64,000 nucleotides of DNA from Elusimicrobiota bacterium (GTDB lineage Bacteria > Elusimicrobiota > Elusimicrobia > Elusimicrobiales > UBA9959): contig JAPLKI010000006.1 in the NCBI GenBank assembly GCA_026388155.1, positions 1 to 64,000 of the forward strand. The letters are read 5' to 3'. The translations under genes were made by a program, and so were the position numbers. The notes under the pieces are model-generated. The model was not told the DNA's origin and did no database searches. It saw nothing but the letters and a program-made list of their open reading frames with translations. Shown piece after piece: positions 1-64,000 of the stretch (positions within the stretch are counted from its first letter, which is position 1; each line of letters starts with the position of its first letter).

Positions 1-633
1 GCCCCGAATTCCCGGTTCTGCGCCAGGTCGTAAGCCCACGGCACAAACCAGTACGTCGCGCCTTCGTTCAAGGGGTCGGCCATTACCGCTTTAAGTTCCG
101 CTGTCAGCGAATAGCTGAATCTGGTCGGGTAGCCGCCGCCGGTGTTGGTGGCGTTGTAAACTTCGTACCAGACGGGGTTTGACGCGCCGAAATTACCGCT
201 GGTCTGGTTCCACCACCCGGCGGGAGCGTTAACGCGCTTTATGGCCACTTTTATCGTGTAAGTGCCCAGTGACGCCTCATAATTCCGCACGGCGACGCGC
301 TCATCGGAGGCCGTGCCGGTCAGCTGGCTGAACCCGGTAGTTATGCCGGAAAGCGGATAGGTTATGGTGGAAGTGGGCTTTTCAATGTCATACTTGATCG
401 TCACCGAATTCACGAGATAGTTCCCCGCGTAGTCAATGGCTTTAGCTTCCATTTTATAGCGGCGGTCGTTCGTGAACGGGAAAGAGGCGCTGTTGTAGGT
501 CCAGTTCGCAACCGTGCCCTGCGCCGCCAGCCAGTTCGGACAGGTTGTCGTGAATGTTGAGCCGTTAAAACACCAGGGCCCGCCGGCCAGGTCAAGGTCC
601 GAGATCTGCACCGCCACCGTGCTTACGAGCGCG
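1..633 (-). CDS. Out-of-frame C-terminal continuation of the giant Ig-like repeat protein (partial)
   Basis: Reading the minus strand in another frame gives an open, stop-free translation that continues the repeat pattern of the gene ending at 623. It includes a further module with the GTASDER signature and segments such as YKMEAKAIDYAGN. The join lies near 625-645: the upstream gene reads ATDWAG and then stops, while the alternative frame picks up as FALVSTVAVQISDL. A single missing base (or two extra) would restore one protein. It runs off the window at position 1, so the true C-terminus is not visible. This may be an assembly error or a real frameshift. Confidence 0.75.
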
Positions 634-3600
634 AACCGGCCCAGTCCGTGGCGCGGGCTTCCACGGTGTAGATCGTGTCGTCGTCAAACATAGGCTGGTC
701 GACCGTGTAATACCAGGAGGTATTCCCCTGCCGGACCGTGTTAAGCCACGTATTCTGGTTCGTTACCCAGCCCGTTCCGGTACCGGCCCAGTATCTTGTG
801 AAAGAAAGCGTGCCCGTGGAAATGCGCACTTTCGTGTATTGATGCCCGGATATATCAGCCGCCGCCGTGCCGTATATCTTATCAAGCGCGGTAAGGGCGT
901 TGGCTGTCGGAGTGGTTATACCCACCGTGGGAACCGTGTCGTCCACTATGAACTTGCGCGTGGCTGTGTAGGGCCATGTTTCCACGTTCCCAAGGCCTGA
1001 GTCGTCGGACAGCCGGGCGTCGTCCATGGCTTTTACTTCAAGGGTGTATTCCTTGTCGCCCGCAGCCAGCCAGGCGATGTTGTTCATGTAGTTCCAGGTC
1101 CAGGTCGGGAAAGAACCCGCAACCGTGGCGTATTGCCAGGCCGAGGCCGCTTCAGAGGAAATAAAGGCAAAGGCGGAGCCGGTCCAATAATAAGTATTTG
1201 CCGCGACCAGAGCTGAAAGCCGTATGGATACGCTGTTGCTCGCCGGAACGCTGGAAACAAGCAGGCCGACGGGATTCTCGGTAATTGTGCCCCCCAACTG
1301 GGTGGAATTGCCTGTTTGGCCTATAAACGCGCCCTGGTAGCGGCCGCTCTGCCCGTCCGCGTCGCTAAGCGGCAGGACGATAGCTGAAGTGGGCGCGTTT
1401 TTGTCTATTAGGACCACCATGGAGGAAACGTCATTGGTGAATACATCCTGGATATTTCCGGCCGCATCCTGCGCGCGCACCAATATCTGGTAGTTGTAAC
1501 CGGAAGCGAACGCCCCTTCCAGCGCGGCCGGGGAGTAGATCCAGGAAGTGGCGTTCGGCGACAGAAAGCTGCCCCCCCCGGTCGTTATGTCTATCCAGTT
1601 CGGGTCGGTTTGGGTCAGCGTATTAAAATCAGCGCCATTGAACCAGGTCGGGGTCGTGGCGTACTTTCTTATGGCTATCTGCACTTTCTGGTTCAACTGC
1701 TGGTCGGAGGCGTCGGCGGCGGTGCCTGAAATCGCGGGCAGGTAGCGTATGCCGCTTTTATTGGCGTCATAAGGGATGACTATCCTCGCGGTGGGCGAGG
1801 AAGTGTCAAAAGTGAAATCCACCGGGGCCGCCGTACCAAGGTTGCCGGCCTTGTCAACCGAGAAGAGTTGCACGGTATATTTATTGTTAAGCTCCCAGGC
1901 CGCGTTGTTCGCGAAATAAGCGGTGGTATAGGTGGCGAGGCCGCCTCCGACCGTTGCCGTCAGGTTCAGGTACGCGGGGTACGGTTCGCCGCCGCCGTAA
2001 GCTGTAAAGGTTGAGGTCTGCCAGTTCCAGTATTGGTTCAGGGCATAGCGCTTCACCCTGAAGTAAGTGCCGGCGAGCGTTCCGGGGGAGATATCCGACA
2101 CAGTGCCGACAAGCGAGGTTAAAGAGGTCCGGTAGGCTTTGTCCGGCATGGCAATAGCCACAGCCGGAGCGCTTGAGTCTATTATAAAATCTACGCCGGC
2201 GCCAGGAGTTTCCGCGCCGATCACGGTTATGCTGCTTCTGGAGATCACATGGTAACTGCGATTACCGTTCCATTTAGCGGACGGCAGGGCGATAGTCCAG
2301 TTGGTCCCGTCAAAAGAATCCACTCCAAGGAAGATGTTCGGATTCGCGGAGGCTGAAACCCAGGAGACGCCGTTATAGACAAGATTGTCGGCGCCCGTGG
2401 CGTAAGTGAAGTCGGGGCCGTTGTCTATTATGCGCACCACCACCGTGGAAGAGTTCACGGCCGTGCCGCTGATAGCGGGGGCGGAGGTCGGCGTCCAGTT
2501 CGGCACGGAACTGTCCGGCGTAAGGATAACCGACGCCGGCGACGGGTAGTTCAGCGTGAAATCCACCAGCGCGCTGTTGGCGGCCGAGGAGCCCGGTTTG
2601 AGGGTTGCCAGTCCCGCCTGGTCCACGGCTTGAGAGAAGATCCTGTACTTGGTGGGGGTGCCGGAAGGTGTCCAGGTCGGGGTTGAAACCCCGGTCGCCT
2701 GCCATGTTTTATTAACTTTGTCCAGAGTGGTGGCGGTGTAAAAAAGTTCAGAGGCGGAATTCCAATTGCCCGCCGTCGCGTCCCAGTAATTATTGCCCGT
2801 AGTACAGTTTGTGATGCACTTGAAATATGAAACCTGCACATGGTCCAGCGTTCCGGACGCGAGGTCGGAGGCCGAGCCGGAAATGACGGCAGGGGTAGCG
2901 TTCAGGGTGCTGTTGTGGACCGGGTATGTCACGCTTGAGCTGGGAATGTCAAAATCGGCGGCGACACTGTTTGCCGAGGAATAATCCACCTGCCAGTTGC
3001 CGGCTTTATCCTGTACCTTCACGTTAAAATCGTAGGAAAAGCCGGTTGTCCAGGGCGAAGAGGCGAATTGCCACCAGGTGCCGTTGGGGCTTAAAGTGCC
3101 ATAAAGAGAGACATCGTTCCATGTTTCAATCGTGCCTACCCAGCCGGATGTCGCTCTGTTCCAGTATTGGCCATCCGACCTCTTCACCCTCACATAAACC
3201 TTGCTGACTCCGCCGGGCAGCATATCGGCGGACGTACCCTCCACCATTCCGCCGGATTTGATGTATTGACCGGCTTGCGGATAGGTTACGGTAGCGGTGG
3301 GCTGCAGCAGGTCATACACGATAGTATGGGTGTCTCTGCTGTAATCGTAGTTACCGGCCTGGTCCTGTGCCTGGGTATAGATGTGATATACGAGATTAGG
3401 CGTCCAGTCGCTTGCGGAAGGAGGCAGTTTACACTTATCTACGGTCTGGGTTTTATCGCAGACGAACGCTTCGCTGCCGGAATTATAGCTGCCGTCCGCG
3501 GCGGTAGCGTCCCTCCACGTGCCGGTATCAGGCGGGACGTCATAGCCGCCGGTCGTGGTCCAGGTGTTACCGGCCCAATAGTCGGTAGTCCCGGCCGCCA

Positions 3601-6600
3601 GGGTCCTGGCCAGGACAAGCTTGACAGTAGACAACACACCCGGCGAACTATCGGTGCCCGTGCCGGTAATAGTGGTCAGATTGTTCCAGTTATTGGTGTA
3701 ATAGCCGTCAGCCGGGGCGCCTATGGTGCTGTCGGGCGGAGTGGTATCGTAAGTGAACACCCTTGTGTCAAGACCCACCTCATAATAATTCCCCGCGTCG
3801 TAAGCTTTCGGGATAACCCTGTAAGACCAGCCGTTCGTCCAGTGGGTGTTTCCGATATTATAACTCCAGGTACCGGAAGAGTAGCCCACGAAAGCGGGGG
3901 CGACCAGGTGGTTGGCGTCAAAAAGCTCGCCCGTGTCCCAGTTCAGCGTGTTCTTATTTAAAGTTTTATTATTGAGTGTATCGTAAATTTGAAGCGTTAC
4001 GCTCGATATCCTGGTAATATAACTTACGGTGTCCCAATCGCTCGCAGTGCCGCTGAGCACGGTCAGGGTATTGGCGAACCCGTTATTGGCGGGCATACTG
4101 GTTATCCCGCTGGCCGGCCGCTTCGGGTCGAATATTATGGTGGCGGTACTCAGGTTGACAAAGACCTCCGCTTTTTCCCTGTTGCCCGGTAAGCCCGTCA
4201 CATTGCCGGGCATGGCCGCGTCCCTCGCCTCCGACTTGATAATAAAAGTCCCGCCGTCGGACCAGAGCCCGCCGCCCGTGGCCCAGTCTATGGCCGAAGT
4301 GTTTAATTCCCAGCCGGTGGTAAGCGTCGCGCTGTTTTTGACAGGGCCAAGGTCATTGCGCCATATGCCGTTAGCGGCGTCCCAGAAATAGTTGGCATAG
4401 GGCGCGTCCGTCTTTTCAATATAAACGTCAACTCCGGCAAGACCGCCAAAAGCCCCGGCGGGCAGATCGGCCGCCGTTCCGTCTATCTTCGTTATATTGT
4501 GAAAATAAACCCCGGAAGTGCTGGTCTGCACCCCGTCCTGCCAGACGTTCAGCACGGCGGAAGTGGGCACCGAGACGTCATATTTAAAGGTCCTTTCATT
4601 ATACGCTTCAAGGTTATTAGCATTGTCGCGGGCGCGCGCTCGTATCCTGTAATTCTTGCTCTCCAGCCAGCCTATTCCCGCGGGCGTATAACTCCAGGCG
4701 GGATAGCCGCCGCTCACATAAGTATACGTGCTGAAATCACCCGCTGAATTAAGCCATGCCGCGCCGCTCCACGCCTTGCCGTCGGTAATGTTATAGATCT
4801 CTATTTCAACCTGCTTCACCTGCGAGGGCTGCGGAGTGTCCTGGGCCGTACCGGATATGGTCGGCAGCTGGTCCATGAAGGCGCTGGAAGGAGTGTCTAT
4901 ATAGCTGGAAGGCGCCTGGTTGTCGCAGATAAAACTGTTGGACGCGGTCCCCACGACAAAAGCTGTCTGTTCATTGGCCGGCGAAGCGCTGTCACGGCTG
5001 ATAGAAACTATAAGGTAGCTGTGGGCGCTGGTCAGCGCGGGACTCGTGTAGGTCCAGGAAGAGGCCCAGATACTGGCGGCCGGCAACTGGTCATTGGTGG
5101 GAACCGCTGAATTCCAGGTGTTTGAATAATAATAAGTTTTGCCGGTCTTATCATAAAGCTTTACCTTAACCGTGCCGCCGAGCGTGGGACTTATGCCGGA
5201 ACGCTGGTCGTAGTATGTGCCCCAGAATACCGGGCTGATACCCGCCACGCCGCCATCAGTTGGATAGGTTATGACCGAGGTCGGGGGATCATTGTCCCAG
5301 TAGAAAGTTTGGGTGCTCCAGCCCACTTCATAGTTCGGGTCCGGGGCGCCCGTCGCGTCCACGACCGAGTCCTGGCTGCGCACGGCTATGTAATAGGTGT
5401 CCGTGGCGGATAAATTGGCCGCAATGGGCATATTGGTGCTATTCTGCCAGGAAGCGTCGTTGGGTCCCGAATTATAGCTGACGTCGGAACCGTTCCAGCC
5501 GGTCAGCGCCGGTGGGAAGGCCGAGGACTGCCAGGCGCCGTTCCACCATTGGCTGTCGCTCTTGCGCCAGATTATCCATTTTACCACGTCTATTCTGCCG
5601 TGCGTGTTGTCCAGGGCAGTTCCGGCTACCGATGGAATGGCGCTGATATACGAGCCGTTAACGGGGAAGGTGGTTGTGGATTTGGGGGTATCGGTATCAA
5701 AGTAGACAGTGGCGGTGGTCCAGTTTACCGAGTAATTAAAGGAAGCGTCCATGGAACGGGACCAGATGTGATACAGCCTGTTGGTCTGCCAATTGGGGTT
5801 TTTCACGTTCCAGGCGGCAGGGGTGGCGGTAACCGGATAGGCGGGAGTGGCCACCCAGAGGTTATAGTTGTACTGGGATATGCCGGTGCTGTCGCCCCAG
5901 TCGGTTGTAAGGTTCGTACCGGTGCCTTTCCAGTAGCGGTTGTCCGTGTCGTTATTCACGAACACCCAGACGCCGCTCGAAGCGCTCAGCTGGAACTGGC
6001 TGCCCGGCTGATTGCGGTCAGTGGCCGTGCCGGAGATAAAAGGCAGGGATTTGCGCCAGGTCCCGCTTACCGGCTGGGTTACGTCGTGCTCCGGGGGCGT
6101 GGTATCCTGAAAGAAACGGATGGTCAGATCGCCGTCATTGGCCATGGTGGTCCAGGTAACGCCGCCGTTTAGGGAATAGCGCCCGTAGCCGTCCCCGCTA
6201 AGATAGGTGACGGTGCTGCGGTCTATAGAATCGCTGCCGTCCGGGGCCCCGGTGTCGAAAGTCTTTATGTAGTAATAGTTGGCCGTACCGGTGCCCGTGT
6301 CAGCCGAAGGTTTGAAAATAAAAGCGTAGTATTTGCCGTTTTTTAAATTCACCGCCGGTATGTTGCTGCCGTACCAGCCATAGGCATCGGCCGTAGGGAT
6401 ATCCGCCGGGGCAACTAAAACCCCAGAACTTATCAGCTTGGCAGAGGAAGTACCGGTGTCTTCCCAAATTTCAAACAGGACATTCCCGGCAGGGCTGCCC
6501 TCTTTCGTCATATTGGCTTCAAGCCTTGTAACCGCTATATCGGCGCCCGTAAGGTTATGGTAATATTCGGCCTGTATAACATCGTCGCCGGTACCCGCGG

Positions 6601-7297
6601 TACTGTTGGCGTGTATTCCGGAAGAGGCGCTAACGCCGGGCCAGTTTGCGTAGGAATTGCCGTAAATACCGGCGGTGGAGTATTCCAGGGCGTAAATCAT
6701 GTGATTACCGGAGACCTGCCAGCCGGACGGGGTGCCGTCCCCATCCCGGACTTTTACCCTGAAGGTGGAATCTACAATGCCGCGGTTAAAGTCCCCCACG
6801 GTCGTTGACAGAGGTATTGTGTATGGGAAGTTAGAGGGGTCGGAGGTTCCGCCGGACCACCAGATAACCGCCCAGTACTGTGCCCCCTTTATAACAGGCT
6901 TGTTGCTCATGGTGAACGACCACCAATGCGCCGCGTTGACAGTGTTGTTGGTGTCGGTGGTTACGCAGACATTGTTCAGGGGGTTGCTGAGGTCGACGGC
7001 ATTGTAAAGGGCTACGTCAACTTTATAGTTGGCGCCATAGTTCATGTTCAGGTGCAGGTTGGAAAGGTTCCCTCCGGCGGGGGCCTGGAATAAAAAAGCC
7101 TGATAGTCGCCTGTCTTACCGAGCGAGCAGTTGGCAATAACGCCGCAGCCGGACTGCGCACTGCCGTTAAAGTCCATGTAGCCCCGAAGGGTGTAGTTGT
7201 CCGCGCTGAGCGGCAGGCGCAGGCCCAGGAAAAGCGAGAAAGCCGCGGCGCAAGCCGCGAACTTATTAATTGCCTTCCTGGTAGTGTTAAGCGTCAT
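623..7297 (-). CDS. Giant exported Ig-like repeat protein (about 2,224 residues, frameshifted at its 3' end)
   Basis: The protein starts with a signal peptide (MTLNTTRKAINKFAAC, then a hydrophobic stretch to about residue 32). A non-repetitive N-terminal part of about 400 residues follows. Then come about 14 modules of 100-150 residues, each with the pattern P-T-S, I-x-x-P, G and G-T-A-x-D, and rich in Trp, Tyr, Thr and Asn. This is typical of extracellular beta-sandwich repeat proteins (adhesin or surface filament type). No enzyme motif is seen and the function is unknown. It starts 6 bp after the HEAT-repeat gene stops, so the two probably form one transcript. The terminal stop at 623 interrupts a module and looks like a frameshift. 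Confidence 0.85.
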   Translation of the reverse strand: MTLNTTRKAINKFAACAAAFSLFLGLRLPLSADNYTLRGYMDFNGSAQSGCGVIANCSLGKTGDYQAFLFQAPAGGNLSNLHLNMNYGANYKVDVALYNAVDLSNPLNNVCVTTDTNNTVNAAHWWSFTMSNKPVIKGAQYWAVIWWSGGTSDPSNFPYTIPLSTTVGDFNRGIVDSTFRVKVRDGDGTPSGWQVSGNHMIYALEYSTAGIYGNSYANWPGVSASSGIHANSTAGTGDDVIQAEYYHNLTGADIAVTRLEANMTKEGSPAGNVLFEIWEDTGTSSAKLISSGVLVAPADIPTADAYGWYGSNIPAVNLKNGKYYAFIFKPSADTGTGTANYYYIKTFDTGAPDGSDSIDRSTVTYLSGDGYGRYSLNGGVTWTTMANDGDLTIRFFQDTTPPEHDVTQPVSGTWRKSLPFISGTATDRNQPGSQFQLSASSGVWVFVNNDTDNRYWKGTGTNLTTDWGDSTGISQYNYNLWVATPAYPVTATPAAWNVKNPNWQTNRLYHIWSRSMDASFNYSVNWTTATVYFDTDTPKSTTTFPVNGSYISAIPSVAGTALDNTHGRIDVVKWIIWRKSDSQWWNGAWQSSAFPPALTGWNGSDVSYNSGPNDASWQNSTNMPIAANLSATDTYYIAVRSQDSVVDATGAPDPNYEVGWSTQTFYWDNDPPTSVITYPTDGGVAGISPVFWGTYYDQRSGISPTLGGTVKVKLYDKTGKTYYYSNTWNSAVPTNDQLPAASIWASSWTYTSPALTSAHSYLIVSISRDSASPANEQTAFVVGTASNSFICDNQAPSSYIDTPSSAFMDQLPTISGTAQDTPQPSQVKQVEIEIYNITDGKAWSGAAWLNSAGDFSTYTYVSGGYPAWSYTPAGIGWLESKNYRIRARARDNANNLEAYNERTFKYDVSVPTSAVLNVWQDGVQTSTSGVYFHNITKIDGTAADLPAGAFGGLAGVDVYIEKTDAPYANYFWDAANGIWRNDLGPVKNSATLTTGWELNTSAIDWATGGGLWSDGGTFIIKSEARDAAMPGNVTGLPGNREKAEVFVNLSTATIIFDPKRPASGITSMPANNGFANTLTVLSGTASDWDTVSYITRISSVTLQIYDTLNNKTLNKNTLNWDTGELFDANHLVAPAFVGYSSGTWSYNIGNTHWTNGWSYRVIPKAYDAGNYYEVGLDTRVFTYDTTPPDSTIGAPADGYYTNNWNNLTTITGTGTDSSPGVLSTVKLVLARTLAAGTTDYWAGNTWTTTGGYDVPPDTGTWRDATAADGSYNSGSEAFVCDKTQTVDKCKLPPSASDWTPNLVYHIYTQAQDQAGNYDYSRDTHTIVYDLLQPTATVTYPQAGQYIKSGGMVEGTSADMLPGGVSKVYVRVKRSDGQYWNRATSGWVGTIETWNDVSLYGTLSPNGTWWQFASSPWTTGFSYDFNVKVQDKAGNWQVDYSSANSVAADFDIPSSSVTYPVHNSTLNATPAVISGSASDLASGTLDHVQVSYFKCITNCTTGNNYWDATAGNWNSASELFYTATTLDKVNKTWQATGVSTPTWTPSGTPTKYRIFSQAVDQAGLATLKPGSSAANSALVDFTLNYPSPASVILTPDSSVPNWTPTSAPAISGTAVNSSTVVVRIIDNGPDFTYATGADNLVYNGVSWVSASANPNIFLGVDSFDGTNWTIALPSAKWNGNRSYHVISRSSITVIGAETPGAGVDFIIDSSAPAVAIAMPDKAYRTSLTSLVGTVSDISPGTLAGTYFRVKRYALNQYWNWQTSTFTAYGGGEPYPAYLNLTATVGGGLATYTTAYFANNAAWELNNKYTVQLFSVDKAGNLGTAAPVDFTFDTSSPTARIVIPYDANKSGIRYLPAISGTAADASDQQLNQKVQIAIRKYATTPTWFNGADFNTLTQTDPNWIDITTGGGSFLSPNATSWIYSPAALEGAFASGYNYQILVRAQDAAGNIQDVFTNDVSSMVVLIDKNAPTSAIVLPLSDADGQSGRYQGAFIGQTGNSTQLGGTITENPVGLLVSSVPASNSVSIRLSALVAANTYYWTGSAFAFISSEAASAWQYATVAGSFPTWTWNYMNNIAWLAAGDKEYTLEVKAMDDARLSDDSGLGNVETWPYTATRKFIVDDTVPTVGITTPTANALTALDKIYGTAAADISGHQYTKVRISTGTLSFTRYWAGTGTGWVTNQNTWLNTVRQGNTSWYYTVDQPMFDDDTIYTVEARATDWAGSRS

Positions 7298-7303
7298 AAC
7301 GCT

Positions 7304-8041
7304 TTATTTAAGCCCCTGCTCCTTTTTGTCCCACTCGGCCAGCGCAGCGGCCGCGTAAGCCGCGGTCTTTAAGTCCGTATCTGAGGAGAGTTTCACGAAA
7401 TGCGGACGGAGTTTTTCCTTTTCGCCGCTAAAAACGGAAGCCGCCATCATGGCCGCGGTTTTTCGCACCTCGGCGGAGGCGTCGGAAAACGCCGTGACAT
7501 AGGCGTTAAATACCTCGGCGTTCTGAAAATTGGACAGGGAACTGGCAGCCCTCACGCGCAGCGGCTCAGCCTCTTTGGCGTCCAGCATTATGGCAATAAG
7601 GGCTTTGTAGGCGGAGGGGTCTTTGGAAAAGCCGAGCGTCCAGGCAGCGGAGGCCCGCACTTCCCTGTCGGCGCCGGTTTTGGCGGCCGCTATCACGGCG
7701 GCGTCGCCGGCGGCCGCGGAGTCTCCGGCCATCGCCTCTATGACGGCGCGCTTGATCGCTGGGATTTTTTCGCGCTTGAGCTGTTTTACGAGCGCCTTGC
7801 GCGCGTCGGCGCGCTTTGAGGCGCCCAGTTTATGGGCGGCCTCTATGCGCCTTGAGGCGTCTTTGCCGGAAAGGGCGTTTATTTCGGTCTTGGCCGCGGC
7901 GTCGTCCAGCGCCTGGTCGGGAACGGCGGCCGCGCCGGCGGACAAGGCGGGGCCGGCGGCGGGATCGGGCGCCGTGTTCTGCGCGGAAAGCAATGCGGGG
8001 AAAACCAAAAACCAGGCAAAAACCAGCTGGGTTATTTTCAT
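7304..8041 (-). CDS. Exported HEAT-repeat protein
   Basis: From the ATG at 8041 the product has a clear signal peptide (MKITQLVFAWFLVFPALLSAQ). An Ala/Asp-rich linker follows, then about five HEAT-like helical repeats (for example REVRASAAWTLGFSKDPSA and LRVRAASSLSNFQNAEVFNA). HEAT repeats bind protein partners. No catalytic site is seen. The open frame extends upstream to 8323, but that part is the translation of an inverted-repeat element (8069-8168), so the internal start is preferred. The gene is followed after 6 bp by the giant repeat protein, suggesting a shared role in assembly or export, which is inference. Confidence 0.8.
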   Translation of the reverse strand: MKITQLVFAWFLVFPALLSAQNTAPDPAAGPALSAGAAAVPDQALDDAAAKTEINALSGKDASRRIEAAHKLGASKRADARKALVKQLKREKIPAIKRAVIEAMAGDSAAAGDAAVIAAAKTGADREVRASAAWTLGFSKDPSAYKALIAIMLDAKEAEPLRVRAASSLSNFQNAEVFNAYVTAFSDASAEVRKTAAMMAASVFSGEKEKLRPHFVKLSSDTDLKTAAYAAAALAEWDKKEQGLK

Positions 8042-8068
8042 AAGCGGCGCAAAAGACACAAAAACAGC

Positions 8069-8168
8069 CAAGCCTTGCCCCGCTCTTTTGGCTGTGCAAC
8101 AAGCAAACCGGGCACAGGACATCAATCTAAGACCCAACCTGCTAAACCAAAAGGGCGGGGCTTGCCTG
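8069..8168. repeat. Second-family inverted-repeat element, copy A
   Basis: The left arm contains CTTGCCCCGCTCTTTTGG (about 8074-8091) and the right arm contains CCAAAAGGGCGGGGCTTGCC (8147-8166). These are imperfect inverses flanking about 55 bp. It lies directly upstream of the HEAT-repeat gene. Related arms occur at 31263-31368 and 31841-31947. Confidence 0.7.
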
Positions 8169-8316
8169 ATTCCATTTTCAACACGACAAAAGCTGGCGCG
8201 GCAAAGCGTATATATTAAAGTATTATAATATTTCATAAAGGTTACAGGAAGATTATTTTCTTTCTTCGCGCGCGACTGTTCAGAACCCGCTTTCATAATA
8301 CCCCCAAAACAACACC

Positions 8317-8407
8317 GTGCCATAGGCTTTAAGCTGTACGCTATATGCTTTTTCAGGAGTTCCCTTATAACTTACAGCCTCCGGCATATGGCTTACGGCG
8401 CGGCTTA
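8317..8407. repeat. 7-bp-word element 1
   Basis: The left arm uses words like GCCATAG and GCTATAT. The core is CAGGAGTTCCC at about 8364, and the right arm reads back as TTACGGC/CATATGG words. It is one of the palindromic elements built on a 7-bp period. Confidence 0.7.
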
Positions 8408-8661
8408 AACAGCCGCATAGCCGGCCAATAAAAAAACCGTTTCGCTGCTTCTCACTGGGATATACTAATCCCGAAGACAGCCGAAACGGCCTAAAATTAA
8501 CGACTAGCGCTGGGCATATACGGAACAAAAGCCTTCATTCCCTATCCCCTATTCGCTATTCGCTATTCCCTGCCTTTATTTGTCTTCGGTAACCGGGCTG
8601 CCTTTAAAGGCCCCTTGGCTTTGCGCCTCCGCCTTAAGGCGGATTTGCTATTATCGCGACT

Positions 8662-8772
8662 TGTCCCGTTAGAGGCGCACCGGACACCGTCACGCCTCCA
8701 ACAACCCGCACACCCGCACCGACGCTCCCGAACTGCCTTGCCAACCGCAGAACACGCGCCTCTAACGGGACA
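8662..8772. repeat. 17-bp perfect inverted repeat enclosing 77 bp
   Basis: TGTCCCGTTAGAGGCGC at 8662-8678 is exactly inverted at 8756-8772. The enclosed 77 bp is purine-poor on the plus strand and holds no gene. The arms do not have a 7-bp period, so this is distinct from the main repeat family. It could be a small mobile element remnant or a long hairpin. Confidence 0.75.
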
Positions 8773-8863
8773 TTACACCCGCACTACAGTTATAGTGTAG
8801 CAGATAAAATTTATTTGTCAAGACCCACCCCCCCTTGACAAGTCAATTAATCGGGGGGTGTCG

Positions 8864-9985
8864 CTATTTTTCAACAGCTTTCATGAAGGCGGGGTCTGAG
8901 TTCAGGCAGGCGGCGGGCAGGTCAAAACCGAGACCTTCGGACTCGCCGTATTCGGGGGCCGCGATGTCGGGGACAAGGCCGCTGCCTTCAAGCTCAAGGC
9001 CCGAAGGAGGGAACATTCTTGCCACGGTAAGCTTAAGGCCGCGGCCGTCCGAGAGGCGGAAAGTTTTCGTTATGGAAACATCTCCCGCGGTCGCGGAGCC
9101 GATTATTAAAGCGCCCGTCATTTCTTTCAGGGACGCGGCAAAGATCTCGGCCCTTGAAAGCGTATGCGAATCGGCCAGAACATGCATTTTCATGCCGGAG
9201 TAGGCTCCGGCTGCGCGCGGGGCGAAATCCCTGGTGTAGCCGGGATGGCGGGACACGGCTTTGAACAGGAGCTTTTTTCCGTCGGAAAAAAGACCCAGCG
9301 CGCCCGCAAGCTCCTCAAGCGAACCGCCAGAATTATGCCGCACGTCAAGCGTCAGCTCTTTTACGCCCGATTGCTCTAAAGAGGCGAGCTGTTTTTTCAG
9401 GAAAGCGGAGGCTTTCATTGAAAATGTCATTATTCTGACATAGCCGGTATTGGAACCGGGCGGCACAAAGCCCCATACATTGGGGTAAAGCCCGAAATCA
9501 CGCGTGAGTTTAACCTCGGAAGCACCCCCGCCCTTTTTTTCAAACCGGACCGAGAAGCCGCCGCCGGAGGAGCCGAAAAGCAGTCTGTTTACCTGCGCGT
9601 CGGAAAGGGAGGGAACTTCTTTCCCGTCAAGCGCGAGCAAGGCGTCACCTTCCCTTATCCCCGCCAAAAAAGCGCTTGAGCCCTCAAAAACCTTGGCCGC
9701 CAAAATTTTACCACCCGTCCTGAAAACCAAAAGCCCGCAGCCTGTATTTACAGGGGCCGGATAATCGCGCTCAGGCCTTTTTTTGGGATCTATTATAGCC
9801 GCACGGGGATCTATTTCCGCCAGCGCCGACATGCCCTCCCCGGCCAGAGAGCGCTGCAGCGCCGCAAAGTCCGTTTCGGCGTAGCTGTGCCTTTTGAATA
9901 TGTTCACTATTTCGTCAGGATTTAATTTATGGCTGCTGCAGCTTAAAAGGAATAAAAGCGGAAAAATAAAAAAAATCTTGCGCAT
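8864..9985 (-). CDS. S41-family (C-terminal processing protease-like) lipoprotein, probably catalytically altered
   Basis: The protein begins with a lipoprotein signal (MRKIFFIFPLLFLLSC, Cys16). A PDZ-like domain lies around residues 75-160 (FEGSSAFLAGIREGDALLALDG) and an S41 core at about 175-345. The nucleophile region reads DSHTLSRAEIF with Ser277. In CtpA proteases the catalytic Lys lies 25 residues after the Ser; that spacing holds for the CtpA in this window at 46 kb. Here residue 302 is Asp (TAGDVSITK), so the Ser/Lys dyad is broken unless Lys307 takes over. GGAGG lies 5 nt upstream of the ATG. It could be a substrate-binding pseudoprotease or a divergent active form. Confidence 0.8.
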   Translation of the reverse strand: MRKIFFIFPLLFLLSCSSHKLNPDEIVNIFKRHSYAETDFAALQRSLAGEGMSALAEIDPRAAIIDPKKRPERDYPAPVNTGCGLLVFRTGGKILAAKVFEGSSAFLAGIREGDALLALDGKEVPSLSDAQVNRLLFGSSGGGFSVRFEKKGGGASEVKLTRDFGLYPNVWGFVPPGSNTGYVRIMTFSMKASAFLKKQLASLEQSGVKELTLDVRHNSGGSLEELAGALGLFSDGKKLLFKAVSRHPGYTRDFAPRAAGAYSGMKMHVLADSHTLSRAEIFAASLKEMTGALIIGSATAGDVSITKTFRLSDGRGLKLTVARMFPPSGLELEGSGLVPDIAAPEYGESEGLGFDLPAACLNSDPAFMKAVEK

Positions 9986-10088
9986 CTTGCCTCCGGGGAT
10001 CAGGCTTATATTTTAGGAAATTAGCAGTTAGAATAAAACAACAATATACGGCGCCGAGACGGCGTCCGGATCAGTTTCTGAATTTTCC

Positions 10089-11339
10089 TTAGCTGATGGC
10101 CAAATCGCCTGGACAGGAACCCATCCCCGCCGGTGTACACATTTGGGCTTTGGGGTCCTCACAACCGAGTATCATGCCACTCTGACCATCATAAATCTGT
10201 TTCGTTCCGTCGGATTGCGGCACGATAGTATTGCCGTATTCATCCACTGTCCACGACAGATCCTGTGTAGCATTCGGGTCGGACATGACATTGAGATTAT
10301 CCGTGCCAGTGCCGGTGTCGCTCCCGATCTGGCTTGTCCCGCCGAATCCGCCGAACATCGGATTAAGCATGCCGTTCGACATATCCTTGGCCGCTTTTTT
10401 GGCCTGGTAATCCTTGTCTTCCTTGAGCGAGTCTTTGGTGGCCTCCTTGTCCAGATCGGGCTTATGCACATCGGAAACGCCGAGGGTTTTGGCCTCGGTG
10501 GCGTTTATGTCCTGGTCGCGCAGGAACTTGGGAATTGACTCCGGATTGACCTTGTCAAGTTTTGAGCGCATTTTATCATCATATTGCAGAGCCATCTCCT
10601 CCTCCGGGGCGGCGGTAAAACTTTTGGCTATCCAGGCACTGGCCGCATCCTGCGAAGCAAGCCGGGCTCCATAAAGGGAACTTTTGAAAGCGCTTTTAAG
10701 CGATTCCAGGACGGAGGTGCCGGGGCCTTTTTTGGGGGACTGGCCGTTAAGTGTTTTCCCGGTTGAGGCTATGGGAACGACGGACGGCTTTTCCGCATCG
10801 CTTTCATCGTTAAAGGCGGTGGATTGTGAGGTTTGGCCGCCTTTCATCCCTGCCAGAGCCGATCCTCTGGCCTGCAGCTTTGACTGCAAAGCGTTGGACT
10901 GACCTCCCCCCCAGTTGTACACAGCCGCGCCGCCTGACCGGACTGCCGAATTCCCGTCGCCCGCGGCCCCCCCCCGGCGCCCGCCGCCACCGGCGGCTCC
11001 TGCCCGGGCCAAAACAGTCTCAAGGCCGGCCTTTTCAGCCTTTTTGCCGGACTGTGCGGACATCTCTTCGTCGGAGGCGAAGAAATTGTCTTCCTTCTCC
11101 GAGGAAGAAAGGCCGCCGTAGCTTACGCTGTTGGCGGAAAGCGAATTATAGGTATCGCCGCCCACAAGTTTATGCGCCGCGCCTTTCATAGTGTTCCAGG
11201 CGTAAAAACCTCCAACCGCGAGAAATAGAAAAATAAAAGCGAAAGGCAGCCACCAAAAACTTTTATTCCCGGCGGACGAACCGCCAAAAATAGAAAAAAA
11301 ACCGCGTTTTTCGTCTTTGTCTTCATCTTCGGAAGCCAT
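10089..11339 (-). CDS. Unrecognised single-pass membrane protein with low-complexity periplasmic region
   Basis: I do not recognise a family. Residues 1-27 are charged and cytoplasmic (MASEDEDKDEKRG). One membrane helix follows (about 28-50, SFWWLPFAFIFLFLAVGGFY). The remaining roughly 360 residues are rich in Gly, Ala, Ser, Asp and Lys, with a Gly-Gly-Arg-Arg low-complexity patch at about 115-135. The C-terminus carries three Cys residues. GGAGG lies 6 nt before the ATG. It sits downstream of the TadE-like genes on the same strand, so a role in the pilus locus is possible but unsupported by motifs. Confidence 0.7.
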   Translation of the reverse strand: MASEDEDKDEKRGFFSIFGGSSAGNKSFWWLPFAFIFLFLAVGGFYAWNTMKGAAHKLVGGDTYNSLSANSVSYGGLSSSEKEDNFFASDEEMSAQSGKKAEKAGLETVLARAGAAGGGGRRGGAAGDGNSAVRSGGAAVYNWGGGQSNALQSKLQARGSALAGMKGGQTSQSTAFNDESDAEKPSVVPIASTGKTLNGQSPKKGPGTSVLESLKSAFKSSLYGARLASQDAASAWIAKSFTAAPEEEMALQYDDKMRSKLDKVNPESIPKFLRDQDINATEAKTLGVSDVHKPDLDKEATKDSLKEDKDYQAKKAAKDMSNGMLNPMFGGFGGTSQIGSDTGTGTDNLNVMSDPNATQDLSWTVDEYGNTIVPQSDGTKQIYDGQSGMILGCEDPKAQMCTPAGMGSCPGDLAIS

Positions 11340-11471
11340 AAATCCTCCAATTGAATTCTAAACTCTCAAAAAGAAAAACCTGGGTCTGGAGACTAATATT
11401 TTCTACTATCTCCAAGGCCCATCATTTGAAAATCTTATAGTATGTTATAGCAGACAAACCCGTACTTTTCA

Positions 11472-11586
11472 AGGGGTAGGAGCAGGGGATAGAGAATAGG
11501 GGCTGGGGGTTAGGGTTTTAGGGTTTAGGCGCAGAAATAAGGAACTCCTTCCCTAATCCTCTATCCTCTAGCCCCTCTCCTCTATC
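11472..11586. repeat. 7-bp-word element 2
   Basis: The left arm repeats words such as ATAGGGG and GTTAGGG. The core is AAGGAACTCCTT (11539-11550). The right arm carries the complementary words (CCTCTAT, CCTCTAG). It fills most of the gap between the 10.1 kb and 11.6 kb genes. Confidence 0.85.
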
Positions 11587-11589
11587 AAC

Positions 11590-12240
11590 CTATTTCAATC
11601 CGGGCAGAACGAATTGTATGGGCCTGTCGCGGTTAGGCACATATTTTATCACTTCAAGTTTTTTGCCGCCGGTACAGATGTAATCATAGCCGTCATTACA
11701 AGCCTGGCCGTAAGGATAGGCGCATACGGCCTGTTTCTGATACAGGCATAAAAGCTTTACTCTGGCGGGGTTGGTTTCCACCGTGAGCGTTACCACATTC
11801 CATACCTGTGTGCGTACAACATCCAGATTAAGCGACCGCAGGTTCAAAAACTGATACGCACCGCCTCTTTTCGTATCATCAAAGCCCATGTAGGTTTTAA
11901 CTTTTTTTTCTATATCCGGCTTGAGCGTGCCATTGTCCCAGGCGGCATAATCCGCGTTCAGGTGCGATTCAAGCTGCCAGCGCCTGGCCGCGTAATATGA
12001 GCCGATCTCCATTTTTTGCACCAGCACCAGAAGCGCGAAAATTTTGGCGGTGATAAAAACAATTATCATGAAAATCGGAAAAAGCAGCACAACTTCGGTC
12101 ATAGCCTGCCCTCGCCTGCGGCGAGGGCAGAGGGTATAGGGGCTAGGGGCTAGGGTAGAGCGAAAACGAGGAAAAGAATCGGACAAAGCGGCGACAAACC
12201 GCCTTTTAATACTTTTGATCACTCTGCTAAATCCCATCAT
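11590..12240 (-). CDS. TadE-like pseudopilin/pilus assembly protein
   Basis: After a 45-residue leader the protein reads RRRRGQAMTEVVLLFPIFM. This is the TadE class III prepilin pattern: basic residues, a Gly cleavage site, Glu at about +5, then one hydrophobic helix (about 49-72). The rest is a periplasmic domain of about 140 residues with two Cys pairs near the C-terminus. The leader segment LAPSPYTLCPRRRR is encoded by 7-bp words plus an 11-bp perfect hairpin (12106-12130). It lies downstream of the next TadE/G-like gene in the same orientation. TadE pseudopilins take part in Flp pilus assembly at the inner membrane. Confidence 0.8.
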   Translation of the reverse strand: MMGFSRVIKSIKRRFVAALSDSFPRFRSTLAPSPYTLCPRRRRGQAMTEVVLLFPIFMIIVFITAKIFALLVLVQKMEIGSYYAARRWQLESHLNADYAAWDNGTLKPDIEKKVKTYMGFDDTKRGGAYQFLNLRSLNLDVVRTQVWNVVTLTVETNPARVKLLCLYQKQAVCAYPYGQACNDGYDYICTGGKKLEVIKYVPNRDRPIQFVLPGLK

Positions 12241-12280
12241 ATTCTTCTCTCTACCCTAGCCCCTATACGCTATTCCCTCC
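12128..12280. repeat. 7-bp-word element 3, straddling the start of the TadE-like gene
   Basis: One arm (12128-12162, ATAGGGG/CTAGGGG words) lies inside the coding leader. The other (12248-12280, complementary CCCTAGC/CCCTATA words) lies before the start codon. The translated part ends up in the prepilin leader. Confidence 0.8.
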
Positions 12281-12287
12281 GGCTTTA

Positions 12288-13478
12288 TCAAGGATAAAGC
12301 CGTGTTTGATACTTCGGCGTTGGATTGGGCCAAACGCAGTTGTTTCCGTTTGAAAGAGCGGGGCACTGGCTGGCTATCCTGGCATGCACACAGGGACGGT
12401 TTACTCCATTACCCCTGCATGAGGCCAGGACATTGGGATCCTGATTAAAATCCACATTGAAATAATTTGAGGGCGCGGTCCAGCCCTGGTAAACCTGATA
12501 ACCATCCCCTATCGTTTTAAGCGCCGAAGCGGTAACGGCGGCCAGCTGGAAAAGACCGGGGGCGGGCATATTCATCGGAGGATCGGTGTGTCCTATATAA
12601 TACGGCGGCAGACCGCTTTGAGGCACTTTGGCGTAAAAATCTATCTTGTCTATGTAGTACATGGCCATGCTATGGGGCCTTGTGAGTTTATTGGCCCTGT
12701 AGCCGCCGGGGCTGGCTATGCCCTCATCGCCGCAAGACTGGGGGCTATCCGTGCATTCTTTGGTGTTTGCGTTCAGGTAAAACGATTTACGGAAAAAATT
12801 AAAGTTCTCGGTCAGCCGTTCAAACACCGTCATCTGGGATTCTTCCACTTGGCCGAGCAGGGTGTAAACCTGGGCGTAAAACCTGTAAACGCCGGAAGCC
12901 GGGTCCCAGAAAATATAGATCTTTGTGCCCTGCTCTTTCGTGATAAGGGTAAACAGGCTCGCCACTGAGGGCGGGTTGTTATTTATGCCGGAGCGATGGG
13001 TGTCGTCGAATTCAATTTGCCATTTTTTCATGCTGTCCAGGGCTTGTGCGGGCTGCCCCTCGATGTCATTTATATACTTCGGGAAAGCGCCGGCCGCATA
13101 AAGCATGTCGTATGGGCAAACCTGGCCCGACCCGTCGGTTTTCTGCAAATAGTCGCTTGGCGGGCACTCGTAGGCCTCTTTGAAGATGCGGTAAGGGAAA
13201 GCGCCGTTTACATAAGCGGAACGGTTCAACAGATTCGTATAGTCACCCATCTGTATGAAAGCGGCGGAATCCACAGCGAACTGCTGGCGGATCTTTTCCC
13301 GAGAAATTTTGGTGGTTTCAAAAATCAGATAAACGAACAGAAGCAGGGAAGGGATGACAAGCAGGGAAGGGATTAAGATCTGCCCCCGCCGCGCGGAGGC
13401 GCGGTGCCATAGGCCACAAGAACGCCATAAGCCGTAGGCCGCACGCTTTAAGCTTTTTATGGTTTCAGGCAATTTCAT
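12288..13478 (-). CDS. TadE/TadG-like pilus assembly protein
   Basis: The N-terminal leader contains AAYGLWRSCGLWHRAS, encoded by 7-bp repeats. Then comes ARRGQILIPSLLVIPSLLLFVYLIFETTK, a basic Gly-containing processing site followed by one membrane helix. The remaining roughly 330 residues are periplasmic, with no recognised enzyme motif. The length and architecture fit the TadG/TadE-like minor pilins of Tad loci. The in-frame ATG at 13478 is chosen; another lies two codons upstream at 13484. It is followed by a second TadE-like gene and preceded by a pilin-like gene. Confidence 0.7.
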   Translation of the reverse strand: MKLPETIKSLKRAAYGLWRSCGLWHRASARRGQILIPSLLVIPSLLLFVYLIFETTKISREKIRQQFAVDSAAFIQMGDYTNLLNRSAYVNGAFPYRIFKEAYECPPSDYLQKTDGSGQVCPYDMLYAAGAFPKYINDIEGQPAQALDSMKKWQIEFDDTHRSGINNNPPSVASLFTLITKEQGTKIYIFWDPASGVYRFYAQVYTLLGQVEESQMTVFERLTENFNFFRKSFYLNANTKECTDSPQSCGDEGIASPGGYRANKLTRPHSMAMYYIDKIDFYAKVPQSGLPPYYIGHTDPPMNMPAPGLFQLAAVTASALKTIGDGYQVYQGWTAPSNYFNVDFNQDPNVLASCRGNGVNRPCVHARIASQCPALSNGNNCVWPNPTPKYQTRLYP

Positions 13479-13531
13479 ATGCATCTCAGAACCTTATCCG
13501 CCTATGGCTTATGGCATAAAGCCTATGGCCT
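13405..13531. repeat. 7-bp-word element 4, straddling the start of the TadE/G-like gene
   Basis: GCCATAA/GCCGTAG words at 13405-13453 lie inside the coding leader. Complementary GGCTTAT/GCCTATG words at 13497-13531 lie upstream. The coding arm is read in the direction that avoids stops (YGLW-type peptide). Confidence 0.8.
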
Positions 13532-13535
13532 GTTT

Positions 13536-13799
13536 TCACTTCGGCGTCCCGGCGCCGATTATCAAGCCTACCATGGTAAATATCCCGCCAAGTATTTTCT
13601 TATGGAACAAAATCCCCATCATCATGGCCATCGCCGCCACAACGGCCAGCATGAGCATATATTCTATCACGGTCTGGCCGCGCCGCAGCGTATAGGGGAT
13701 AGGGGCCAGGGGATAGGGCAGAGAATATATAAAAACCTCCGCCCTCCGGCGCATATGCCGGAAAAACTCCATGAATTTAGCTGAAGACATAGTTAACAT
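13536..13799 (-). CDS. Flp-type pilin-like protein
   Basis: This small protein has a leader ending LRRGQTVIEYMLMLAVVAA. Gly-Gln with Glu at +5 and Tyr next to it is the Flp class III prepilin signature. A single hydrophobic helix fills most of the mature part. The leader stretch YSLPYPLAPIPYTL is encoded by 7-bp words. The ATG at 13799 has AGGGGAAG upstream and is preferred over the TTG at 13805. It belongs to the second pilus block with the two TadE-like genes. Confidence 0.8.
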   Translation of the reverse strand: MLTMSSAKFMEFFRHMRRRAEVFIYSLPYPLAPIPYTLRRGQTVIEYMLMLAVVAAMAMMMGILFHKKILGGIFTMVGLIIGAGTPK

Positions 13800-13840
13800 T
13801 ATCAATTCTTCCCCTAATTTTGCTATTCGCCCTCTCCTAT
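13688..13840. repeat. 7-bp-word element 5, straddling the start of the Flp-like pilin
   Basis: GTATAGG/GGATAGG words at 13688-13728 encode part of the prepilin leader. A weaker complementary arm (about 13809-13840) precedes the gene. Confidence 0.75.
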
Positions 13841-13873
13841 GTTATAGCACCAAAAGGCGTGTTTTTCAAGGCT

Positions 13874-13975
13874 TAATAGAACAGCGAATAGCGATTAGTG
13901 AATAGCGAATAGCGTTTGGAGTTCCCGAAACAAACTATGTGCTTCGCTCTATGCGCTATTTACTATCGCTTCGCA
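13874..13975. repeat. 7-bp-word element 6
   Basis: The left arm has GCGAATA and GCGATTA words. The core is TTTGGAGTTCCC (13915-13926), and the right arm is degenerate (CGCTATT, CTATCGC). Confidence 0.8.
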
Positions 13976-14044
13976 CCATCTACTTTGCACTAAAATTATA
14001 GGACTTTAATGTTACGTTATTGTTGATGTCCACGCGCAATAAGA

Positions 14045-14080
14045 AGGCGGTTAGTTCCTAGCTGCAGGAACTAACCGCCT
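14045..14080. terminator. 15-bp perfect hairpin downstream of the LuxR-type regulator
   Basis: AGGCGGTTAGTTCCT (14045-14059) is perfectly inverted at 14066-14080 around a 6-nt loop. It follows the stop of the 14.2 kb gene in its direction of transcription. There is no clear T-tract, so termination is inferred. The central GTTCCT/AGGAAC resembles the core of the 7-bp-word elements. Confidence 0.55.
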
Positions 14081-14172
14081 CTTAAAAGATGAGGTGACCG
14101 GGTTTGGGGGAAGTCGTTCCTTATTTCTTCACCCTCTACCCTAACCCCTCTACCCTTTCTTGCCCCGCTGTT

Positions 14173-14847
14173 TTAGCGGCCGTCCTCCGCCGAGATAAGT
14201 CCCTTTTCAATGGCCTTTACCACGGCTTCTGTCCTGTTATTGACGCCCAGCTTCTGGAAGACGCTGTTTAAGTGGTTTTTTATTGTCTTCACGCTGCAAC
14301 CGAGCTGCTGCGCTATTTCCTTGTTTGACTGGCCTTTGCCGAGCAGAGCCATCACCTTTATTTCGGTGGCGGTAAGAGAATCTGGCGCGCCCTCGTAGCC
14401 TGGAGTGCCCATCTGCCGGAGTCCCGCGATAAGCTTGCCCATTATGGGCTGGGGGATCATAACGCCTTCGCTGTTGAAAGTGGTCAAAGCGTGAACCAGC
14501 TCGGAAGCCGGCAGCATCTTTGAGAGATAGCCGTTGGCGCCCGCCTGTATGGCCTCGGTGATGTGGGCTTCGTCTTCATAACTGGACAGGATAAGCACAT
14601 TCGTATTCGGGCATTCCTTGTGGATAATGCGGGTGGCGGCCATGCCGTCCATTTGCGGCAGCTTGATATCCATTAAAATCACATCGGGCTTGAGTTTTTT
14701 TGCGAGAGCCACCACTTCGGGCCCGGTTGTGGCTTCCCCCACTACTGAAATCCCTTTTTGATCTTCAAGCAAATCTTTGATTCCTTCCCTGAAAAGGGTC
14801 TGGTCGTCGGCTATGAGCACGGTTACTATTTTTTTTGCAGTTGGCAT
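14173..14847 (-). CDS. NarL/FixJ-type response regulator
   Basis: A receiver domain (residues about 8-125) has the acidic pair Asp14/Asp15, the phosphoacceptor Asp60 (VILMDIKLPQMDG) and Lys110 (GYLSK). A LuxR-type helix-turn-helix follows at about 157-215 (LTATEIKVMALLGKGQSNKE, then VKTIKNHLNSVF). It should bind DNA when phosphorylated by a histidine kinase. AAGGAGA lies 7 nt before the ATG. It is the last gene of the signalling island and lies just upstream of the pilin-like/TadE-like block, so it is a good candidate for controlling those genes (inference). Confidence 0.92.
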   Translation of the reverse strand: MPTAKKIVTVLIADDQTLFREGIKDLLEDQKGISVVGEATTGPEVVALAKKLKPDVILMDIKLPQMDGMAATRIIHKECPNTNVLILSSYEDEAHITEAIQAGANGYLSKMLPASELVHALTTFNSEGVMIPQPIMGKLIAGLRQMGTPGYEGAPDSLTATEIKVMALLGKGQSNKEIAQQLGCSVKTIKNHLNSVFQKLGVNNRTEAVVKAIEKGLISAEDGR

Positions 14848-14870
14848 AACTAGTCTCCTTTAGGTTGTTT

Positions 14871-15008
14871 AGGCTGAAGGCTGAAGGCTGAGCAATTGCT
14901 TTAAGCCGTATGCCATAAGCCGTAAGCTGTAAGGGAACCCTTAAGGGCTTATTTTGTATCCGCCTATGGCTTAAAGCCTACGGCATATGGCTATTTATCA
15001 GCCTATCC
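14871..15008. repeat. 7-bp-word element 7
   Basis: AGGCTGA words are followed by GCCATAA/GCCGTAA words, then a core-like AAGGGAACCCTTAAGGG. The right arm carries GGCTTAA/GGCATAT words. It is a composite of two word types between the regulator and hybrid-kinase genes. Confidence 0.8.
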
Positions 15009-15019
15009 ACCTGAACGAC

Positions 15020-16189
15020 TTACTGGTTTTTCTCTACCCCCTCCTCCTCTTTTGGAATTGCCGGGGGGGGCTCCTTGGCGAAAGGTATGGTGAATTTGAA
15101 AGCCGAGCCCTTACCCACGCCTCCGCTTTCCACCCAGATCTTTCCGTCGTGGGTGTGCACTATTTCTCTCGCGATGGAAAGACCAAGTCCCAGGCGGCCG
15201 TGCGGCGACTTGCCGCCCGCCGGCTGGTAAAAACTCTGAAAAAGTTTCGGCAGTTCCACGGGATCTATTCCCTCGCCGGTGTCTTCTACTGAAACGCAAA
15301 CGGCGTCCTCAAGAGGATCGACGTGCACCGTTATTTTGCCGCCGCGCTGTGTGTGGCGGACCGCGTTTTCAAGCAGGTTTAAAAGCACCTGCGTTATGCG
15401 GCGCTTATCGGCGCAGACCATCCGAAGCCCCTTAGCGGCAAGCTGGGTTCCCACCTCTATGTTTTTCTGCGAGGCCCGCGCCTTCGGACCGACCACGATC
15501 TCATCCACCATTTTATCCATTTCAAAATAATTCTTTTCCAGCCTGAATTTGCCCTGTTCTATGGAGGCCCAATCCACCAGGTCCCCTATCAGGCGGGAGA
15601 TCTGCACTATGCTGGTGTTGATAAAGTCCATTTTCTTTTTCTGGTCTTCATTGGGTTTGATGGTGGAAGCCAGCATCTCAAAGCTTATTTGCAGGGTCAT
15701 CAGAGAATTTGACAGGTCATGCGAGGCCATGGACATGAATTTGGATTTCATGTTATTTAAGCGGTCAAGCTCGCAGTTATTATTCTTGAGCGAGTCCATA
15801 AGGCGCTTGTTTTCCTGCTCAAGGTAAAGCTTTTCCTCGGCCTTTTTTATGGCGCGGCGCAGGTAATTGAAATCCACCGGCTTTATAAGGAAGTCGTAAA
15901 CGGATTCCTGTATGGCGCGCACCGCCGTATCAAGCGAGGCGTGGGCGGTCATCATCAGTATCTGGCTGTCGGTATTTAATTTGCGGATGTCTTTTATCAC
16001 TTCTATGCCGGTTTTGTCGGTGAGGTTGAAATCCATCAGTATGACATGAAAAAAATCGGACACCACCATTTTCATGGCGTCGGCGCCGCTGGCGGCCTCA
16101 AAAACCTTGTAGCCCTCCATTTCAAGAAGATCGCGCAGGGTCTCCCGCAGGTGGGCGTCGTCGTCAACAATTAAAATTTTGCTTTCCAT
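15020..16189 (-). CDS. Hybrid receiver-histidine kinase
   Basis: An N-terminal receiver (1-120) has Asp9-Asp11, phosphoacceptor Asp53 (VILMDFNLTDKTG) and Lys103 (FLIKPVDF). A coiled-coil linker leads to a HisKA domain with His157 (MSMASHDLSNSL). The HATPase domain follows (NLLENAVRHT, DTGEGID, GRLGLGLSIA). It is cytoplasmic, with no membrane segment. The receiver comes first, as in kinases that relay a signal from another kinase. The neighbouring membrane kinase at 16.3-18.2 kb is the obvious partner. No good ribosome site precedes the ATG. Confidence 0.92.
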   Translation of the reverse strand: MESKILIVDDDAHLRETLRDLLEMEGYKVFEAASGADAMKMVVSDFFHVILMDFNLTDKTGIEVIKDIRKLNTDSQILMMTAHASLDTAVRAIQESVYDFLIKPVDFNYLRRAIKKAEEKLYLEQENKRLMDSLKNNNCELDRLNNMKSKFMSMASHDLSNSLMTLQISFEMLASTIKPNEDQKKKMDFINTSIVQISRLIGDLVDWASIEQGKFRLEKNYFEMDKMVDEIVVGPKARASQKNIEVGTQLAAKGLRMVCADKRRITQVLLNLLENAVRHTQRGGKITVHVDPLEDAVCVSVEDTGEGIDPVELPKLFQSFYQPAGGKSPHGRLGLGLSIAREIVHTHDGKIWVESGGVGKGSAFKFTIPFAKEPPPAIPKEEEGVEKNQ

Positions 16190-16197
16190 ATAAAAGA

Positions 16198-16287
16198 CAG
16201 CGAATAGCGGATAGGGGTTAGAGAATAGGGAAAGAGCGGGGACTTTATACTCGCTGTCCGCTATTCCCTATCCGCTATTCGCTACTG
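16198..16287. repeat. 7-bp-word element 8
   Basis: GCGAATA, GCGGATA and GGGGTTA words on the left face complementary CCGCTAT/TCGCTAT words on the right. The central core is degenerate. Confidence 0.85.
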
Positions 16288-16298
16288 TAATTATATTG

Positions 16299-18182
16299 TT
16301 ACTTATTTACGGGGGAATTGGCAAGAGGGATGAAAATTTTGAAGCAGGTGCCTTTGCCCACCACGCTTGAGACTTCCACGCGCCCTTTGTGGCGGTCGGC
16401 GATTTTTTTCACAACGGCAAGACCCAGGCCCGTGCCGCGGGCCTTGGTGGTAAAGAACGGCGCGAATATTTTTTCAAGGGTCTCTTTGGGAATGCCGGGG
16501 CCTGTGTCTTCAACGTCAATTCTTACCATGTCGGGGGCGGCAATTTCGGTGCGCACGAACACCTTGCCCCGCTCCGGCATTACTTCTATGCCGTTCTTGA
16601 TGAGATTGCGCAGGGCTTGCGTCATTTCGTCGGTGTCGATATTGACCGTCGGATTCTCGGGCGCGAGCGTTTTTTCGACCTGTATGTGCGCCGGAACCGG
16701 GAAAGACATGAGCAGGTCGTCAATATAGGAATTGAGATGGGTAAGCTTCGGATTAAGCTCTTTGGTGCGGGCAAAACCCAGGATTTCGTCTATGATACCG
16801 TTCGCCTGCCTGATTTCCGACTCTATGATGGAGATGTGTTTGATTATCTTGGGCTCCATGTTCTGCATGGCGCTGATCTTGGTCTTTATGAAGTAAGTGG
16901 AGTTGTTTATCACGGCAAGCGGATTTCGTATCTCATGGCCCACAACGGAGGCCATCTGGCCTATAGCAGCGAGCCGCTCTTTCTTGATCAGCTCGTCCTG
17001 GGCCGACTTCAATTCTCTTGTGCGCGCCTCCACCCGGTTTTCAAGGCTGCGGTTCAGGCGATGAAGCTCTTCCTGGGCCGTCATTATTTCGGCGGTCTTG
17101 ACTTTCAATGATTCGCTCATCTGCATAAAAGTGTGCGCGAGCTCCCCTATTTCGTCGTTCGGCATTGAAAGGTCAGGCAGGTAGTCAAAATCCCCCTCGC
17201 CCAGTTTTATGGCCGCGGCCCGGAGCGACTGTATGGGCTGGGTAATGATCAGCGACACCGCATATCCCAGGAAAAGCACGAACACCGTAACCACCGCCAT
17301 CATGCGCCAGGTGCGCTTCAGCATATCGTCCGAAGCCTGGTAGGCGACGGTGACCGAGCGCTGTATGTAGATCACCCAGCCGAGGTCCGTGACTTCGGCG
17401 AAAGCCCCCAGCACCCGCTCGCCGGTGGATTCAAGTATTATCTCTCCGCCGCCTGTTTTGGCGTCATTTTGCAGGAGGATCTTTAAAATATCGTCGGGGA
17501 GCTTGGCGTCGGGCTTGTAAATTTCTTTGGAGTTGGAATGGGCGATCAAAAATCCGTTGGAATCGATTATAGCCGCCTGCGTGTGGGTGGTTTCCGGGAA
17601 ACTGGTTTTCAGAATGCTTGAAAGCCCGGTAAGCGTCATTTTGGCCACCAGTACGCCCACCCCCTGATTGGTAACGGGGTTTACTATCGGGATACCCATG
17701 GTTATGGCGGGGTAGGAGCCCATATACTTTTCAAGCCCGCCGATGAATTCCCCGGTTTTCATCACCTTCGCGAACACCGCGTCGTTTGAAAAATCGCGCA
17801 GCTGGGTATCGTGCACGAAACGTCCGATGCGCACCGTTTCCTGGCCGGAGGCGTCTATGACGGAAATTTCAAGGAACACCGCGTGCAGCTGCATGATGTG
17901 ATTGACCAGCGCCTGCTGGCGGCCTGTGTTCATGGAGGAGAAATCCTCCATGTGCGCGGCGTCAAAAAGCACGTTGCGGAAATTTATGATATAGCTTGAA
18001 ACCGTGTCGGCGAATCCCACCGCCAGAGCCTCCTGGTCGCGCGAGATAGCTTTGTTAAGGGTTTGCTGGCTCAAATTTATAAGATAGTAGCCTACTATGG
18101 AAAGCGGCACCAGTGAAACGATAAGAAAAATAAAAAGGAACTTGTAAAAAAGCCGGCCTTTCTTTTTTGGCACGTCGGTCAT
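16299..18182 (-). CDS. Membrane sensor histidine kinase with dCache sensor and HAMP
   Basis: A first membrane helix (about 12-35) is followed by a periplasmic sensor of about 240 residues with Cache features (ISVIDASGQETVRIG; AAIIDSNGFLIAHS). A second helix (about 292-315) leads to HAMP (ITQPIQSLRAAAIKLGEGDF) and a coiled coil. HisKA contains VVGHEIRNPLAVINNSTYF, and HATPase contains LRNLIKNGIEVMP, DTGPGIP and GTGLGLAVVKKIADRH. It senses an unknown extracytoplasmic ligand and phosphorylates a receiver. Candidates next door are the hybrid kinase, the 14.2 kb regulator and the single-domain receiver at 19.9 kb. Confidence 0.93.
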   Translation of the reverse strand: MTDVPKKKGRLFYKFLFIFLIVSLVPLSIVGYYLINLSQQTLNKAISRDQEALAVGFADTVSSYIINFRNVLFDAAHMEDFSSMNTGRQQALVNHIMQLHAVFLEISVIDASGQETVRIGRFVHDTQLRDFSNDAVFAKVMKTGEFIGGLEKYMGSYPAITMGIPIVNPVTNQGVGVLVAKMTLTGLSSILKTSFPETTHTQAAIIDSNGFLIAHSNSKEIYKPDAKLPDDILKILLQNDAKTGGGEIILESTGERVLGAFAEVTDLGWVIYIQRSVTVAYQASDDMLKRTWRMMAVVTVFVLFLGYAVSLIITQPIQSLRAAAIKLGEGDFDYLPDLSMPNDEIGELAHTFMQMSESLKVKTAEIMTAQEELHRLNRSLENRVEARTRELKSAQDELIKKERLAAIGQMASVVGHEIRNPLAVINNSTYFIKTKISAMQNMEPKIIKHISIIESEIRQANGIIDEILGFARTKELNPKLTHLNSYIDDLLMSFPVPAHIQVEKTLAPENPTVNIDTDEMTQALRNLIKNGIEVMPERGKVFVRTEIAAPDMVRIDVEDTGPGIPKETLEKIFAPFFTTKARGTGLGLAVVKKIADRHKGRVEVSSVVGKGTCFKIFIPLANSPVNK

Positions 18183-18190
18183 ATTAAAAA

Positions 18191-18297
18191 CACAGCGAAT
18201 AGCGAATAGGGGTTAGCGAATAGGGGAGGAAAAGGGACCATGTTTTAAAAAACTCCGCCGCTATCCGCTCTTCCCTAGTACGCTATCCGCTTCTCCA
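18191..18297. repeat. 7-bp-word element 9
   Basis: The left arm has AGCGAAT and AGGGGTT words. The central part is degenerate (AAAACTCCG), and the right arm has complementary CGCTATC words. Confidence 0.85.
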
Positions 18298-18337
18298 AAC
18301 ATATTATTCCAAAAGATTGTTACGGAAATATTTCAAA

Positions 18338-18441
18338 AGCAGAGAATAGCGTATAGGGGTTAGCGAATAGGGTAAGGAAAATGAATCTGATATTAAGGAA
18401 CTCCGACCCTATCCGCTATTCGCTAACCCCTATTCCCTGCC
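18338..18441. repeat. 7-bp-word element 10 (best-preserved example)
   Basis: Each arm is exactly five 7-bp words long: 18339-18373 and, inverted, 18406-18440. The core AAGGAACTCC is at 18395-18404. The outermost and innermost words match between arms. The three middle words belong to the same set (ATAGGGG, TTAGCGA, ATAGCGK) in a different order. Confidence 0.92.
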
Positions 18442-18442
18442 C

Positions 18443-19894
18443 TTACTTATTGCAGCCGGCCCCGCCTGTGCCGGGCAGCGCAACCTTTTCAAAGCCGGGA
18501 ATTTTGTTAAGCTCGTTGATTCCCACCATAAAAGCCCGGCCTTCCCACACAAAGGAAGGGGAAGTGCTTATGGCAAGCGCGGTTGAGCGGGCGAAATCGT
18601 CGGCCAGCAGTTTTTTCCCTCCGTCAAAAGCGCCCAAAACCTTTTTCGGGTCAATGCCGGCCTTCGTGGCCGCGTTTTCCCAGGGCGCGGCATTAATATC
18701 TTTGTTCCGCTCAAGCAGATACCCGTAAAACTTCTCAGGGAAGTCCCTCGCTATAATAAGCTGACGCAAATCCTCTTCCCACTCCGCCTGGCCGTGCAGG
18801 CTGTTGAATTCATATTCACCGCTTTCTTTTTTGGACGCGTCGCCTATATAATGGATCTCCAGCTTGAACCCGGACGGCAAAGCGCCGTTTTTCTGGGCCT
18901 CAAGCAAAGCGTTTTCAGCCTGCGTGCCGAACGGACAATAGGCCATCACAAAAAGCTCAAGCGTGTTTTCAAGCTTAGCCCTGCCCGGATAAACGCCCTT
19001 GCGCTGGCGATCGTAATAAACCAGCCAGCCGTCGACTTCGCGGAAAATACCGGCCTTAATTTCAGAGTCCAGCCGCATTCTGGCGGCGGTGCTGGCCTCA
19101 ATGACGTAGGCAGGCACGAAATCAAGTCCGGGTATTTTTTCAACGCGCTCAGGGGAGGCGTAATCAAGGAACTTCGGCTTAATATCATCGAAATATTTTT
19201 CAAAAACACCAAGCAGGGCGTCGTTTTTTTGCGAAAAAGTGCCGGAGCTTAAAACCACCAGCAGCTGCGGAGGAGGAAGCTTCGGCCTGTCGGTGTATGA
19301 CTTAGGCAGTTCCGCGCGCTTATCCGCCGGCAAAACGGCGTTTACGGCCTCTAACAGCGGCAAAAGACGCTGAGGCCCCGAATAGAGTTTGCCGTTTATA
19401 AGCAGGGAAGCTGCCTCAACACCGGCTTTTTTGGAGCGGTCATAGGCCGCCGCAAGCGCGCCCGGCCCCTCTGCGGCGGACTTTTTCGCGAGTTCATCAG
19501 GGTCAAGCCCGCAGAAAACCGCGGCGTCGCGCCAGCCGTCGGCCCATGGACTCAGGGCTCTGGCGTTTAAATAGGTGAGAAGTTTCCCGGGGTAAGACTG
19601 GCCTAAAACCGCCAGACGCATGGACTCAGCCAACTCCGCCTCCCCTTTTCGCGCTTCAAATTTTCCATCCGCGTTTTTGACGACCAGCGGGTAAACTTTC
19701 ATATCCGGGCCGCCAATGCGCTTTCTCACGGTGTCGGCGAGGAAAAACTCCTGCCAGCCCTGGCCGTCCATGGCCTCAAAGAACATCTCAAGACTCACGG
19801 GGGAGAAAGCTGAAGACTTGGCTGCCGCCGGAGCGGCGGAGGCTGACGCATGGAAGGCGAGGAACGCAAGCAGACAAACGGCCAGACGGCGCAT
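18443..19894 (-). CDS. Exported thioredoxin-fold (DsbA/GILT-like) protein with a single active-site Cys
   Basis: A signal peptide (MRRLAVCLLAFLAFHASASA) precedes about 460 residues. The C-terminal half contains ELFVMAYCPFGTQAENALLEA followed by a helical insert and the segment STSPSFVWEGR. This is the layout of a DsbA/GILT-type thioredoxin fold with a Ser-Pro in place of the cis-Pro motif. The motif is CPFG, not CxxC, so only one redox Cys is present. The N-terminal half has a further thioredoxin-like look but no CxxC. Its ATG overlaps the preceding receiver's stop (TAATG), suggesting translational coupling. The substrate is unknown. Confidence 0.75.
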   Translation of the reverse strand: MRRLAVCLLAFLAFHASASAAPAAAKSSAFSPVSLEMFFEAMDGQGWQEFFLADTVRKRIGGPDMKVYPLVVKNADGKFEARKGEAELAESMRLAVLGQSYPGKLLTYLNARALSPWADGWRDAAVFCGLDPDELAKKSAAEGPGALAAAYDRSKKAGVEAASLLINGKLYSGPQRLLPLLEAVNAVLPADKRAELPKSYTDRPKLPPPQLLVVLSSGTFSQKNDALLGVFEKYFDDIKPKFLDYASPERVEKIPGLDFVPAYVIEASTAARMRLDSEIKAGIFREVDGWLVYYDRQRKGVYPGRAKLENTLELFVMAYCPFGTQAENALLEAQKNGALPSGFKLEIHYIGDASKKESGEYEFNSLHGQAEWEEDLRQLIIARDFPEKFYGYLLERNKDINAAPWENAATKAGIDPKKVLGAFDGGKKLLADDFARSTALAISTSPSFVWEGRAFMVGINELNKIPGFEKVALPGTGGAGCNK

Positions 19895-20271
19895 TATTTG
19901 CCCTTCCTTGTGAGAAGCTGGCGTATTCTTATGCAAAGCTCCGCGATGTCAAATGGCTTGGTAAGGTATTCGTCCGCCCCAAGGCTGAAACCCTGGGTTT
20001 TTTCTTCGGTAGACAAAAACCTGCCCGTCATCATAATGAGAATAAACTCCTTTGACATCTTGCGCAGCTCCTGGCAGATCTGAAAGCCGCTTGAATCGGG
20101 CAGCTGTATGTCCATTATAACCACATCCGGGGTGTTTTTTTTGGCGGAATCTATGCCGGTTTTTGCGTTGCCGGCCTCAAAGCAGGTGAAGCCCTCCATA
20201 TCAAGCACCTCGGCCAGGCTGTCGCGAAGATGCGCGTCGTCGTCTATTATCAAAATTTTCTTTGCAGGCAT
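19894..20271 (-). CDS. Single-domain response regulator (CheY-like receiver)
   Basis: The whole 125-residue protein is a receiver, with acidic residues at 10-12 (IIDDDAHL), phosphoacceptor Asp at about 55 (VVIMDIQLPDSSG), Thr at about 83 (IMMTGR) and Lys at about 106 (YLTKPFD). It has no output domain, so it probably acts by protein contact or phosphorelay. AGGAG lies about 9 nt before the ATG. Its stop overlaps the start of the thioredoxin-fold gene. Confidence 0.92.
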   Translation of the reverse strand: MPAKKILIIDDDAHLRDSLAEVLDMEGFTCFEAGNAKTGIDSAKKNTPDVVIMDIQLPDSSGFQICQELRKMSKEFILIMMTGRFLSTEEKTQGFSLGADEYLTKPFDIAELCIRIRQLLTRKGK

Positions 20272-20292
20272 AATTACATTCTCCTATTTGTT

Positions 20293-20404
20293 CAGGCTGA
20301 AGGCTGAAGGCTGAAGTTGAAAGGAAGTCACATGGAAGTCTTCCTGAAATCTTCAGTCTCTGCCCATTTGCCTCCTCTTCTAATTTATCCTCAGCCTTCA
20401 GCCT
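20293..20404. repeat. 7-bp-word element 11
   Basis: Tandem AGGCTGA words lie on the left and complementary TCAGCCT words on the right. The AAGGAAGTC and GAAGTCTTCC sequences between them resemble the usual core. Confidence 0.8.
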
Positions 20405-21174
20405 TATTTTGTATTCGGCACCAGCTTATATCCCACGCAGGGGACCGTGTGCACGTACCTGGCGGCCTTGCCCATTTTTGAGCGCAGACGCCTTACATGC
20501 ACATCCACGGTGCGGGGTGATCCAAAATAGTTATAACCCCAAACTCTTTCTATAAGATAGGGCCTTGAAAGCACCCTGTTGGGAGAACTGAGAAAAACAT
20601 ACAGCAGATCGAACTCTTTGGCGGTGACGGTTATTTCCTTGCCCGAAATTTTTACGGTGTAGCTTGACATGTTAAGATCGACTTCATTGAGCTTCAGCAC
20701 CTCGTCAGGCTGGGTTGAGACGGTGCGCCGGACCACGGCGCGTATCCTGGCCATGCTTTCATGCAGATCCTGGCTGTAAGACAGGCACTCGTCGGCTCCA
20801 AGCTGAAAAAACGCCAGCTTATAGGAGATCTTCGGCGCCGGGCGCGAGGCCCCTGAAGCGGGACCGTGGGGGGCCAGCGTTTCAAGGTTGAGCCCCGATG
20901 GCATATGGTCAAGATAGGTGTCGGGAGATTCGAGTATAGCTATAACCGGGATATTTTTATTCTTCGCGCGTAAATTGCGCAGGAAAGTGAGGCCTTCCTC
21001 ATCGGCCAGATTCTGGCCCACTATTACCAGATCAAATGTTTTTTCGGACAGCATTCCCATTACTTCCCTCGAACGATGGGCGGTGACCACGCAGTAACCC
21101 TGCCGTGAAAGCATTTCGAGTATAAGCGAGGCCCTTGACAGGTCTTTTGAGGCAAAAACAATATTTATTTTCAC
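20404..21174 (-). CDS. OmpR/PhoB-type regulator with a degenerate receiver
   Basis: The C-terminal winged helix (about 160-253) is typical of OmpR/PhoB (EVDLNMSSYTVKISGKEITV; VLSRPYLIERVWGYNYFG; RTVDVHVRRLRSKMG). The receiver is degenerate. The acidic pair is replaced (IVFASKD), the phosphoacceptor position 53 is Gly (LVIVGQNLADEEG), and the Lys position is Ser. It also has an insertion of about 30 residues at 90-115. It should therefore work without Asp phosphorylation. The start is GTG at 21174 with AGGAG 5 nt upstream. It sits in the signalling island beside pilus genes. Confidence 0.88.
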   Translation of the reverse strand: MKINIVFASKDLSRASLILEMLSRQGYCVVTAHRSREVMGMLSEKTFDLVIVGQNLADEEGLTFLRNLRAKNKNIPVIAILESPDTYLDHMPSGLNLETLAPHGPASGASRPAPKISYKLAFFQLGADECLSYSQDLHESMARIRAVVRRTVSTQPDEVLKLNEVDLNMSSYTVKISGKEITVTAKEFDLLYVFLSSPNRVLSRPYLIERVWGYNYFGSPRTVDVHVRRLRSKMGKAARYVHTVPCVGYKLVPNTK

Positions 21175-21191
21175 ATTGGCTCCTAAGTTAT

Positions 21192-21308
21192 AGGACAGCG
21201 AACAGCGAATAGTAAGATAGCGAATAGTGATAACCGAAAGAACCCTGCTGTTCGCTATTCGTTATTTGCTTTCCCGCTATTTGCTATTCGCTTTCTTGCT
21301 ATTTGCCT
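21192..21308. repeat. 7-bp-word element 12
   Basis: Left AGCGAAC/AGCGAAT words oppose right TCGCTAT/TTGCTAT words. No clear core is visible. It is longer on the right side. Confidence 0.8.
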
Positions 21309-21310
21309 TT

Positions 21311-21610
21311 TTATTCGTGATCGTGCACTTCCTCAAGATCAAAGCTCACGCCCTTCATTCCAAGCACCCCGGTCAGGATGTTGTAAACGAAGGCGATAAA
21401 AACAAGCAGGGCTGAAACCAGCACCGCGTAAAGCAAAGAATAAAGCCCCACCGCGAGCAGTTTCTGCGCGGTGCCCATCATGGAAAACTGGGGGTTCGGC
21501 ACTATCATGAAAGTAACCGCGCCGCCAAGAATTGCGATCACGAACACCACCAGCGGCAGTGAAGAAATCACCAGAGAACTCACGCTGATATTTCTTATTT
21601 CAAGTTTCAT
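21311..21610 (-). CDS. Small two-helix membrane protein of unknown function
   Basis: From the ATG at 21610 (GGAGG 5 nt upstream) the product is about 99 residues with two membrane helices (about 14-38 and 51-78). A short acidic tail ends FDLEEVHDHE. The pattern vaguely recalls DUF3566-type membrane proteins, but I cannot assign it. It lies between the degenerate OmpR regulator and the HAMP sensor. The open frame begins six codons earlier, but the ribosome site favours this start. Confidence 0.7.
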   Translation of the reverse strand: MKLEIRNISVSSLVISSLPLVVFVIAILGGAVTFMIVPNPQFSMMGTAQKLLAVGLYSLLYAVLVSALLVFIAFVYNILTGVLGMKGVSFDLEEVHDHE

Positions 21611-21789
21611 TTTTCCCTCCAGAAACAAATAAATAACACCTGTTCACACTGACTTCGGAAAACGATTGCAGCGGTTCCCGATGATGATTTTACCCGCGCA
21701 ATCCGCGTTAAGGCGCGCAATCACAACTCCCGCTGCGTTTAGCAGAGCGGGAACTAATTAATTTTAGCAATTATTGAGGAAAAAGCAAT

Positions 21790-21893
21790 GCTGAAGGGAA
21801 TAGCGAACAGGGGTTAGCGAACAGCGACGGAGTTCTTTAAATAAAGTTTCCGTTTCTTCCCTGTTCACTATTCGCTCGCCCCTATACGCTATT
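21790..21893. repeat. 7-bp-word element 13
   Basis: The left arm has GGGTTAG/CGAACAG words. The core is CGGAGTTCTTT, and the right arm has complementary TTCGCTC/CCTATAC words. It abuts the stop of the HAMP sensor gene. Confidence 0.8.
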
Positions 21894-23009
21894 TTACATG
21901 CTTAGCCCCGACTTGGGGTAGAAAAGGATCAGTGTGCGGTTTATGCCCGAGGCTTCACCGACATGCAGGACCTTCAGATTCATGTTCTGGTTTTTAAAAA
22001 CAGTTTCCCCTTCCACGCTCTGGTCGGGAGTTTCATAAGCCTGGCCGACAAGGCGCAGCAGATTCTGCTGCTGGCTGTCCACCACGTCAAGCAGATGAAT
22101 ATTTTTGGCGTCCATGCCCTGTACCAGTTCAAAATTGGCGTAAAGGATATTGTTATTCTCGTCCACCACTATCACATAATTATTACCGGGAACAATAATG
22201 CTTAAAAGCGAGCGCCACCACTTTTGCTCAGCCTCCTTGTATTTTTTGTCCCGGTTTGAAATGGAATCCATTTCGGTCTTCATTTTGCCCAGAAGGCGCG
22301 AGATAGCAAGTGATAAGTCGCCTATTTCATCCGCTTTGGCCGGGAAACGCAGATCGAAGTTTTTTAGCGAGATACCCTCCACGCTATCGCGCAAAACAGA
22401 CATAGGTAAAATCACATAATGGTGCATGAAAAAATAGAGCGGGAGCCCCAGCAGGAACAGCACGCCCAAAGCGCCGAAAACATATTTGCGCATGGCGGAA
22501 CCGATAAGAACCTTCGCGCCCGCGCGCGAAACCAGCAAATCTATTATGCCTATGATGTCGCCGCGCACCGAGAACGGTATGGCTATCTCGTAAAAGGGCT
22601 CGTCCGCCACCTGGCGGGATTTCGGCATTTTGGAATCGTAGGCCTGCTTTATCGCGTCGGTGGGCGGCGGAACGGTCTTTTGGAACTCGTCCCACGGCAC
22701 ACCGATAAAACGGGATTCTTTGTGCCAGCGCACCGTTCCCTGACGGCTTAAATATAGTATGGAGGTAATGCGCTCGTCCTTGGCGAGCGAAGTCATGATG
22801 TCGTATTCGTCCAGGGTCGGAACCTTGGGACTGTTTAAGAGACCGTTTCGGATGGTCGGGGCGTAAACTTTAACGGTGTCTAAAATATCCTGCTTGAGCT
22901 TTTCGTCAAAGGTCCACTTAAAGAGGTTGTAATAAAAAACCCCCCCGAGGCACATCACATAAATGCCAATACCTATAAACCACAGCAACCATTTAAGCGT
23001 TAGTCGCAT
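21894..23009 (-). CDS. Membrane sensor with HAMP and PAS-like domain, no output domain
   Basis: Two membrane helices (about 8-28 and 173-195) flank a periplasmic domain of about 145 residues with a Cache-like end (YEIAIPFSVRGDIIGIIDLLV). A HAMP domain follows (ILPMSVLRDSVEGISLKNFDLRF). A C-terminal PAS-like domain is at about 270-360 (YVIVVDENNNILYANFE). No kinase, cyclase or methyl-accepting domain follows. It may present a signal to a separate kinase in the island. No clear ribosome site precedes the ATG. Confidence 0.82.
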   Translation of the reverse strand: MRLTLKWLLWFIGIGIYVMCLGGVFYYNLFKWTFDEKLKQDILDTVKVYAPTIRNGLLNSPKVPTLDEYDIMTSLAKDERITSILYLSRQGTVRWHKESRFIGVPWDEFQKTVPPPTDAIKQAYDSKMPKSRQVADEPFYEIAIPFSVRGDIIGIIDLLVSRAGAKVLIGSAMRKYVFGALGVLFLLGLPLYFFMHHYVILPMSVLRDSVEGISLKNFDLRFPAKADEIGDLSLAISRLLGKMKTEMDSISNRDKKYKEAEQKWWRSLLSIIVPGNNYVIVVDENNNILYANFELVQGMDAKNIHLLDVVDSQQQNLLRLVGQAYETPDQSVEGETVFKNQNMNLKVLHVGEASGINRTLILFYPKSGLSM

Positions 23010-23056
23010 AAGTGTCTGATAAATTATACCAAAGCAGTATTTCGGAAATGTTGCTG

Positions 23057-23178
23057 AAGGATAGAGGGGTTTGGGAGTTATGAGTTAGGAGTCAGGAGTT
23101 GGGAGTTTAAAGATTCCGAACTCGGAAATTAATAACTCCAAACCCACAACTCTTAACTCATAACTCTTTGACTCTGAA
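23057..23178. repeat. 7-bp-word element 14
   Basis: The words here are GAGTTAG, GAGTCAG and GAGTTGG (left) with complementary AACTCTT/AACTCAT (right). The period is the same 7 bp although the word is unrelated to GCGAATA. Confidence 0.88.
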
Positions 23179-24531
23179 CTACTGTCCGCCGGCCAGAATC
23201 TGCTCTATACGTTTTAGCCCGGCGCCTGAGTCGGAGTTCGAGGGGTCAAGCTGTTTTGATATGGTCCACTCGTCGCGGGCCTTGTCGTAATTCGCGTTCT
23301 GGAAGTATTTGAGGCCCTCCAGATAATGATTCTGGGCGGCAAGGCGGTTTTCCTCGGTGATACCCTGAGGCTTGTTCTTCGCCTCCTCCACGGAAATTCC
23401 CTTGCGCTTGGCTTCTTCCTCGGCCTTCTTATTTTCGTCTTCCTCCGCCTTGCGTTTGGCTTCTTCTTCCTGGACGCGGCGGGCGGTCTCTTCCGCGCGG
23501 CGGCGCTTGTCATCCGATTCAAGGCGCATCTGTTTGCGGGCGCGGGAAATCAGTTCTTCAAGATAGGAAATATTCAGACTGTAGGGCCTCGCGCTGCTCC
23601 ACTCGGCTATAGCTTCGGTGTAGCGGCGGCCGGAATATAATTTTTTTCCGCTTGAAATATAGCCCTGCTCTATCTCGCCTTTGACCTCGTTTAGAAGTTT
23701 GTTGGCCTTGGAGTCGCCCGGCTGGATCTCCAGCACCCGTTTAAGGCCCTCGCAGGCGTCTTTCAGGTTGCCCTGGGCGTAAGACTCAAGCGCCGCTTTC
23801 AGCGACTCGTTGGCCCGCTCCTGGCGCAATTCGTCCTCTATACGCGTTATCCACTGCACGGTAACTGCGTCTTTGGGCCTTATAAACAGAGCGTTGTAGA
23901 GATTATCAAGCGCGCCTTTCAGATCCCTTGCCTGATAGGCTGCTGCGCCTTTTTCAAAATAATACTGCTTTAAGTCGTCTTTCATACGGCCCAGCCAGTA
24001 TTTGGCCTTGATGTTGTTGGGGGAGAGTTTTTCCACCTCTTCCATTTTTTTATACGCCTCGGCTATGCGCCCCTCGTTATAAAGCGAGAGAGCGGTTTTG
24101 AAGCGGTCCTCGATCAGGAGTTTTGCGGACACGAACACGCGCTGGCCGCCGCGCAGCTGGCTGGAGGCTTCAAGAAGCATGGACGCGTCGGAAAAATTAG
24201 GGTCTATGGAAAGTATTTTCGAAGACAGCTCCGTTGCCTCTTCGTAATTACCCTGGCGGTAATAGTCAAACGCGCTCTCGTAAATACTTTGCAGCATCTT
24301 CAGCTGGATTTTTTCCTTTTCCAGCTGCACAGTGCCCAAAAACCGCTTTTTTTCCTCAAACTCGCTGAGCGAGCCAAGGCCGGTTTTTTGCAAATTCAGG
24401 AAAAGAGACTCCTCGCTTTTGACTTTCAGCCTTTCCTGTGCAAAAAGCAGGGCAGAGGGGTTAGGGGTTAGGGCAGAGGCGAAAAGCACCAGCCCCAAAA
24501 ACTTTAGCGCCCATTTGTTTATGGTCTTCAT
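23179..24531 (-). CDS. Exported TPR protein of the pilus locus
   Basis: A signal peptide (MKTINKWALKFLGLVLFASAL, ending LLFAQ) is followed by about seven TPR-like units (for example AFDYYRQGNYEEATELSSKI; YFEKGAAAYQARDLKGALDN; YLEGLKYFQNANYDKARDEW). A Glu/Lys/Ala-rich charged helix is inserted at about 345-390. TadD-type TPR proteins are usual in Tad loci, so this is probably the equivalent. The signal-peptide DNA carries 7-bp words and is 88% identical over 65 bp to the leader of the PorV-like gene at 33.7 kb. Confidence 0.82.
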   Translation of the reverse strand: MKTINKWALKFLGLVLFASALTPNPSALLFAQERLKVKSEESLFLNLQKTGLGSLSEFEEKKRFLGTVQLEKEKIQLKMLQSIYESAFDYYRQGNYEEATELSSKILSIDPNFSDASMLLEASSQLRGGQRVFVSAKLLIEDRFKTALSLYNEGRIAEAYKKMEEVEKLSPNNIKAKYWLGRMKDDLKQYYFEKGAAAYQARDLKGALDNLYNALFIRPKDAVTVQWITRIEDELRQERANESLKAALESYAQGNLKDACEGLKRVLEIQPGDSKANKLLNEVKGEIEQGYISSGKKLYSGRRYTEAIAEWSSARPYSLNISYLEELISRARKQMRLESDDKRRRAEETARRVQEEEAKRKAEEDENKKAEEEAKRKGISVEEAKNKPQGITEENRLAAQNHYLEGLKYFQNANYDKARDEWTISKQLDPSNSDSGAGLKRIEQILAGGQ

Positions 24532-24603
24532 AAATTTACCCGTGCCATGTAAAATTCACTGTCTTCGTTCCCTTTACCCCTATCCGCCATCCGCTAACCC
24601 CCG
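24450..24603. repeat. 7-bp-word element 15, split across the TPR gene start
   Basis: AGAGGGG/TTAGGGG words (24450-24480) encode ALTPNPSALL inside the signal peptide. CCCTATC/CGCTAAC words (about 24566-24603) lie upstream. Confidence 0.75.
24476..24540 (-). repeat. Shared secretion-leader cassette, copy 1
   Basis: These 65 bp, including the start codon and 9 bp upstream, match 33661-33725 with 8 mismatches and no gaps by my hand alignment. They encode the first part of the signal peptide in two otherwise unrelated proteins (TPR protein and PorV-like barrel). Confidence 0.8.
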
Positions 24604-24606
24604 ATG

Positions 24607-25500
24607 TTAGAACGGCATTCCCCCTGTTATCAGATCGCTTATCATGGGCGCGAGCATAAGGATGAATACCGTGGGGAAGATAAAAATAAAAAGCGGTATA
24701 AGCATTTTGGTGGAGGCCTGCGCCGCCAGCTTTTCGGCCCTGTTAAGACGGCGGAAACGCATATCCGTTGAATAATTTCTGAGCAAGTCCACGAGGCTCG
24801 TTCCCAGTTCGTCGGATTGAACGATAAGTCCGACAAAAGAACGCACCTCCTGGAGACCGGTGCGCAGCGAGAGGCGCCGCAGAGCGTCGCGCCTGGAATA
24901 TCCCAGTTGCACCTCGTTTATGGTACGCTCTATTTCAAGCTCCAGCCCGGTTTTAACCGGAGCTATATTGACTATGCGGGTGAAAGCCGTCATGTAGTCA
25001 AGCCCAGACTCTATCATTAAAGCCGAGAGGTCCACGAAAGTGGGAAAGTTCCTTATAATATCTTCCTGGCGGGCGCGTATTTTTCTTGAATAATAGGCGG
25101 CATTGGGCAAAAGAAAACCGAGAGGCACAAAAATAAGCACAAACGGAGACTGGGTAGGAACGAAAAGCAACGCCGGCAGGAGCACGGCCAAAATCTGTTT
25201 TAAGTGCAGCATTTTTAACGGATCGGTGCTTCTGGGACTGCCCAAAAGCATGTAAGTTTCCTCAAGTTTTTTTTCCTGGCCCATGCTCCGCGCGAGAAGC
25301 AGGTCCAGCCTGTCCCAAACATTTTTGCTGCCCTCCAGTTTGTTGAAAACCGAAGTTTCCTTTCCCGCCATGTCGCTGATATCCGAAATCGGCGAGCGTG
25401 AATCCTCCCTTGGGGAAAAAAAACGCTGCACAGCCGCGAAAGCCGCAAAAGAGCCGCTTACCGAAATCACAAAGAGAAAAATGCCGGTAATTTTATCCAT
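24607..25500 (-). CDS. tadC: TadC-like pilus inner-membrane protein (T2SSF family)
   Basis: The 297-residue protein has membrane helices at about 3-22, 100-135 and 265-290. The T2SSF domain has the usual pattern (MIESGLDYMTAFTRI; RRDALRRLSLRTGLQEVRSFVGLIVQSDELGTSLVDLLRNYS). It forms the inner-membrane platform with TadB, on which the TadA ATPase acts. It follows the tadB-like gene on the same strand, the usual Tad order. The symbol is by family resemblance and position. Confidence 0.88.
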   Translation of the reverse strand: MDKITGIFLFVISVSGSFAAFAAVQRFFSPREDSRSPISDISDMAGKETSVFNKLEGSKNVWDRLDLLLARSMGQEKKLEETYMLLGSPRSTDPLKMLHLKQILAVLLPALLFVPTQSPFVLIFVPLGFLLPNAAYYSRKIRARQEDIIRNFPTFVDLSALMIESGLDYMTAFTRIVNIAPVKTGLELEIERTINEVQLGYSRRDALRRLSLRTGLQEVRSFVGLIVQSDELGTSLVDLLRNYSTDMRFRRLNRAEKLAAQASTKMLIPLFIFIFPTVFILMLAPMISDLITGGMPF

Positions 25501-25555
25501 AACAAGCGCCTGTAATTATCCGTCTCAAAACAAGAGGTATTCGTTCGCCCATGCG

Positions 25556-25637
25556 CGCCATAAGCCATCTGCTTTAGGCCATAAGCTTTCAAGGAGTTCC
25601 TTTAAACCATATGGCATATGGCTTACGGCCTATGGCG
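25556..25637. repeat. 7-bp-word element 16
   Basis: GCCATAA words on the left, core CAAGGAGTTCCTTT (about 25598), and GGCTTAC/GGCCTAT words on the right. The stop-codon hairpin of the tadB-like gene follows immediately. Confidence 0.88.
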
Positions 25638-25638
25638 G

Positions 25639-25664
25639 TAGTCATAGCGCTTGCGCTATGACTA
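25639..25664. terminator. Stop-codon-overlapping GCGC hairpin, copy 1
   Basis: A 12-bp arm (TAGTCATAGCGC, 25639-25650) is perfectly inverted at 25653-25664. It overlaps the TAG stop of the tadB-like gene. The GCGC..GCGC centre is shared with hairpins at 32698-32722, 37155-37177 and 37306-37342. No T-tract follows. Confidence 0.7.
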
Positions 25665-27221
25665 CACACGTATCTTGCCAAGGCTTGAAACCACTTTCAT
25701 GCCTATAGCTATCCAGATGGCGCAGCCGATGAAGGTCGCCATACCGAGCGGACTGCCGTAAAATTTCATCATAGTTTCAGGCTGGAACATGAACATGACG
25801 CTCACCATGATCCAGGGCATGATGCCCACAACTATGGATTGTATCTTCTGCTGGGCCGTCATGGCCTTTGTTTTTTCCTCAAGCTTGGATTCTTCCCTGA
25901 TGTCTATCACTATTCTTTCAAAAACCTTGGTCAGATTGCCGCCCATCTGGCGCTGAAGAACAATGGCGCGTATCATGTAAGCCAGCATCCTGCTCTCCAC
26001 GCGATCTTCCATAACGCCTAACGCTTTTTCAAAAGTCATGCCCAACTGGTAATTCTTTATAACCAGGGCGAATTCGTCCGATATCGGCGGAACGAGGTCT
26101 TTTGAAACCATTTCAAAGCCCTGCACCACATCAAGGCCCGAACGCAGACAGTTGGAGAGCAGTATCAGGCCGTCCATCAGTTGTCCGTCAATTTTCTTTC
26201 CGCGCTTAACCTTCATGTAATTCAGCACGAAATTCGGAGTGCGCAGGCCCACAAAAAAACCGAGGCCGGACAAGGCGAGGAAAGCGAACGGATTAAACGT
26301 GAGCAAACCGATGAGGGCAAAAATACCCGTCGGCACAGCCACCAGGTATTTCACATTTATTGCTATGAACTGGCGTGAAAAAGCATCGGTCCACTTTGTG
26401 ACTTTTTTGGCGTAATCGCCCACCAGGGCGTCGGTTTTTTTGTCGTTGAGGGCTAAAAAAACGCGTACAGCGAGAAACATCAGCAGCACGCCGAACACGG
26501 TAAGAGCCGAACCCAGGATCTGCCCCCCTCTTGACTCGCGTTTTGGCGCCTCATACTTGCGCGGTTCGCCGAACAACATGGAAAAAGAATCCTGCGAGAA
26601 CACTGCGGTGGCGGTAACGGCATCGGCGTAACGCCGGGGGTTGCTGCTTGAGATGGCGTCGGCTATGGACTCCATTTCTTTCAGCATCAGGTTAAACTCC
26701 GCCATCATCGCGCGGCCGCGGCCGTTCATGGAATCGCCCATGGAATAGTCCCGCGTTCGGGCCCGGTAAAGCCGGTCAAGCGACATCTGGAACCGGATGC
26801 GGATGTCCGCGTATTCCTTCACCAAAAGCGCCGGCTGAATTTCCGCGCCGCCGGCCTCAGCCGGAAAGGTTTTACGGGTAAGTTCAAAGTATTCATAAAG
26901 GATGGATACCGGCGTCTGCCAGAGGGAAGCTTCGCTGATATCCCCTTCTTCCGGGTCATGCCAGACTTTTTTTGAAACCATTTCCGGCACCGTGGTGTCC
27001 AGCCATTTGGGCATTTGGACAGTGGAAGCCACGCCCCCGCACTTTATCGCGTAGTTGAGTATTTTGGGATCTTTTTCGGGGGCGAGGTAATAATAAAAAA
27101 GCTGCATTTTAACCGCGGCGCAGGACACCTCGGACATTTCCGTTCGGTTAAATACTCCGGCGCTCGCCGGTTTCCCGGCGAAAACCGCTAAAAAAAGGAT
27201 GCCCGCTGTAAGCTTCTTCAT
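25662..27221 (-). CDS. tadB: TadB-like pilus inner-membrane protein with an exported N-terminal domain
   Basis: The C-terminal part (about 290-519) is a T2SSF platform domain with membrane helices (for example DGLILLSNCLRSGLDVVQGFEM; AYMIRAIVLQRQMGGNLTKV). Unusually, it is preceded by a signal sequence (MKKLTAGILFLAVFAGKPASA) and about 210 residues predicted to be periplasmic, then a helix at about 235-255. TadB proteins are usually about 300 residues. The extra domain has no recognised motif. It follows the TadZ-TadA fusion and precedes tadC. Confidence 0.86.
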   Translation of the reverse strand: MKKLTAGILFLAVFAGKPASAGVFNRTEMSEVSCAAVKMQLFYYYLAPEKDPKILNYAIKCGGVASTVQMPKWLDTTVPEMVSKKVWHDPEEGDISEASLWQTPVSILYEYFELTRKTFPAEAGGAEIQPALLVKEYADIRIRFQMSLDRLYRARTRDYSMGDSMNGRGRAMMAEFNLMLKEMESIADAISSSNPRRYADAVTATAVFSQDSFSMLFGEPRKYEAPKRESRGGQILGSALTVFGVLLMFLAVRVFLALNDKKTDALVGDYAKKVTKWTDAFSRQFIAINVKYLVAVPTGIFALIGLLTFNPFAFLALSGLGFFVGLRTPNFVLNYMKVKRGKKIDGQLMDGLILLSNCLRSGLDVVQGFEMVSKDLVPPISDEFALVIKNYQLGMTFEKALGVMEDRVESRMLAYMIRAIVLQRQMGGNLTKVFERIVIDIREESKLEEKTKAMTAQQKIQSIVVGIMPWIMVSVMFMFQPETMMKFYGSPLGMATFIGCAIWIAIGMKVVSSLGKIRV

Positions 27222-27268
27222 AGTTTAAAGACAGAGTAGTTAAGCAATTCCGTAAAATGCGCTATTCG

Positions 27269-29485
27269 CTATCCTTTACCTGTGCGCTGCTGCCTCTGCT
27301 CATCCGTCCAGAACATATCCACCGGCACTTGCATACCATGGGTTCCGAAATCATTAAAGAACTTGGGCGGATCGCCCGTGGCACTGAATGAGCCCACAAC
27401 CTTTCCGTTTTCGTCTATCCCCTGCTGCTTGTATTTGAACAGTTCATGCGTCAGTATCTGGTTCTCTTCGCGGCCGGTTATTTCGGTTATGGAGGTGATT
27501 TTCCTGGTACCGTCGGAAAAGCGGGTCAGCTGCACTATCATGTGCACGGCCGAAGATATCATTTCCCGAAGCGCCCAAATAGGTAGGTCGGCGCCCGCCA
27601 TAAGGCACATGGCCTCCATGCGGGTAAGAGCGTCGCGCGGAGTGTTTGCGTGTATGGTGGCAAGAGACCCTTCATGGCCCGTGTTCATGGCCTGCAACAT
27701 ATCCAGGGCCTCGGAACCGCGGACTTCGCCTACCACTATGCGGTCGGGCCGCATACGAAGACAGTTCTTTACCAGATCCCGTATACTGATCTCGCCTTTG
27801 CCCTCAATGTTGGGCGGGCGGCTCTCAAGGCGCACCCAGTGATCCTGCTGAAGACGCAATTCGGCCGTGTCCTCAACGGTTACTATGCGCTCGTCTTCAG
27901 GGATATAGTTTGAGAGCATGTTAAGGAAAGTGGTTTTACCGGTGCCGGTGCCGCCTGAGATAATAATGTCCTTGCGCAGCCTTACGCAGGCCTTTAAAAA
28001 ATCAACCCCCGTCTGGGAAATACTGCCTTTTCTTATAAGCTCGGAGTCGGTAAAAGGTTTGGCGGAAAAACGCCGTATGGTGAGCGTCGGCCCCGAAATC
28101 GCGAGCGGCGAGATGATCGCGTTCACGCGCGAGCCGTCTTTCAGGCGGGCGTCCACGTACGGAACGGATTCGTCTATGCGCTTGCCAAGCGGAGCCACTA
28201 TCCTTTTAATTACCTGCATGATCTGTTCGTCGCTTCTGAAACGGTATTTAGTGAGCGTCAGCTTGCCGGCTTTTTCTATATAAATACGGTCCGCGGAATT
28301 CACCATGATTTCGGTTATGCCGGGGTCGCGCATAATTTCTTCCAGGGGACCGAGACCCAGGATCTCGTCAAGCAGCTCGTTTATGAATTTAACCCGCTGC
28401 TCCCTGGTAAGCGGGTTAGCGGTTTCTTTTTGAAGGAGGCCGTTGATGATAAGGTCGACTTTTTTTCTGGTTTCCGCGTTGACGGCCACGTCGTCGCTTA
28501 TTTTCACACGCTCAGTTTCAAGCGCGGCCACCACATTGCGGTGCACCGACATTTTCAGCGTTTCCCAGAAAGGCGGCACATCCACTCTTCCGGCGTTGGC
28601 CTGCGGGGCCTTGGAGTCCGCGACAGAAGCGGCCGGCGCGGTTTTTTCGAGTTGCCGCCAAAGCATGTCGGAACCGTGGGCGAATTCCTGCGAGGAAACG
28701 CTTGAAACCCACTGTTTTTCGGCGGGCTTCAGTTCGCCAAGGCGTCCAAGAAGAACGCGCAGTATCCGTATCCACTGTGTATTGGGCTGTTCAACTATCA
28801 AAAGTTTGTTCTGATTGGCGCAAGCGGGCATGGAGTCTTCCCAGGGCATGAAAGCCAGCATATCCTTGCCCATCTGTTTGAAGAATTTCTCAACTTCCTT
28901 GGGGCCGATCGCGCCGGGCATGTCATAAAGGTTGGCCACCACTTCGAACCTGTTCATCGGGAAGTGAAGTTCGTTGATTTCGCGGAAAGCCGAAGCGGAG
29001 GCGTTCAGGGCATTGACATTTGAGTTGGTGACCCAGAAAACCAGGTCTGAAATGTCAAAGGCGAAGATCTGCATGGGAAAATAGGAATCGACATCTATAA
29101 AGAGATCAAAGGACTGGGAAAGCTTTGAAAGTATGGGCAAAATCAGCTCGGGCGACATTTTGGCCACATCCTGGCGTTTTTTGCTCAGCGGCAGCACACC
29201 TACGCCCCACTGGGAAATAGGTATTTTCCCGCGCAACAGGGCGCCGACGGCTCCCACGGATTCCCGCCCGATCGTCCGGACAATTTCGGCCAGCGACGGC
29301 GGATCAACTCCCAGCATGGCGGTATGCTCCTGACGGCACAGCGGATCAAGCGGTATGATAAGCACATTGCGCTTTTGATAATTGGCCCAGGCAAGAGCTA
29401 AATTGAGCGCAATAGAAGTTTTTCCCACGCCCTCCTTGGGGCCTGAAAAAGTTATTACCCGGGGAGTAGTATTCTGGTTGTCCAT
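27269..29485 (-). CDS. TadZ-TadA fusion: MinD-like localisation ATPase joined to the pilus assembly ATPase
   Basis: The N-terminal 260 residues are a CpaE/TadZ-type P-loop protein ([48 protein letters not shown]). A linker follows. The C-terminal 440 residues are a complete CpaF/TadA ATPase: Walker [14 protein letters not shown], Asp box [15 protein letters not shown], Walker [20 protein letters not shown] and His box [19 protein letters not shown]. In most Tad loci these are separate genes. ATGs at 29497 and 29485 are both possible; neither has a strong ribosome site. It lies between the secretin and tadB-like genes. Confidence 0.9.
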
Positions 29486-29496
29486 ATTCTCTGCCA

Positions 29497-29575
29497 TACG
29501 CCTTAAGCTATAAGCCATAGGCCATAAGGAACTCCCTGAAGCTTATGGCTTACGGCATACGGCTTATGACAGTAC
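29497..29575. repeat. 7-bp-word element 17
   Basis: GCCTTAA, GCTATAA and GCCATAG words run into the core AAGGAACTCC. The right arm is GGCTTAC/GGCATAC words, complementary in type. It separates the secretin from the TadZ-TadA fusion. Confidence 0.88.
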
Positions 29576-29581
29576 ACTTGC

Positions 29582-30346
29582 CTACTTAATTATATCGAAC
29601 GTCACGAACAAAAACAGCGAACTCTGTTCTTCCACCACATCGGTTGAGCTGAAAAGAGCTCCCAAAAGAGGTATGCTGCCCAATACCGGCACCCTGTTCT
29701 TTACCACATTGCGGTTGCTGCGCTTTAAGCCGCCTATAACAAGCGTTTCCCCGCTTTTAAGTTCAACCTCGGTCTGGATCTGGCGGGTTATCATGGATGG
29801 TATGGTGGTGCCGGAAACGACCACCGGTTTTGAATAATCGGGATTTGAAACCTCCAGCTGCAGCTGCACGTCCACCGTGTCTTTTTTTTCGGCGAGTATC
29901 ACGGGAAGCACGGTCAGGATAACGCCGAATTTTTTAAACTCGGCTCCCACGCCCTGGTTGTTGGAATAAGGCACCGGGATCTCTCCGCCCACCGTGAAAT
30001 TCGCCTGCGTGCCGCTTTTAGTGATGATCTTCGGGTTTGAAAGCAGCTGGGCCTTGCCTTCCGTTTCAAGAAGCTTCAGCGAAGTGCTCAAAGCGGTTTT
30101 TCGCTCGAAATCGCCGAGGGTGATAATGCCCGAGATGGTCTTCTCCGTGAAATCAAAAAACTGGTTCCAAGAAAAACCGTGCGTTTTCTGTATGGAACCG
30201 CTTATTTCAACGATATCGGCGGATACAGCCACCATCTCGGCCTTCTGCGCCCAGGCGGACGGCGCGAGGACAAGGACCGCAGCCAAAAACAGCGAATAGG
30301 GAAGGAGCCCTGTTCCTCGTGGTATTTTTTGTGTAATGGGTTTCAT
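29582..30346 (-). CDS. Short secretin (CpaC/RcpA-like)
   Basis: After a signal peptide (MKPITQKIPRGTGLLPYSLF, ending APSAWA) only about 220 residues follow, nearly all secretin domain. Typical segments are LLETEGKAQLLSNPKIITKS, ANFTVGGEIPVPYSN and KSGETLVIGGLKRSNRN, with VPVLGSIPLLGALFSS at the end. CpaC/RcpA secretins are usually above 400 residues, with BON and N-domains that are absent here. It should still form the outer-membrane gate. The ATG at 30346 has GGAG 6 nt upstream. The leader DNA resembles that of the efflux adaptor gene at 52.2 kb. Confidence 0.86.
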   Translation of the reverse strand: MKPITQKIPRGTGLLPYSLFLAAVLVLAPSAWAQKAEMVAVSADIVEISGSIQKTHGFSWNQFFDFTEKTISGIITLGDFERKTALSTSLKLLETEGKAQLLSNPKIITKSGTQANFTVGGEIPVPYSNNQGVGAEFKKFGVILTVLPVILAEKKDTVDVQLQLEVSNPDYSKPVVVSGTTIPSMITRQIQTEVELKSGETLVIGGLKRSNRNVVKNRVPVLGSIPLLGALFSSTDVVEEQSSLFLFVTFDIIK

Positions 30347-30358
30347 ATTAATCTCCAA
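30285..30358 (-). repeat. Shared secretion-leader cassette, second type, copy 1
   Basis: From the ribosome site (GGAGATTAAT) into the signal peptide this DNA aligns with about 52203-52315 of the efflux adaptor gene. Shared features are ACAAAAAA, a G-G-A/G-AC-A/C-GG-G/C-CT block and CCTATTCGCT. The other copy has an extra run of 7-bp words. Confidence 0.55.
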
Positions 30359-30391
30359 CCATGCTGCCTATGACCTGCGACTTGTGACTAG

Positions 30392-30416
30392 CCGGCTTCC
30401 CCGCCGCGGAAGCCGG
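30392..30416. terminator. 9-bp hairpin directly after the cpaB stop
   Basis: CCGGCTTCC (30392-30400) is inverted at 30408-30416, immediately 3' of the cpaB-like stop codon. No T-tract follows, so it may be an mRNA end stabiliser or weak terminator. Confidence 0.5.
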
Positions 30417-31172
30417 TTACTTTATCAGCCGCTTGAAACTCGCTATCTCCATCGGATGCAACTCCACGTCGCCAAGACCGCGCACCACCACCGACACATG
30501 GCCCTGCTCAAGTGAGAGCGCAAGATACTGTGTTTCGTTGGGGTTAAGAGCCAGGCTCAAAGCCCCTTTTTCCGAAAAAGCCTGATCGGCCGCTTCCTGG
30601 CCGGACTTGGACTTGGCCTGGACGGAAGACAGGCCCTGGCCCAGGTTTGAGCCCACACCGAGCACCAGAACATTCTGCAGAATGGTGGCCGTCACACGTT
30701 CCTTGCGGCTGTCGGCCATGACCGCCTCAAAGGTGACAAGCACATCTATTTTGTCACCGGGCTTAATAAGGCGCAACAGGTCGTTATCGAGCGGCATCAT
30801 GCAGCCGCGGTAGCCGGGCGGCACTTTCACGCTGAGTCCCGCCTCGGGACTTAGCGGGATCAGCGCCGACTGCGTTATCTGATTGCCTTTCGGGATTCTT
30901 ATCGCGGTCACTAAATTATTGACCAGCTTTATATCCGAATTGCTGCGGATTTCATAGGCGTCCTGCTGCATGTATATTTTCGGGATCTTGACCGTTTCCA
31001 CAAGGTCGCTCTTAAGGATGGTGCGCGCGGGCAATTCATAGCTGGCTACCAGCACCGAGGCCTCCTCGTGAGCGGCGGAAAGCGCGCGCTCTTTTGAGGT
31101 CAGAACAAACCAGTAAATGGCGGACGCGGCCAAAGCCAGTACCATGGGCAGGATTACACCTTTCTTTTCCAT
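30417..31172 (-). CDS. cpaB: CpaB/RcpC-like pilus assembly protein
   Basis: An N-terminal membrane anchor (about 7-25, ILPMVLALAASAIYWFVL) is followed by a SAF domain (VLVASYELPARTILKSDLVETVKIP) and the RcpC-type region (VKVPPGYRGCMMPLDNDLLRLIKPGDKIDVLVTF). This is the expected layout of CpaB, a periplasmic assembly factor encoded beside the secretin. AGGAGGA lies 6 nt before the ATG. It is preceded by the TadE-like gene and a repeat-rich gap. Confidence 0.9.
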   Translation of the reverse strand: MEKKGVILPMVLALAASAIYWFVLTSKERALSAAHEEASVLVASYELPARTILKSDLVETVKIPKIYMQQDAYEIRSNSDIKLVNNLVTAIRIPKGNQITQSALIPLSPEAGLSVKVPPGYRGCMMPLDNDLLRLIKPGDKIDVLVTFEAVMADSRKERVTATILQNVLVLGVGSNLGQGLSSVQAKSKSGQEAADQAFSEKGALSLALNPNETQYLALSLEQGHVSVVVRGLGDVELHPMEIASFKRLIK

Positions 31173-31262
31173 ATTAAATCCTCCTATACAATTAAATCTT
31201 CGCTGGGCCGCCGGACGGCCGGGCAGCTTGACAGCTTTTTCTCCGCTTCCAACCTATGCCTT

Positions 31263-31368
31263 GTTACCCGCCCAGCTCTTTTCGCCCGGGCCCAAAGACC
31301 TCCAGCCGGAAGCGCCGCACCACACTCCCATCCCTCCTGTTTCCAAAAGGGCCGGACCTGCGACCTGT
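31263..31368. repeat. Second-family inverted-repeat element, copy B (intergenic)
   Basis: About 105 bp in the gap between cpaB and the TadE-like gene. It aligns throughout with copy C (31841-31947), sharing GTTACC/GTAACC ends, a CCAAAG block, and CCAAAAG followed by GACCTG. Both copies have the same orientation. Confidence 0.75.
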
Positions 31369-31398
31369 GACTCAAAAAGCCGCCCGGCGGCTTTTTGC

Positions 31399-32049
31399 TT
31401 ACTGAAAAAACGGTTTTTCTATCGGCATTCTCACCGTAACCGATATTGTCTTTATTCGCCGAGACCTCGGTGGATCGGACAACATAACGCTTGATCCGGG
31501 AAAAACCAGCTTTACCGGATAGGTTAAAGTTACCCTTAGATCCTGGCTTGTGTAGTTGTTCCCGGTAGCCGCGGACTGGGGATCCGGTCCGTAAGGCCGC
31601 GACTCTCTGGAAGAATCCAGCGTGGCGGTGGGCAGCATCTCTTTAAGCGTGCTGTTCATTTTTGATACTTCATTGCCGCCACCATATCCGCCGCCATTCG
31701 GACCGGCTACCAAAGAGCCTATGCGGGCCAGTTCGTAAGCGCAGTGATGGACCAAAATGGTCTGATAGGCGAGGTTTCCTATTTCCATGATGCAAAAAAT
31801 CAGCAGCATGAAAATAGGCAGCACCAACAGCAACTCAACGGTAACCTGCCCCGCCCTTTTGGTCCGCGCCCAAAGCCCTCCGGCAAGAAACGTTGCGGAA
31901 GCAGCCGAACTATCCTGCCTCCAAAAGAGCGGGACCTGCCCCGCTTTCCTGATTTTCAAAGAACAGCTGCCCGTGAAAGCGCGCAAGTACTTTACAAAAG
32001 CGCTTAAAAAAAGCTTCAAGAAGCTTTTTTCAGCTTCCCCGACTATCAT
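31399..32049 (-). CDS. TadE-like pseudopilin with a repeat element inside its leader
   Basis: The segment TKRAGQVTVELLLVLPIFML is a TadE processing site (Gly-Gln, Glu at +5) and membrane helix. A periplasmic domain of about 110 residues follows. The leader before the site is unusually long (about 70 residues). It is largely the translation of a second-family repeat (31841-31947), and even contains an earlier KAGQVP copy. The ATG at 32049 has GGGAGG 7 nt upstream, so the repeat is translated. After processing the mature protein would be free of it. Confidence 0.82.
   Translation of the reverse strand: MIVGEAEKSFLKLFLSAFVKYLRAFTGSCSLKIRKAGQVPLFWRQDSSAASATFLAGGLWARTKRAGQVTVELLLVLPIFMLLIFCIMEIGNLAYQTILVHHCAYELARIGSLVAGPNGGGYGGGNEVSKMNSTLKEMLPTATLDSSRESRPYGPDPQSAATGNNYTSQDLRVTLTYPVKLVFPGSSVMLSDPPRSRRIKTISVTVRMPIEKPFFQ
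31841..31947. repeat. Second-family inverted-repeat element, copy C (inside the TadE-like leader)
   Basis: The arms CTGCCCCGCCCTTTTGG (31846-31862) and CCAAAAGAGCGGGACCTG (about 31921-31938) are imperfect inverses about 60 bp apart. The element is in frame and free of stops on the coding strand. Confidence 0.8.
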
Positions 32050-32109
32050 AAGCACACCTCCCGTCCGCCTAAGGCGGACGGATAACGCGCGTTGCCGGAC
32101 TCTTAAAGC

Positions 32110-32301
32110 TTACTGATTGCCGCCGCTGGCTCCCAGCGAGGTGGCCGCGCCGCCTATCATTGTTGATATCTGCCTGAAAAGGCCCGGCATGTAATTTTTA
32201 AGCGCCACGCCGGCAATAAGCACCACACCCACCACCACCGCCAGCATGAGCAGATACTCCACGGTGTTCTGACCGGGCCTGTTACTGAATATTTTTTTCA
32301 T
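32110..32301 (-). CDS. flp: Flp-type major pilin
   Basis: The 63-residue protein has a short basic leader (MKKIFSNRPG), the cleavage site Gly-Gln and the Flp motif NTVEYLLMLAVVVGVVLIAGV. Length, leader and motif match Flp pilins, the main subunit of Tad pili. This leader is not expanded by repeats, unlike its neighbours. A purine-rich GGAGGATAAGGA precedes the ATG. It lies at the head of the Tad core genes, as is usual. Confidence 0.9.
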   Translation of the reverse strand: MKKIFSNRPGQNTVEYLLMLAVVVGVVLIAGVALKNYMPGLFRQISTMIGGAATSLGASGGNQ

Positions 32302-32383
32302 TTTCCTTATCCTCCGATTTAGTTTACGATCCGCCTTGAATCCGCCGCACTTTACTTTCTTTTACCGGGTACCGCTTACTTCC

Positions 32384-32599
32384 CTAGTTCGGGTCCTGCT
32401 TGTACATCTTCATTACAATTATCCCGCCGCTCTTGAACTGCCCTGAAAGATACCACTGCAGGCTTTTATAAAGAAACACAAAAACGACTAAAAGCGACAC
32501 CGTAACCAGCAGGTACTCTATGGCAGTCTGCCCGCGGCGCTTTAAGCCGTAAACCTTAGGCCGCAAGCCGGAACCTGATTCTTTGCCCAAAAAAGCCAT
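32384..32599 (-). CDS. Pilin-like minor subunit
   Basis: The 71-residue protein ends its leader with LKRRGQTAIEYLLVTVSLLV, a class III processing site with Glu-Tyr at the usual place and one helix. The leader residues LRPKVYGL come from GCCTAAG/TTTACGG-type 7-bp words. The short C-terminal part ends MKMYKQDPN. GGAAGG lies about 7 nt before the ATG. It is adjacent to the Flp pilin. Confidence 0.8.
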   Translation of the reverse strand: MAFLGKESGSGLRPKVYGLKRRGQTAIEYLLVTVSLLVVFVFLYKSLQWYLSGQFKSGGIIVMKMYKQDPN

Positions 32600-32611
32600 C
32601 TTTCACCTTCC

Positions 32612-32697
32612 GCTCAAGGCTGCCATACGCCATAAGCCATAGGCTTTTTTAAGGAGTTCCTTAATGGCTATATGGCCTAAAGCATATAGCTTATGGC
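32612..32697. repeat. 7-bp-word element 18
   Basis: GCCATAC/GCCATAA words, core AAGGAGTTCCTTAA (about 32652), then GGCTATA/GGCCTAA words. A stop-codon hairpin follows at 32698. Confidence 0.88.
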
Positions 32698-32722
32698 AAT
32701 CATAGCGCTTTGCGCTATGATT
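32698..32722. terminator. Stop-codon-overlapping GCGC hairpin, copy 2
   Basis: AATCATAGCGC (32698-32708) is perfectly inverted at 32712-32722 around TTT, overlapping the TAA of the PorV-like gene. The sequence is nearly the same as copies at 25639 and 37155. Confidence 0.7.
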
Positions 32723-33716
32723 AGAACTGAAACTTCAACGACAGCTGGCTTGACTTGCCCAAAGCGCCGTAAGGCGCCATGGTGTAATCCAGGCCCATGC
32801 CGTAACCCAGCGCCTGGGCGCTGTAAATGCCTATGCCGAAAGCCCAGCCCGCCGTGTTCTGAAGCCCAAAAGATTCCATGGCCTTATCATCCATGTTTTT
32901 GCCGAAAGTATTCGCCCCGGTATAACCCGCGCGCAGGCTTATGCGGCCGACCTGCAACACTTCCTCCGGTAAATTAAATTCAACTCCGCCTCCGGTCTTC
33001 GCGCCGCTGTCGGAATAGGATTTCTGCTCAAGCGCCAGGGTCAGGAAAGGATTAAAAGAGAAAGCGAACCCAAGGCGCTGGATTTTAACCACCTGGCCGG
33101 CTTTGCCGGAGGAATTCTGGCTTGCCCAGCCCAAAGACAGCTTGCGTCCGAGTTTCAGCACCGCGCCGACATCAAAAACCAGGTTCTGGTACTTTTGGGT
33201 GGAATTGTCCTCCAATACTTCTTTGGCGCTCACTCCGACCAGAAACTTTTCAAGAAAGAAACTTTTGGCAAGCGTAAGCCCGCCGTAACCGTTGCGCACT
33301 TTCACATCGGCGCCATATTGCGGCACACCTGACTGGTCCCGCACATCAAATCCGTTTATAGTGTAATAAGCCATGTTCAAACCTATTACGGACTGGCCTA
33401 TAGGGTGCACATAGCCGAGGTATTGGCCGGAATAATCCTGGAACCAGCCGAGGTGGGAAAAAGAAAATTCCCGCATCTGCGAAGAGGCGATGCCGGCCGG
33501 GTTTATCCCCATAGCTTCCGCGCCCTCCACGAGTGAAACACCGCAGTTGCCAAGAGCCTGCACTCTTGGGCTGCTGGCGGGAATTTTCATAAACACCGCA
33601 CCCCCGGTGCCGGCGCCGCTGCCCGCAAACAGGAGGGATGAGGGTAGAGAGATCAGGGTAGAGGCGAAAAGGACCGGCCCCAAAAACCTTAACACCCGTT
33701 TTTTTATAGTCTTCAT
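32721..33716 (-). CDS. PorV/PorQ-like outer-membrane beta-barrel
   Basis: A signal peptide (MKTIKKRVLRFLGPVLFAST, ending SSLLFAG) precedes a barrel of about 300 residues. It has the hallmark FMKIPASSPRVQALGNCGVSL and INPAGIAS segment of the UPF0164/PorV family. It ends SQLSLKFQF with a C-terminal Phe, as outer-membrane barrels do. PorV-like proteins help display surface proteins or form porin-like channels. Placement next to pilus genes suggests a surface-organelle role. The leader DNA is shared with the TPR gene at 24.5 kb. Confidence 0.85.
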   Translation of the reverse strand: MKTIKKRVLRFLGPVLFASTLISLPSSLLFAGSGAGTGGAVFMKIPASSPRVQALGNCGVSLVEGAEAMGINPAGIASSQMREFSFSHLGWFQDYSGQYLGYVHPIGQSVIGLNMAYYTINGFDVRDQSGVPQYGADVKVRNGYGGLTLAKSFFLEKFLVGVSAKEVLEDNSTQKYQNLVFDVGAVLKLGRKLSLGWASQNSSGKAGQVVKIQRLGFAFSFNPFLTLALEQKSYSDSGAKTGGGVEFNLPEEVLQVGRISLRAGYTGANTFGKNMDDKAMESFGLQNTAGWAFGIGIYSAQALGYGMGLDYTMAPYGALGKSSQLSLKFQF

Positions 33717-33725
33717 AAATTTACC
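33661..33725 (-). repeat. Shared secretion-leader cassette, copy 2
   Basis: This is the partner of 24476-24540 (57 of 65 positions identical). Immediately 3' of it in both genes lie different 7-bp words (here AGGGTAG/AGATCAG types). Confidence 0.8.
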
Positions 33726-33729
33726 CTCG

Positions 33730-33815
33730 AAGGGGCAGAGTGTAGAGAATAGCGGTTAGAGATTAGAGGATAAAAACCTCCTTCCCTAAATCCCTAACGC
33801 CAGCCCCTATTCTCC
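33730..33815. repeat. 7-bp-word element 19
   Basis: AGAGTGT/AGAGAAT/AGCGGTT words, core AACCTCCTTCC (about 33766), then CCCTAAA/CCCTAAC/CCCCTAT words. Confidence 0.82.
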
Positions 33816-33819
33816 GCCG

Positions 33820-36800
33820 TTACGGCACCAGTATCTTCTTCACCACCTGGCACACATCCCGCGTGCCCGCGCTCGCCTCAAACCTGATTACCGCGAAATA
33901 AACCCCTCCAGCCACCGTCCTGCCGGCTGAATTTACCTTAGGCCAAAGCCACTTGTCCGTAATACCGGGGCCGGCGCTCAGAACTCCAAAATCATGCGTA
34001 TACACCAGATCCCCGGCCAGATTATAAATAGTAAGGGTTATCCTGCCGTTTATAATAACCGGGATCTGGAACCACCCGGCGGTCCCCACATAGGGGTTGG
34101 GCGCGAAGAATGTATCGTGCTTGAAATCCCCGCACAGATCGGCCGTGCCGCCCCTGGTTAAAGGTATGTTGGCGGTGACGACATCGTCCGCAAGCGTCGT
34201 GGCGCTTGCGACGTAGGAACCGTCCAGCGTGCTTATCGCGCTCGAGTCAGTGGAACCGTACAGTTTGAACACATAGTTGCCGTCGGGAACCTTGGACAAG
34301 GTCATATCCGTGCCGTCCCAGTATTCCGATATCTGCGTGCGCGAGGGCCTTATGCCTATTATCCGCTTTACCAGCGAAGTCGTCTCCGGCGGATAGGCGT
34401 TCCCGTACCCGTCGAACGACGTGCCCGGCTTAAAGATCTTCGTCACCACCTTCATAGGCTCCGATACCTGATACGACACGACCGCCGGCTGGTCCAGCGT
34501 TAACGGCGTTATGGACACGTCGTAAATTCTGAGGGGGAAAACATCTATGGTCTGCTGCGCCGTGGCCCGCGAGGTAAGCTGTGAGGCGATATCCTGCGCC
34601 GTCACGCGCATATTGTACGTCCCGCCCGGAACAAAGGTCCCGGCGGCCGTCTTGCCGTCCCAGAAATCCTTATAAAGCGTATCGCCGTCGCGTATCTCGC
34701 CGCTCGTGACGGTGGCCACCGGTTTCGGCGGCATATCCAGGGTAACCACCTGCACCGTTACGGAAGACTGCCTGGTCACCACATAGTCCACTTCAAACGG
34801 CGGCAGTTTAATGGTGTCGGAAGAGCTGTACAGCGTGGGGATGCTCGGGATCACCTCGAACATGCTGAATATTATCTGGCCGCGCGCTATGTCAACGGAA
34901 CCGTACACCTTGTCGGTGGCATACACAACCTGCGCCGTCCCGGTTGAATGCGCCACCAGAGTAAACGGATAGCGCCCGTCAGGCACCAAAAGCCCGTACT
35001 TGTCGCGCCCGTCCCAGTATTCCGTTATGGTGAACCGGCCGGGCCTCATACCCGTTACATTGTAAACAGGCTCCCCCAGCCCGGTCGGCGGCCAAACGGA
35101 CGGGTTTATCACTATATTGGTCGGATAAATATTAAGTTCCATGAAGAAAGCCTGAGAAAATTCAAAGCTGATCTTTGCCGTGTCGGAACTGCCGCCGAGC
35201 AGGGGAGAGGCCTTCACATCCACCGTGCGGAACATGTCCACCGGAATAAGCGCGGTCATCGTAGAGTATTTCACCGCCGGGCACTGGAACGGGTCAATGG
35301 TGATAAGCTCGGCCAGGTAGGCGCCGCTTGACACATAGTTTCCGCTGTCATCGCGCCCGTCCCAGAATTCACGGTTGGAGAAATTGGCAAAACGCATTTC
35401 CTTGTTTACCACATGCCTCACCGGCGTGGTACTGGTCATTGGGAGTATGTTCAGGCTGATATAGGTGTCCCTGTTAGGGGTATAGCGGAAATAGAACGGG
35501 TCAAGACCCGCCACCGCCGGACTTGAGCCTATGACCGTGGAAGAGGGGTTGATAAAGGCCAGAACCGGGCCCCGCGCCACGGGCATAAGCCCGACCTTGG
35601 TGTTCTGCGTCCAGATCTGTCCGCCGGTAGCCCATTGGGCGCCGGAAGGCAGAACGGCGTATACGGCGTACACGTAATCCCCGTCGCAGACGGGGGTGCC
35701 GTTAAGGTCTCGCCCATCCCAGTAGGTCGAAACAGCGATCCTTCTGTCTTTCTGCTCCACAAAGCGCCGCACAAGATTGCCGCCGATGGGAGCGCTCGGC
35801 GGCGACACGTTCGTGTTATTGAAGGATGTGCCCGGCGTATAGATGTCCACATATACAGTAGCCGCTTCGGTAAGCATATAGCTTATGACGGCCACATCGG
35901 TGGAGGACGGGCCCAGGGGCTTTACTCCCAGATCGGTTATCTGCAGGGGATCTATGGCGATCTGTATCGTGGACGGGTAAGCCAGGTCCGTGCCCCACAT
36001 ATCGTTGGAGCCGGCGTCTATCTGCGCCAGAAAAGAGCCGGCGGGCACTATGTTGCCCTTGCTGTCCCTGCCGTCCCAAAAATCCCCGTTCGTCAGCGTG
36101 CCGTCGGGCATGCCTTCGCCCGTGCGCGGCGCGCTTGTGAGTACGGAGCGCACCCAGGGCATAACCTTCGGCGTTGTCTGATGGGAATTATCGGTGTCGT
36201 AGATATTTATGGTTACCGTGGAATCTTTTGAAAGCCGGTAAAGGATATTGTACGGCTGGGCGGCCACGCCGGTAAATCTTCCGACCACCGTGGGGCTTGA
36301 ACGCACAGTGTGAATGTTTACAACATCTATCTGTATGGGGATCTGGTTCTGGCCCGGAAAAGCGGCGGTTTGTTCTATGGAAATGTTGCCCGCCGTGGCG
36401 CTTACCTCGTTGGTTTTTACCTTGGCTCTGAAACCGTACTGGCCGTTGGTTTTGCCGAAAATACCGTTCAAGTTATATGCGCCATCCCAGGCCGTGCAGT
36501 AATCGTGCTTGGTGCTGCAGGTAGCTCCCCCGACGTTACAGGGAACATTATTGTTGCTGTTGCACATGCCGATATTATACATGGAAACGGTTTTTATGGG
36601 CGGGGTGCTGGCCGGGTCAAGCGGGTTAGCGCCCTGGCCGAACTTGAAAATTTCGAAGGTCAGATCGTCAATGCCGAAAGCGCCCACCGTGCTGACGCAG
36701 ACAATGTTTACGCAAAGGGAAAGACAGCCGCCGGGATACGTGGTTTTTGGGCGCTCAAATTGTATAAGCGAAGAGCCGGACCAGACCTCGCCGGTCAGCG

Positions 36801-36996
36801 TGGTGTTGAAAGACTCGGTGGCGCCGAGCTGGCCGTCAGGGGGATTGTTATTGCAATACGATGGTACGCCGGCGCCGGCCGAACCGCCGTCTCCCACGTC
36901 TATTTTAGTTACAAAGAGCTGCTGGGCGTCGGCGTTCAAGACAAAAAACTGCCCGAGGGCCAAAGCGGCAAGAACCAAAATTTTTTTATTTATCAT
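33820..36996 (-). CDS. Exported multi-FlgD-Ig repeat protein with C-terminal FlgD-like domain
   Basis: A signal peptide (MINKKILVLAALALGQFFVL) precedes about 1,035 residues. Six modules carry the FlgD-type Ig signature: DFWDGRDSKGN, TYWDGRDLNGT, EFWDGRDDSGN, EYWDGRDKYGL, DFWDGKTAAGT and EYWDGTDMTLS. The protein ends with a seventh domain (LTIYNLAGDLVYTHDFG; GRTVAGGVYFAVIRFEA). Such domains cap or scaffold surface structures. An N-terminal Cys-rich portion precedes the modules. The ATG at 36996 has GGGGATGG upstream. It lies upstream of the PorV-like gene. Confidence 0.85.
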   Translation of the reverse strand: MINKKILVLAALALGQFFVLNADAQQLFVTKIDVGDGGSAGAGVPSYCNNNPPDGQLGATESFNTTLTGEVWSGSSLIQFERPKTTYPGGCLSLCVNIVCVSTVGAFGIDDLTFEIFKFGQGANPLDPASTPPIKTVSMYNIGMCNSNNNVPCNVGGATCSTKHDYCTAWDGAYNLNGIFGKTNGQYGFRAKVKTNEVSATAGNISIEQTAAFPGQNQIPIQIDVVNIHTVRSSPTVVGRFTGVAAQPYNILYRLSKDSTVTINIYDTDNSHQTTPKVMPWVRSVLTSAPRTGEGMPDGTLTNGDFWDGRDSKGNIVPAGSFLAQIDAGSNDMWGTDLAYPSTIQIAIDPLQITDLGVKPLGPSSTDVAVISYMLTEAATVYVDIYTPGTSFNNTNVSPPSAPIGGNLVRRFVEQKDRRIAVSTYWDGRDLNGTPVCDGDYVYAVYAVLPSGAQWATGGQIWTQNTKVGLMPVARGPVLAFINPSSTVIGSSPAVAGLDPFYFRYTPNRDTYISLNILPMTSTTPVRHVVNKEMRFANFSNREFWDGRDDSGNYVSSGAYLAELITIDPFQCPAVKYSTMTALIPVDMFRTVDVKASPLLGGSSDTAKISFEFSQAFFMELNIYPTNIVINPSVWPPTGLGEPVYNVTGMRPGRFTITEYWDGRDKYGLLVPDGRYPFTLVAHSTGTAQVVYATDKVYGSVDIARGQIIFSMFEVIPSIPTLYSSSDTIKLPPFEVDYVVTRQSSVTVQVVTLDMPPKPVATVTSGEIRDGDTLYKDFWDGKTAAGTFVPGGTYNMRVTAQDIASQLTSRATAQQTIDVFPLRIYDVSITPLTLDQPAVVSYQVSEPMKVVTKIFKPGTSFDGYGNAYPPETTSLVKRIIGIRPSRTQISEYWDGTDMTLSKVPDGNYVFKLYGSTDSSAISTLDGSYVASATTLADDVVTANIPLTRGGTADLCGDFKHDTFFAPNPYVGTAGWFQIPVIINGRITLTIYNLAGDLVYTHDFGVLSAGPGITDKWLWPKVNSAGRTVAGGVYFAVIRFEASAGTRDVCQVVKKILVP

Positions 36997-37124
36997 AAAT
37001 CCATCCCCGCAAAGGAACGCTCCGCATATTTTCACACTTTCTATTGCGGCCCGCGGGCGCGCTCAGACTCGCCTCCCAATTCTGCCATTTTATAAATATC
37101 AAATCAATATATAAAAACAGATGT

Positions 37125-37300
37125 CTGCCATATGCCGTATGCTTCAGGCCATAGATCATAGCGCAAAGCGCTATGATTGCTATAAGCCGTATGCCCTAAG
37201 CCATAAGCTATTAAGGAAACTTCCACAAAACATATGGCAGACGGCTTAAAGTTTATGGCAGCTTTTCTGCCTACGGCGTATGGCGGGCGCGGCGCCTTTA
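37125..37300. repeat. 7-bp-word element 20 (double)
   Basis: Several blocks of GCCATAT/GCCGTAT/GCCATAA words flank a central TTAAGGAAACTTCC. The block is interrupted by a GCGC hairpin (37155-37177). It looks like two elements fused. Confidence 0.8.
37155..37177. repeat. GCGC hairpin, copy 3 (not at a stop codon)
   Basis: ATCATAGCGC (37155-37164) is inverted at 37168-37177 around AAA. It has the same stem as the copy at 32698 but sits inside an intergenic repeat block. Confidence 0.7.
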
Positions 37301-37305
37301 TGGCG

Positions 37306-37342
37306 TATATTAATCCTGGCGCTTTGCGCCAGGATTAATATA
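37306..37342. terminator. Stop-codon-overlapping GCGC hairpin, copy 4 (17-bp stem)
   Basis: Positions 37306-37322 are perfectly complementary to 37326-37342 around TTT. The stem overlaps the TAA of the coiled-coil/propeller gene (37335-37337). It keeps the GCGC-loop-GCGC centre but has different outer arms from the other copies. Confidence 0.75.
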
Positions 37343-39062
37343 TTTTTACCGCGTATTTCCGGAGCTCGTGCCCGCCAAGAGTTCCGGCTTTTTCCATAGT
37401 CCAAAAGCTTGAGCCGTCCACCCAAAAAGCCAAAGCCGGGCTTTTAAGCTGCTGGCTTGAAATCAGGCGGAAAGCTCCGTCTTTGAAACTATAGCGCCAG
37501 AGCATACTTTTCGAATCCAGCGCCCAAAGTTCGCCTCCGCGCCATTGCATAGCGGAAAGGTTCTTCAGGCCCTTTACTTCAAAACTTGCCGACACCCCCC
37601 CCTTCGGGTCAAGGGAGTACTTATAAAGCAGGCCGCTTGCCGCGTCAAAAGACCAGAGGTTGGCGCCGTCATAGGCAAGCGCCTGCGGGGCGGGACCCGG
37701 CGTTTTCACGGTTTCAAGCGTCGTCCCGTCTTTAAAATCCTTCTTTATGAACAGCAGCTGGGACATATCAAGCGCCCAAAGCCCGTCGGCGGCAGCCGCA
37801 AGCGCCGTCGGCCGGAACGGCCCGCCCGCCGCGCCGCTAAAAATTTTAAGGGTAGACAGGTCCTTCTTATCCTTAAGCATCAGGCCCCTGTTCCAGTCGG
37901 CTACCCAAAACCCGTCTTTTGAAACCGCGAGACCTGAGGGGTTGGGCGCGTCAAGAGCGTAACCGCCGGCAGGCTTTAATTGGACCTGTGTCCTGAAATT
38001 ATACAGCCACCAGGCAAGCGGAGCCATAAGTAGAACGGCGGCAAGGAGCGCCGCGGCCATTCTGATAAAAAATTTTTTTGGCGCGGGACCAGCCGGGATG
38101 GAAGACGGAACAAAAGTCTGCGGCAGCTGTACGCCTTTTAAAGCGTAAAGTTTCAGTATCTGTGTCACTTTCTCAGACCACTCGGAGGTGTCCTTCAGCA
38201 GGCTTGAAAGGCCTGAGGCGGCCTGGACGCCCTTGTTTTCCTCCTCGCGCATCCTGGCGGTCCATGCCTCGCGCTCGGAGCGCAGGCGCTCCTCCCACAC
38301 GGCGAATTCCTGGCGATGAGTTTCCCAAACCGAGCGCTCACGGTCCCAAAGCTCCCGCCATTGCGTCCTTTCGGCGTCCCAGTTGATTTTGGCGGTTTCA
38401 AGCCCGCCCGAAAGCTCTTTTGTGGTTTTTTCAAGCGCCTTTATTTTGTTTTCGGCGTCCTGGCGGTTTTTGCGTTCGGCGAACAGTTCGGTAAGGGTGC
38501 GTTCCACGGCTTCCTTCGCGTTGCCAAGCTTATGTTCAAGGTCCGCGGCCTTATCTTTAAAATCCGCCTCCGAAACAGAAAGCTCCGAGAATTTTTTCTG
38601 CCAGTCGTCGCGTTCGCGCCGCAGGGCGTCCACGCGCTCGCCAAGCGAGACCATCTCGGTCTTGGTGCGCTCAAGGACTTCTTTTAAAAGGGTTATTTCC
38701 CTGGCGTGGTTCTTTTTCTGGGCCGCGAGGGTTTTTTTTAATTCTTCCAGGTTAAGCGCCGCGGATAATTCCTCGTTCATGAGCTTTTCCCCGGCAATGT
38801 GGTAATGCTGTTTAAGTTCCGCCAGGTGCGCCTTTGTTTCTTCAAGCTGGGCGCTTAAATCGCGGAGATTCGACTCCTTCATTTCAAGCATGCGCCGCCA
38901 TTCTCCCTCGGCTTTTGAATAATTATCTTTCAGTAATTTCAGCGTGTCAAGATTTGAAGCCCAGACATCGGGAGGCAAAGAAGGGGCGTCCGGCGTATAA
39001 TTGCGCCCGGAAACCTTTTTCCACATATCTTCCAGCTGACGGTCTATTTCTTTAGGGTCCAT
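37335..39062 (-). CDS. Coiled-coil membrane protein with periplasmic propeller-like repeats
   Basis: Residues about 45-285 form a long Glu/Lys-rich coiled coil with no signal peptide. One membrane helix lies at about 330-352 (AAALLAAVLLMAPLAWWLY). The C-terminal roughly 215 residues contain repeats with a Trp motif (GFWVADW, GLWALDM, NLWSFDA, ELWALDS, SFWTMEK), typical of beta-propeller blades, presumably periplasmic. The family is not recognised. The architecture suggests a protein linking a cytoplasmic coiled-coil assembly to the envelope. It sits between PorV-like and FlgD-Ig genes. Confidence 0.75.
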   Translation of the reverse strand: MDPKEIDRQLEDMWKKVSGRNYTPDAPSLPPDVWASNLDTLKLLKDNYSKAEGEWRRMLEMKESNLRDLSAQLEETKAHLAELKQHYHIAGEKLMNEELSAALNLEELKKTLAAQKKNHAREITLLKEVLERTKTEMVSLGERVDALRRERDDWQKKFSELSVSEADFKDKAADLEHKLGNAKEAVERTLTELFAERKNRQDAENKIKALEKTTKELSGGLETAKINWDAERTQWRELWDRERSVWETHRQEFAVWEERLRSEREAWTARMREEENKGVQAASGLSSLLKDTSEWSEKVTQILKLYALKGVQLPQTFVPSSIPAGPAPKKFFIRMAAALLAAVLLMAPLAWWLYNFRTQVQLKPAGGYALDAPNPSGLAVSKDGFWVADWNRGLMLKDKKDLSTLKIFSGAAGGPFRPTALAAAADGLWALDMSQLLFIKKDFKDGTTLETVKTPGPAPQALAYDGANLWSFDAASGLLYKYSLDPKGGVSASFEVKGLKNLSAMQWRGGELWALDSKSMLWRYSFKDGAFRLISSQQLKSPALAFWVDGSSFWTMEKAGTLGGHELRKYAVKIY

Positions 39063-39071
39063 AAATCAAGC

Positions 39072-39176
39072 TGCTAGTGCAGAGTAGATAGTAAATAGTG
39101 TAGAGACTGAAAGGAAGTTCTCCTCACCCTCTGCACTTCCTGCTCTACACTCTCCACTATCTACTATCCACTAAAA
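39072..39176. repeat. 7-bp-word element 21
   Basis: GTGCAGA/GTAGATA/GTAAATA words, core AAGGAAGTTCTCC (about 39110), then complementary TCTACAC/TATCTAC words. Confidence 0.88.
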
Positions 39177-39239
39177 TTAGTTTAACAAGAAGGTATTAAC
39201 CGCCCGTGAAATAAATGTTAACAAAAGGTTACGAAACGG

Positions 39240-39296
39240 CGGTAACAGCGGTAATCGGTAATCAGTGACCGGTAACCGGTTACTGGTTACCAATTA
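39240..39296. repeat. 7-bp-word element 22
   Basis: GGTAATC/GGTAACC words run into GGTTACT/GGTTACC. The element covers the end of the second PorV-like gene, so the last codons of that gene are repeat-derived (the protein ends GIIGNQ). Confidence 0.75.
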
Positions 39297-40779
39297 TACC
39301 TTGTAGTTCCACCGTGGCCTGGGAAATATCTATGCCCGTATCCTGATACTGCGCCACCAGGCGCTGCAAAGCCCCTCTAAGCGCTTCGGCCGGGGCCCCG
39401 CCGTTTTTAAGCTTAAGATAACTCTGCCAGTCGCTCGCAAAATCAAAGCGCAGTGAATTGAATTTGTCGGATTTTCGTTTTTCCTCCAACCCCCTGAGCT
39501 CCTCCTCGGCTTTATGCTGGCGCTCTATCACGGCTTCCAGTTTATCCTTTGCGTCCTTCACTTCGGCCTTTTGCTCCCGCAAAGCGCGCAATTTATCGCT
39601 GAGCCCGTCTATTTCAGCTTTAAGAATAGCCAGCTGGTCTTTCAGAATATTTTCCCTTTTAGCCGACTCATCAAGAGCCAACACCAGATCTTTCCGGTAT
39701 TTCATCTCCTGGCGGATAAGACGCTCGTATTCGGGTTCTATATCTTTCTCACCGAACCGCAATATAACGGTTATAGCGTGAGCCGCCTTTATTTTGCCGG
39801 TCAGAGGCACAGAAAGCGCATAAGAAATTTCAGCGGCCTGTCGCTTGAAACCAAAGCCCAGGCTTAATGCCGAGGCCCGCTCGGCCAGAAAAAGGCCGGC
39901 TCTTGAAGCCAAAATGCCGTAGCGGTAAGTGCGCCAGAGGTGTTCAAAGCCGGAGGCGATGCTGAAGTTTCCCGGCAACTCTCCGGACGCCGTCCTGTTT
40001 GCCGCCTCAAAACTTAGTGTGTAATCCTCTTTTTTTTCCACCACTCCAAGGTGTATGGAAAGCGGAGCCCTGCCCTTAAGCGTGCCCACATCAAACGACG
40101 GACTATTAAGGTTTAAAATCGAAACCCCGATAGTTCTGCCCTCTCCCGCGCGCAAAAGCGCCCCCAGATCTACGGCCGCGCCGACCTTGGAATCCCCGCC
40201 TTTTACCGCGGCCGCCTGCATGATCTTGAAATTAGTTCCAAAATCAAGCGTGCCGGAGTTTGTTTTTAAAAGCTGCCAGGTGCTGACCCCGAACGACATT
40301 GTTTGTTCAGTCATAACCCCGCCGTCATCGCGGTAAACGCCGCCCGCGCCGAACGTGGCAAGCCGGCCGTAGGACATAAGCGGGAAAGCAGCTCCCAGTG
40401 AATACTCACTGAAATCCGCCGGACCCTGCGGAACACGGAAGGAAGAAAGAAAATCGGTGCTAAGTTCAAATTTTCTGGCTGAACCGTTAAGGGCGGGGTT
40501 ACGCCCCGCGCAACCGGGAGATTCAAGGGCGGCGCCGGAATTCGCAAGCCCCAGACTTACCGCGCAGGGCGGCGTGTCTTCAAACACCGCAAAAGCGGGC
40601 CCCGCGGCGAAAAACAGCGAACAGCAAATAACATGAAGAAGCGAATAGCGAATAGCGAATAGCGGATAGGAAAGGAGTTCCTTACTTCGTGTAACCTGTG
40701 ACTTGTAACCTCTGCCCCCGGACCTCTGATCCCTGACCTCTGACCCCTGACCTCTAACCTCTGCACTAGTTGTTGACAT
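39280..40779 (-). CDS. Second PorV-like outer-membrane protein, with a repeat-encoded leader and C-terminal coiled coil
   Basis: The first 60 residues (from MSTTSAEVRGQGSEVRDQ) are encoded by GAGGTCA words, the repeat core (giving KELL) and CTATTCG words (YPLFAIRYSLL). They end in a usable signal peptide (CSLFFAAGPAFA). GGAG lies 8 nt before the ATG at 40779, inside the end of the GGDEF gene. No later ATG precedes the hydrophobic segment. A barrel-like region (about 65-340) with the PorV signature (CAVSLGLANSGAAL; GRNPALNGSA) follows, then a coiled coil (about 345-440). Confidence 0.8.
   Translation of the reverse strand: MSTTSAEVRGQGSEVRDQRSGGRGYKSQVTRSKELLSYPLFAIRYSLLHVICCSLFFAAGPAFAVFEDTPPCAVSLGLANSGAALESPGCAGRNPALNGSARKFELSTDFLSSFRVPQGPADFSEYSLGAAFPLMSYGRLATFGAGGVYRDDGGVMTEQTMSFGVSTWQLLKTNSGTLDFGTNFKIMQAAAVKGGDSKVGAAVDLGALLRAGEGRTIGVSILNLNSPSFDVGTLKGRAPLSIHLGVVEKKEDYTLSFEAANRTASGELPGNFSIASGFEHLWRTYRYGILASRAGLFLAERASALSLGFGFKRQAAEISYALSVPLTGKIKAAHAITVILRFGEKDIEPEYERLIRQEMKYRKDLVLALDESAKRENILKDQLAILKAEIDGLSDKLRALREQKAEVKDAKDKLEAVIERQHKAEEELRGLEEKRKSDKFNSLRFDFASDWQSYLKLKNGGAPAEALRGALQRLVAQYQDTGIDISQATVELQGIIGNQ
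40620..40766. repeat. 7-bp-word element 23, inside a coding region
   Basis: On the gene's strand GAGGTCA/GGGTCAG words precede the core AAGGAACTCC (about 40674-40683 inverted), then CTATTCG words. The two arms use different words. The whole element is translated as the leader of the 39.3 kb gene. Confidence 0.85.
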
Positions 40780-42379
40780 TGTATTTTTCTCCGGAATCGG
40801 CGTTTTTTCTCTTCGTTTCCCAAGCAGCGGCGCCGTCGGCCTGCCGTTGGCCCTCTTCCGGAATTCCGCCAGACTTGGAGGAGTTCCCCTTATCGGCTGC
40901 GGCTGACTCCGCGTAAAGCGCGGCCTGCCCGCGGCAATGCGACTTTACCCAGTAAAGAGCGTCGTCCGCTTTCTCAAGCAGCTTTTCCTGCGAGACGGCG
41001 TCCTGCGGGAAAGTGGAAATGCCGAGGCTCATGGAAATTTTAAGTTCGCGCGTTTTTGAGAACGGCACCGGGATACGGACTTCGGAAATCTCCTCAATAA
41101 GACGCTGTGAGAGTTTAAAGGCCTCGGCGCCGGTGGCCTGGGGCAGCATGATAATAACCTCGTCTCCGCCGTAGCGGCACGGAAAGTCTATTTTGCGCAG
41201 GTTTGAAAGTATAACCCGTCCCATTTCCTTAAGCGCTTTATCGCCTATCTGGTGGCCGTAAGTATCGTTTACTTCCTTGAAGTAGTCAATATCCCCCCAG
41301 ATAAGAGCGAGCGGCTGCTTGAAGCGTTCAGCGCGATAAAACTCTTCCTGGAAGCGCTGGTTAAAATAACGCCGAAGCGGGAGTTTGGTGAGTTCGTCAT
41401 AAAGAGAAAGCTCCTCGACCTTGTCGAAAAGCCGGACATTGTCCAAAGCAAGGCCTATCTGGCCGGCGAAAGATTTGAGCAGCACCAGGTCCTCCGGCGA
41501 GATGCGCTGCTGGCTGAGCAGATTATCGACTATAAGCAGGCCTATGGTAACCCCCTGAACGATCAGCGGCAGGTAAAGCACGCAGTCCTTGTAACGCTCC
41601 ATAAAAGCGCCGGAGCTTCGGCCCAGCACGATGTCGGCAAAACGATGCGCTCCCGGCTCAAGCGGGATCTCCTCGTAAGCGATGCTTTTTATCTGACCCC
41701 TGATGTCGGCGCTCAACTCGCCTTTAAGTTTCCTGTTTTTATCGTCTATCAGGTACAGTCTCACCCGGTCAAAGCCGAAGTATGTCTGAATGCCGGCAAG
41801 TATATGCCTGAAACTGTCGCGCACCCGCAGGCTGCCGGCAAAGACCTCTGTAAGTTCGGTGATGGCTTCTATATTCCTGGAATATTTTTTGTTCAGAGAA
41901 AAAAATTCCGCCTTGTAATAATTGCGCAGAAACTCCCTGATATAGGCCATGGCGGCCGCGCATTCGGACGGTGAAAACCGTTTTTTCCGCAAAGAGCGTT
42001 CAAGGCGCACAAGCCCGGTTGAAACGGCGGCTGATTTTTCCTGTGAAGCTCCGCTGTGCTCAAGCTTAAAGGGAACCGCGGCAAAATACCCGGCGGGCCC
42101 GCGAAACGGGACCGGCTTAAGGGTTTTCAGCGCTTCCTGGGCGCTTGAGTCCGCATCGGGCATGGAATTTTCCTCATGTTCAAAAACCACGCTCCGCTCA
42201 AGCCTCAGGCAAAGGCGCAGAAGGGAGGTTTTTTCCTCGTATTCGTAGAAAGAAGCCCCATCCAGATCAAAACGGCGCACGGCAGCTTCCAGCGCCGCTT
42301 TTAAAAACGCTTCCCTGCCGGCAAAAGCGGCCTGGGAATAATCGTCCGGCTGTTCCCTGTATTTTTTAGACTTCCTCAT
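40766..42379 (-). CDS. GAF-GGDEF diguanylate cyclase
   Basis: The N-terminal roughly 170 residues are of unknown fold. A GAF domain lies at about 180-320 (AGIQTYFGFDRVRLYLIDDKN; LLIVDNLLSQQRISPEDL). The C-terminal GGDEF domain carries the active-site loop RYGGDEVIIMLPQ. The feedback-inhibition motif RKID sits exactly five residues before it. The final Phe of GGDEF is Val, a tolerated change. It should make c-di-GMP; a PilZ receptor is encoded at 62.9 kb. It is cytoplasmic, with no membrane helix. The ATG at 42379 is preceded by TTGGAAA. It starts 18 bp after the binding-protein-like gene ends, so an operon is likely. Confidence 0.92.
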   Translation of the reverse strand: MRKSKKYREQPDDYSQAAFAGREAFLKAALEAAVRRFDLDGASFYEYEEKTSLLRLCLRLERSVVFEHEENSMPDADSSAQEALKTLKPVPFRGPAGYFAAVPFKLEHSGASQEKSAAVSTGLVRLERSLRKKRFSPSECAAAMAYIREFLRNYYKAEFFSLNKKYSRNIEAITELTEVFAGSLRVRDSFRHILAGIQTYFGFDRVRLYLIDDKNRKLKGELSADIRGQIKSIAYEEIPLEPGAHRFADIVLGRSSGAFMERYKDCVLYLPLIVQGVTIGLLIVDNLLSQQRISPEDLVLLKSFAGQIGLALDNVRLFDKVEELSLYDELTKLPLRRYFNQRFQEEFYRAERFKQPLALIWGDIDYFKEVNDTYGHQIGDKALKEMGRVILSNLRKIDFPCRYGGDEVIIMLPQATGAEAFKLSQRLIEEISEVRIPVPFSKTRELKISMSLGISTFPQDAVSQEKLLEKADDALYWVKSHCRGQAALYAESAAADKGNSSKSGGIPEEGQRQADGAAAWETKRKNADSGEKYNVNN

Positions 42380-42397
42380 AATTTCCAAGCCTTCTGA

Positions 42398-43726
42398 CTA
42401 ATACAGCGACAACAGATAATCCGCTTCTCCCTGGGCGATAATCAGCTCACGGGTTAAATCGTCATTTGAATAATTCCGGCGCGCCACGGAGAGCGACACG
42501 TTCCACAGCACCCGTTCAAAAAGCATTTCGGCAGTCGGGTAAACCGTTATATTGGGCCGGAGGCTCGCGCCGGCAAAAATGCGCCGGTAAAGCCCTCCCT
42601 GCCTTGAACTTTCCAGCCGCTCTTCAAACTCGGCTCTATGACAGGGAAAAACAGAAAAAGCCGCGGTAAACTTAGCGGCCCGCTCCGGCTTCAGTAACCA
42701 CTTCAGCAAAGAAGCCGCCTCTTTCAAATCTGCCGTTCCGGAAAAAACCGCGAGATTGCTGATATTCACCGGCCCGCCGGTATCGTTGGCTCCCGATGAC
42801 CCGGCTTTGGGCTGCGGGTGGGCCAAATTGTAGCCCGGCCACGGCAGCATGCCGAGCGGGGCTTTTTGGGCGCCTGCGCCCCGGGCGGAACAGAGATCCC
42901 TTGGTGAAAAGGCAAAGGCGGCTCCTTCCTGAAAACAGCCGCCTCCCTCAAAAAGAGCGGGTGAAAATAACCTGGCATGGCCGTTTACAGCCAGGTTAAG
43001 CAGGTCCTGAATGCCCTCCGAAGTTTCGTCTTTATTGAAAGAAGCGCGGCTTAGATCCTGTGAAAAAAGCCCGCCGCCGCGACTCCAGACCCGGGGCAAA
43101 ACGTCCTCAAGCCCGAGCGAGCCGGAGGATGCCGGGAAACAGAGCGGATAAAAATCAGGGCTTCCGGCGCGGCGCGGCGCGGTGACACCGGCCTGTCGCG
43201 GGCTACCCCTTCCCAACGGCTGAGGGGACACCGCATTGCGGTTTCCCCTGGCGCTGTTCGCGATTGAAAGCTTTTCAAGAGCCGCCAAAAATTCTTCCCA
43301 GGAAAGCCCGTGCTCCCCCGGATACCCGCCCATAGCCTTAAGAGCGGACGCGCTGTAAAAAAGCGCCGGAGCTTCCATCCACCAGGGGGCGGAGAAAACG
43401 GCCCCGCTTTCTCCGGGCCCGAATTCCCTGGTTATAAATTCCGGGCAAGCCAGCGGATTAAAATCTTCAAAAACCCTGGAAAGGTCGCGGAGCAGGCCGA
43501 GTTTGGCAAGCAGCGCCGTCCAGTTGTGCGGAATTTCAATAATATCGGCCATGGGGTTGCGTTTTGGGTCGCGCAGGTAGGCAAAAACGCTTTCCCACAG
43601 GCTATGCCTGGTCTTAACAGCAAACTCCGCTTTAACATCCGGAAAATGAGCGCAAAACCCGGAAAGCGTTTCACTGAAAGCCAGATGCTTTGAAGCGTCT
43701 GAATCTGATAAAAGCCAAATAAGCAT
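42398..43726 (-). CDS. Solute-binding-protein-like gene without a signal peptide
   Basis: The sequence has the feel of a family 1 extracellular sugar-binding protein (MLIWLLSDSDASKHLAFSET; SAPWWMEAPALFYSASALKAMGGYP; LSWEEFLAALEKL; ASLLKWLLKPERAAKF). It lacks any signal peptide or lipobox, so it may act in the cytoplasm or be mis-started. Residues about 155-190 (SARGNRNAVSPQPLGRGSPR) are Gly/Arg/Pro-rich and coincide with a palindrome in the DNA (43223-43249). This looks like an in-frame repeat insertion. No permease genes are nearby. Confidence 0.65.
   Translation of the reverse strand: MLIWLLSDSDASKHLAFSETLSGFCAHFPDVKAEFAVKTRHSLWESVFAYLRDPKRNPMADIIEIPHNWTALLAKLGLLRDLSRVFEDFNPLACPEFITREFGPGESGAVFSAPWWMEAPALFYSASALKAMGGYPGEHGLSWEEFLAALEKLSIANSARGNRNAVSPQPLGRGSPRQAGVTAPRRAGSPDFYPLCFPASSGSLGLEDVLPRVWSRGGGLFSQDLSRASFNKDETSEGIQDLLNLAVNGHARLFSPALFEGGGCFQEGAAFAFSPRDLCSARGAGAQKAPLGMLPWPGYNLAHPQPKAGSSGANDTGGPVNISNLAVFSGTADLKEAASLLKWLLKPERAAKFTAAFSVFPCHRAEFEERLESSRQGGLYRRIFAGASLRPNITVYPTAEMLFERVLWNVSLSVARRNYSNDDLTRELIIAQGEADYLLSLY
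43223..43249. repeat. Palindrome inside the binding-protein-like gene
   Basis: AGGGGA-c-ACCGC at 43223-43234 is inverted as GCGGT-t-TCCCCT at 43238-43249. It falls within the low-complexity insertion of the protein and keeps the frame. Confidence 0.6.
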
Positions 43727-43737
43727 AGTTTAAAAGC

Positions 43738-43815
43738 AGGGGCTGGGGAAGAGCGTATAGCGGTCAGGGAAGGATTTCCTTATCCTCTCACCGCTCGCCT
43801 CTAGCCGCTATCCTC
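43738..43815. repeat. 7-bp-word element 24
   Basis: GCGTATA/GCGGTCA words, core AAGGATTTCCTT (about 43768), then CCGCTAT/CCTCTAG words. It abuts the 3' end of tsaD. Confidence 0.8.
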
Positions 43816-44848
43816 TGCTGTTCCAAGCCGCGCTGTCGAGATCGGGCGCTATCTCAACTGAACCACAACCAGCCCGGTTTTCAAGCCTTTTCATGGCGCA
43901 TAGGGCTATCATGGCTGCGTTATCGGAACAATAATTCTTTTCGGAAAAACGCACCTCAAAGCCCTCAAGCGCCCCGAAAGCCGCGCGCAACGCCCCATTA
44001 GCCGAAACGCCGCCTCCGACCGCTATACGGGAGAGTCCAAGCGCCCGGGCAGCCCGGGCCGTCTTTTTTACCAAGGTCTCCACAACCGCGTCCTGAAAAG
44101 CCCGGCACACCAGCGCGCGTTGGGCTGGCGCCAGGCGCAAACCCTTACGGTAAAAATCCCGCCCCAGCTTTTCAGCCAGGTAATAACTGACCGCGGTTTT
44201 AAGGCCGCTGAAAGAAAAATCCAGAGTATCTTCCATGAAAGGCCGCGGGAACTCAAGGCCGCGGCCGGAAGAACGTACAGCCTCTTTTTCCACCTCCGGC
44301 CCGCCCGGATAAGGCAGACCAAGCAGCTTTGCCACTTTGTCAAACGCCTCTCCCGCGGCGTCGTCGCGGGTGCGGCCAAGCACCTTGTATCTGCCATAGC
44401 CGCGCGCGTGCCAAAGCTCGGTATGTCCTCCGGAAACCAGCAGGGCCACAAGCGGAAATTTAAGTTTTTTCTTTACGCTTTTCCCCTCGTATTCACAGGC
44501 AAGCAGATGGCCTTCAAGGTGATCAACGCCGATTAACGGCACTCCCAAAAGCTCCGAAGCGGCCTGGGCGGCTACCCGGCCCACCATAAGGGCTCCCGGC
44601 AGACCGGGGCCGCGCGAAAAAGCAACAGCTGTGACCGGAATCTTTCCGGAGCCGGCGCGCGAAAGCGCCGTCTTTAACACGGGGCCTATTTTATCAAGGT
44701 GTGCCCGGCTTGCCAGTTCCGGCACCACGCCGCTGTAGCGGCGGTGCAGGGCAATTTGGGAAAAAACCACATTTGAAAGCAGCCGGTCACCCTCAAGCAC
44801 TGCCGCGGCGGTTTCGTCGCAGGTGGTTTCAAGGGCGAGGATTTTCAT
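43808..44848 (-). CDS. tsaD: tRNA N6-adenosine threonylcarbamoyltransferase TsaD
   Basis: TsaD transfers the threonylcarbamoyl group to A37 of ANN-decoding tRNAs. The start MKILALETTCDETAAAVLEG is canonical. The metal-binding motif VDHLEGH gives His110 and His114. Typical TsaD motifs follow (LLVSGGHTELWH; GRTRDDAAGEAFDKVAKLLG; YPGGPEVE; GGGVSANGALR; YCSDNAAMIA). At 346 residues it has the usual length. The open frame extends 15 codons upstream (to 44893) through 7-bp words, but the ATG at 44848 matches the conserved family start. It is the only clear housekeeping gene here. Confidence 0.97.
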   Translation of the reverse strand: MKILALETTCDETAAAVLEGDRLLSNVVFSQIALHRRYSGVVPELASRAHLDKIGPVLKTALSRAGSGKIPVTAVAFSRGPGLPGALMVGRVAAQAASELLGVPLIGVDHLEGHLLACEYEGKSVKKKLKFPLVALLVSGGHTELWHARGYGRYKVLGRTRDDAAGEAFDKVAKLLGLPYPGGPEVEKEAVRSSGRGLEFPRPFMEDTLDFSFSGLKTAVSYYLAEKLGRDFYRKGLRLAPAQRALVCRAFQDAVVETLVKKTARAARALGLSRIAVGGGVSANGALRAAFGALEGFEVRFSEKNYCSDNAAMIALCAMKRLENRAGCGSVEIAPDLDSAAWNSRG

Positions 44849-44849
44849 C

Positions 44850-44958
44850 GTTAAGAAGTCTAAGAGTCTGAGCGTCGGGAGTCTGAGAGTCACCGCAAGA
44901 AATACCGGGAAAGACCTATCCCGACTCTAAGACCCTCAGACCCTGAGACTCTCAGACT
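44850..44958. repeat. 7-bp-word element 25
   Basis: GAGTCTG/AGTCTGA/GAGTCAC words on the left and complementary CAGACTC/TCTAAGA words on the right, between ctpA and tsaD. Confidence 0.85.
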
Positions 44959-44970
44959 ACAACAGCACCG

Positions 44971-46317
44971 TCATTTCGCGGGCTTCAGATTCCCCAGCAC
45001 TTCCCTGGCTTTTAAAAGCTCAAGCGCCCTGTCAAGAACCTCATCGCGTACCGCTTCGACTTTCTTCGGTTCTGCCTTCGGAGACACCGTATCGCGGTTT
45101 TCACCGCCTGCGGCGCTGTCCGCGGCCTTTTTTTCTTTCTTATCCGCTTTACCGCCGGGATAGAAAATCTCCTCGGACTGCAGGATAAGCTTTTTTTCGG
45201 CCTCAGAGGTCACTTTCACTTCGACATCGGGGGTAATGCCGCCGGTGTCTTTTTTAACATCGCGCTGTATGGAGCGGCCGCTCGGCGTGTAATATTTGGC
45301 TATGGTAAGGCGCAGGGCGGATTTATCGGAAAGCGGGATCATGGACTGCACGCTGGCCTTGCCGAAGCTGCGCTCGCCGAGTATTAAGCCGCGCTTATTG
45401 TCCTGCACGGCGCCGGCGACTATTTCGCTCGCCGACGCGGAATAGCGGTTGAGAAGAATAATAAGCGGCATATCCCCGTAAGGCGCCGAGGCTCCGGCGC
45501 GGAATTCCTGGTAATTTTCCGGTTTGCGGCCCTTGGTGAAAACGATCATCTTGTTTGAATCCAAAAACATCTTTGAAACGTCAACCGCGGCTGACAGCAG
45601 GCCGCCCGGATTATAGCGCAGGTCAAGCACCAGGCCCTGAGCGCCCTGTTTTTTAAGGTCTTCAAGAGCTTTACTGAAATCTTCCACTACGTGGCCGGTA
45701 AATTCCACCATTTTTATATAACCCAGCTTTCCATCGAACATCCGATATCTGATATTTTCAGCTTTTATCAGTTCACGGATCAGAGTAATGTCCTTATTTA
45801 TCCAGTCCGCGTTCTTGTCTTCCGGCTCGCGCGCGATCGTGATCGTTACCTTGGTTCCCGGGTTGCCCCTGAGCTTTTTTATAGCCTCTTCCATCAGCAT
45901 ATCCCTGGTGGACTCGCCCTCAATTTTTACTATTTTATCGCCCGGGTACATTTCCGCCCTGTAAGCGGGGGTATTCGGAAGCGGAGTAACCACGGTCAGC
46001 CAGCCCTCCCGCATATCCACCCTTATGCCTATGCCTCCGAATTCGCCTTCGGTGTCGCTTTTCACCCTTTCATAAAGATCCGGTTCCATGAACTGGGAAA
46101 ATTCGTCAAGTTCGCCCACCATGCCTTTGGCCGCCCCATAAACCAGCTTTTGGGAGTCGATGTTTTCCACATAACTCTCCCGTATCAGTTCCATGACATC
46201 CACGATAACTTTCAGTTGCTGATAGGTATTGTCCACAGCCAGATTTACATAGGGGAAAGCCGCCCCCATAGCCAGCGCGGCGGCGGTTACCAAAGCTATT
46301 TTCTTGAAATTCTTCAT
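44971..46317 (-). CDS. ctpA: Carboxyl-terminal processing protease (CtpA, S41 family)
   Basis: An N-terminal signal/anchor (MKNFKKIALVTAAALAMGAA) leads to a PDZ domain (about 90-165, FGGIGIRV; RAEMYPGDKIVKIEG) and the S41 core. The catalytic pair is Ser295 (YSASASEIV) and Lys320 (RSFGKASVQ), 25 residues apart as expected. A Lys/Glu-rich tail (about 385-425) ends the protein. It processes envelope proteins in the periplasm; in other bacteria such proteases often cleave cell-wall hydrolases, fitting the EnvC neighbour. AAGGAGAGG lies 5 nt before the ATG. A possible -10 box TATAAT is at 46344-46349. Confidence 0.95.
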   Translation of the reverse strand: MKNFKKIALVTAAALAMGAAFPYVNLAVDNTYQQLKVIVDVMELIRESYVENIDSQKLVYGAAKGMVGELDEFSQFMEPDLYERVKSDTEGEFGGIGIRVDMREGWLTVVTPLPNTPAYRAEMYPGDKIVKIEGESTRDMLMEEAIKKLRGNPGTKVTITIAREPEDKNADWINKDITLIRELIKAENIRYRMFDGKLGYIKMVEFTGHVVEDFSKALEDLKKQGAQGLVLDLRYNPGGLLSAAVDVSKMFLDSNKMIVFTKGRKPENYQEFRAGASAPYGDMPLIILLNRYSASASEIVAGAVQDNKRGLILGERSFGKASVQSMIPLSDKSALRLTIAKYYTPSGRSIQRDVKKDTGGITPDVEVKVTSEAEKKLILQSEEIFYPGGKADKKEKKAADSAAGGENRDTVSPKAEPKKVEAVRDEVLDRALELLKAREVLGNLKPAK

Positions 46318-46343
46318 TATTCCTCTCCTTGGAGCGAACTGCT

Positions 46344-46349
46344 ATTATA
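46344..46349 (-). promoter_or_regulatory. Candidate -10 box upstream of ctpA
   Basis: TATAAT on the minus strand, 27 nt before the ATG, in the short gap after envC. No convincing -35 box at the right distance, so the call is weak. Confidence 0.4.
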
Positions 46350-46363
46350 CCTTATAAACGCGT

Positions 46364-47536
46364 TTAATCCTGAAGCCAGACCATGGGGTCCAGCGCCTGT
46401 TCGCCCTTGCGTATTTCAAAATAAACCGCTCCGTCGCCGCCGCCTTTTTCCGGGCCGACACCCTGCGTATCACGGCCTGAAAGACCCAGCGCCGTTCCCG
46501 TGAAAACGGCATCCCCCTTGGACGCGGACATGGAGCTTAAAAGGCCGTAGATGGTAAAAAAACCTTTTTCGTGGTCCACTATAACCACATTACCGTAAGT
46601 TCTGAAAGGTCCCGCGTAAAGAACCTTCCCGGACATTACGGCAAAAACCTGGGTGTCGGGCTCGGTGCGTATTCTTATTCCCTCGCGTACTATCCAGGTT
46701 TTAAGCGCGGGCACTTCTTCGCGCCCGAAACGGCTTATAACTTTCCCCTTTGAAGGCCAGGGCAGGGAGTGCTTAGGCAGGGGCAGGTCCTTTGAGCCGG
46801 TTTCACGCCTGTAGGGAGACTGTTTTTCAAGTTTTTTCACCAGCCGGCTGAGTCCCTTGGCCGCGTTTTGCAGGTCGTCCACCTCGCGGGAAAGCTGCGC
46901 CTGCTGCTCACGCGAGCGCTCCAACTCGTTAAATTTGCCTTTTACCGCGTTTTTCTGGGCGGAGCGCTGTTTTTCAAGCAGAATTTTGCTGGCTTTTAGT
47001 TCCTGGCCGCGCCGCGCAAGCGTTTGCAGGTCTTTGTTCACCTTTATAGATTCCCCCTTCAATTTGGCTATAAGGGCGTGTTTTTCAATAACGGCGTATT
47101 TGAGGAAAATGCTCTTTGAGATTTCCAGATTACCGAAATAAGGGTAGTAAAAATCTTTCAAAAGGGCATAAACGGCTATTTCGCCGTGGAAATCCGAGGC
47201 CAGGCTCTTGCGTGTTTTTTCGAGGGAATTGTATTTCTGCGCTGATTCGGCGCTTTTAGCCTTTGCCGACACCAGCCGCGACTCAAGTTCACGCTGGCGC
47301 GCGCCATCCTTTTTTTCCTGTTTTTTAAGCTCGCTTATCTCGCCGCTGATACGGTCCTCGTCCTGCTTGTAGTGTTCAAGCTCCTTTCTTTTTTCTTCCA
47401 GCTGCTGGTTTATCTCTTCCAGATTTTTCTTTTTAACCGCCACAAGGTCCTGGGCCGCGCATAAAGAGGGGCCGAAAAGGATTGTAAGGACCATCAACAG
47501 CATTAAGCCGAATTTTATGGTTGAAATTTTTAACAT
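46364..47536 (-). CDS. EnvC-like amidase activator with degenerate LytM domain
   Basis: A signal peptide (MLKISTIKFGLMLLMVLTIL, ending SLCAAQ) is followed by a long coiled coil (about 28-245). The C-terminal M23/LytM domain is at about 275-385 (IRIRTEPDTQVFAVMSGKVL; VIVDHEKGFFTIYGLLSSM). Two zinc ligands of active M23 enzymes are missing: the first His, and the HxH motif, which reads AVYFEIRK. This is the EnvC pattern of a non-catalytic amidase activator worked by FtsEX. It follows ftsX directly. The 32 residues that could extend the N-terminus are repeat-derived, so the ATG at 47536 is chosen. Confidence 0.88.
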   Translation of the reverse strand: MLKISTIKFGLMLLMVLTILFGPSLCAAQDLVAVKKKNLEEINQQLEEKRKELEHYKQDEDRISGEISELKKQEKKDGARQRELESRLVSAKAKSAESAQKYNSLEKTRKSLASDFHGEIAVYALLKDFYYPYFGNLEISKSIFLKYAVIEKHALIAKLKGESIKVNKDLQTLARRGQELKASKILLEKQRSAQKNAVKGKFNELERSREQQAQLSREVDDLQNAAKGLSRLVKKLEKQSPYRRETGSKDLPLPKHSLPWPSKGKVISRFGREEVPALKTWIVREGIRIRTEPDTQVFAVMSGKVLYAGPFRTYGNVVIVDHEKGFFTIYGLLSSMSASKGDAVFTGTALGLSGRDTQGVGPEKGGGDGAVYFEIRKGEQALDPMVWLQD

Positions 47537-47544
47537 ATACAAAA

Positions 47545-47632
47545 CAAGGAGCGGAAGGGTCAAAGGCACATAGGCACAAAGTGAAGGAGGTGCTTGTAAC
47601 TTTGTGCCTTTACTACTCTGTGCCTTTCTCAT
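47545..47632. repeat. 7-bp-word element 26
   Basis: AGGCACA words on the left, a GGAGGTGCTT centre, and complementary TGTGCCT words on the right, between ftsX and envC. Confidence 0.82.
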
Positions 47633-48466
47633 TTACCGCTCGTTTTTCCATTGACACAACACCCAGGCGCCGAAACCGCCGGCGGCGGCAATGGCGGCGT
47701 GCCACAGGGGGCCCGGCCACACCCAAAGAGGACTCAGATACTTAACAGGGTAAATCAGGCCGTAGGCCGCAAGCGCTGAAAGACCCGCTCCTGCAGCTCC
47801 CGCCGCGAACCAGACGCTGTCTTTTTGAACGGCATCAAGCAGGCCGGCGGGAGTTTTGCGATAAGTCATGATCATAACAGCCATCAAAACAAACGCACAG
47901 GCCGCGGCGTAAAATCCAAGGGTTATCAGATGCGCGTAAAACAGGGCGTGTAAAATAGCATAGGCCTCAAGCGGCTTGTACTTGATGTCAGCCACACCCG
48001 GCACCTTCCAGGCCTCTTCCGTCCAGGCATCCACCCCGCCAAGTGCCTCTTCCCGCAACTCAATTTCCCATGTATCGGGCAGCGGATTGCCGCCTACGGC
48101 GAGCACAGAAGAAACCAGCTCAGGGTCGTCTTCTTTCAGCTTTTTAAGCCGGGTTTCCCTGTCGACAAAAACCACATTTAAAGTGCCTTTTATGTTTTTC
48201 AGCCCCTCCTCCACTACGGAGGAGGTCTCTTTGCCTTTCTCGTTTTTAACCGCCACGATCCTGAAATCATCTTCAAGTATAAGCGCGATCTGGGTCATCT
48301 GCGCGCGCAGGAAAAGCAGAAGTTCGGCAGCCAGGCCAGCTGAAAACGCCAGCAAAAACACAACCCGGTACCCCTTGCGCACAGCCGACCTTTTGCTTTC
48401 CTGAAGCGCCTCGTGATGCGCTTCGTGGTGAGCTTCGTGATGGTCTTTGTTATGATGTTCTTCCAT
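47633..48466 (-). CDS. ftsX: FtsX-like division protein with a His-rich cytoplasmic N-terminus
   Basis: Helices at about 33-53, 183-207, 225-245 and 250-272 and a large extracellular loop between the first two match FtsX. FtsX transmits ATP hydrolysis by FtsE to EnvC-type activators across the membrane; the gene is followed at once by an EnvC-like gene, which supports the call. The first 22 residues are His-rich (MEEHHNKDHHEAHHEAHHEA) and could bind metal. GGCGGAAAAC precedes the ATG at 48466. No ftsE is found in the window. Confidence 0.85.
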   Translation of the reverse strand: MEEHHNKDHHEAHHEAHHEALQESKRSAVRKGYRVVFLLAFSAGLAAELLLFLRAQMTQIALILEDDFRIVAVKNEKGKETSSVVEEGLKNIKGTLNVVFVDRETRLKKLKEDDPELVSSVLAVGGNPLPDTWEIELREEALGGVDAWTEEAWKVPGVADIKYKPLEAYAILHALFYAHLITLGFYAAACAFVLMAVMIMTYRKTPAGLLDAVQKDSVWFAAGAAGAGLSALAAYGLIYPVKYLSPLWVWPGPLWHAAIAAAGGFGAWVLCQWKNER

Positions 48467-48974
48467 AGTTTTCCGCCTTATAAAAGTTAAATTATAGCTT
48501 TTTTCCCAAAGTGAAAGCGCTTTTTCCAGCAATATTGGAACGGAAGCCGCAGGCCCGGAAAGGACGCGGCAGATGGAATCGAAAACAGACTATCGAGAGA
48601 TTAGCCCGAAAGTTGCAGTTGTCTGCAACTTTCGCCCCAAAGGGGCCGCCCTTTTCCGATGGCAGGCAGGGCGAATGTGCATTCACTACGGAACGCATAA
48701 AAAAATGCGCTCAAAATTCGCCTATGAGCGTAAAAGGGCGGGGCAACCCAGCCCTTTTGACCAATGAGTTGCCGAGCCAGGTGGCAAAAGAGCTGCCCTC
48801 CGGGCGAATCCTGGCTGCAGGATTCGGGTTAGTTTGAAAGTCACAGGCGGCAGGAAGAAAGTTTGGTGACTCGGATGCTGAAAACATCCGGCATTTTTAA
48901 TTATCCCGACCGCTTCCCGTTTACCCCGCACTTTCACGGAACGCCCCGCCTGCGGAGCCCGAAAGCGCGGCCTG
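48467..48974. other. Intergenic region of about 510 bp with hairpins
   Basis: No gene recognised. It contains the 12-bp hairpin at 48607-48634, CCCCAAAGGGG just after it, AAAAGGGC/GCCCTTTT (about 48732-48758, related to the second repeat family) and a small GGATG/CATCC hairpin (about 48876-48892). The ftsX promoter is presumably here but was not identified. Confidence 0.55.
48607..48634. repeat. 12-bp perfect hairpin
   Basis: CGAAAGTTGCAG (48607-48618) is inverted at 48623-48634 around TTGT. It lies in the ftsX upstream region and has no T-tract on either side. Confidence 0.65.
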
Positions 48975-49859
48975 TTACAGCGAAGATTCTCTCAGTTCCA
49001 CTGAGGCCACGAAAGGCGAGCGGGAAAGTTCGCCCACCATGTCGACGGGAATGCTGCCGGTTACATCAAAAGCGGTGAATTTTGAAGAGCTTCCGCTTGC
49101 GGGCAGACGGAAAACATTTTCCGACACAAAACCCTTGTCGGAACTGAGGTCTTTAATATACCGGCTGACAAAAGCGCCGGGAAGGTTCTGGTATGGCACC
49201 TTTAAAGTAAATCTTACCCTGGTTTTAAGCGGAATGCCGGAGCTTTTTTTCTCCACGGAAACGCCGGCCACTTTTGGATTTTTACAAATCGCGTCAAGCC
49301 TGGCGGCCTGGGCCCAGCCGAGCACGATGATTTGTCTGGTGTTTTCCGAGTAAAGCGTTTTCTCTCCTGAAAACTTGAAACCCGCAGAAATAGTTATTTC
49401 CTCCACCAGGCCGGCATAGCCTGCTTCTTTAGGCAGAATGCTCACAAAAACATATTCCCTTGGCGATACGCCTTCCCGTTCCAGCGGTTTCACGAAAGAA
49501 GCGATAGGCCCCGCGTCTCCGGCAAAAGTGAGTTTATAATAATCCGCGGGCAGAACGGGGAGAATGGACGGCCGGACGAACGGTCGGGCGGCTTTTTGCG
49601 GCGTCAGCGGAGGGGACTTGAGTTTTTTAAGCGAAGGGGTGTCAAGCGGGGCAGGGGCGTCCCTGAAATCTCCGCGCACTTTAACAGTGTTTTTGGGATT
49701 CAGGTAACCATATGAGGTTTCAATGAAATCCTGGAAAGCGGGATCTGAATACGGAGCCGAACCGATAAGCATGGGTTCGTAGCCGAGAGTTTCCTGGGCG
49801 GAAGCGTTAGCACAAAAAAGGGAGCCGCAAAAAAACGCGAAGAGGACTTTTTTAACCAT
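48975..49859 (-). CDS. Unrecognised exported protein behind an attenuator-like leader
   Basis: A signal peptide (MVKKVLFAFFCGSLFCANAS) precedes about 270 residues of mixed alpha/beta character. No family was recognised. Segments such as PREYVFVSILPKEAGYAGLV and RVRFTLKVPYQNLPGAF suggest a globular periplasmic domain. AGGAG lies 6 nt before the ATG. A strong hairpin with T-tract (49878-49917) sits just upstream, and a good promoter lies at 50044-50072. Expression is therefore probably controlled by premature termination (inference). Confidence 0.75.
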   Translation of the reverse strand: MVKKVLFAFFCGSLFCANASAQETLGYEPMLIGSAPYSDPAFQDFIETSYGYLNPKNTVKVRGDFRDAPAPLDTPSLKKLKSPPLTPQKAARPFVRPSILPVLPADYYKLTFAGDAGPIASFVKPLEREGVSPREYVFVSILPKEAGYAGLVEEITISAGFKFSGEKTLYSENTRQIIVLGWAQAARLDAICKNPKVAGVSVEKKSSGIPLKTRVRFTLKVPYQNLPGAFVSRYIKDLSSDKGFVSENVFRLPASGSSSKFTAFDVTGSIPVDMVGELSRSPFVASVELRESSL

Positions 49860-49877
49860 TTTTTTCTCCTAAAAAAC

Positions 49878-49917
49878 AAAAAAAGGAAACGAAAATAATT
49901 TTCATTATTCCGTTTCC
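49878..49917 (-). terminator. Intrinsic terminator hairpin in the leader of the 49.0 kb gene
   Basis: On the minus strand GGAAACG and AATAAT pair with ATTATT and CGTTTCC (7 + 6 bp with a small internal loop, TTTC-type loop). Seven T residues follow at once, then GTTTTTT. It lies 18 nt before the start codon with no gene upstream on that strand, so it fits an attenuator. Confidence 0.8.
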
Positions 49918-50045
49918 CCTGGTTACTCCGGATTCCTCGGTCCGAAGGTGGATGCTCCTTTGCCTTTCAAAGGATTACAAGGTACTAGCTATAGCTGTGC
50001 CGTATAAAGGGCTATACCCGTCAGACGGCCCCGGCTGCCTTTAAT
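49918..50045 (-). promoter_or_regulatory. Structured leader RNA, candidate riboswitch or attenuator
   Basis: Between a promoter (50044-50072) and a terminator (49878-49917) lie about 120 nt with several possible stems. Examples are GUAUA/UAUAC, the palindrome AGCUAUAGCU, CCUUU/AAAGG and CCGU/ACGG. Unpaired purine-rich segments such as GGAGCAUCCACC remain. I could not match it to the riboswitch classes I know (c-di-GMP, c-di-AMP, SAM, TPP, cobalamin, glycine, purine and fluoride considered). Confidence 0.5.
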
Positions 50046-50072
50046 TTTACACATAAAGCGCAAAACCGCCAA
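50044..50072 (-). promoter_or_regulatory. Sigma-70-type promoter for the 49.0 kb leader
   Basis: On the minus strand: TTGGCG (50072-50067), a 17-bp spacer and TAAAAT (50049-50044). This would start transcription at about 50037, at the beginning of the structured leader. Confidence 0.6.
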
Positions 50073-50149
50073 GGTGCTTTAGACCTATTGGAAGAGGGAA
50101 AATAGGCCCAGGTTCGAATAGGCCTTTAGGGCAATAAGGGCAGCGGACA

Positions 50150-50224
50150 GAGGAGAGCGTAAAGGGGTCAGGCGGGGAATAAAGAACTCCCTCCCTAAAT
50201 CTCCAGCCGCTCCCAGCCCCTTGC
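50150..50224. repeat. 7-bp-word element 27
   Basis: AGCGTAA/GGGGTCA words, core AAGAACTCCCTCCC, then CAGCCGC/CCAGCCC words. It lies between the two divergent promoters. Confidence 0.7.
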
Positions 50225-50236
50225 TTTTGAGCGGCC

Positions 50237-50266
50237 TTGACACGCGCGCGGCCGCTGTGATACAAT
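50237..50266 (+). promoter_or_regulatory. Promoter of the TetR-TolC efflux operon
   Basis: TTGACA (50237-50242), an 18-bp spacer and TACAAT (50261-50266). The predicted start leaves a leader of only about 15-20 nt before the ATG at 50290, filled by the palindrome below. Confidence 0.75.
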
Positions 50267-50270
50267 TTAT

Positions 50271-50284
50271 CTACCGGTAGGTAG
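50271..50284. promoter_or_regulatory. Probable TetR operator
   Basis: The perfect palindrome CTACCGGTAG (50271-50280), extended by GTAG, lies just after the -10 box and overlaps the presumed ribosome site. Its position suits autorepression by the TetR domain encoded immediately downstream. Confidence 0.6.
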
Positions 50285-50289
50285 CTTTT

Positions 50290-52176
50290 ATGAAAGAACG
50301 AACCACGCTCAAACTTAAAAAAGGCGACAAAACCCGCCGGCGCATACTGGAGACCGCCTCCGCGCTCATGGCCGAGCGCGGCCCTGACGCCGTCTCCATG
50401 CGGGAAATTTCCGCGCGCCTGAAGATAACCAAGCCCGTCCTCTACTATTATTTCAAGGACAAGGACGAACTTATAAAGGCGGCCTTCGTGGAAGGCACCA
50501 AACATCTGGAAGAACTGCACAAAGAGATAGCCAACCCCGGACTGACGCTGGAACAAAAACTGGCGCGGCTATTCTCCAACCATCTGGACTTCATAAAGCG
50601 CTACCCCGACATGCCGAAGTGCGCGCTTAAAATAATGGCCTCCCCCTCTTCAGGCGTGCTCAGTTCCATGGCCCGCGAACTAAAGCAGCGCAATCGCGCC
50701 GTGCTCCGCCGGATCCTTGAAAAAGAAAACCTCCCGCGGCAGGACGCAGACGACATCCTGCACATGATAAGCGCGGTCATAAGCTATTTCATGATAGAGG
50801 CCCGCGAGCACGGGGCAGCAAGCCTTTCAAAGGCCCTGCCGGGCCGCCTGGCAAAACTTATCTGCGCCGGGACGCGCCACACGAAGGCGCTGGCGGCAGC
50901 GCTGCTGCTGTGGACAGCCCTGGTTTCCGGGGCCCGCGCTTCCGCGCTGAACCTTACATTGGACGACGCGGTACGGACGGCGCTTAAAAACAACGCCACT
51001 GTTGTCACCGCCGAAGGGACCCGCCGTATATATAAGGAAAAGGTCACCGAATACTGGGGTTCGGTTTATCCGCAGCTCAGCGCCACCGGCCAGTACACCC
51101 GCAACATAGAGTCGCCCGCGTTCTTTTTCGGCGGCGCCAAGATAAAATCCGGGCTTAACAACGTCTACTCCGCTTCGCTGGACCTGAAGCAGGTGCTCTG
51201 GGCCGGCGGCAAGGTTTCCACCGGCATAAAGATGGCGCATTTATATTCCGACGCCAGCGACGAGCAGCTGAAAATCGCGCAGAAAAGCATATCCATGGCG
51301 GTTAAGCAGGTGTATTACGGGGTGCTGCTCGCCAGGGCCATATCCGGTATACAGAAAGAGTCGCTGGACCTGGCCCGCCAGCATCTCGACATGATAAATG
51401 CCCAGTATAAACAGGGCATAGCCAGCGACCTCGCGGTCCTCAGGCAGAAGGTGGAGGTTTCCAACACCGAACCCGCTCTTACGCAGGCCCAGAACCTTTA
51501 CGAGGAAGGCCGGATAGACCTGAAGAACCTGCTGGGACTGGACCCGGAGACCGATATTACGCTCTCGGACGGGTTTAACTGCGCCGCACAGAACCCCGGA
51601 GAAATTTCCGAACTTTACAAAGAAGCCCTCTCGGGCCGCCCGGAATACCGGAACATGAAGTACCAGCTGGACCTGTACACCGAGATGATAACGATAGAAC
51701 GGGCGGAACATTTTCCCTACCTGAGCGCTGTCGCCTCCCGGCAGTTCCAGGGCCAGAGCGATTCCGGCTTCCCGTCACCCGGCCTGCAAAGCTGGAGCAC
51801 CACCGCCGGATTGAAGCTGTCCCTGCCTCTGTTTGCCGGAGGTTCCGTATCCTCGAGGACCAGGCAGGCTGAGCTGCAAGCCGGGATAGTCCGCACGAAC
51901 CTGGCGGAACTGGAGCGCGACATAAAAATAGAGGTCAAGAAGGCCTGGCTCAATATGAAGGAAGCCGCAGAAAGGCTTGCATCGCAGACAACCGCCGTAG
52001 AGCAGGCGCGCCAGGCGCTGACCGCCACCGAGGTCAGGTTCAAGAACGGGCTTTCAAGCCAGTTGGAACTCAACGACGCTTCGCTGGCGCTGAACAAATC
52101 ACAGACTTTTTACATACAGGCACAGCACGACACCTGTTCCGCCGACGCGAAACTTAAATGGACGCTCGGAGAATAA
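50290..52176 (+). CDS. TetR repressor fused to a TolC-type outer-membrane efflux protein
   Basis: Residues 1-195 are a TetR/AcrR regulator with helix-turn-helix RRRILETASALMAERGPDAV and ISARLKITKPVLYYYFKDKD, plus a helical ligand-binding part. Residues 199-218 are a hydrophobic signal-like segment (LAAALLLWTALVSGARASA). Residues 219-628 are a full outer-membrane efflux protein (LTLDDAVRTALKNNATVV; LDLKQVLWAGGKVSTGIK; SLPLFAGGSVSS). No ATG, GTG or TTG lies in frame between codon 168 and the hydrophobic segment, so separate initiation is not obvious. The adaptor and RND pump genes follow. How one chain could serve both roles is unknown; processing after the signal-like segment is possible. Confidence 0.88.
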   Translation: MKERTTLKLKKGDKTRRRILETASALMAERGPDAVSMREISARLKITKPVLYYYFKDKDELIKAAFVEGTKHLEELHKEIANPGLTLEQKLARLFSNHLDFIKRYPDMPKCALKIMASPSSGVLSSMARELKQRNRAVLRRILEKENLPRQDADDILHMISAVISYFMIEAREHGAASLSKALPGRLAKLICAGTRHTKALAAALLLWTALVSGARASALNLTLDDAVRTALKNNATVVTAEGTRRIYKEKVTEYWGSVYPQLSATGQYTRNIESPAFFFGGAKIKSGLNNVYSASLDLKQVLWAGGKVSTGIKMAHLYSDASDEQLKIAQKSISMAVKQVYYGVLLARAISGIQKESLDLARQHLDMINAQYKQGIASDLAVLRQKVEVSNTEPALTQAQNLYEEGRIDLKNLLGLDPETDITLSDGFNCAAQNPGEISELYKEALSGRPEYRNMKYQLDLYTEMITIERAEHFPYLSAVASRQFQGQSDSGFPSPGLQSWSTTAGLKLSLPLFAGGSVSSRTRQAELQAGIVRTNLAELERDIKIEVKKAWLNMKEAAERLASQTTAVEQARQALTATEVRFKNGLSSQLELNDASLALNKSQTFYIQAQHDTCSADAKLKWTLGE

Positions 52177-52180
52177 GGTT

Positions 52181-52312
52181 TCAGGTCACAAGTCACATGA
52201 CTGGAGATTAATAATATTTATGGAAACGATCAAATCCCTTACAAAAAACATATCCTGCGGGACCGGCCTTCGCTCCTATTCGCTATTCGCTATTCGCTAT
52301 TCGCTATTTTTT
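52181..52312. repeat. 7-bp-word element 28, split across the adaptor gene start
   Basis: A short AGGTCAC/AAGTCAC arm lies upstream. TATTCGC words repeated about five times (52276-52310) encode YSLFAIRYSLF in the lipoprotein signal peptide. Confidence 0.82.
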
Positions 52313-53164
52313 GCGGCCGTAGCACTTATGGCCTCCGGCTGCCGCAGCAGGGACGTGGAAGCCCTCAACAACCTTGAAAAGGACCGCTTTCTGGTTAAAA
52401 CCGAAAAAGTGCGGGTACGCAATCTTGAGGAGTATATACTGCTTACAGCCTCCGTTAAGGCGCTGGATGAAGCCACGCTTTACCCCAGAACTTCGGGCAA
52501 ACTGCTGCGCAACCTGTTGAAGGAGGGCGACCCGGTAAAGAAGGACGAGCCTGTCGCCCTTGTGGAACGCGACGAGGTGGGCGCGGTGTACGAGCCCGCC
52601 CCCGTACCCTCAACACTTACCGGCGTCATAGGCAGGATTTATCAGGACACCGGCGCCAATCTGACGCCGCAGACGCCAATAGCCCTGGTGGTAAACCAGG
52701 CACAGGTGCGGGTGGCCGTGGATGTGCCGGAAAAATACATAGGCAAAACATTTCAGGACCAGCGGGCCCTGATAAAAGTTGACGCTTTCCCCGACCATTC
52801 TTTTAGCGGACAGGTCTACCGGATAAGCCCGGTGGTGGACTCAAAATCGCGCAACACCGCGGTGGAGGTGCTGGTGGACAACCACGACGGAAGGCTGAAG
52901 TCAGGCATGTTCGCCGAGGTCCGCCTGATAACCGCCTCGCGGGGAGCTGCCCTTTCAGTGCCGGAAGGCGCTGTGGTCAGCCAGGACGGAGGAGACTTCG
53001 TGTTCGTTCCCGCTCCCAACGGTTTGGCGGCCAGGATTCCGGTGCGCACCGGAATAAAGACCAGCGATTTTGTGCAGGTAAGCGGGATAAAAGAAGGCTC
53101 GGACGTTATAACTTTCGGCCTTTACGGCCTGAAGGACGGAAGCAAGATAAAAGTGACGGAATAA
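52220..53164 (+). CDS. RND efflux periplasmic adaptor lipoprotein (HlyD/AcrA family)
   Basis: A signal peptide with a lipobox (ALMASGC) is partly encoded by 7-bp words (SYSLFAIRYSLFF). The adaptor domains follow: a barrel-sandwich half (LYPRTSGKLLRNLLKEGDPV; VALVERDE), a second half (IYQDTGANLTPQTPIALVV), a beta-barrel (VRVAVDVPEKYIG; FSGQVYRISPVVDSKSRNTAVEV) and a C-terminal domain (LSVPEGAVVSQDGGDFVFV). The alpha-hairpin is very short. It bridges the RND pump and the TolC part of the fusion protein. GGAG lies about 13 nt before the ATG. Confidence 0.9.
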   Translation: METIKSLTKNISCGTGLRSYSLFAIRYSLFFAAVALMASGCRSRDVEALNNLEKDRFLVKTEKVRVRNLEEYILLTASVKALDEATLYPRTSGKLLRNLLKEGDPVKKDEPVALVERDEVGAVYEPAPVPSTLTGVIGRIYQDTGANLTPQTPIALVVNQAQVRVAVDVPEKYIGKTFQDQRALIKVDAFPDHSFSGQVYRISPVVDSKSRNTAVEVLVDNHDGRLKSGMFAEVRLITASRGAALSVPEGAVVSQDGGDFVFVPAPNGLAARIPVRTGIKTSDFVQVSGIKEGSDVITFGLYGLKDGSKIKVTE

Positions 53165-53252
53165 ACGCTATAAGCCCGAAGCCATATGCCATACGCTTTT
53201 TTAGGAGTTCCCTTATAGCTTACCGCCTATGGCTTACGGCCTATGGCACCTT
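53164..53252. repeat. 7-bp-word element 29 (last copy)
   Basis: GCTATAA/GCCATAT words, core TTAGGAGTTCCCTT (about 53202), then TATGGCT/TACGGCC words. None was found beyond this point. Confidence 0.85.
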
Positions 53253-53258
53253 TAACTT

Positions 53259-56200
53259 ATGAAAATCACCGAAATCGCCGTCAAAAAACCTATCTTCACC
53301 ACTATGATGATCCTTACCATCCTGGTGCTCGGTGCTTACGCCTATATCCGCCTCGGCATAGACCTGATGCCCAACGTGGAATTCCCTTTCGTGATGATAC
53401 AGACCTCGCTGCGCGGCGCCGGCCCGGAAGAGATAGAGTCCTCCGTGACCAAGCCGCTCGAAGAGGCCGTGAACACCATTTCCGGCATTGAGGACATTAC
53501 TTCCACCAGTTACGAGGGCATGTCGGTCCTGCTGATAAAGTTCTCGCTGGAAAAGAACGGCGACGTGGCCGCGCAGGATGTGCGCGACAAGGTCAATTCC
53601 GTGCTTGGCGAGCTTCCGCAGGGCACCAACCCGCCGGTGATAGCCAAGTTCGACATAGGGGCCATCGCGGTACTGAACGTGGTGGTCTATGGCAACCGCA
53701 ACCTGATAGACCTGACGCAGATAGCCAAGAAGAAGATCAAGGAGAACATAGAGACCGTCAACGGGGTGGGCGCCGTTGACATCGTGGGAGGCCGCGAAAG
53801 GGAAATACACATCGTCGTCAACCCGCTCAAGCTCTCGGCGATGAACCTGTCCATCAAGCAGGTGAAGGACGCCATAACCCAGCAGAACATAGAGATCCCC
53901 GGCGGCAAGGTGGAACAGACAGAACGGGAATTCGTACTGCGCACCCTTGGCCGCATACAGGACGTAAAAGATTTTAACGACATCGTTATCACTACGATAA
54001 ACGGCACGCCGGTGCGCGTCTCCGACATAGGCCGCGTGGAAGACACCGGCGAGCGCATGACCACGGCCTCCTTCTACAACGGCCGTCCCTCGGTCACGCT
54101 GGTGGTAAAGAAGCAGTCCGGCACGAACACCGTGGCCGTGGTAAAGAACATTAATGAGCGCATCAAAGAGCTGAAGGGCTCCCTGCCCCCGGGCATCGAG
54201 ACCACCATAATCGGCGACCAGTCCGTGTTCATCAAGAACTCGGTGGATACGGTGACGGAGCACCTGCTGCTGGGCGCGTTATGCGCCGCCCTGATGGTGC
54301 TCGTCTTCATCGGCGATTTCCGCTCCACGCTGATCTCTTCGCTGGCCATTCCGACTTCGCTCATCGGCACCCTCATTTTCATGCAGGCGGCCGGCTTTAC
54401 CATAAACACCATGACGCTGCTGGGCCTGACCATAGCCGTCGGCATCGTGGTCGACGACGCCATCGTCATGCTTGAGAACATTTACCGCCACATGGAAGTG
54501 CATAAGATGAGCCCGCTGAAGGCCGCGCTGGACGGCTCGCGCGAGATAGGCTTCGCCGTCGTAGCCATGTCGGCGGCCCTGCTGGTCATCTTCGTGCCGC
54601 TGGCCTACATGGGCGGCATCATAGGCCGCTTCCTCAAGAGCTACGGCCTCACGATAGCCTTCGCCGTGGCCCTGAGCGTCTTCGTGGCGCTGACGCTGAC
54701 GCCGATGCTCTGCTCCCTGTTCCTGAAGATCAGCCCGAAGGAGAAGACCGGCCTGGAGAAGTTCACCGAGAACGTCAACGAATGGCTGGCCTCACGCTAT
54801 ATAAAGATGCTGGAATGGGCCCTGGCCCGCCGCAAGCAGATGGTGGTTTACGCCGTTCTCATCATGCTTTCCACGGTGCCGCTGTTCATATTCCTCGGCA
54901 AGGACTTCATGCCCGCCGACGACACCAGCCAGTACCAGATAAGCATCACCTCGCCCGAAGGCACCAGCCTCGCCATGATGAAGCAGATCTTCGCGCAGGT
55001 GGAGACGGAGACGCGCCAGCTCCCCTACGTCAAAAACATCCTCTCCTCCATAGGCAGCGGCACCGGCGGCCACTTCAGTGCGGCGGCCAGCAACTCGGGC
55101 TACGTGCTGGTGGAACTGGCGGACCTAAAGGACCGGAACCTCCCCCTGGAGAAGCTGGTGCTGGCCTCGCGCGAGATGATGAGCAAGTACAAAGGCCTGC
55201 GCGTCTCCGTGGCTGCCGTAGGCGGCTTCGGCGGCGGCGACGCCGCGCTGCAATACAATATTATGGGCCCGGACCTGGCCAAGCTGCAGGAATATTCCGC
55301 CGCCGTGGCCGATAAGCTGCGCAAGGTCAAGGGCGCGGTGGACGTGGACACCAGTTTCTCCTTCGCCAAGCCGGAATACCGGGTGGAGATAGACCGCAGC
55401 CGGGCCCACGACCTGGGAGTGAAAGTGGAAGACATAGCCACCTCCCTGCGGACACTTGTGGGAGGCGAAGAGGACATAACCAAGTACAAGGACGGCGACG
55501 AGCTTTACCAGGTGCGGCTGCGCGCCGAAGAAGGCTTCCGCGACCGCAAGGAAGCCATAGAGGCCCTGATGATACCCGCCGGGATCAACCGCGTGACACG
55601 GCTGGACAATATCGCCAAAGTGGTGGAAGGCGTGGGCCCCACGCAGATATCGCGCTTCAACCGCCAGCGCAACGTGCAGGTAATGGCCAACGTAGACGGC
55701 ATCCCGACAGGCGCGCTGATAAAAGAAGCGGCTAAGGCCTTTAAAGAGCTTAAAGCCCCGCCCGAATACAGGGCCGACGTCTACGGCAGGGCCAAAGAGC
55801 TCGGCAACATGTTAAGTGAATTCCTGATAGCCTTCTTACTGGCCTTTATCTTCATCTACATCGTGCTGGCCAGCCAGTTCGAAAGTTTCGCCTATCCCAT
55901 CTCCATCATGATAGTGCTGCCGCTGACCATCCCGTTCGCCATCATCTCGCTGTTCATAGCCGGGCAGGACTTGACGCTGTTCGCCATCATGGGCATGTTC
56001 ATGCTCTTCGGCATAGTGACGAAGAACTCCATTCTGCAGGTGGACTACACCAACACCCTGCGGGCCAAGGGGCTGCCGCGCCACCAGGCGATGCTCGAGG
56101 CCAACAAGACCCGGCTGCGCCCGATACTCATGACCACGCTGACGCTGATAGCCAGCATGATACCCACGGCGCTGGGCACCGGCGCGGGATCGGGCACGCG

Positions 56201-56345
56201 CCGCACCATGGCCCTGGTAATAATAGGCGGCCAGGCCCTTTCGCTTTTAATAACCCTTCTTATGACGCCGGTCACCTATTCGCTTTTAGACGACCTGGAG
56301 ATATGGTTTAAGAAAAAATACATGTCCGGAAAGGCGCCTGCCTGA
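53259..56345 (+). CDS. RND family efflux pump (HAE1/AcrB type)
   Basis: At 1,028 residues it has the RND length and layout. An N-terminal helix (MKITEIAVKKPIFTTMMILTI) is followed by a periplasmic porter region (GIDLMPNVEFPFVMIQTSL), helices 2-6 with the proton-relay motif GIVVDDAIVMLENIYRH, a second periplasmic half, and helices 8-12 (FILMGMFMLFGIVTKNS-like region; AMLEANKTRLRPILMTTLTL). It exports drugs or lipids using the proton gradient. Codon use is strongly C/G-ending compared with most of the window, possibly reflecting transfer. It completes the TetR-TolC/adaptor/pump operon. Confidence 0.96.
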   Translation: MKITEIAVKKPIFTTMMILTILVLGAYAYIRLGIDLMPNVEFPFVMIQTSLRGAGPEEIESSVTKPLEEAVNTISGIEDITSTSYEGMSVLLIKFSLEKNGDVAAQDVRDKVNSVLGELPQGTNPPVIAKFDIGAIAVLNVVVYGNRNLIDLTQIAKKKIKENIETVNGVGAVDIVGGREREIHIVVNPLKLSAMNLSIKQVKDAITQQNIEIPGGKVEQTEREFVLRTLGRIQDVKDFNDIVITTINGTPVRVSDIGRVEDTGERMTTASFYNGRPSVTLVVKKQSGTNTVAVVKNINERIKELKGSLPPGIETTIIGDQSVFIKNSVDTVTEHLLLGALCAALMVLVFIGDFRSTLISSLAIPTSLIGTLIFMQAAGFTINTMTLLGLTIAVGIVVDDAIVMLENIYRHMEVHKMSPLKAALDGSREIGFAVVAMSAALLVIFVPLAYMGGIIGRFLKSYGLTIAFAVALSVFVALTLTPMLCSLFLKISPKEKTGLEKFTENVNEWLASRYIKMLEWALARRKQMVVYAVLIMLSTVPLFIFLGKDFMPADDTSQYQISITSPEGTSLAMMKQIFAQVETETRQLPYVKNILSSIGSGTGGHFSAAASNSGYVLVELADLKDRNLPLEKLVLASREMMSKYKGLRVSVAAVGGFGGGDAALQYNIMGPDLAKLQEYSAAVADKLRKVKGAVDVDTSFSFAKPEYRVEIDRSRAHDLGVKVEDIATSLRTLVGGEEDITKYKDGDELYQVRLRAEEGFRDRKEAIEALMIPAGINRVTRLDNIAKVVEGVGPTQISRFNRQRNVQVMANVDGIPTGALIKEAAKAFKELKAPPEYRADVYGRAKELGNMLSEFLIAFLLAFIFIYIVLASQFESFAYPISIMIVLPLTIPFAIISLFIAGQDLTLFAIMGMFMLFGIVTKNSILQVDYTNTLRAKGLPRHQAMLEANKTRLRPILMTTLTLIASMIPTALGTGAGSGTRRTMALVIIGGQALSLLITLLMTPVTYSLLDDLEIWFKKKYMSGKAPA

Positions 56346-56405
56346 GGCGCTGACCGGAAATCGGAAGACTTAAGGAAAAACATACCGGACAGCCTGCTGA
56401 AAATA

Positions 56406-57323
56406 TTACGGCAGTTCCTCCCCTTTAAAAAACCGCCATATAAGTCCGGCCGCGTCCACTTCGGTTGAAGTTCTGCCTATCAGCCACTTAGGAAGATATT
56501 GCGCCCCGCCCGGCCAGGCATGCCCTCCGCCGTTGATCTTATACAGGGCCGTTCTGACGCCGTCCTGGCAGGAATAAATAGTCCCCTCTATGCCGGTGCC
56601 GTCCTTTTTGTCGTTATTTATCCGGAAGATCTGGGCGCCTTTCTTCGCGCAGCGGTTTTTACCCGCCCAGAAATTAAAGGAACCCGTCACTGAAATGGCC
56701 CTGCCCAATTTCCTTCCGCCGAAGGGCCCCGTTACGTCTCCGCCCCCCCAGTGCACCAGGTTGTCGTCCGTGCCGTTTATCATAAGCACGGAAACAGGCC
56801 TGGCCGGGGCGCACGAGGAAAATATTTTTTCCGACATCGCCCCCGCCACCGGCGCTATGGCGGCTATTTTATCCGAAAGTCCGCAGGCAAGCGTGAAACT
56901 CATTATCGCCCCGTTGGAAATGCCGGTCGCGAAAACTTTTTTTCCGTCTGTTTTGTAGTTTGCGCCGAAGAAATCGATCAGGCTTGAAATGAACCCGACA
57001 TCGTCAGCCCCCTTCCGCCCGGTTTTATTTCCGGCGGCCCTGCCGTCATTCCAATGCTTGTCCACGCCTTCCGGATAAACCGCGATAAAGCCGTCCTTAT
57101 CCGCCAGTTTATTGAACGCCGAAACGGTAAGCTTCTCTTCCATATGCTTTGCCGTGCCCCCGCCGCCGTGCAGGATAAGAACCAGCGCCGGTTTCTCGGC
57201 CGGTTTTCCAGGCACATAATAGCGGAAACTCCTGGCGGAGCCGTTAACGGCGATGGAAGCGGTTCGTGTGTCCCCGGCAGACAGCGGGGAACCGGTCAAC
57301 AGAAGGAACAAAACTAGAGTCAT
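56406..57323 (-). CDS. Exported PHB-depolymerase/feruloyl-esterase-like hydrolase
   Basis: A signal peptide (MTLVLFLLLTGSPLSAG) precedes an alpha/beta hydrolase of the Esterase_PHB/LpqC type. The oxyanion segment is LILHGGGGTAKHME. The nucleophile elbow is GISNG with Ser136. The acid region is INGTDDNLVHWGGG and the catalytic His is in INGGGHAWPGG. It probably hydrolyses an ester in the periplasm or outside the cell; the substrate is unknown. It converges with the RND operon and lies downstream of the SGNH hydrolase. Confidence 0.9.
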   Translation of the reverse strand: MTLVLFLLLTGSPLSAGDTRTASIAVNGSARSFRYYVPGKPAEKPALVLILHGGGGTAKHMEEKLTVSAFNKLADKDGFIAVYPEGVDKHWNDGRAAGNKTGRKGADDVGFISSLIDFFGANYKTDGKKVFATGISNGAIMSFTLACGLSDKIAAIAPVAGAMSEKIFSSCAPARPVSVLMINGTDDNLVHWGGGDVTGPFGGRKLGRAISVTGSFNFWAGKNRCAKKGAQIFRINNDKKDGTGIEGTIYSCQDGVRTALYKINGGGHAWPGGAQYLPKWLIGRTSTEVDAAGLIWRFFKGEELP

Positions 57324-57385
57324 ATTCCCGTCTTTTCCGCGCCAAAAATCCGGCCTTTATTTCTTCGCGCCGCCTCTCTGCGGCT

Positions 57386-58177
57386 TCATTTCGCTTCGGG
57401 AGTCAGGGCATCGCCCGCCGCTTTCTGCAAAAACTTCGCGGTACCGTCGTCTATCTGCGGAGGATGCGGCAGTCCCTCGGGACTGTCTTTAAAAAGGGCC
57501 GAATAGAATACGCAGGCGGCCAGATATGTTCCCGTAAGGTTCGGATGCACATCGTCGGCGTATAAATTGAGCGACGGGTTTTGCGACCGGACATTTTCCC
57601 AGGCGGGCCCCACCGGGACGGCAAGCCCCTGGTTCTCCCGGGCCATCTGATCATAACTGTCGTTTAATTTTCGCTGCATTCCCTCATACGTGCCTATTTC
57701 CGGGAAGTTCCGGATATCCCGCTGTTCGCCGTTTTTTCTGGCCATAGTCATATAAAAGGCTATTTGCGCCCGCGGGTTCGCATTCCTGATCAACCGGCTA
57801 AGCGTTTGGGCATAGGGCAGCACTTCCGTCTGCGCCCAGGGATACGCCGGCATTTCGCTTTGTTCCTGCAAAACCACAAAATCCCATCCTCCCTTATTTA
57901 TTTTTTCCAAAAGGCGCGGGTCCCCGGCATGCTGGGATAATGTATATCCGCCCGGAGCGTACGATTCATATTCCATTTTAAAGTTACGGGATCTTGCCAG
58001 GCCGGCGGTAAGCCCCGGCAGATCATTTACAAAGGTCAGACTGTTCCCGATAAATAAAACTTTTATTTCTTTGGCGAAGCCGGGGGCTTTCCCGCACGAC
58101 ACAAAAGACAATGAAATAAATAAAAACGCGTAAATTATCAGGCTGTATTTTATCAGGCGCTGTCTTTTAACGCTCAT
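57386..58177 (-). CDS. SGNH-family hydrolase lipoprotein
   Basis: From the ATG at 58177 a lipoprotein signal ends FVSC (Cys28). Block I of SGNH hydrolases follows (VLFIGNSLTFVNDLPG, Ser46). GGWDFVVLQEQSEMPAY carries the Asn/Gln region, and the catalytic Asp/His pair is DDVHPNLTG near residue 215. Such enzymes are acetyl- or carboxylesterases acting on glycans or lipids. The open frame begins at a GTG at 58210; the internal ATG has AAAGGC upstream. It is probably cotranscribed with the PHB-type esterase. Confidence 0.88.
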   Translation of the reverse strand: MSVKRQRLIKYSLIIYAFLFISLSFVSCGKAPGFAKEIKVLFIGNSLTFVNDLPGLTAGLARSRNFKMEYESYAPGGYTLSQHAGDPRLLEKINKGGWDFVVLQEQSEMPAYPWAQTEVLPYAQTLSRLIRNANPRAQIAFYMTMARKNGEQRDIRNFPEIGTYEGMQRKLNDSYDQMARENQGLAVPVGPAWENVRSQNPSLNLYADDVHPNLTGTYLAACVFYSALFKDSPEGLPHPPQIDDGTAKFLQKAAGDALTPEAK

Positions 58178-58210
58178 TTTGCCTTTGCCCGATCCTTTAA
58201 AAAATAACAC

Positions 58211-58409
58211 GCGGGTCCTTTACAATTTATCTATTCTATAAAATATAAAGAACGGCACTGCGCAGTCCGCCTCCCGGACTAAAAAGGCGGGGCCTGAAAG
58301 CACCCCGGCCGGGCTTACCCTATGGGCCCAGAAGGTTTGGGCCCTTAATGCTCTGTGATTTCCGGCGCCCGGCTGTTAGACTATATCTATAAGCAGGGGA
58401 GAAAAATAT
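58211..58409. other. Divergent promoter region with one hairpin
   Basis: No gene. It contains AT-rich DNA next to the hydrolase gene, two GGCGGGGCC-type GC-rich stretches and the hairpin GGGCCCA/TGGGCCC at 58324-58344. GGGGAG lies before the 58410 ATG. Confidence 0.6.
58324..58344 (+). other. 7-bp hairpin in the leader of the 58.4 kb gene
   Basis: GGGCCCA (58324-58330) is inverted at 58338-58344 around GAAGGTT. It lies 65 nt before the start codon. No T-tract, so its role is unclear. Confidence 0.45.
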
Positions 58410-59678
58410 ATGAAAAAAACTATTTTATCGGCAGCAATGTTCCTGTGCATGGCTTCCGGCGGATTCGCCGGCGGCTTTAATCTAAACTCCGTTTCCATTT
58501 CAGACCTGAAAGGCTCCGATAACGGCACCATCGCCGCCGTCCCGGTCCCAGCCGAGTCCCTCGCGGCTATGACCAAGGCCCCCAACCTGGCCCCCGCGCT
58601 GGATATGAGCATAAAACTCCCCTTTTCCGAGCTCAATAAGCGCATGGTCGGCCTTTGTGACGACATGCAGGTACTGGACCAGGCTAAGCCGGTGCTGTTC
58701 CGCCAGGGCGATCACATAGTCTTCACCAATGTCACCGTTGACTATCACGGCGTGGATATCGAGCCGACTGTCCTTATCAAGCCCTCTTTTGACGGGAATA
58801 ACCGCCTGGCCATCCGGCTCACTAAAGTGGACGCGGATATCGCTTTTGGCCCCAACACCGGCAAAGGGATGAACAATATCAACAAAGACGACTTAATGGC
58901 CTCCATAGCCGGCAGCCTGACCGCCAGCATGCTTGAATCCATGGACGAGTCCTTTGCCGCCAACAAGGTTCCGCTCAAGGCGAAGAACATGCTTTCCTTC
59001 ACCTATGACAAGGCCTCCTGGACTCTGCGCGCAGCGGTCACCCCTGATTTCGTGGCCCCGCTCCTGCCGGGCCTTATCAGCAATGTCAGCCTGACCGCCT
59101 TCAGCTTCGACGACAAAGGTTTCATCCTGAGCGTTAAATCCGGTTCCGGTGCCTCCATAAGCCAGATGCCCGGCTACAATCTGGCGCTCTCCGACGGCCT
59201 GCTCACTAATTTTCTTCGCAAGTACGCCGAAGGCAGCGATTACGATCTGGCCCCGCAGGGCCACGACGGCGGCGTCAAGTTCCGCGCCGACGGCCGCGTG
59301 GAAGTGGCCTTGAAAGCCTACATGCGTGACATGACCTTCAAGCCCAACGTATACGCCGTCATAGAGCTTACGCCTGTCCTCATCGCGCCGAACACCATAG
59401 TTATACGCTTTGAAAAAGTGACTGTGGACCAGGCTTACGGCATCGGCATTCCCGGCTTCATCAATAACATGCTGCAAGGCAAGGCAATTACCGGCATAGT
59501 GAGCGGCATCATGACCAGCCAGGACCTGACCCGGACGATGTCCGCCCGCAAGCTGGATGATAACACCGTGGAACTTAAACTAAAAAACAGCGCTTTCCTC
59601 CCCTCTTTCGCCAGGGGCGTGATAATAAAAAATATGAAGATAGGGCAGGGCCTCATGTACCTGGGGTTCGAGTTTTAA
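58410..59678 (+). CDS. Exported protein of unknown family, internally duplicated
   Basis: A signal peptide (MKKTILSAAMFLCMASGGFA) is followed by about 400 residues. The first half (MSIKLPFSELNKRM; VDIEPTVLIKPSFDGNNRLA; MASIAGSLTASMLESM) resembles the next gene. The second half repeats the pattern (VEVALKAYMRDMTF; VIELTPVLIAPNTIVIRFEK; IPGFINNMLQGKAITGIVSG). Long amphipathic strands and a helix suggest a lipid-binding or barrel-like fold, but this is conjecture. GGGGAG precedes the ATG. It ends MYLGFEF with a C-terminal Phe. No enzyme motif is seen. Confidence 0.75.
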   Translation: MKKTILSAAMFLCMASGGFAGGFNLNSVSISDLKGSDNGTIAAVPVPAESLAAMTKAPNLAPALDMSIKLPFSELNKRMVGLCDDMQVLDQAKPVLFRQGDHIVFTNVTVDYHGVDIEPTVLIKPSFDGNNRLAIRLTKVDADIAFGPNTGKGMNNINKDDLMASIAGSLTASMLESMDESFAANKVPLKAKNMLSFTYDKASWTLRAAVTPDFVAPLLPGLISNVSLTAFSFDDKGFILSVKSGSGASISQMPGYNLALSDGLLTNFLRKYAEGSDYDLAPQGHDGGVKFRADGRVEVALKAYMRDMTFKPNVYAVIELTPVLIAPNTIVIRFEKVTVDQAYGIGIPGFINNMLQGKAITGIVSGIMTSQDLTRTMSARKLDDNTVELKLKNSAFLPSFARGVIIKNMKIGQGLMYLGFEF

Positions 59679-59702
59679 GCCGGCGGCACGGAGATAAAAT
59701 TT

Positions 59703-60503
59703 ATGAAAAAACTTATCAAAAAAACGATAGCGATAAACATCCTGATAGCCGCCGCCCTCTCTTTAGCCCGGCCCGCTTCAGCTTCGGATTTCGACCTTTC
59801 GTCACTCTCGGCCGGCGGCCTGCGCGGAACCGAATTCAAGGCGGCGCCGGTTCCCCGGCCCCGGGCGCCCAAGGCCGACCCGGACGAGCTGGTGGGCATT
59901 GACCTCTCCATCAGGGTTCCATTCAAGGCCATAAAGAAAGCGGTGGTCATGATGGCGGCCTCGGATAAGCGGCTTTCCATAATAGACCCCGCCGCGCCCG
60001 TGCTGGAGCGTTCCGGCGAATCGCTCAAGGTCGTCAACATCCGCCTGGACCTGAACGGCATTATAATCGAACCGGTAGTTACCCTTAAGCCCTATTTTGA
60101 GGGCAAAGACAAGCTCGCCATGCTGATCCAGCGCGTGCAAATGCACGCCTCAATGTCTCCTTCCGCGAGCCGTAAGAGCAAATCTGCCGCCGTGTCTGCG
60201 CCCGCCGCGGCCAACACCGAGCCTGAATTCAACAAAGAAGATATGATGGCCGATATAATGGGCGTACTGACCGGCGGCATTATGGACGCGTTTAACGCGA
60301 GCCTGATAGAGAACCATAGCCCGCTTAAGGCCAGCGACATAGTCGTTTTCAAATATGACAAGGCCGCATGGACGCTTCACGCGGTTGTTTCAACCGCGGC
60401 CCTGAAACGCTACTTGCCCGAGGGTGTGGTGGGGGACGTTCATCTGACCGGTTTAAGCCTCAGCGACAACGCCATCGGCATAAAATTCGGAACGGAAGAG
60501 TAA
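59703..60503 (+). CDS. Exported paralogue of the preceding gene, single unit
   Basis: A signal peptide (MKKLIKKTIAINILIAAALS) precedes about 240 residues matching the first half of the 58.4 kb protein: DLSIRVPFKAIKKAVVMMA, IIIEPVVTLKPYFEGKDKLA and FKYDKAAWTLHAVVS against SFTYDKASWTLRAAVT. A Ser/Ala/Lys-rich insertion lies at about 155-175. GGAG lies 9 nt before the ATG, and it starts 24 bp after its neighbour stops, so the two form an operon. Function unknown. Confidence 0.78.
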   Translation: MKKLIKKTIAINILIAAALSLARPASASDFDLSSLSAGGLRGTEFKAAPVPRPRAPKADPDELVGIDLSIRVPFKAIKKAVVMMAASDKRLSIIDPAAPVLERSGESLKVVNIRLDLNGIIIEPVVTLKPYFEGKDKLAMLIQRVQMHASMSPSASRKSKSAAVSAPAAANTEPEFNKEDMMADIMGVLTGGIMDAFNASLIENHSPLKASDIVVFKYDKAAWTLHAVVSTAALKRYLPEGVVGDVHLTGLSLSDNAIGIKFGTEE

Positions 60504-60553
60504 ATCCTGAAATCTTCGGTCAACCCGGAAAATTCAGTTGAAGGATCCGGGCT

Positions 60554-60583
60554 AAAAAACGGGGCAGGCCCTGTGGCCTGCCC
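60554..60583 (-). terminator. Intrinsic terminator of the PhnD-like gene
   Basis: On the minus strand GGGCAGGCC-ACAG-GGCCTGCCC (60583-60562) is followed by CG and six T residues (60559-60554). It lies about 130 nt after the stop of the 60.7 kb gene. Confidence 0.75.
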
Positions 60584-60713
60584 TCAACTGGGTCTCAACT
60601 GCGCTGCGCTTCACTTCTCTTCGCTGCATCCTCAGGGGAGAGACCCCGTCCCCTCATCCCCGAATATAGTATAGCTCCCAAAACCTGAAATTTCAAGGCC
60701 CTGATACAAAGGA

Positions 60714-61649
60714 TCAGCGGTCAGCCGGGAAATAAGGCTGGTTCAGCCGCTGTATATGCCATCCCTCAGGAAGCAGGTCGTACACCGATTTACCCGCGGA
60801 AAGAATAAGCTCGTGCGTCTGACGATAGGACTCTTCCTTTACAGGGACAAAGCCGGTGATGTCGGCGATGTGGGACAGCGCGTCCCTGCCTTCCGGAGTA
60901 TTTCCAAGCGTTTCAAAGGCCGCCATTATGGCCTTGCGCTTGGCGGGCAGAAGCCCGTTGCGGGCGATCACAGGTTCATTCGGCACTGTTCCCGTTTTAG
61001 CCAGGATACGCAGTTTCGGGTTGCGGAGCGCCATATTATAATACGTCGCGGCCGCGTCCACCTCACCCTGTATAAGCTTTTGGATGGACACATCATGGCT
61101 CGCCGCGAACCCGGGAAGGATTTGAACGCCTGCCTTCTTTAAATAGATGCTCGGCAGCAGAAAGCCGCTTACAGAGTAGGGATTGGAAAAAGATATTTTT
61201 TTGCCGGCCAGCCCGCTGACATCTTTTATTTTATCTTCGGCGCGCACCAGTATAACGCCTTCATATTTTGAGGCGCCCTTGCCGCGCAGTACCTGAAGGT
61301 CCGCGTGGACAGCATGCTCCTCGCGGGCCACAAGATACTCGTCCAGCGTTAAGATGCCGGCGTCGGCCTTTTTTGCGCCGAATTGTTCTATGGCATCAAC
61401 GGAATCCTCGGCCGTTCTGACTTCAACGCTCATCGCCGTGTTAGTGCTGAGATACCGCTCAATAAAGTCCAGCGACTTTCGGGAATCGGACGGGATGTAC
61501 GGCGCGGATAAAAGCACTACCAGTGGATTTCCCGGAGTGCCGACCGTTGCCTCTTTTCTGCGGGCGCAGCCGGCTAACACTAGCGCCGTAAGAATACAGA
61601 ACGCCGCGGATTTATAAACAGCCTGTCTGTTAATACCGGTGTCAAACAT
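60714..61649 (-). CDS. PhnD/SsuA-type substrate-binding lipoprotein
   Basis: A lipoprotein signal (LTALVLAGC) precedes a periplasmic binding protein of the phosphonate/phosphite PhnD type. Typical segments are VVLLSAPYIPSDSRKSLDFI, FGAKKADAGILTLDEYLVA, VSGLAGKKISFSNPYSVSGF, EVDAAATYYNMA and VPNEPVIARNGLLPAKRKAI. The ligand is unknown; no ABC permease or ATPase gene is adjacent, so it may serve a sensor or distant transporter. GGAGGG lies 6 nt before the ATG. A good intrinsic terminator follows (60554-60583). Confidence 0.9.
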   Translation of the reverse strand: MFDTGINRQAVYKSAAFCILTALVLAGCARRKEATVGTPGNPLVVLLSAPYIPSDSRKSLDFIERYLSTNTAMSVEVRTAEDSVDAIEQFGAKKADAGILTLDEYLVAREEHAVHADLQVLRGKGASKYEGVILVRAEDKIKDVSGLAGKKISFSNPYSVSGFLLPSIYLKKAGVQILPGFAASHDVSIQKLIQGEVDAAATYYNMALRNPKLRILAKTGTVPNEPVIARNGLLPAKRKAIMAAFETLGNTPEGRDALSHIADITGFVPVKEESYRQTHELILSAGKSVYDLLPEGWHIQRLNQPYFPADR

Positions 61650-61758
61650 ATTTTTCCCTCCATTTATTTAACATATTTTTTCCCGCTTACCCATTAAAAT
61701 CCAGAGCGGTCAATATGTAATACGGCTGTTTGCCGTGCAGTTGACGCGCCCCGATCCC

Positions 61759-61786
61759 GCCTGTTTACTTTTTAGCATAAACAGGC
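61759..61786. other. 9-bp hairpin
   Basis: GCCTGTTTA (61759-61767) is inverted at 61778-61786 around a 10-nt loop. It lies between the 61.8 kb gene's end and the start of the PhnD-like gene. It may end the upstream operon, though a T-tract is lacking. Confidence 0.5.
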
Positions 61787-61846
61787 CCAAAATTACAAAG
61801 CCGCGGGCGCAAAATAACCGCTAAGGGCTCGCTGTTTTCCCGCATC

Positions 61847-62470
61847 CTATTCCACGCTTCGGCGGTTATGGTGCGTGACACGCTCCAGTTCCCGCGAAGC
61901 CGCGTAAAACAGGCGCATTGTCATCCAGACCAGGAATTTTTTCCTCAGCCGCAGACAGAGGGGCGCCGCGATGCAAGCCGCAAAAAATACAATACCCGTT
62001 ATACCCGCCGCTTTGCCATTCCCGGCAACCATAAAAAAGCCGGCAAGGCCCAGCAGCGCGAACAGCAGAGCGCCGCCCCATAGCGGCGAAGTAAGCGCTA
62101 ATTTTGACAGGGGGTCGAAGATCCGGCGGGCATTCATTAATTCACGCGCCATCAGGGCATCCTGCGGGGGCTGGTGCGTGGGCGCATGGCCCGGGTTCCG
62201 GCCCTGCCGCTTCAGATAGGCGGCGTAATCGGCGATAAGTTTTTCCGGATGCGGCCCGAAAATGCGCCGGTCCTTTTCGCCGAAATCGCCGCGCGCGCCG
62301 ACGGGAAACCGCCGGGTCGCGTCGTTCAGCAGCCCCGCCGCGGCGTGCGGGGCGCCCAAAGACTTTAAAAGCCGGGCCAGCCGCAGCGCCCCTTTCATAC
62401 ACGCGTTGCGGATCAGCCTGTCGGTGGTCGCGACGATATAAAAAGTCAACTGACTGGTTCTCATGCGCAT
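61847..62470 (-). CDS. Unrecognised protein with two C-terminal membrane helices
   Basis: The first roughly 125 residues are basic and Ala-rich, without motif. Two membrane helices follow at about 125-145 (LWGGALLFALLGLAGFFMV) and 150-170 (ITGIVFFAACIAAPLCL), then a basic tail. ATGs at 62470 and 62464 and a TTG at 62488 are possible; none has a good ribosome site. It follows the VOC gene closely, so it probably belongs to that operon. Confidence 0.6.
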   Translation of the reverse strand: MRMRTSQLTFYIVATTDRLIRNACMKGALRLARLLKSLGAPHAAAGLLNDATRRFPVGARGDFGEKDRRIFGPHPEKLIADYAAYLKRQGRNPGHAPTHQPPQDALMARELMNARRIFDPLSKLALTSPLWGGALLFALLGLAGFFMVAGNGKAAGITGIVFFAACIAAPLCLRLRKKFLVWMTMRLFYAASRELERVTHHNRRSVE

Positions 62471-62505
62471 ATGAAAGCTATAAAACAAAAGTTGCGCGGC
62501 CTTCT

Positions 62506-62916
62506 CTATTTTTTGGGCCGATGTGAGAATTCTATTACGTTGTTGTCGCGGTCGCAGAAGGTCACTCCGTGAAAACCACCGCCGAACTCCGCGTATTCCT
62601 GCGCCTGGAACAAAGGCTTGAAGCCGGCTTTCAGCATAACCGCCTCTATCGTATAGACATCCTGCCGCTTCCCCGTATAAAAGCCGACATGGTCCGCCAC
62701 CACGAATTCTCTGCCGGTAGGGGCCTTGCGCAGCACACGGCGCGGCTTCATTGCGCCTATAATCAGCGTGAACGGCCCGTTGCTGAACCCGCCGTAATTC
62801 TTGCCGTCCCCGAAACTCTTCTTAAACCCGGCCGCCTTAAAAAGCGGCCCGTAAAATTTCATGGCGGTCTTAAAATTACTCACCTCAAAACAAATATGCG
62901 TAGCGGTAATTTTCAC
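62506..62916 (-). CDS. VOC-superfamily (glyoxalase-like) protein
   Basis: The 136-residue protein has the paired beta-alpha-beta-beta-beta modules of the VOC fold. It starts ITATHICFEVSNFKTAMKFYG and ends GFHGVTFCDRDNNVIEFS. Metal-ligand candidates are His7, the VADHVGFY His and the final Glu. Substrate unknown; family members include dioxygenases, lyases and resistance proteins. The start is GTG at 62916 with GGAGG 4 nt upstream. It follows the PilZ gene by 12 bp. Confidence 0.9.
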   Translation of the reverse strand: MKITATHICFEVSNFKTAMKFYGPLFKAAGFKKSFGDGKNYGGFSNGPFTLIIGAMKPRRVLRKAPTGREFVVADHVGFYTGKRQDVYTIEAVMLKAGFKPLFQAQEYAEFGGGFHGVTFCDRDNNVIEFSHRPKK

Positions 62917-62928
62917 GTTCCCTCCATA

Positions 62929-63237
62929 TCAGCTATTCTCATCGGACGGATGCACAGGGGTAAGCGAGCCGAACTTTATGCCGTAATGGGTGGCGTTCTT
63001 TTCTCTGCGTATCCACACCACCCACGCCTGAACATCGAACATGCCTTCTTTTAGCGACCTCAGCCTCGCCCAAAAGATTTCCGGCAGCGCAATAGGGTTC
63101 CCCACCAAAAAGGAGGCCCCGACGGTGGAAAAATCGACAAGCCTGCCCGAAGCGGCCACTTTACCCTCCGCGTCAAAAATCTCGATAACCGAATTATGCC
63201 TGTTCCGCGGCGCACGCCGCTTGTCATTGCTTTTCAT
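62929..63237 (-). CDS. PilZ-domain c-di-GMP receptor
   Basis: The 102-residue protein is a single PilZ domain: an Arg-rich start (DKRRAPRNRHNSV) with the RxxxR motif, and DFSTVGASF as the D/NxSxxG motif. A Gln/Trp-containing strand follows (VQAWVVWIRREKN), and GIKFGSL ends the barrel. It should bind c-di-GMP, possibly made by the GGDEF protein at 40.8 kb. Output is unknown. It is the first gene of a three-gene operon with VOC and membrane proteins. Confidence 0.9.
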   Translation of the reverse strand: MKSNDKRRAPRNRHNSVIEIFDAEGKVAASGRLVDFSTVGASFLVGNPIALPEIFWARLRSLKEGMFDVQAWVVWIRREKNATHYGIKFGSLTPVHPSDENS

Positions 63238-63311
63238 ACGTAGATTTTAGGATATGCGGCACTCTCAGTCAAAAGAAACCTGTTTTTCGCGTCTTTTATT
63301 CCAATTTACAA

Positions 63312-63331
63312 CACGACAATATGGTGTCGTG
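63312..63331. other. 7-bp hairpin between the PilZ and toxin genes
   Basis: CACGACA (63312-63318) is inverted at 63325-63331 around ATATGG. It lies between divergent genes and may be an operator or RNA hairpin. Confidence 0.4.
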
Positions 63332-63373
63332 CTGGTCAGCTATACTATAGGCATGGAATGTAAAAATAAGGCC

Positions 63374-63401
63374 TTGACATACAAGCTATAGCTTGTATAA
63401 T
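63374..63401 (+). promoter_or_regulatory. Promoter and operator of the toxin-antitoxin operon
   Basis: TTGACA (63374-63379), a 16-bp spacer and TATAAT (63396-63401). The spacer is filled by a perfect 20-bp palindrome, ATACAAGCTATAGCTTGTAT (63379-63398), a typical site for an antitoxin dimer. AAGGAGG follows at 63404-63410. Confidence 0.85.
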
Positions 63402-63414
63402 ATAAGGAGGCGGC

Positions 63415-63777
63415 ATGCTGAAGAATATTTTTTATTTCAGCGATGAGCGCGGACGGTGCCCTGTAATGGAATTCATCCATTCTCTGCCGCCGGATGAGCA
63501 GGCAAAAGTCTACTCTTATATACGGGAACTGCGCATACAGGGACACAATCTGCGCCGCCCAATGGCGGACTATGTAACCCAGGGGTTATATGAACTGCGC
63601 CCGAAAGCTAATCGGATCTTTTATTTCTTCTATCTTAAGGAAAGCGCGGTGTTTGTGCATGCTATACGCAAAAAAACAGATAAGCTGCCGGAAAGGGATA
63701 TAAGACTTGCGCTTAAACGAAAGGCAAATATGCAGTCTTTCCGGGATGCCGGGAAATTACTGACGGAGGATTTATGA
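63415..63777 (+). CDS. RelE/HigB-type toxin (Gp49 family)
   Basis: The 120-residue protein matches phage-derived Gp49-like/HigB toxins, mRNA interferases acting at the ribosome. It contains CPVMEFIHSLPPDEQAKVYS, RPMADYVTQGLYELRPKANR (the conserved LYELR motif) and IFYFFYLKESAVFVHAIRKK. AAGGAGG lies 4 nt before the ATG. Its stop overlaps the antitoxin start (ATGA), typical of toxin-first pairs. The operator palindrome is at 63379-63398. Confidence 0.92.
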   Translation: MLKNIFYFSDERGRCPVMEFIHSLPPDEQAKVYSYIRELRIQGHNLRRPMADYVTQGLYELRPKANRIFYFFYLKESAVFVHAIRKKTDKLPERDIRLALKRKANMQSFRDAGKLLTEDL

Positions 63778-64000
63778 AACGCCGGATATATCTGAAAAAT
63801 GTCGAAGAAGACCTTAAAGAACAATTAAAGGACCCCAAATTCCGGCGGGCCTATGAGTATGAGTGCGCCCTGGTGGAGCTGGCGCAGAAAATAGCGGAAT
63901 TCCGTGACGCGTATCACCTGAAACAAGCCGAACTGGCGGCCAAGCTGGGCGTATCGCAGCAGTTCATTTCACAACTGGAAACCGGCCGCAGCAAGAATCT
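63774..64000 (+). CDS. HTH-XRE antitoxin (3' end outside the window)
   Basis: The start overlaps the toxin stop. The first 35 residues (MKRRIYLKNVEEDLKEQLKD) are of the HigA-type N-terminal extension. A Cro/C1-type helix-turn-helix follows (YHLKQAELAAKLGVSQQFIS, then QLETGRSKN). It should bind and neutralise the toxin and repress the operon through the 20-bp palindrome. The gene is cut by the window end after 75 codons. Confidence 0.9.
   Translation, partial: MKRRIYLKNVEEDLKEQLKDPKFRRAYEYECALVELAQKIAEFRDAYHLKQAELAAKLGVSQQFISQLETGRSKN

Follow-up and report, generated by a model that had tools for sequence, protein, structure and literature searches.

A TetR repressor and a TolC-type channel in one conserved reading frame of Elusimicrobia, with a candidate cleavage point between them

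Introduction

How can a DNA-binding repressor and an outer-membrane channel be encoded as one chain? The question is raised by a single gene of an Elusimicrobiota genome, which lies in a stretch of 64,000 nucleotides (contig JAPLKI010000006.1 of assembly GCA_026388155.1; hereafter the window). Local TetR-family repressors of tripartite efflux operons, of the AcrR type, have been described (PMC8277102), and TetR-controlled efflux operons, TolC channels and membrane-bound regulators are all already known. For a fusion of TetR repressor and TolC channel, no description was found in the literature searched, outside which most subscription papers lie. The initial annotation of the window called the joint paradoxical and offered three mechanisms for it: the chain is cut, the channel is initiated internally at a CTG, or the repressor is tethered to the membrane so that export and repression are linked.

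Results

The gene is a single unbroken open reading frame of 628 codons, from ATG to TAA with no stop inside, and its product consists of a complete TetR repressor, followed by a segment resembling a signal peptide and then a complete TolC channel:

50290..52176, + strand: TetR-TolC fusion gene (reading of the frame, Pfam, relatives)
50320..50874, + strand: TetR repressor part, residues 11-195, with the helix-turn-helix at 19-65 (Pfam TetR_N, ten predicted helices, TetR folds in the PDB)
50887..50928, + strand: hydrophobic core of the putative internal signal sequence, residues 200-213 (rule-based scan; low-confidence model helix at 198-211)
50938..50946, + strand: proposed signal peptidase site A-S-A, cut after residue 219 (small-x-small rule)
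50947..52173, + strand: TolC/OEP channel part, residues 220-628 (Pfam OEP, TolC fold)

The N-terminal TetR helix-turn-helix is matched by TetR_N (PF00440) at residues 19-65 (E 7.9e-16; 58 bits against a cut-off of 24), and OEP matches in two stretches (E 1e-60), so that both OEP repeats are present together with the TolC fold. In an AlphaFold2 model built with 23 relatives, ten TetR helices extend up to residue 195 and the TolC fold starts at 220; confidence is low across the junction, including the helix at 198-211. In a Foldseek search the TolC part hit E. coli TolC and OprM, and the TetR part hit, more weakly and over about 180-200 residues, TetR regulators of solved structure; the all-helical C-terminal ligand/dimer domain of such regulators is present by the model and by these matches. 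Between distant relatives the helix-turn-helix is 49-61% identical, compared with 23-30% for the rest of TetR, and by this and by its conserved operator (below) the TetR part looks functional.

Two further genes of an efflux pump follow on the same strand:

52220..53164, + strand: membrane fusion protein of the pump, HlyD/CusB type (Pfam HlyD_D23)
53259..56345, + strand: RND permease of the pump (Pfam ACR_tran, E 1.9e-266; the best NCBIfam model, RND_permease_2, scores under its cut-off)

Since by Pfam the genes for channel, membrane fusion protein and RND permease stand together, we read the locus as an RND tripartite efflux operon that begins with the gene for its own repressor. At the start of the gene for the membrane fusion protein (52276-52308) there is a perfect 7-nt tandem repeat, CTATTCG, in 4.7 copies; a change in copy number would shift the frame, and phase variation is therefore possible. 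The divergent neighbour on the other side (48975-49859, - strand) encodes a protein with an apparent signal peptide and had zero matches in the Pfam and NCBIfam searches. G148 has a similar protein at the corresponding position (L240).

The fusion is near-fixed in the family of the window. Our sample of the phylum comprised 341 genomes, 59 of them from this family, and 49 of the 59 match the fusion at E<=1e-70. Both halves are in one stop-free frame in 47 of these 49; the exceptions are G010, where the gene is split, and G017, which matches in the TolC part only. Fused members diverge down to 34% identity (range 34-72%) and 26% GC. Over codons 150-235 of 26 aligned fusions, whose genes range from 26 to 68% GC, the real frame has 0 stops and the other two frames have 204 and 57. 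The fusion is also found in two genomes from other families of the same class (G169 and G212), and a search of named GTDB genomes returned fused relatives that are Elusimicrobia metagenome-assembled genomes from several unrelated projects. There were no fusions outside Elusimicrobiota among the best 80 contig loci, and none of the plasmid records searched had one place covering 80% of the query. Every genome here is a metagenome assembly, which is what might favour an artefact of assembly or sequencing as the source of the joint; we give this practically no credence, as the same open frame recurs in dozens of independent assemblies of diverged sequence, and assembly error is ruled out by the fused relatives. 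We conclude from these alignments that the frame is genuine, with no sequencing slip, and the in-frame fusion proposed by the initial annotation stands.

Two genomes of the family (L044 in G013:C27 and L168 in G154:C51) carry an additional TetR-TolC fusion, a divergent one with about 27% identity to that of the window and with further TetR and TolC genes beside it; at its junction, GRLAALICKGACALL, it is similar to the main family. Among other candidates, G049 and G051 of a sister family were rejected as independent fusions, the DNA showing a stop directly before the TolC ATG, and long TolC frames in G000:C25 and G004 proved not to be TetR fusions.

In that sister family, of the same order and with Elusimicrobiaceae among its named records, the same pair is two separate genes with an intact TolC start, so that the expectation of the same fusion in relatives holds for the window's own family and fails for its sister. 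The sister-family junction typically reads ...GIKxYYKExK-stop-ATG-AAA-AA..., often in the same frame, and its TolC starts mostly have Shine-Dalgarno energies of -5 to -9 kcal/mol. The corresponding stretch in the fusions is ...AGAR-x-x-K-hydrophobic, and codon-level alignment locates the old start:

50881..50883, + strand: codon 198 (ACG), at the position of the sister family's TolC start ATG

Codon 198 is ATG in 6 of the 26 fusions; CTG occurs there in only some relatives, and elsewhere the codon is CTC, GCC, GCG, TTC, TTT or TTA. As had been claimed, no standard start codon follows codon 168 before the hydrophobic segment: read in frame from residue 165 to the end of that segment, the window has ATG168 as its sole ATG, GTG or TTG. 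Most close relatives have an ATG at this codon, and in the window its Shine-Dalgarno energy is -2.4, against a median of -7.0 for TetR starts and -2.8 for background. Candidate internal starts vary among relatives and mostly score like background; a few have a Shine-Dalgarno sequence, such as GTG176 of L008 (-9.3) and of L002 (-7.4). Neither a conserved internal start nor a conserved Shine-Dalgarno sequence was found inside the fusions of the aligned relatives. The CTG start suggested for the junction is thus poorly supported, the codon being ACG here and CTG not being conserved at that position.

Three relatives carry what look like rearranged forms of the fusion. G010 has two genes but groups with fused relatives in the TolC tree; its TetR ends in ...LICAGARSGKTT-stop, and this end overlaps the ATG of the TolC gene, whose product has an ordinary signal peptide at its N-terminus. 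By this evidence G010 carries a fusion that has split again. G158 carries an intact fusion and also a paralogue (L167, G158:C47:119000-124000) that has lost most of TetR by an in-frame deletion and has a degenerate operator, while the frame still runs from the TetR start through the signal to TolC. In G163, all that is left of TetR before the signal is about 70 residues of its tail, and this remnant begins with an ATG. The deletions in the G158 paralogue and G163 could possibly have an assembly cause. Taken as they are, the three fit the view that TolC needs translation entering from upstream and that the halves need not stay joined. From the drifted old start, the lack of a conserved internal start, G010 and the G158 paralogue, TolC is most probably translated from the TetR start. 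Six changes between fused and unfused states are needed on the TolC tree, whose root is unsure, and one origin of the fusion with later splits is plausible.

A TolC-type cleavable signal peptide at the N-terminus is absent from the fusion, and the signal-like segment is instead internal, about 200 residues from the start. All 45 distinct fusions have basic residues, then about 15 uncharged residues (median 15), then a small-x-small site, and stand-alone TolCs score alike, with a run of 17. The last TetR helix is separated from the hydrophobic core by a short spacer of nearly constant length. The candidate cleavage site in the window was assigned by the small-x-small rule of thumb and not by a trained predictor; the same rule offers an alternative cut after residue 217 (A-R-A). 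The window's own genome encodes two matches to signal peptidase I and one S2P protease.

Upstream of the gene are a promoter and a putative operator:

50237..50266, + strand: sigma-70-like promoter (TTGACA at 50237-50242, 18 nt spacer, TACAAT at 50261-50266)
50268..50285, no strand: putative operator TATCTACCGGTAGGTAGC, overlapping the promoter end and the ribosome-binding site (conservation, co-occurrence, second copy)

A TTGAC/TATAAT pair is at the same place in most fused relatives. The palindromic operator reported just upstream of the gene was confirmed, with CTACCGGTAG read at 50271-50280 between promoter and ATG. In nearly all of the 26 aligned fused loci, TACCGGTARGTA falls in the interval from the -10 box to the start codon and overlaps the Shine-Dalgarno sequence. 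In 46 of the 48 family genomes that have the gene pair, the operator lies no more than 61 nt upstream of the gene, and G012 and G027 have a one-letter variant at that place; of the 11 family genomes without the pair, 10 lack the site, and in the other (G020) it is inside a coding region. As the same operator also precedes the separate tetR in several sister-family genomes, it is probably older than the fusion. From the operator, and from it only, we infer that the TetR part represses at this putative site.

The window's genome has exactly one other perfect copy of the operator (G000:C21:59011-59023; loci L186 and L231), directly before a TolC-MFP-MacB operon of the MacAB type, and no TetR gene was seen near that operon in the stretch read. 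TACCGGTAGGTA is the predicted operator at both sites, upstream of the fusion gene and of the second TolC operon (G000:C21:59011). Eight relatives (G009, G012, G014, G027, G145, G148, G157 and G158) have the same site before their corresponding TolC gene, giving nine genomes in all; in G004, which has no fusion, no site was found before the orthologous TolC gene. This second copy suggests that the TetR half probably acts in trans.

Discussion

Of the three mechanisms offered for this gene, cleavage is the best supported by the sequences. We consider it likely that the product is a polyprotein precursor, which cleavage at its internal signal sequence separates into a repressor left in the cytoplasm and a channel that is exported. 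Ribosomes would start at the TetR ATG only, and the TetR domain would fold in the cytoplasm. The hydrophobic segment would then act as an internal Sec signal sequence (N-in) through which the TolC part is exported, and signal peptidase I would cut behind it. Once freed, TolC would form trimers in the outer membrane and serve the downstream-encoded RND pump as its channel. The TetR half would stay cytoplasmic, with the signal remnant as a short hydrophobic C-terminal tail that is perhaps trimmed later by the S2P protease; RseP, the S2P protease of E. coli, clears remnant signal peptides after the signal-peptidase cut (PMC8144685). As a dimer, it would repress its own promoter and, in several genomes including that of the window, the second efflux operon of the MacAB type. 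The sequences directly show the conserved frame, the lost internal start, and the conserved operator with its second copy; from them we infer the topology, the cut, the repression and what becomes of the hydrophobic remnant, as we would any tethering. It counts against the precursor that cleavable signals do not usually follow a folded N-terminal domain. 'Paradoxical' is too strong a word, since cleavage by signal peptidase would resolve the joint of repressor and envelope protein. Since cleavage would make the fusion harmless, it may have spread neutrally.

Two other readings compete with this one. The repressor could stay held in the membrane, cut or uncut, and sense membrane-borne drugs or the export of the channel, so that export and repression are linked. 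That the joint is kept across the family at 34-72% identity speaks for this, as do the short and nearly constant spacer and the existence of membrane-anchored regulators; an artificial membrane-anchored TetR binds its operator in Vibrio cholerae (PMC11856585). Trans action could be achieved by a soluble or by a laterally mobile membrane-held repressor. We nevertheless regard a membrane-held repressor as unlikely, because the hydrophobic run is short and resembles a cleavable signal, G010 presumably works with two separate genes, and the same operator serves the unfused, ancestor-like state. A lasting joint is further disfavoured because TetR proteins form dimers and TolC proteins trimers. Alternatively, ribosomes could initiate internally, at ATG168 or a non-standard codon around 198, and make TolC as a protein of its own, with no precursor to cut. 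ATG168 in most close relatives, the ATG at codon 198 in six fusions and the GTG176 of L002 and L008 with its good Shine-Dalgarno sequence would favour such a start. We find it improbable, however, as no start is common to all, the only candidate in the window is at background strength, codon 198 has drifted to non-start codons in several relatives, and the G158 paralogue keeps its frame from the TetR start despite the deletion of TetR. In a more elaborate scheme, TetR would be released or repositioned only after the attached channel had been translocated and cut, and this export-coupled switch would set the repression of both operons; we put this forward as a speculation that is quite probably wrong.

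If a precursor is indeed cut, repressor and outer-membrane channel are produced as one chain throughout a bacterial family. The ratio of repressor to channel would be fixed, and the repressor would have to pass by the membrane insertion machinery, so that the family would be a natural test of DNA-binding proteins working beside the Sec machinery, and of how an operon loses and regains the stop and start codons that separate its genes. Fused genes like this one probably appear under a TetR-only or a TolC-only name in the output of annotation pipelines.

Like the AcrR-type systems, the locus has a TetR regulator next to an RND efflux operon and a palindromic operator at the promoter; AcrR-type regulators, however, are separate and usually divergent genes, whereas here the regulator comes first in the operon and is fused to the channel. 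The channel part has the full fold and sequence family of TolC/OprM outer membrane factors, but its signal sequence is internal, behind a cytoplasmic DNA-binding protein. The order of N-terminal DNA-binding part, hydrophobic segment and envelope part is shared with the membrane-bound one-component regulators ToxR, CadC and ChiS. Those proteins have a winged-helix or other DNA-binding part, a lasting anchor and an envelope sensor, in place of the TetR repressor, short signal-like segment and channel found here. In Bradyrhizobium, fbcH (the cytochrome b/c1 precursor) is one gene for two proteins that are separated at an internal signal sequence, as we propose for the present gene. The products of fbcH share one respiratory complex, whereas the two joined here are a cytoplasmic repressor and an outer-membrane channel.
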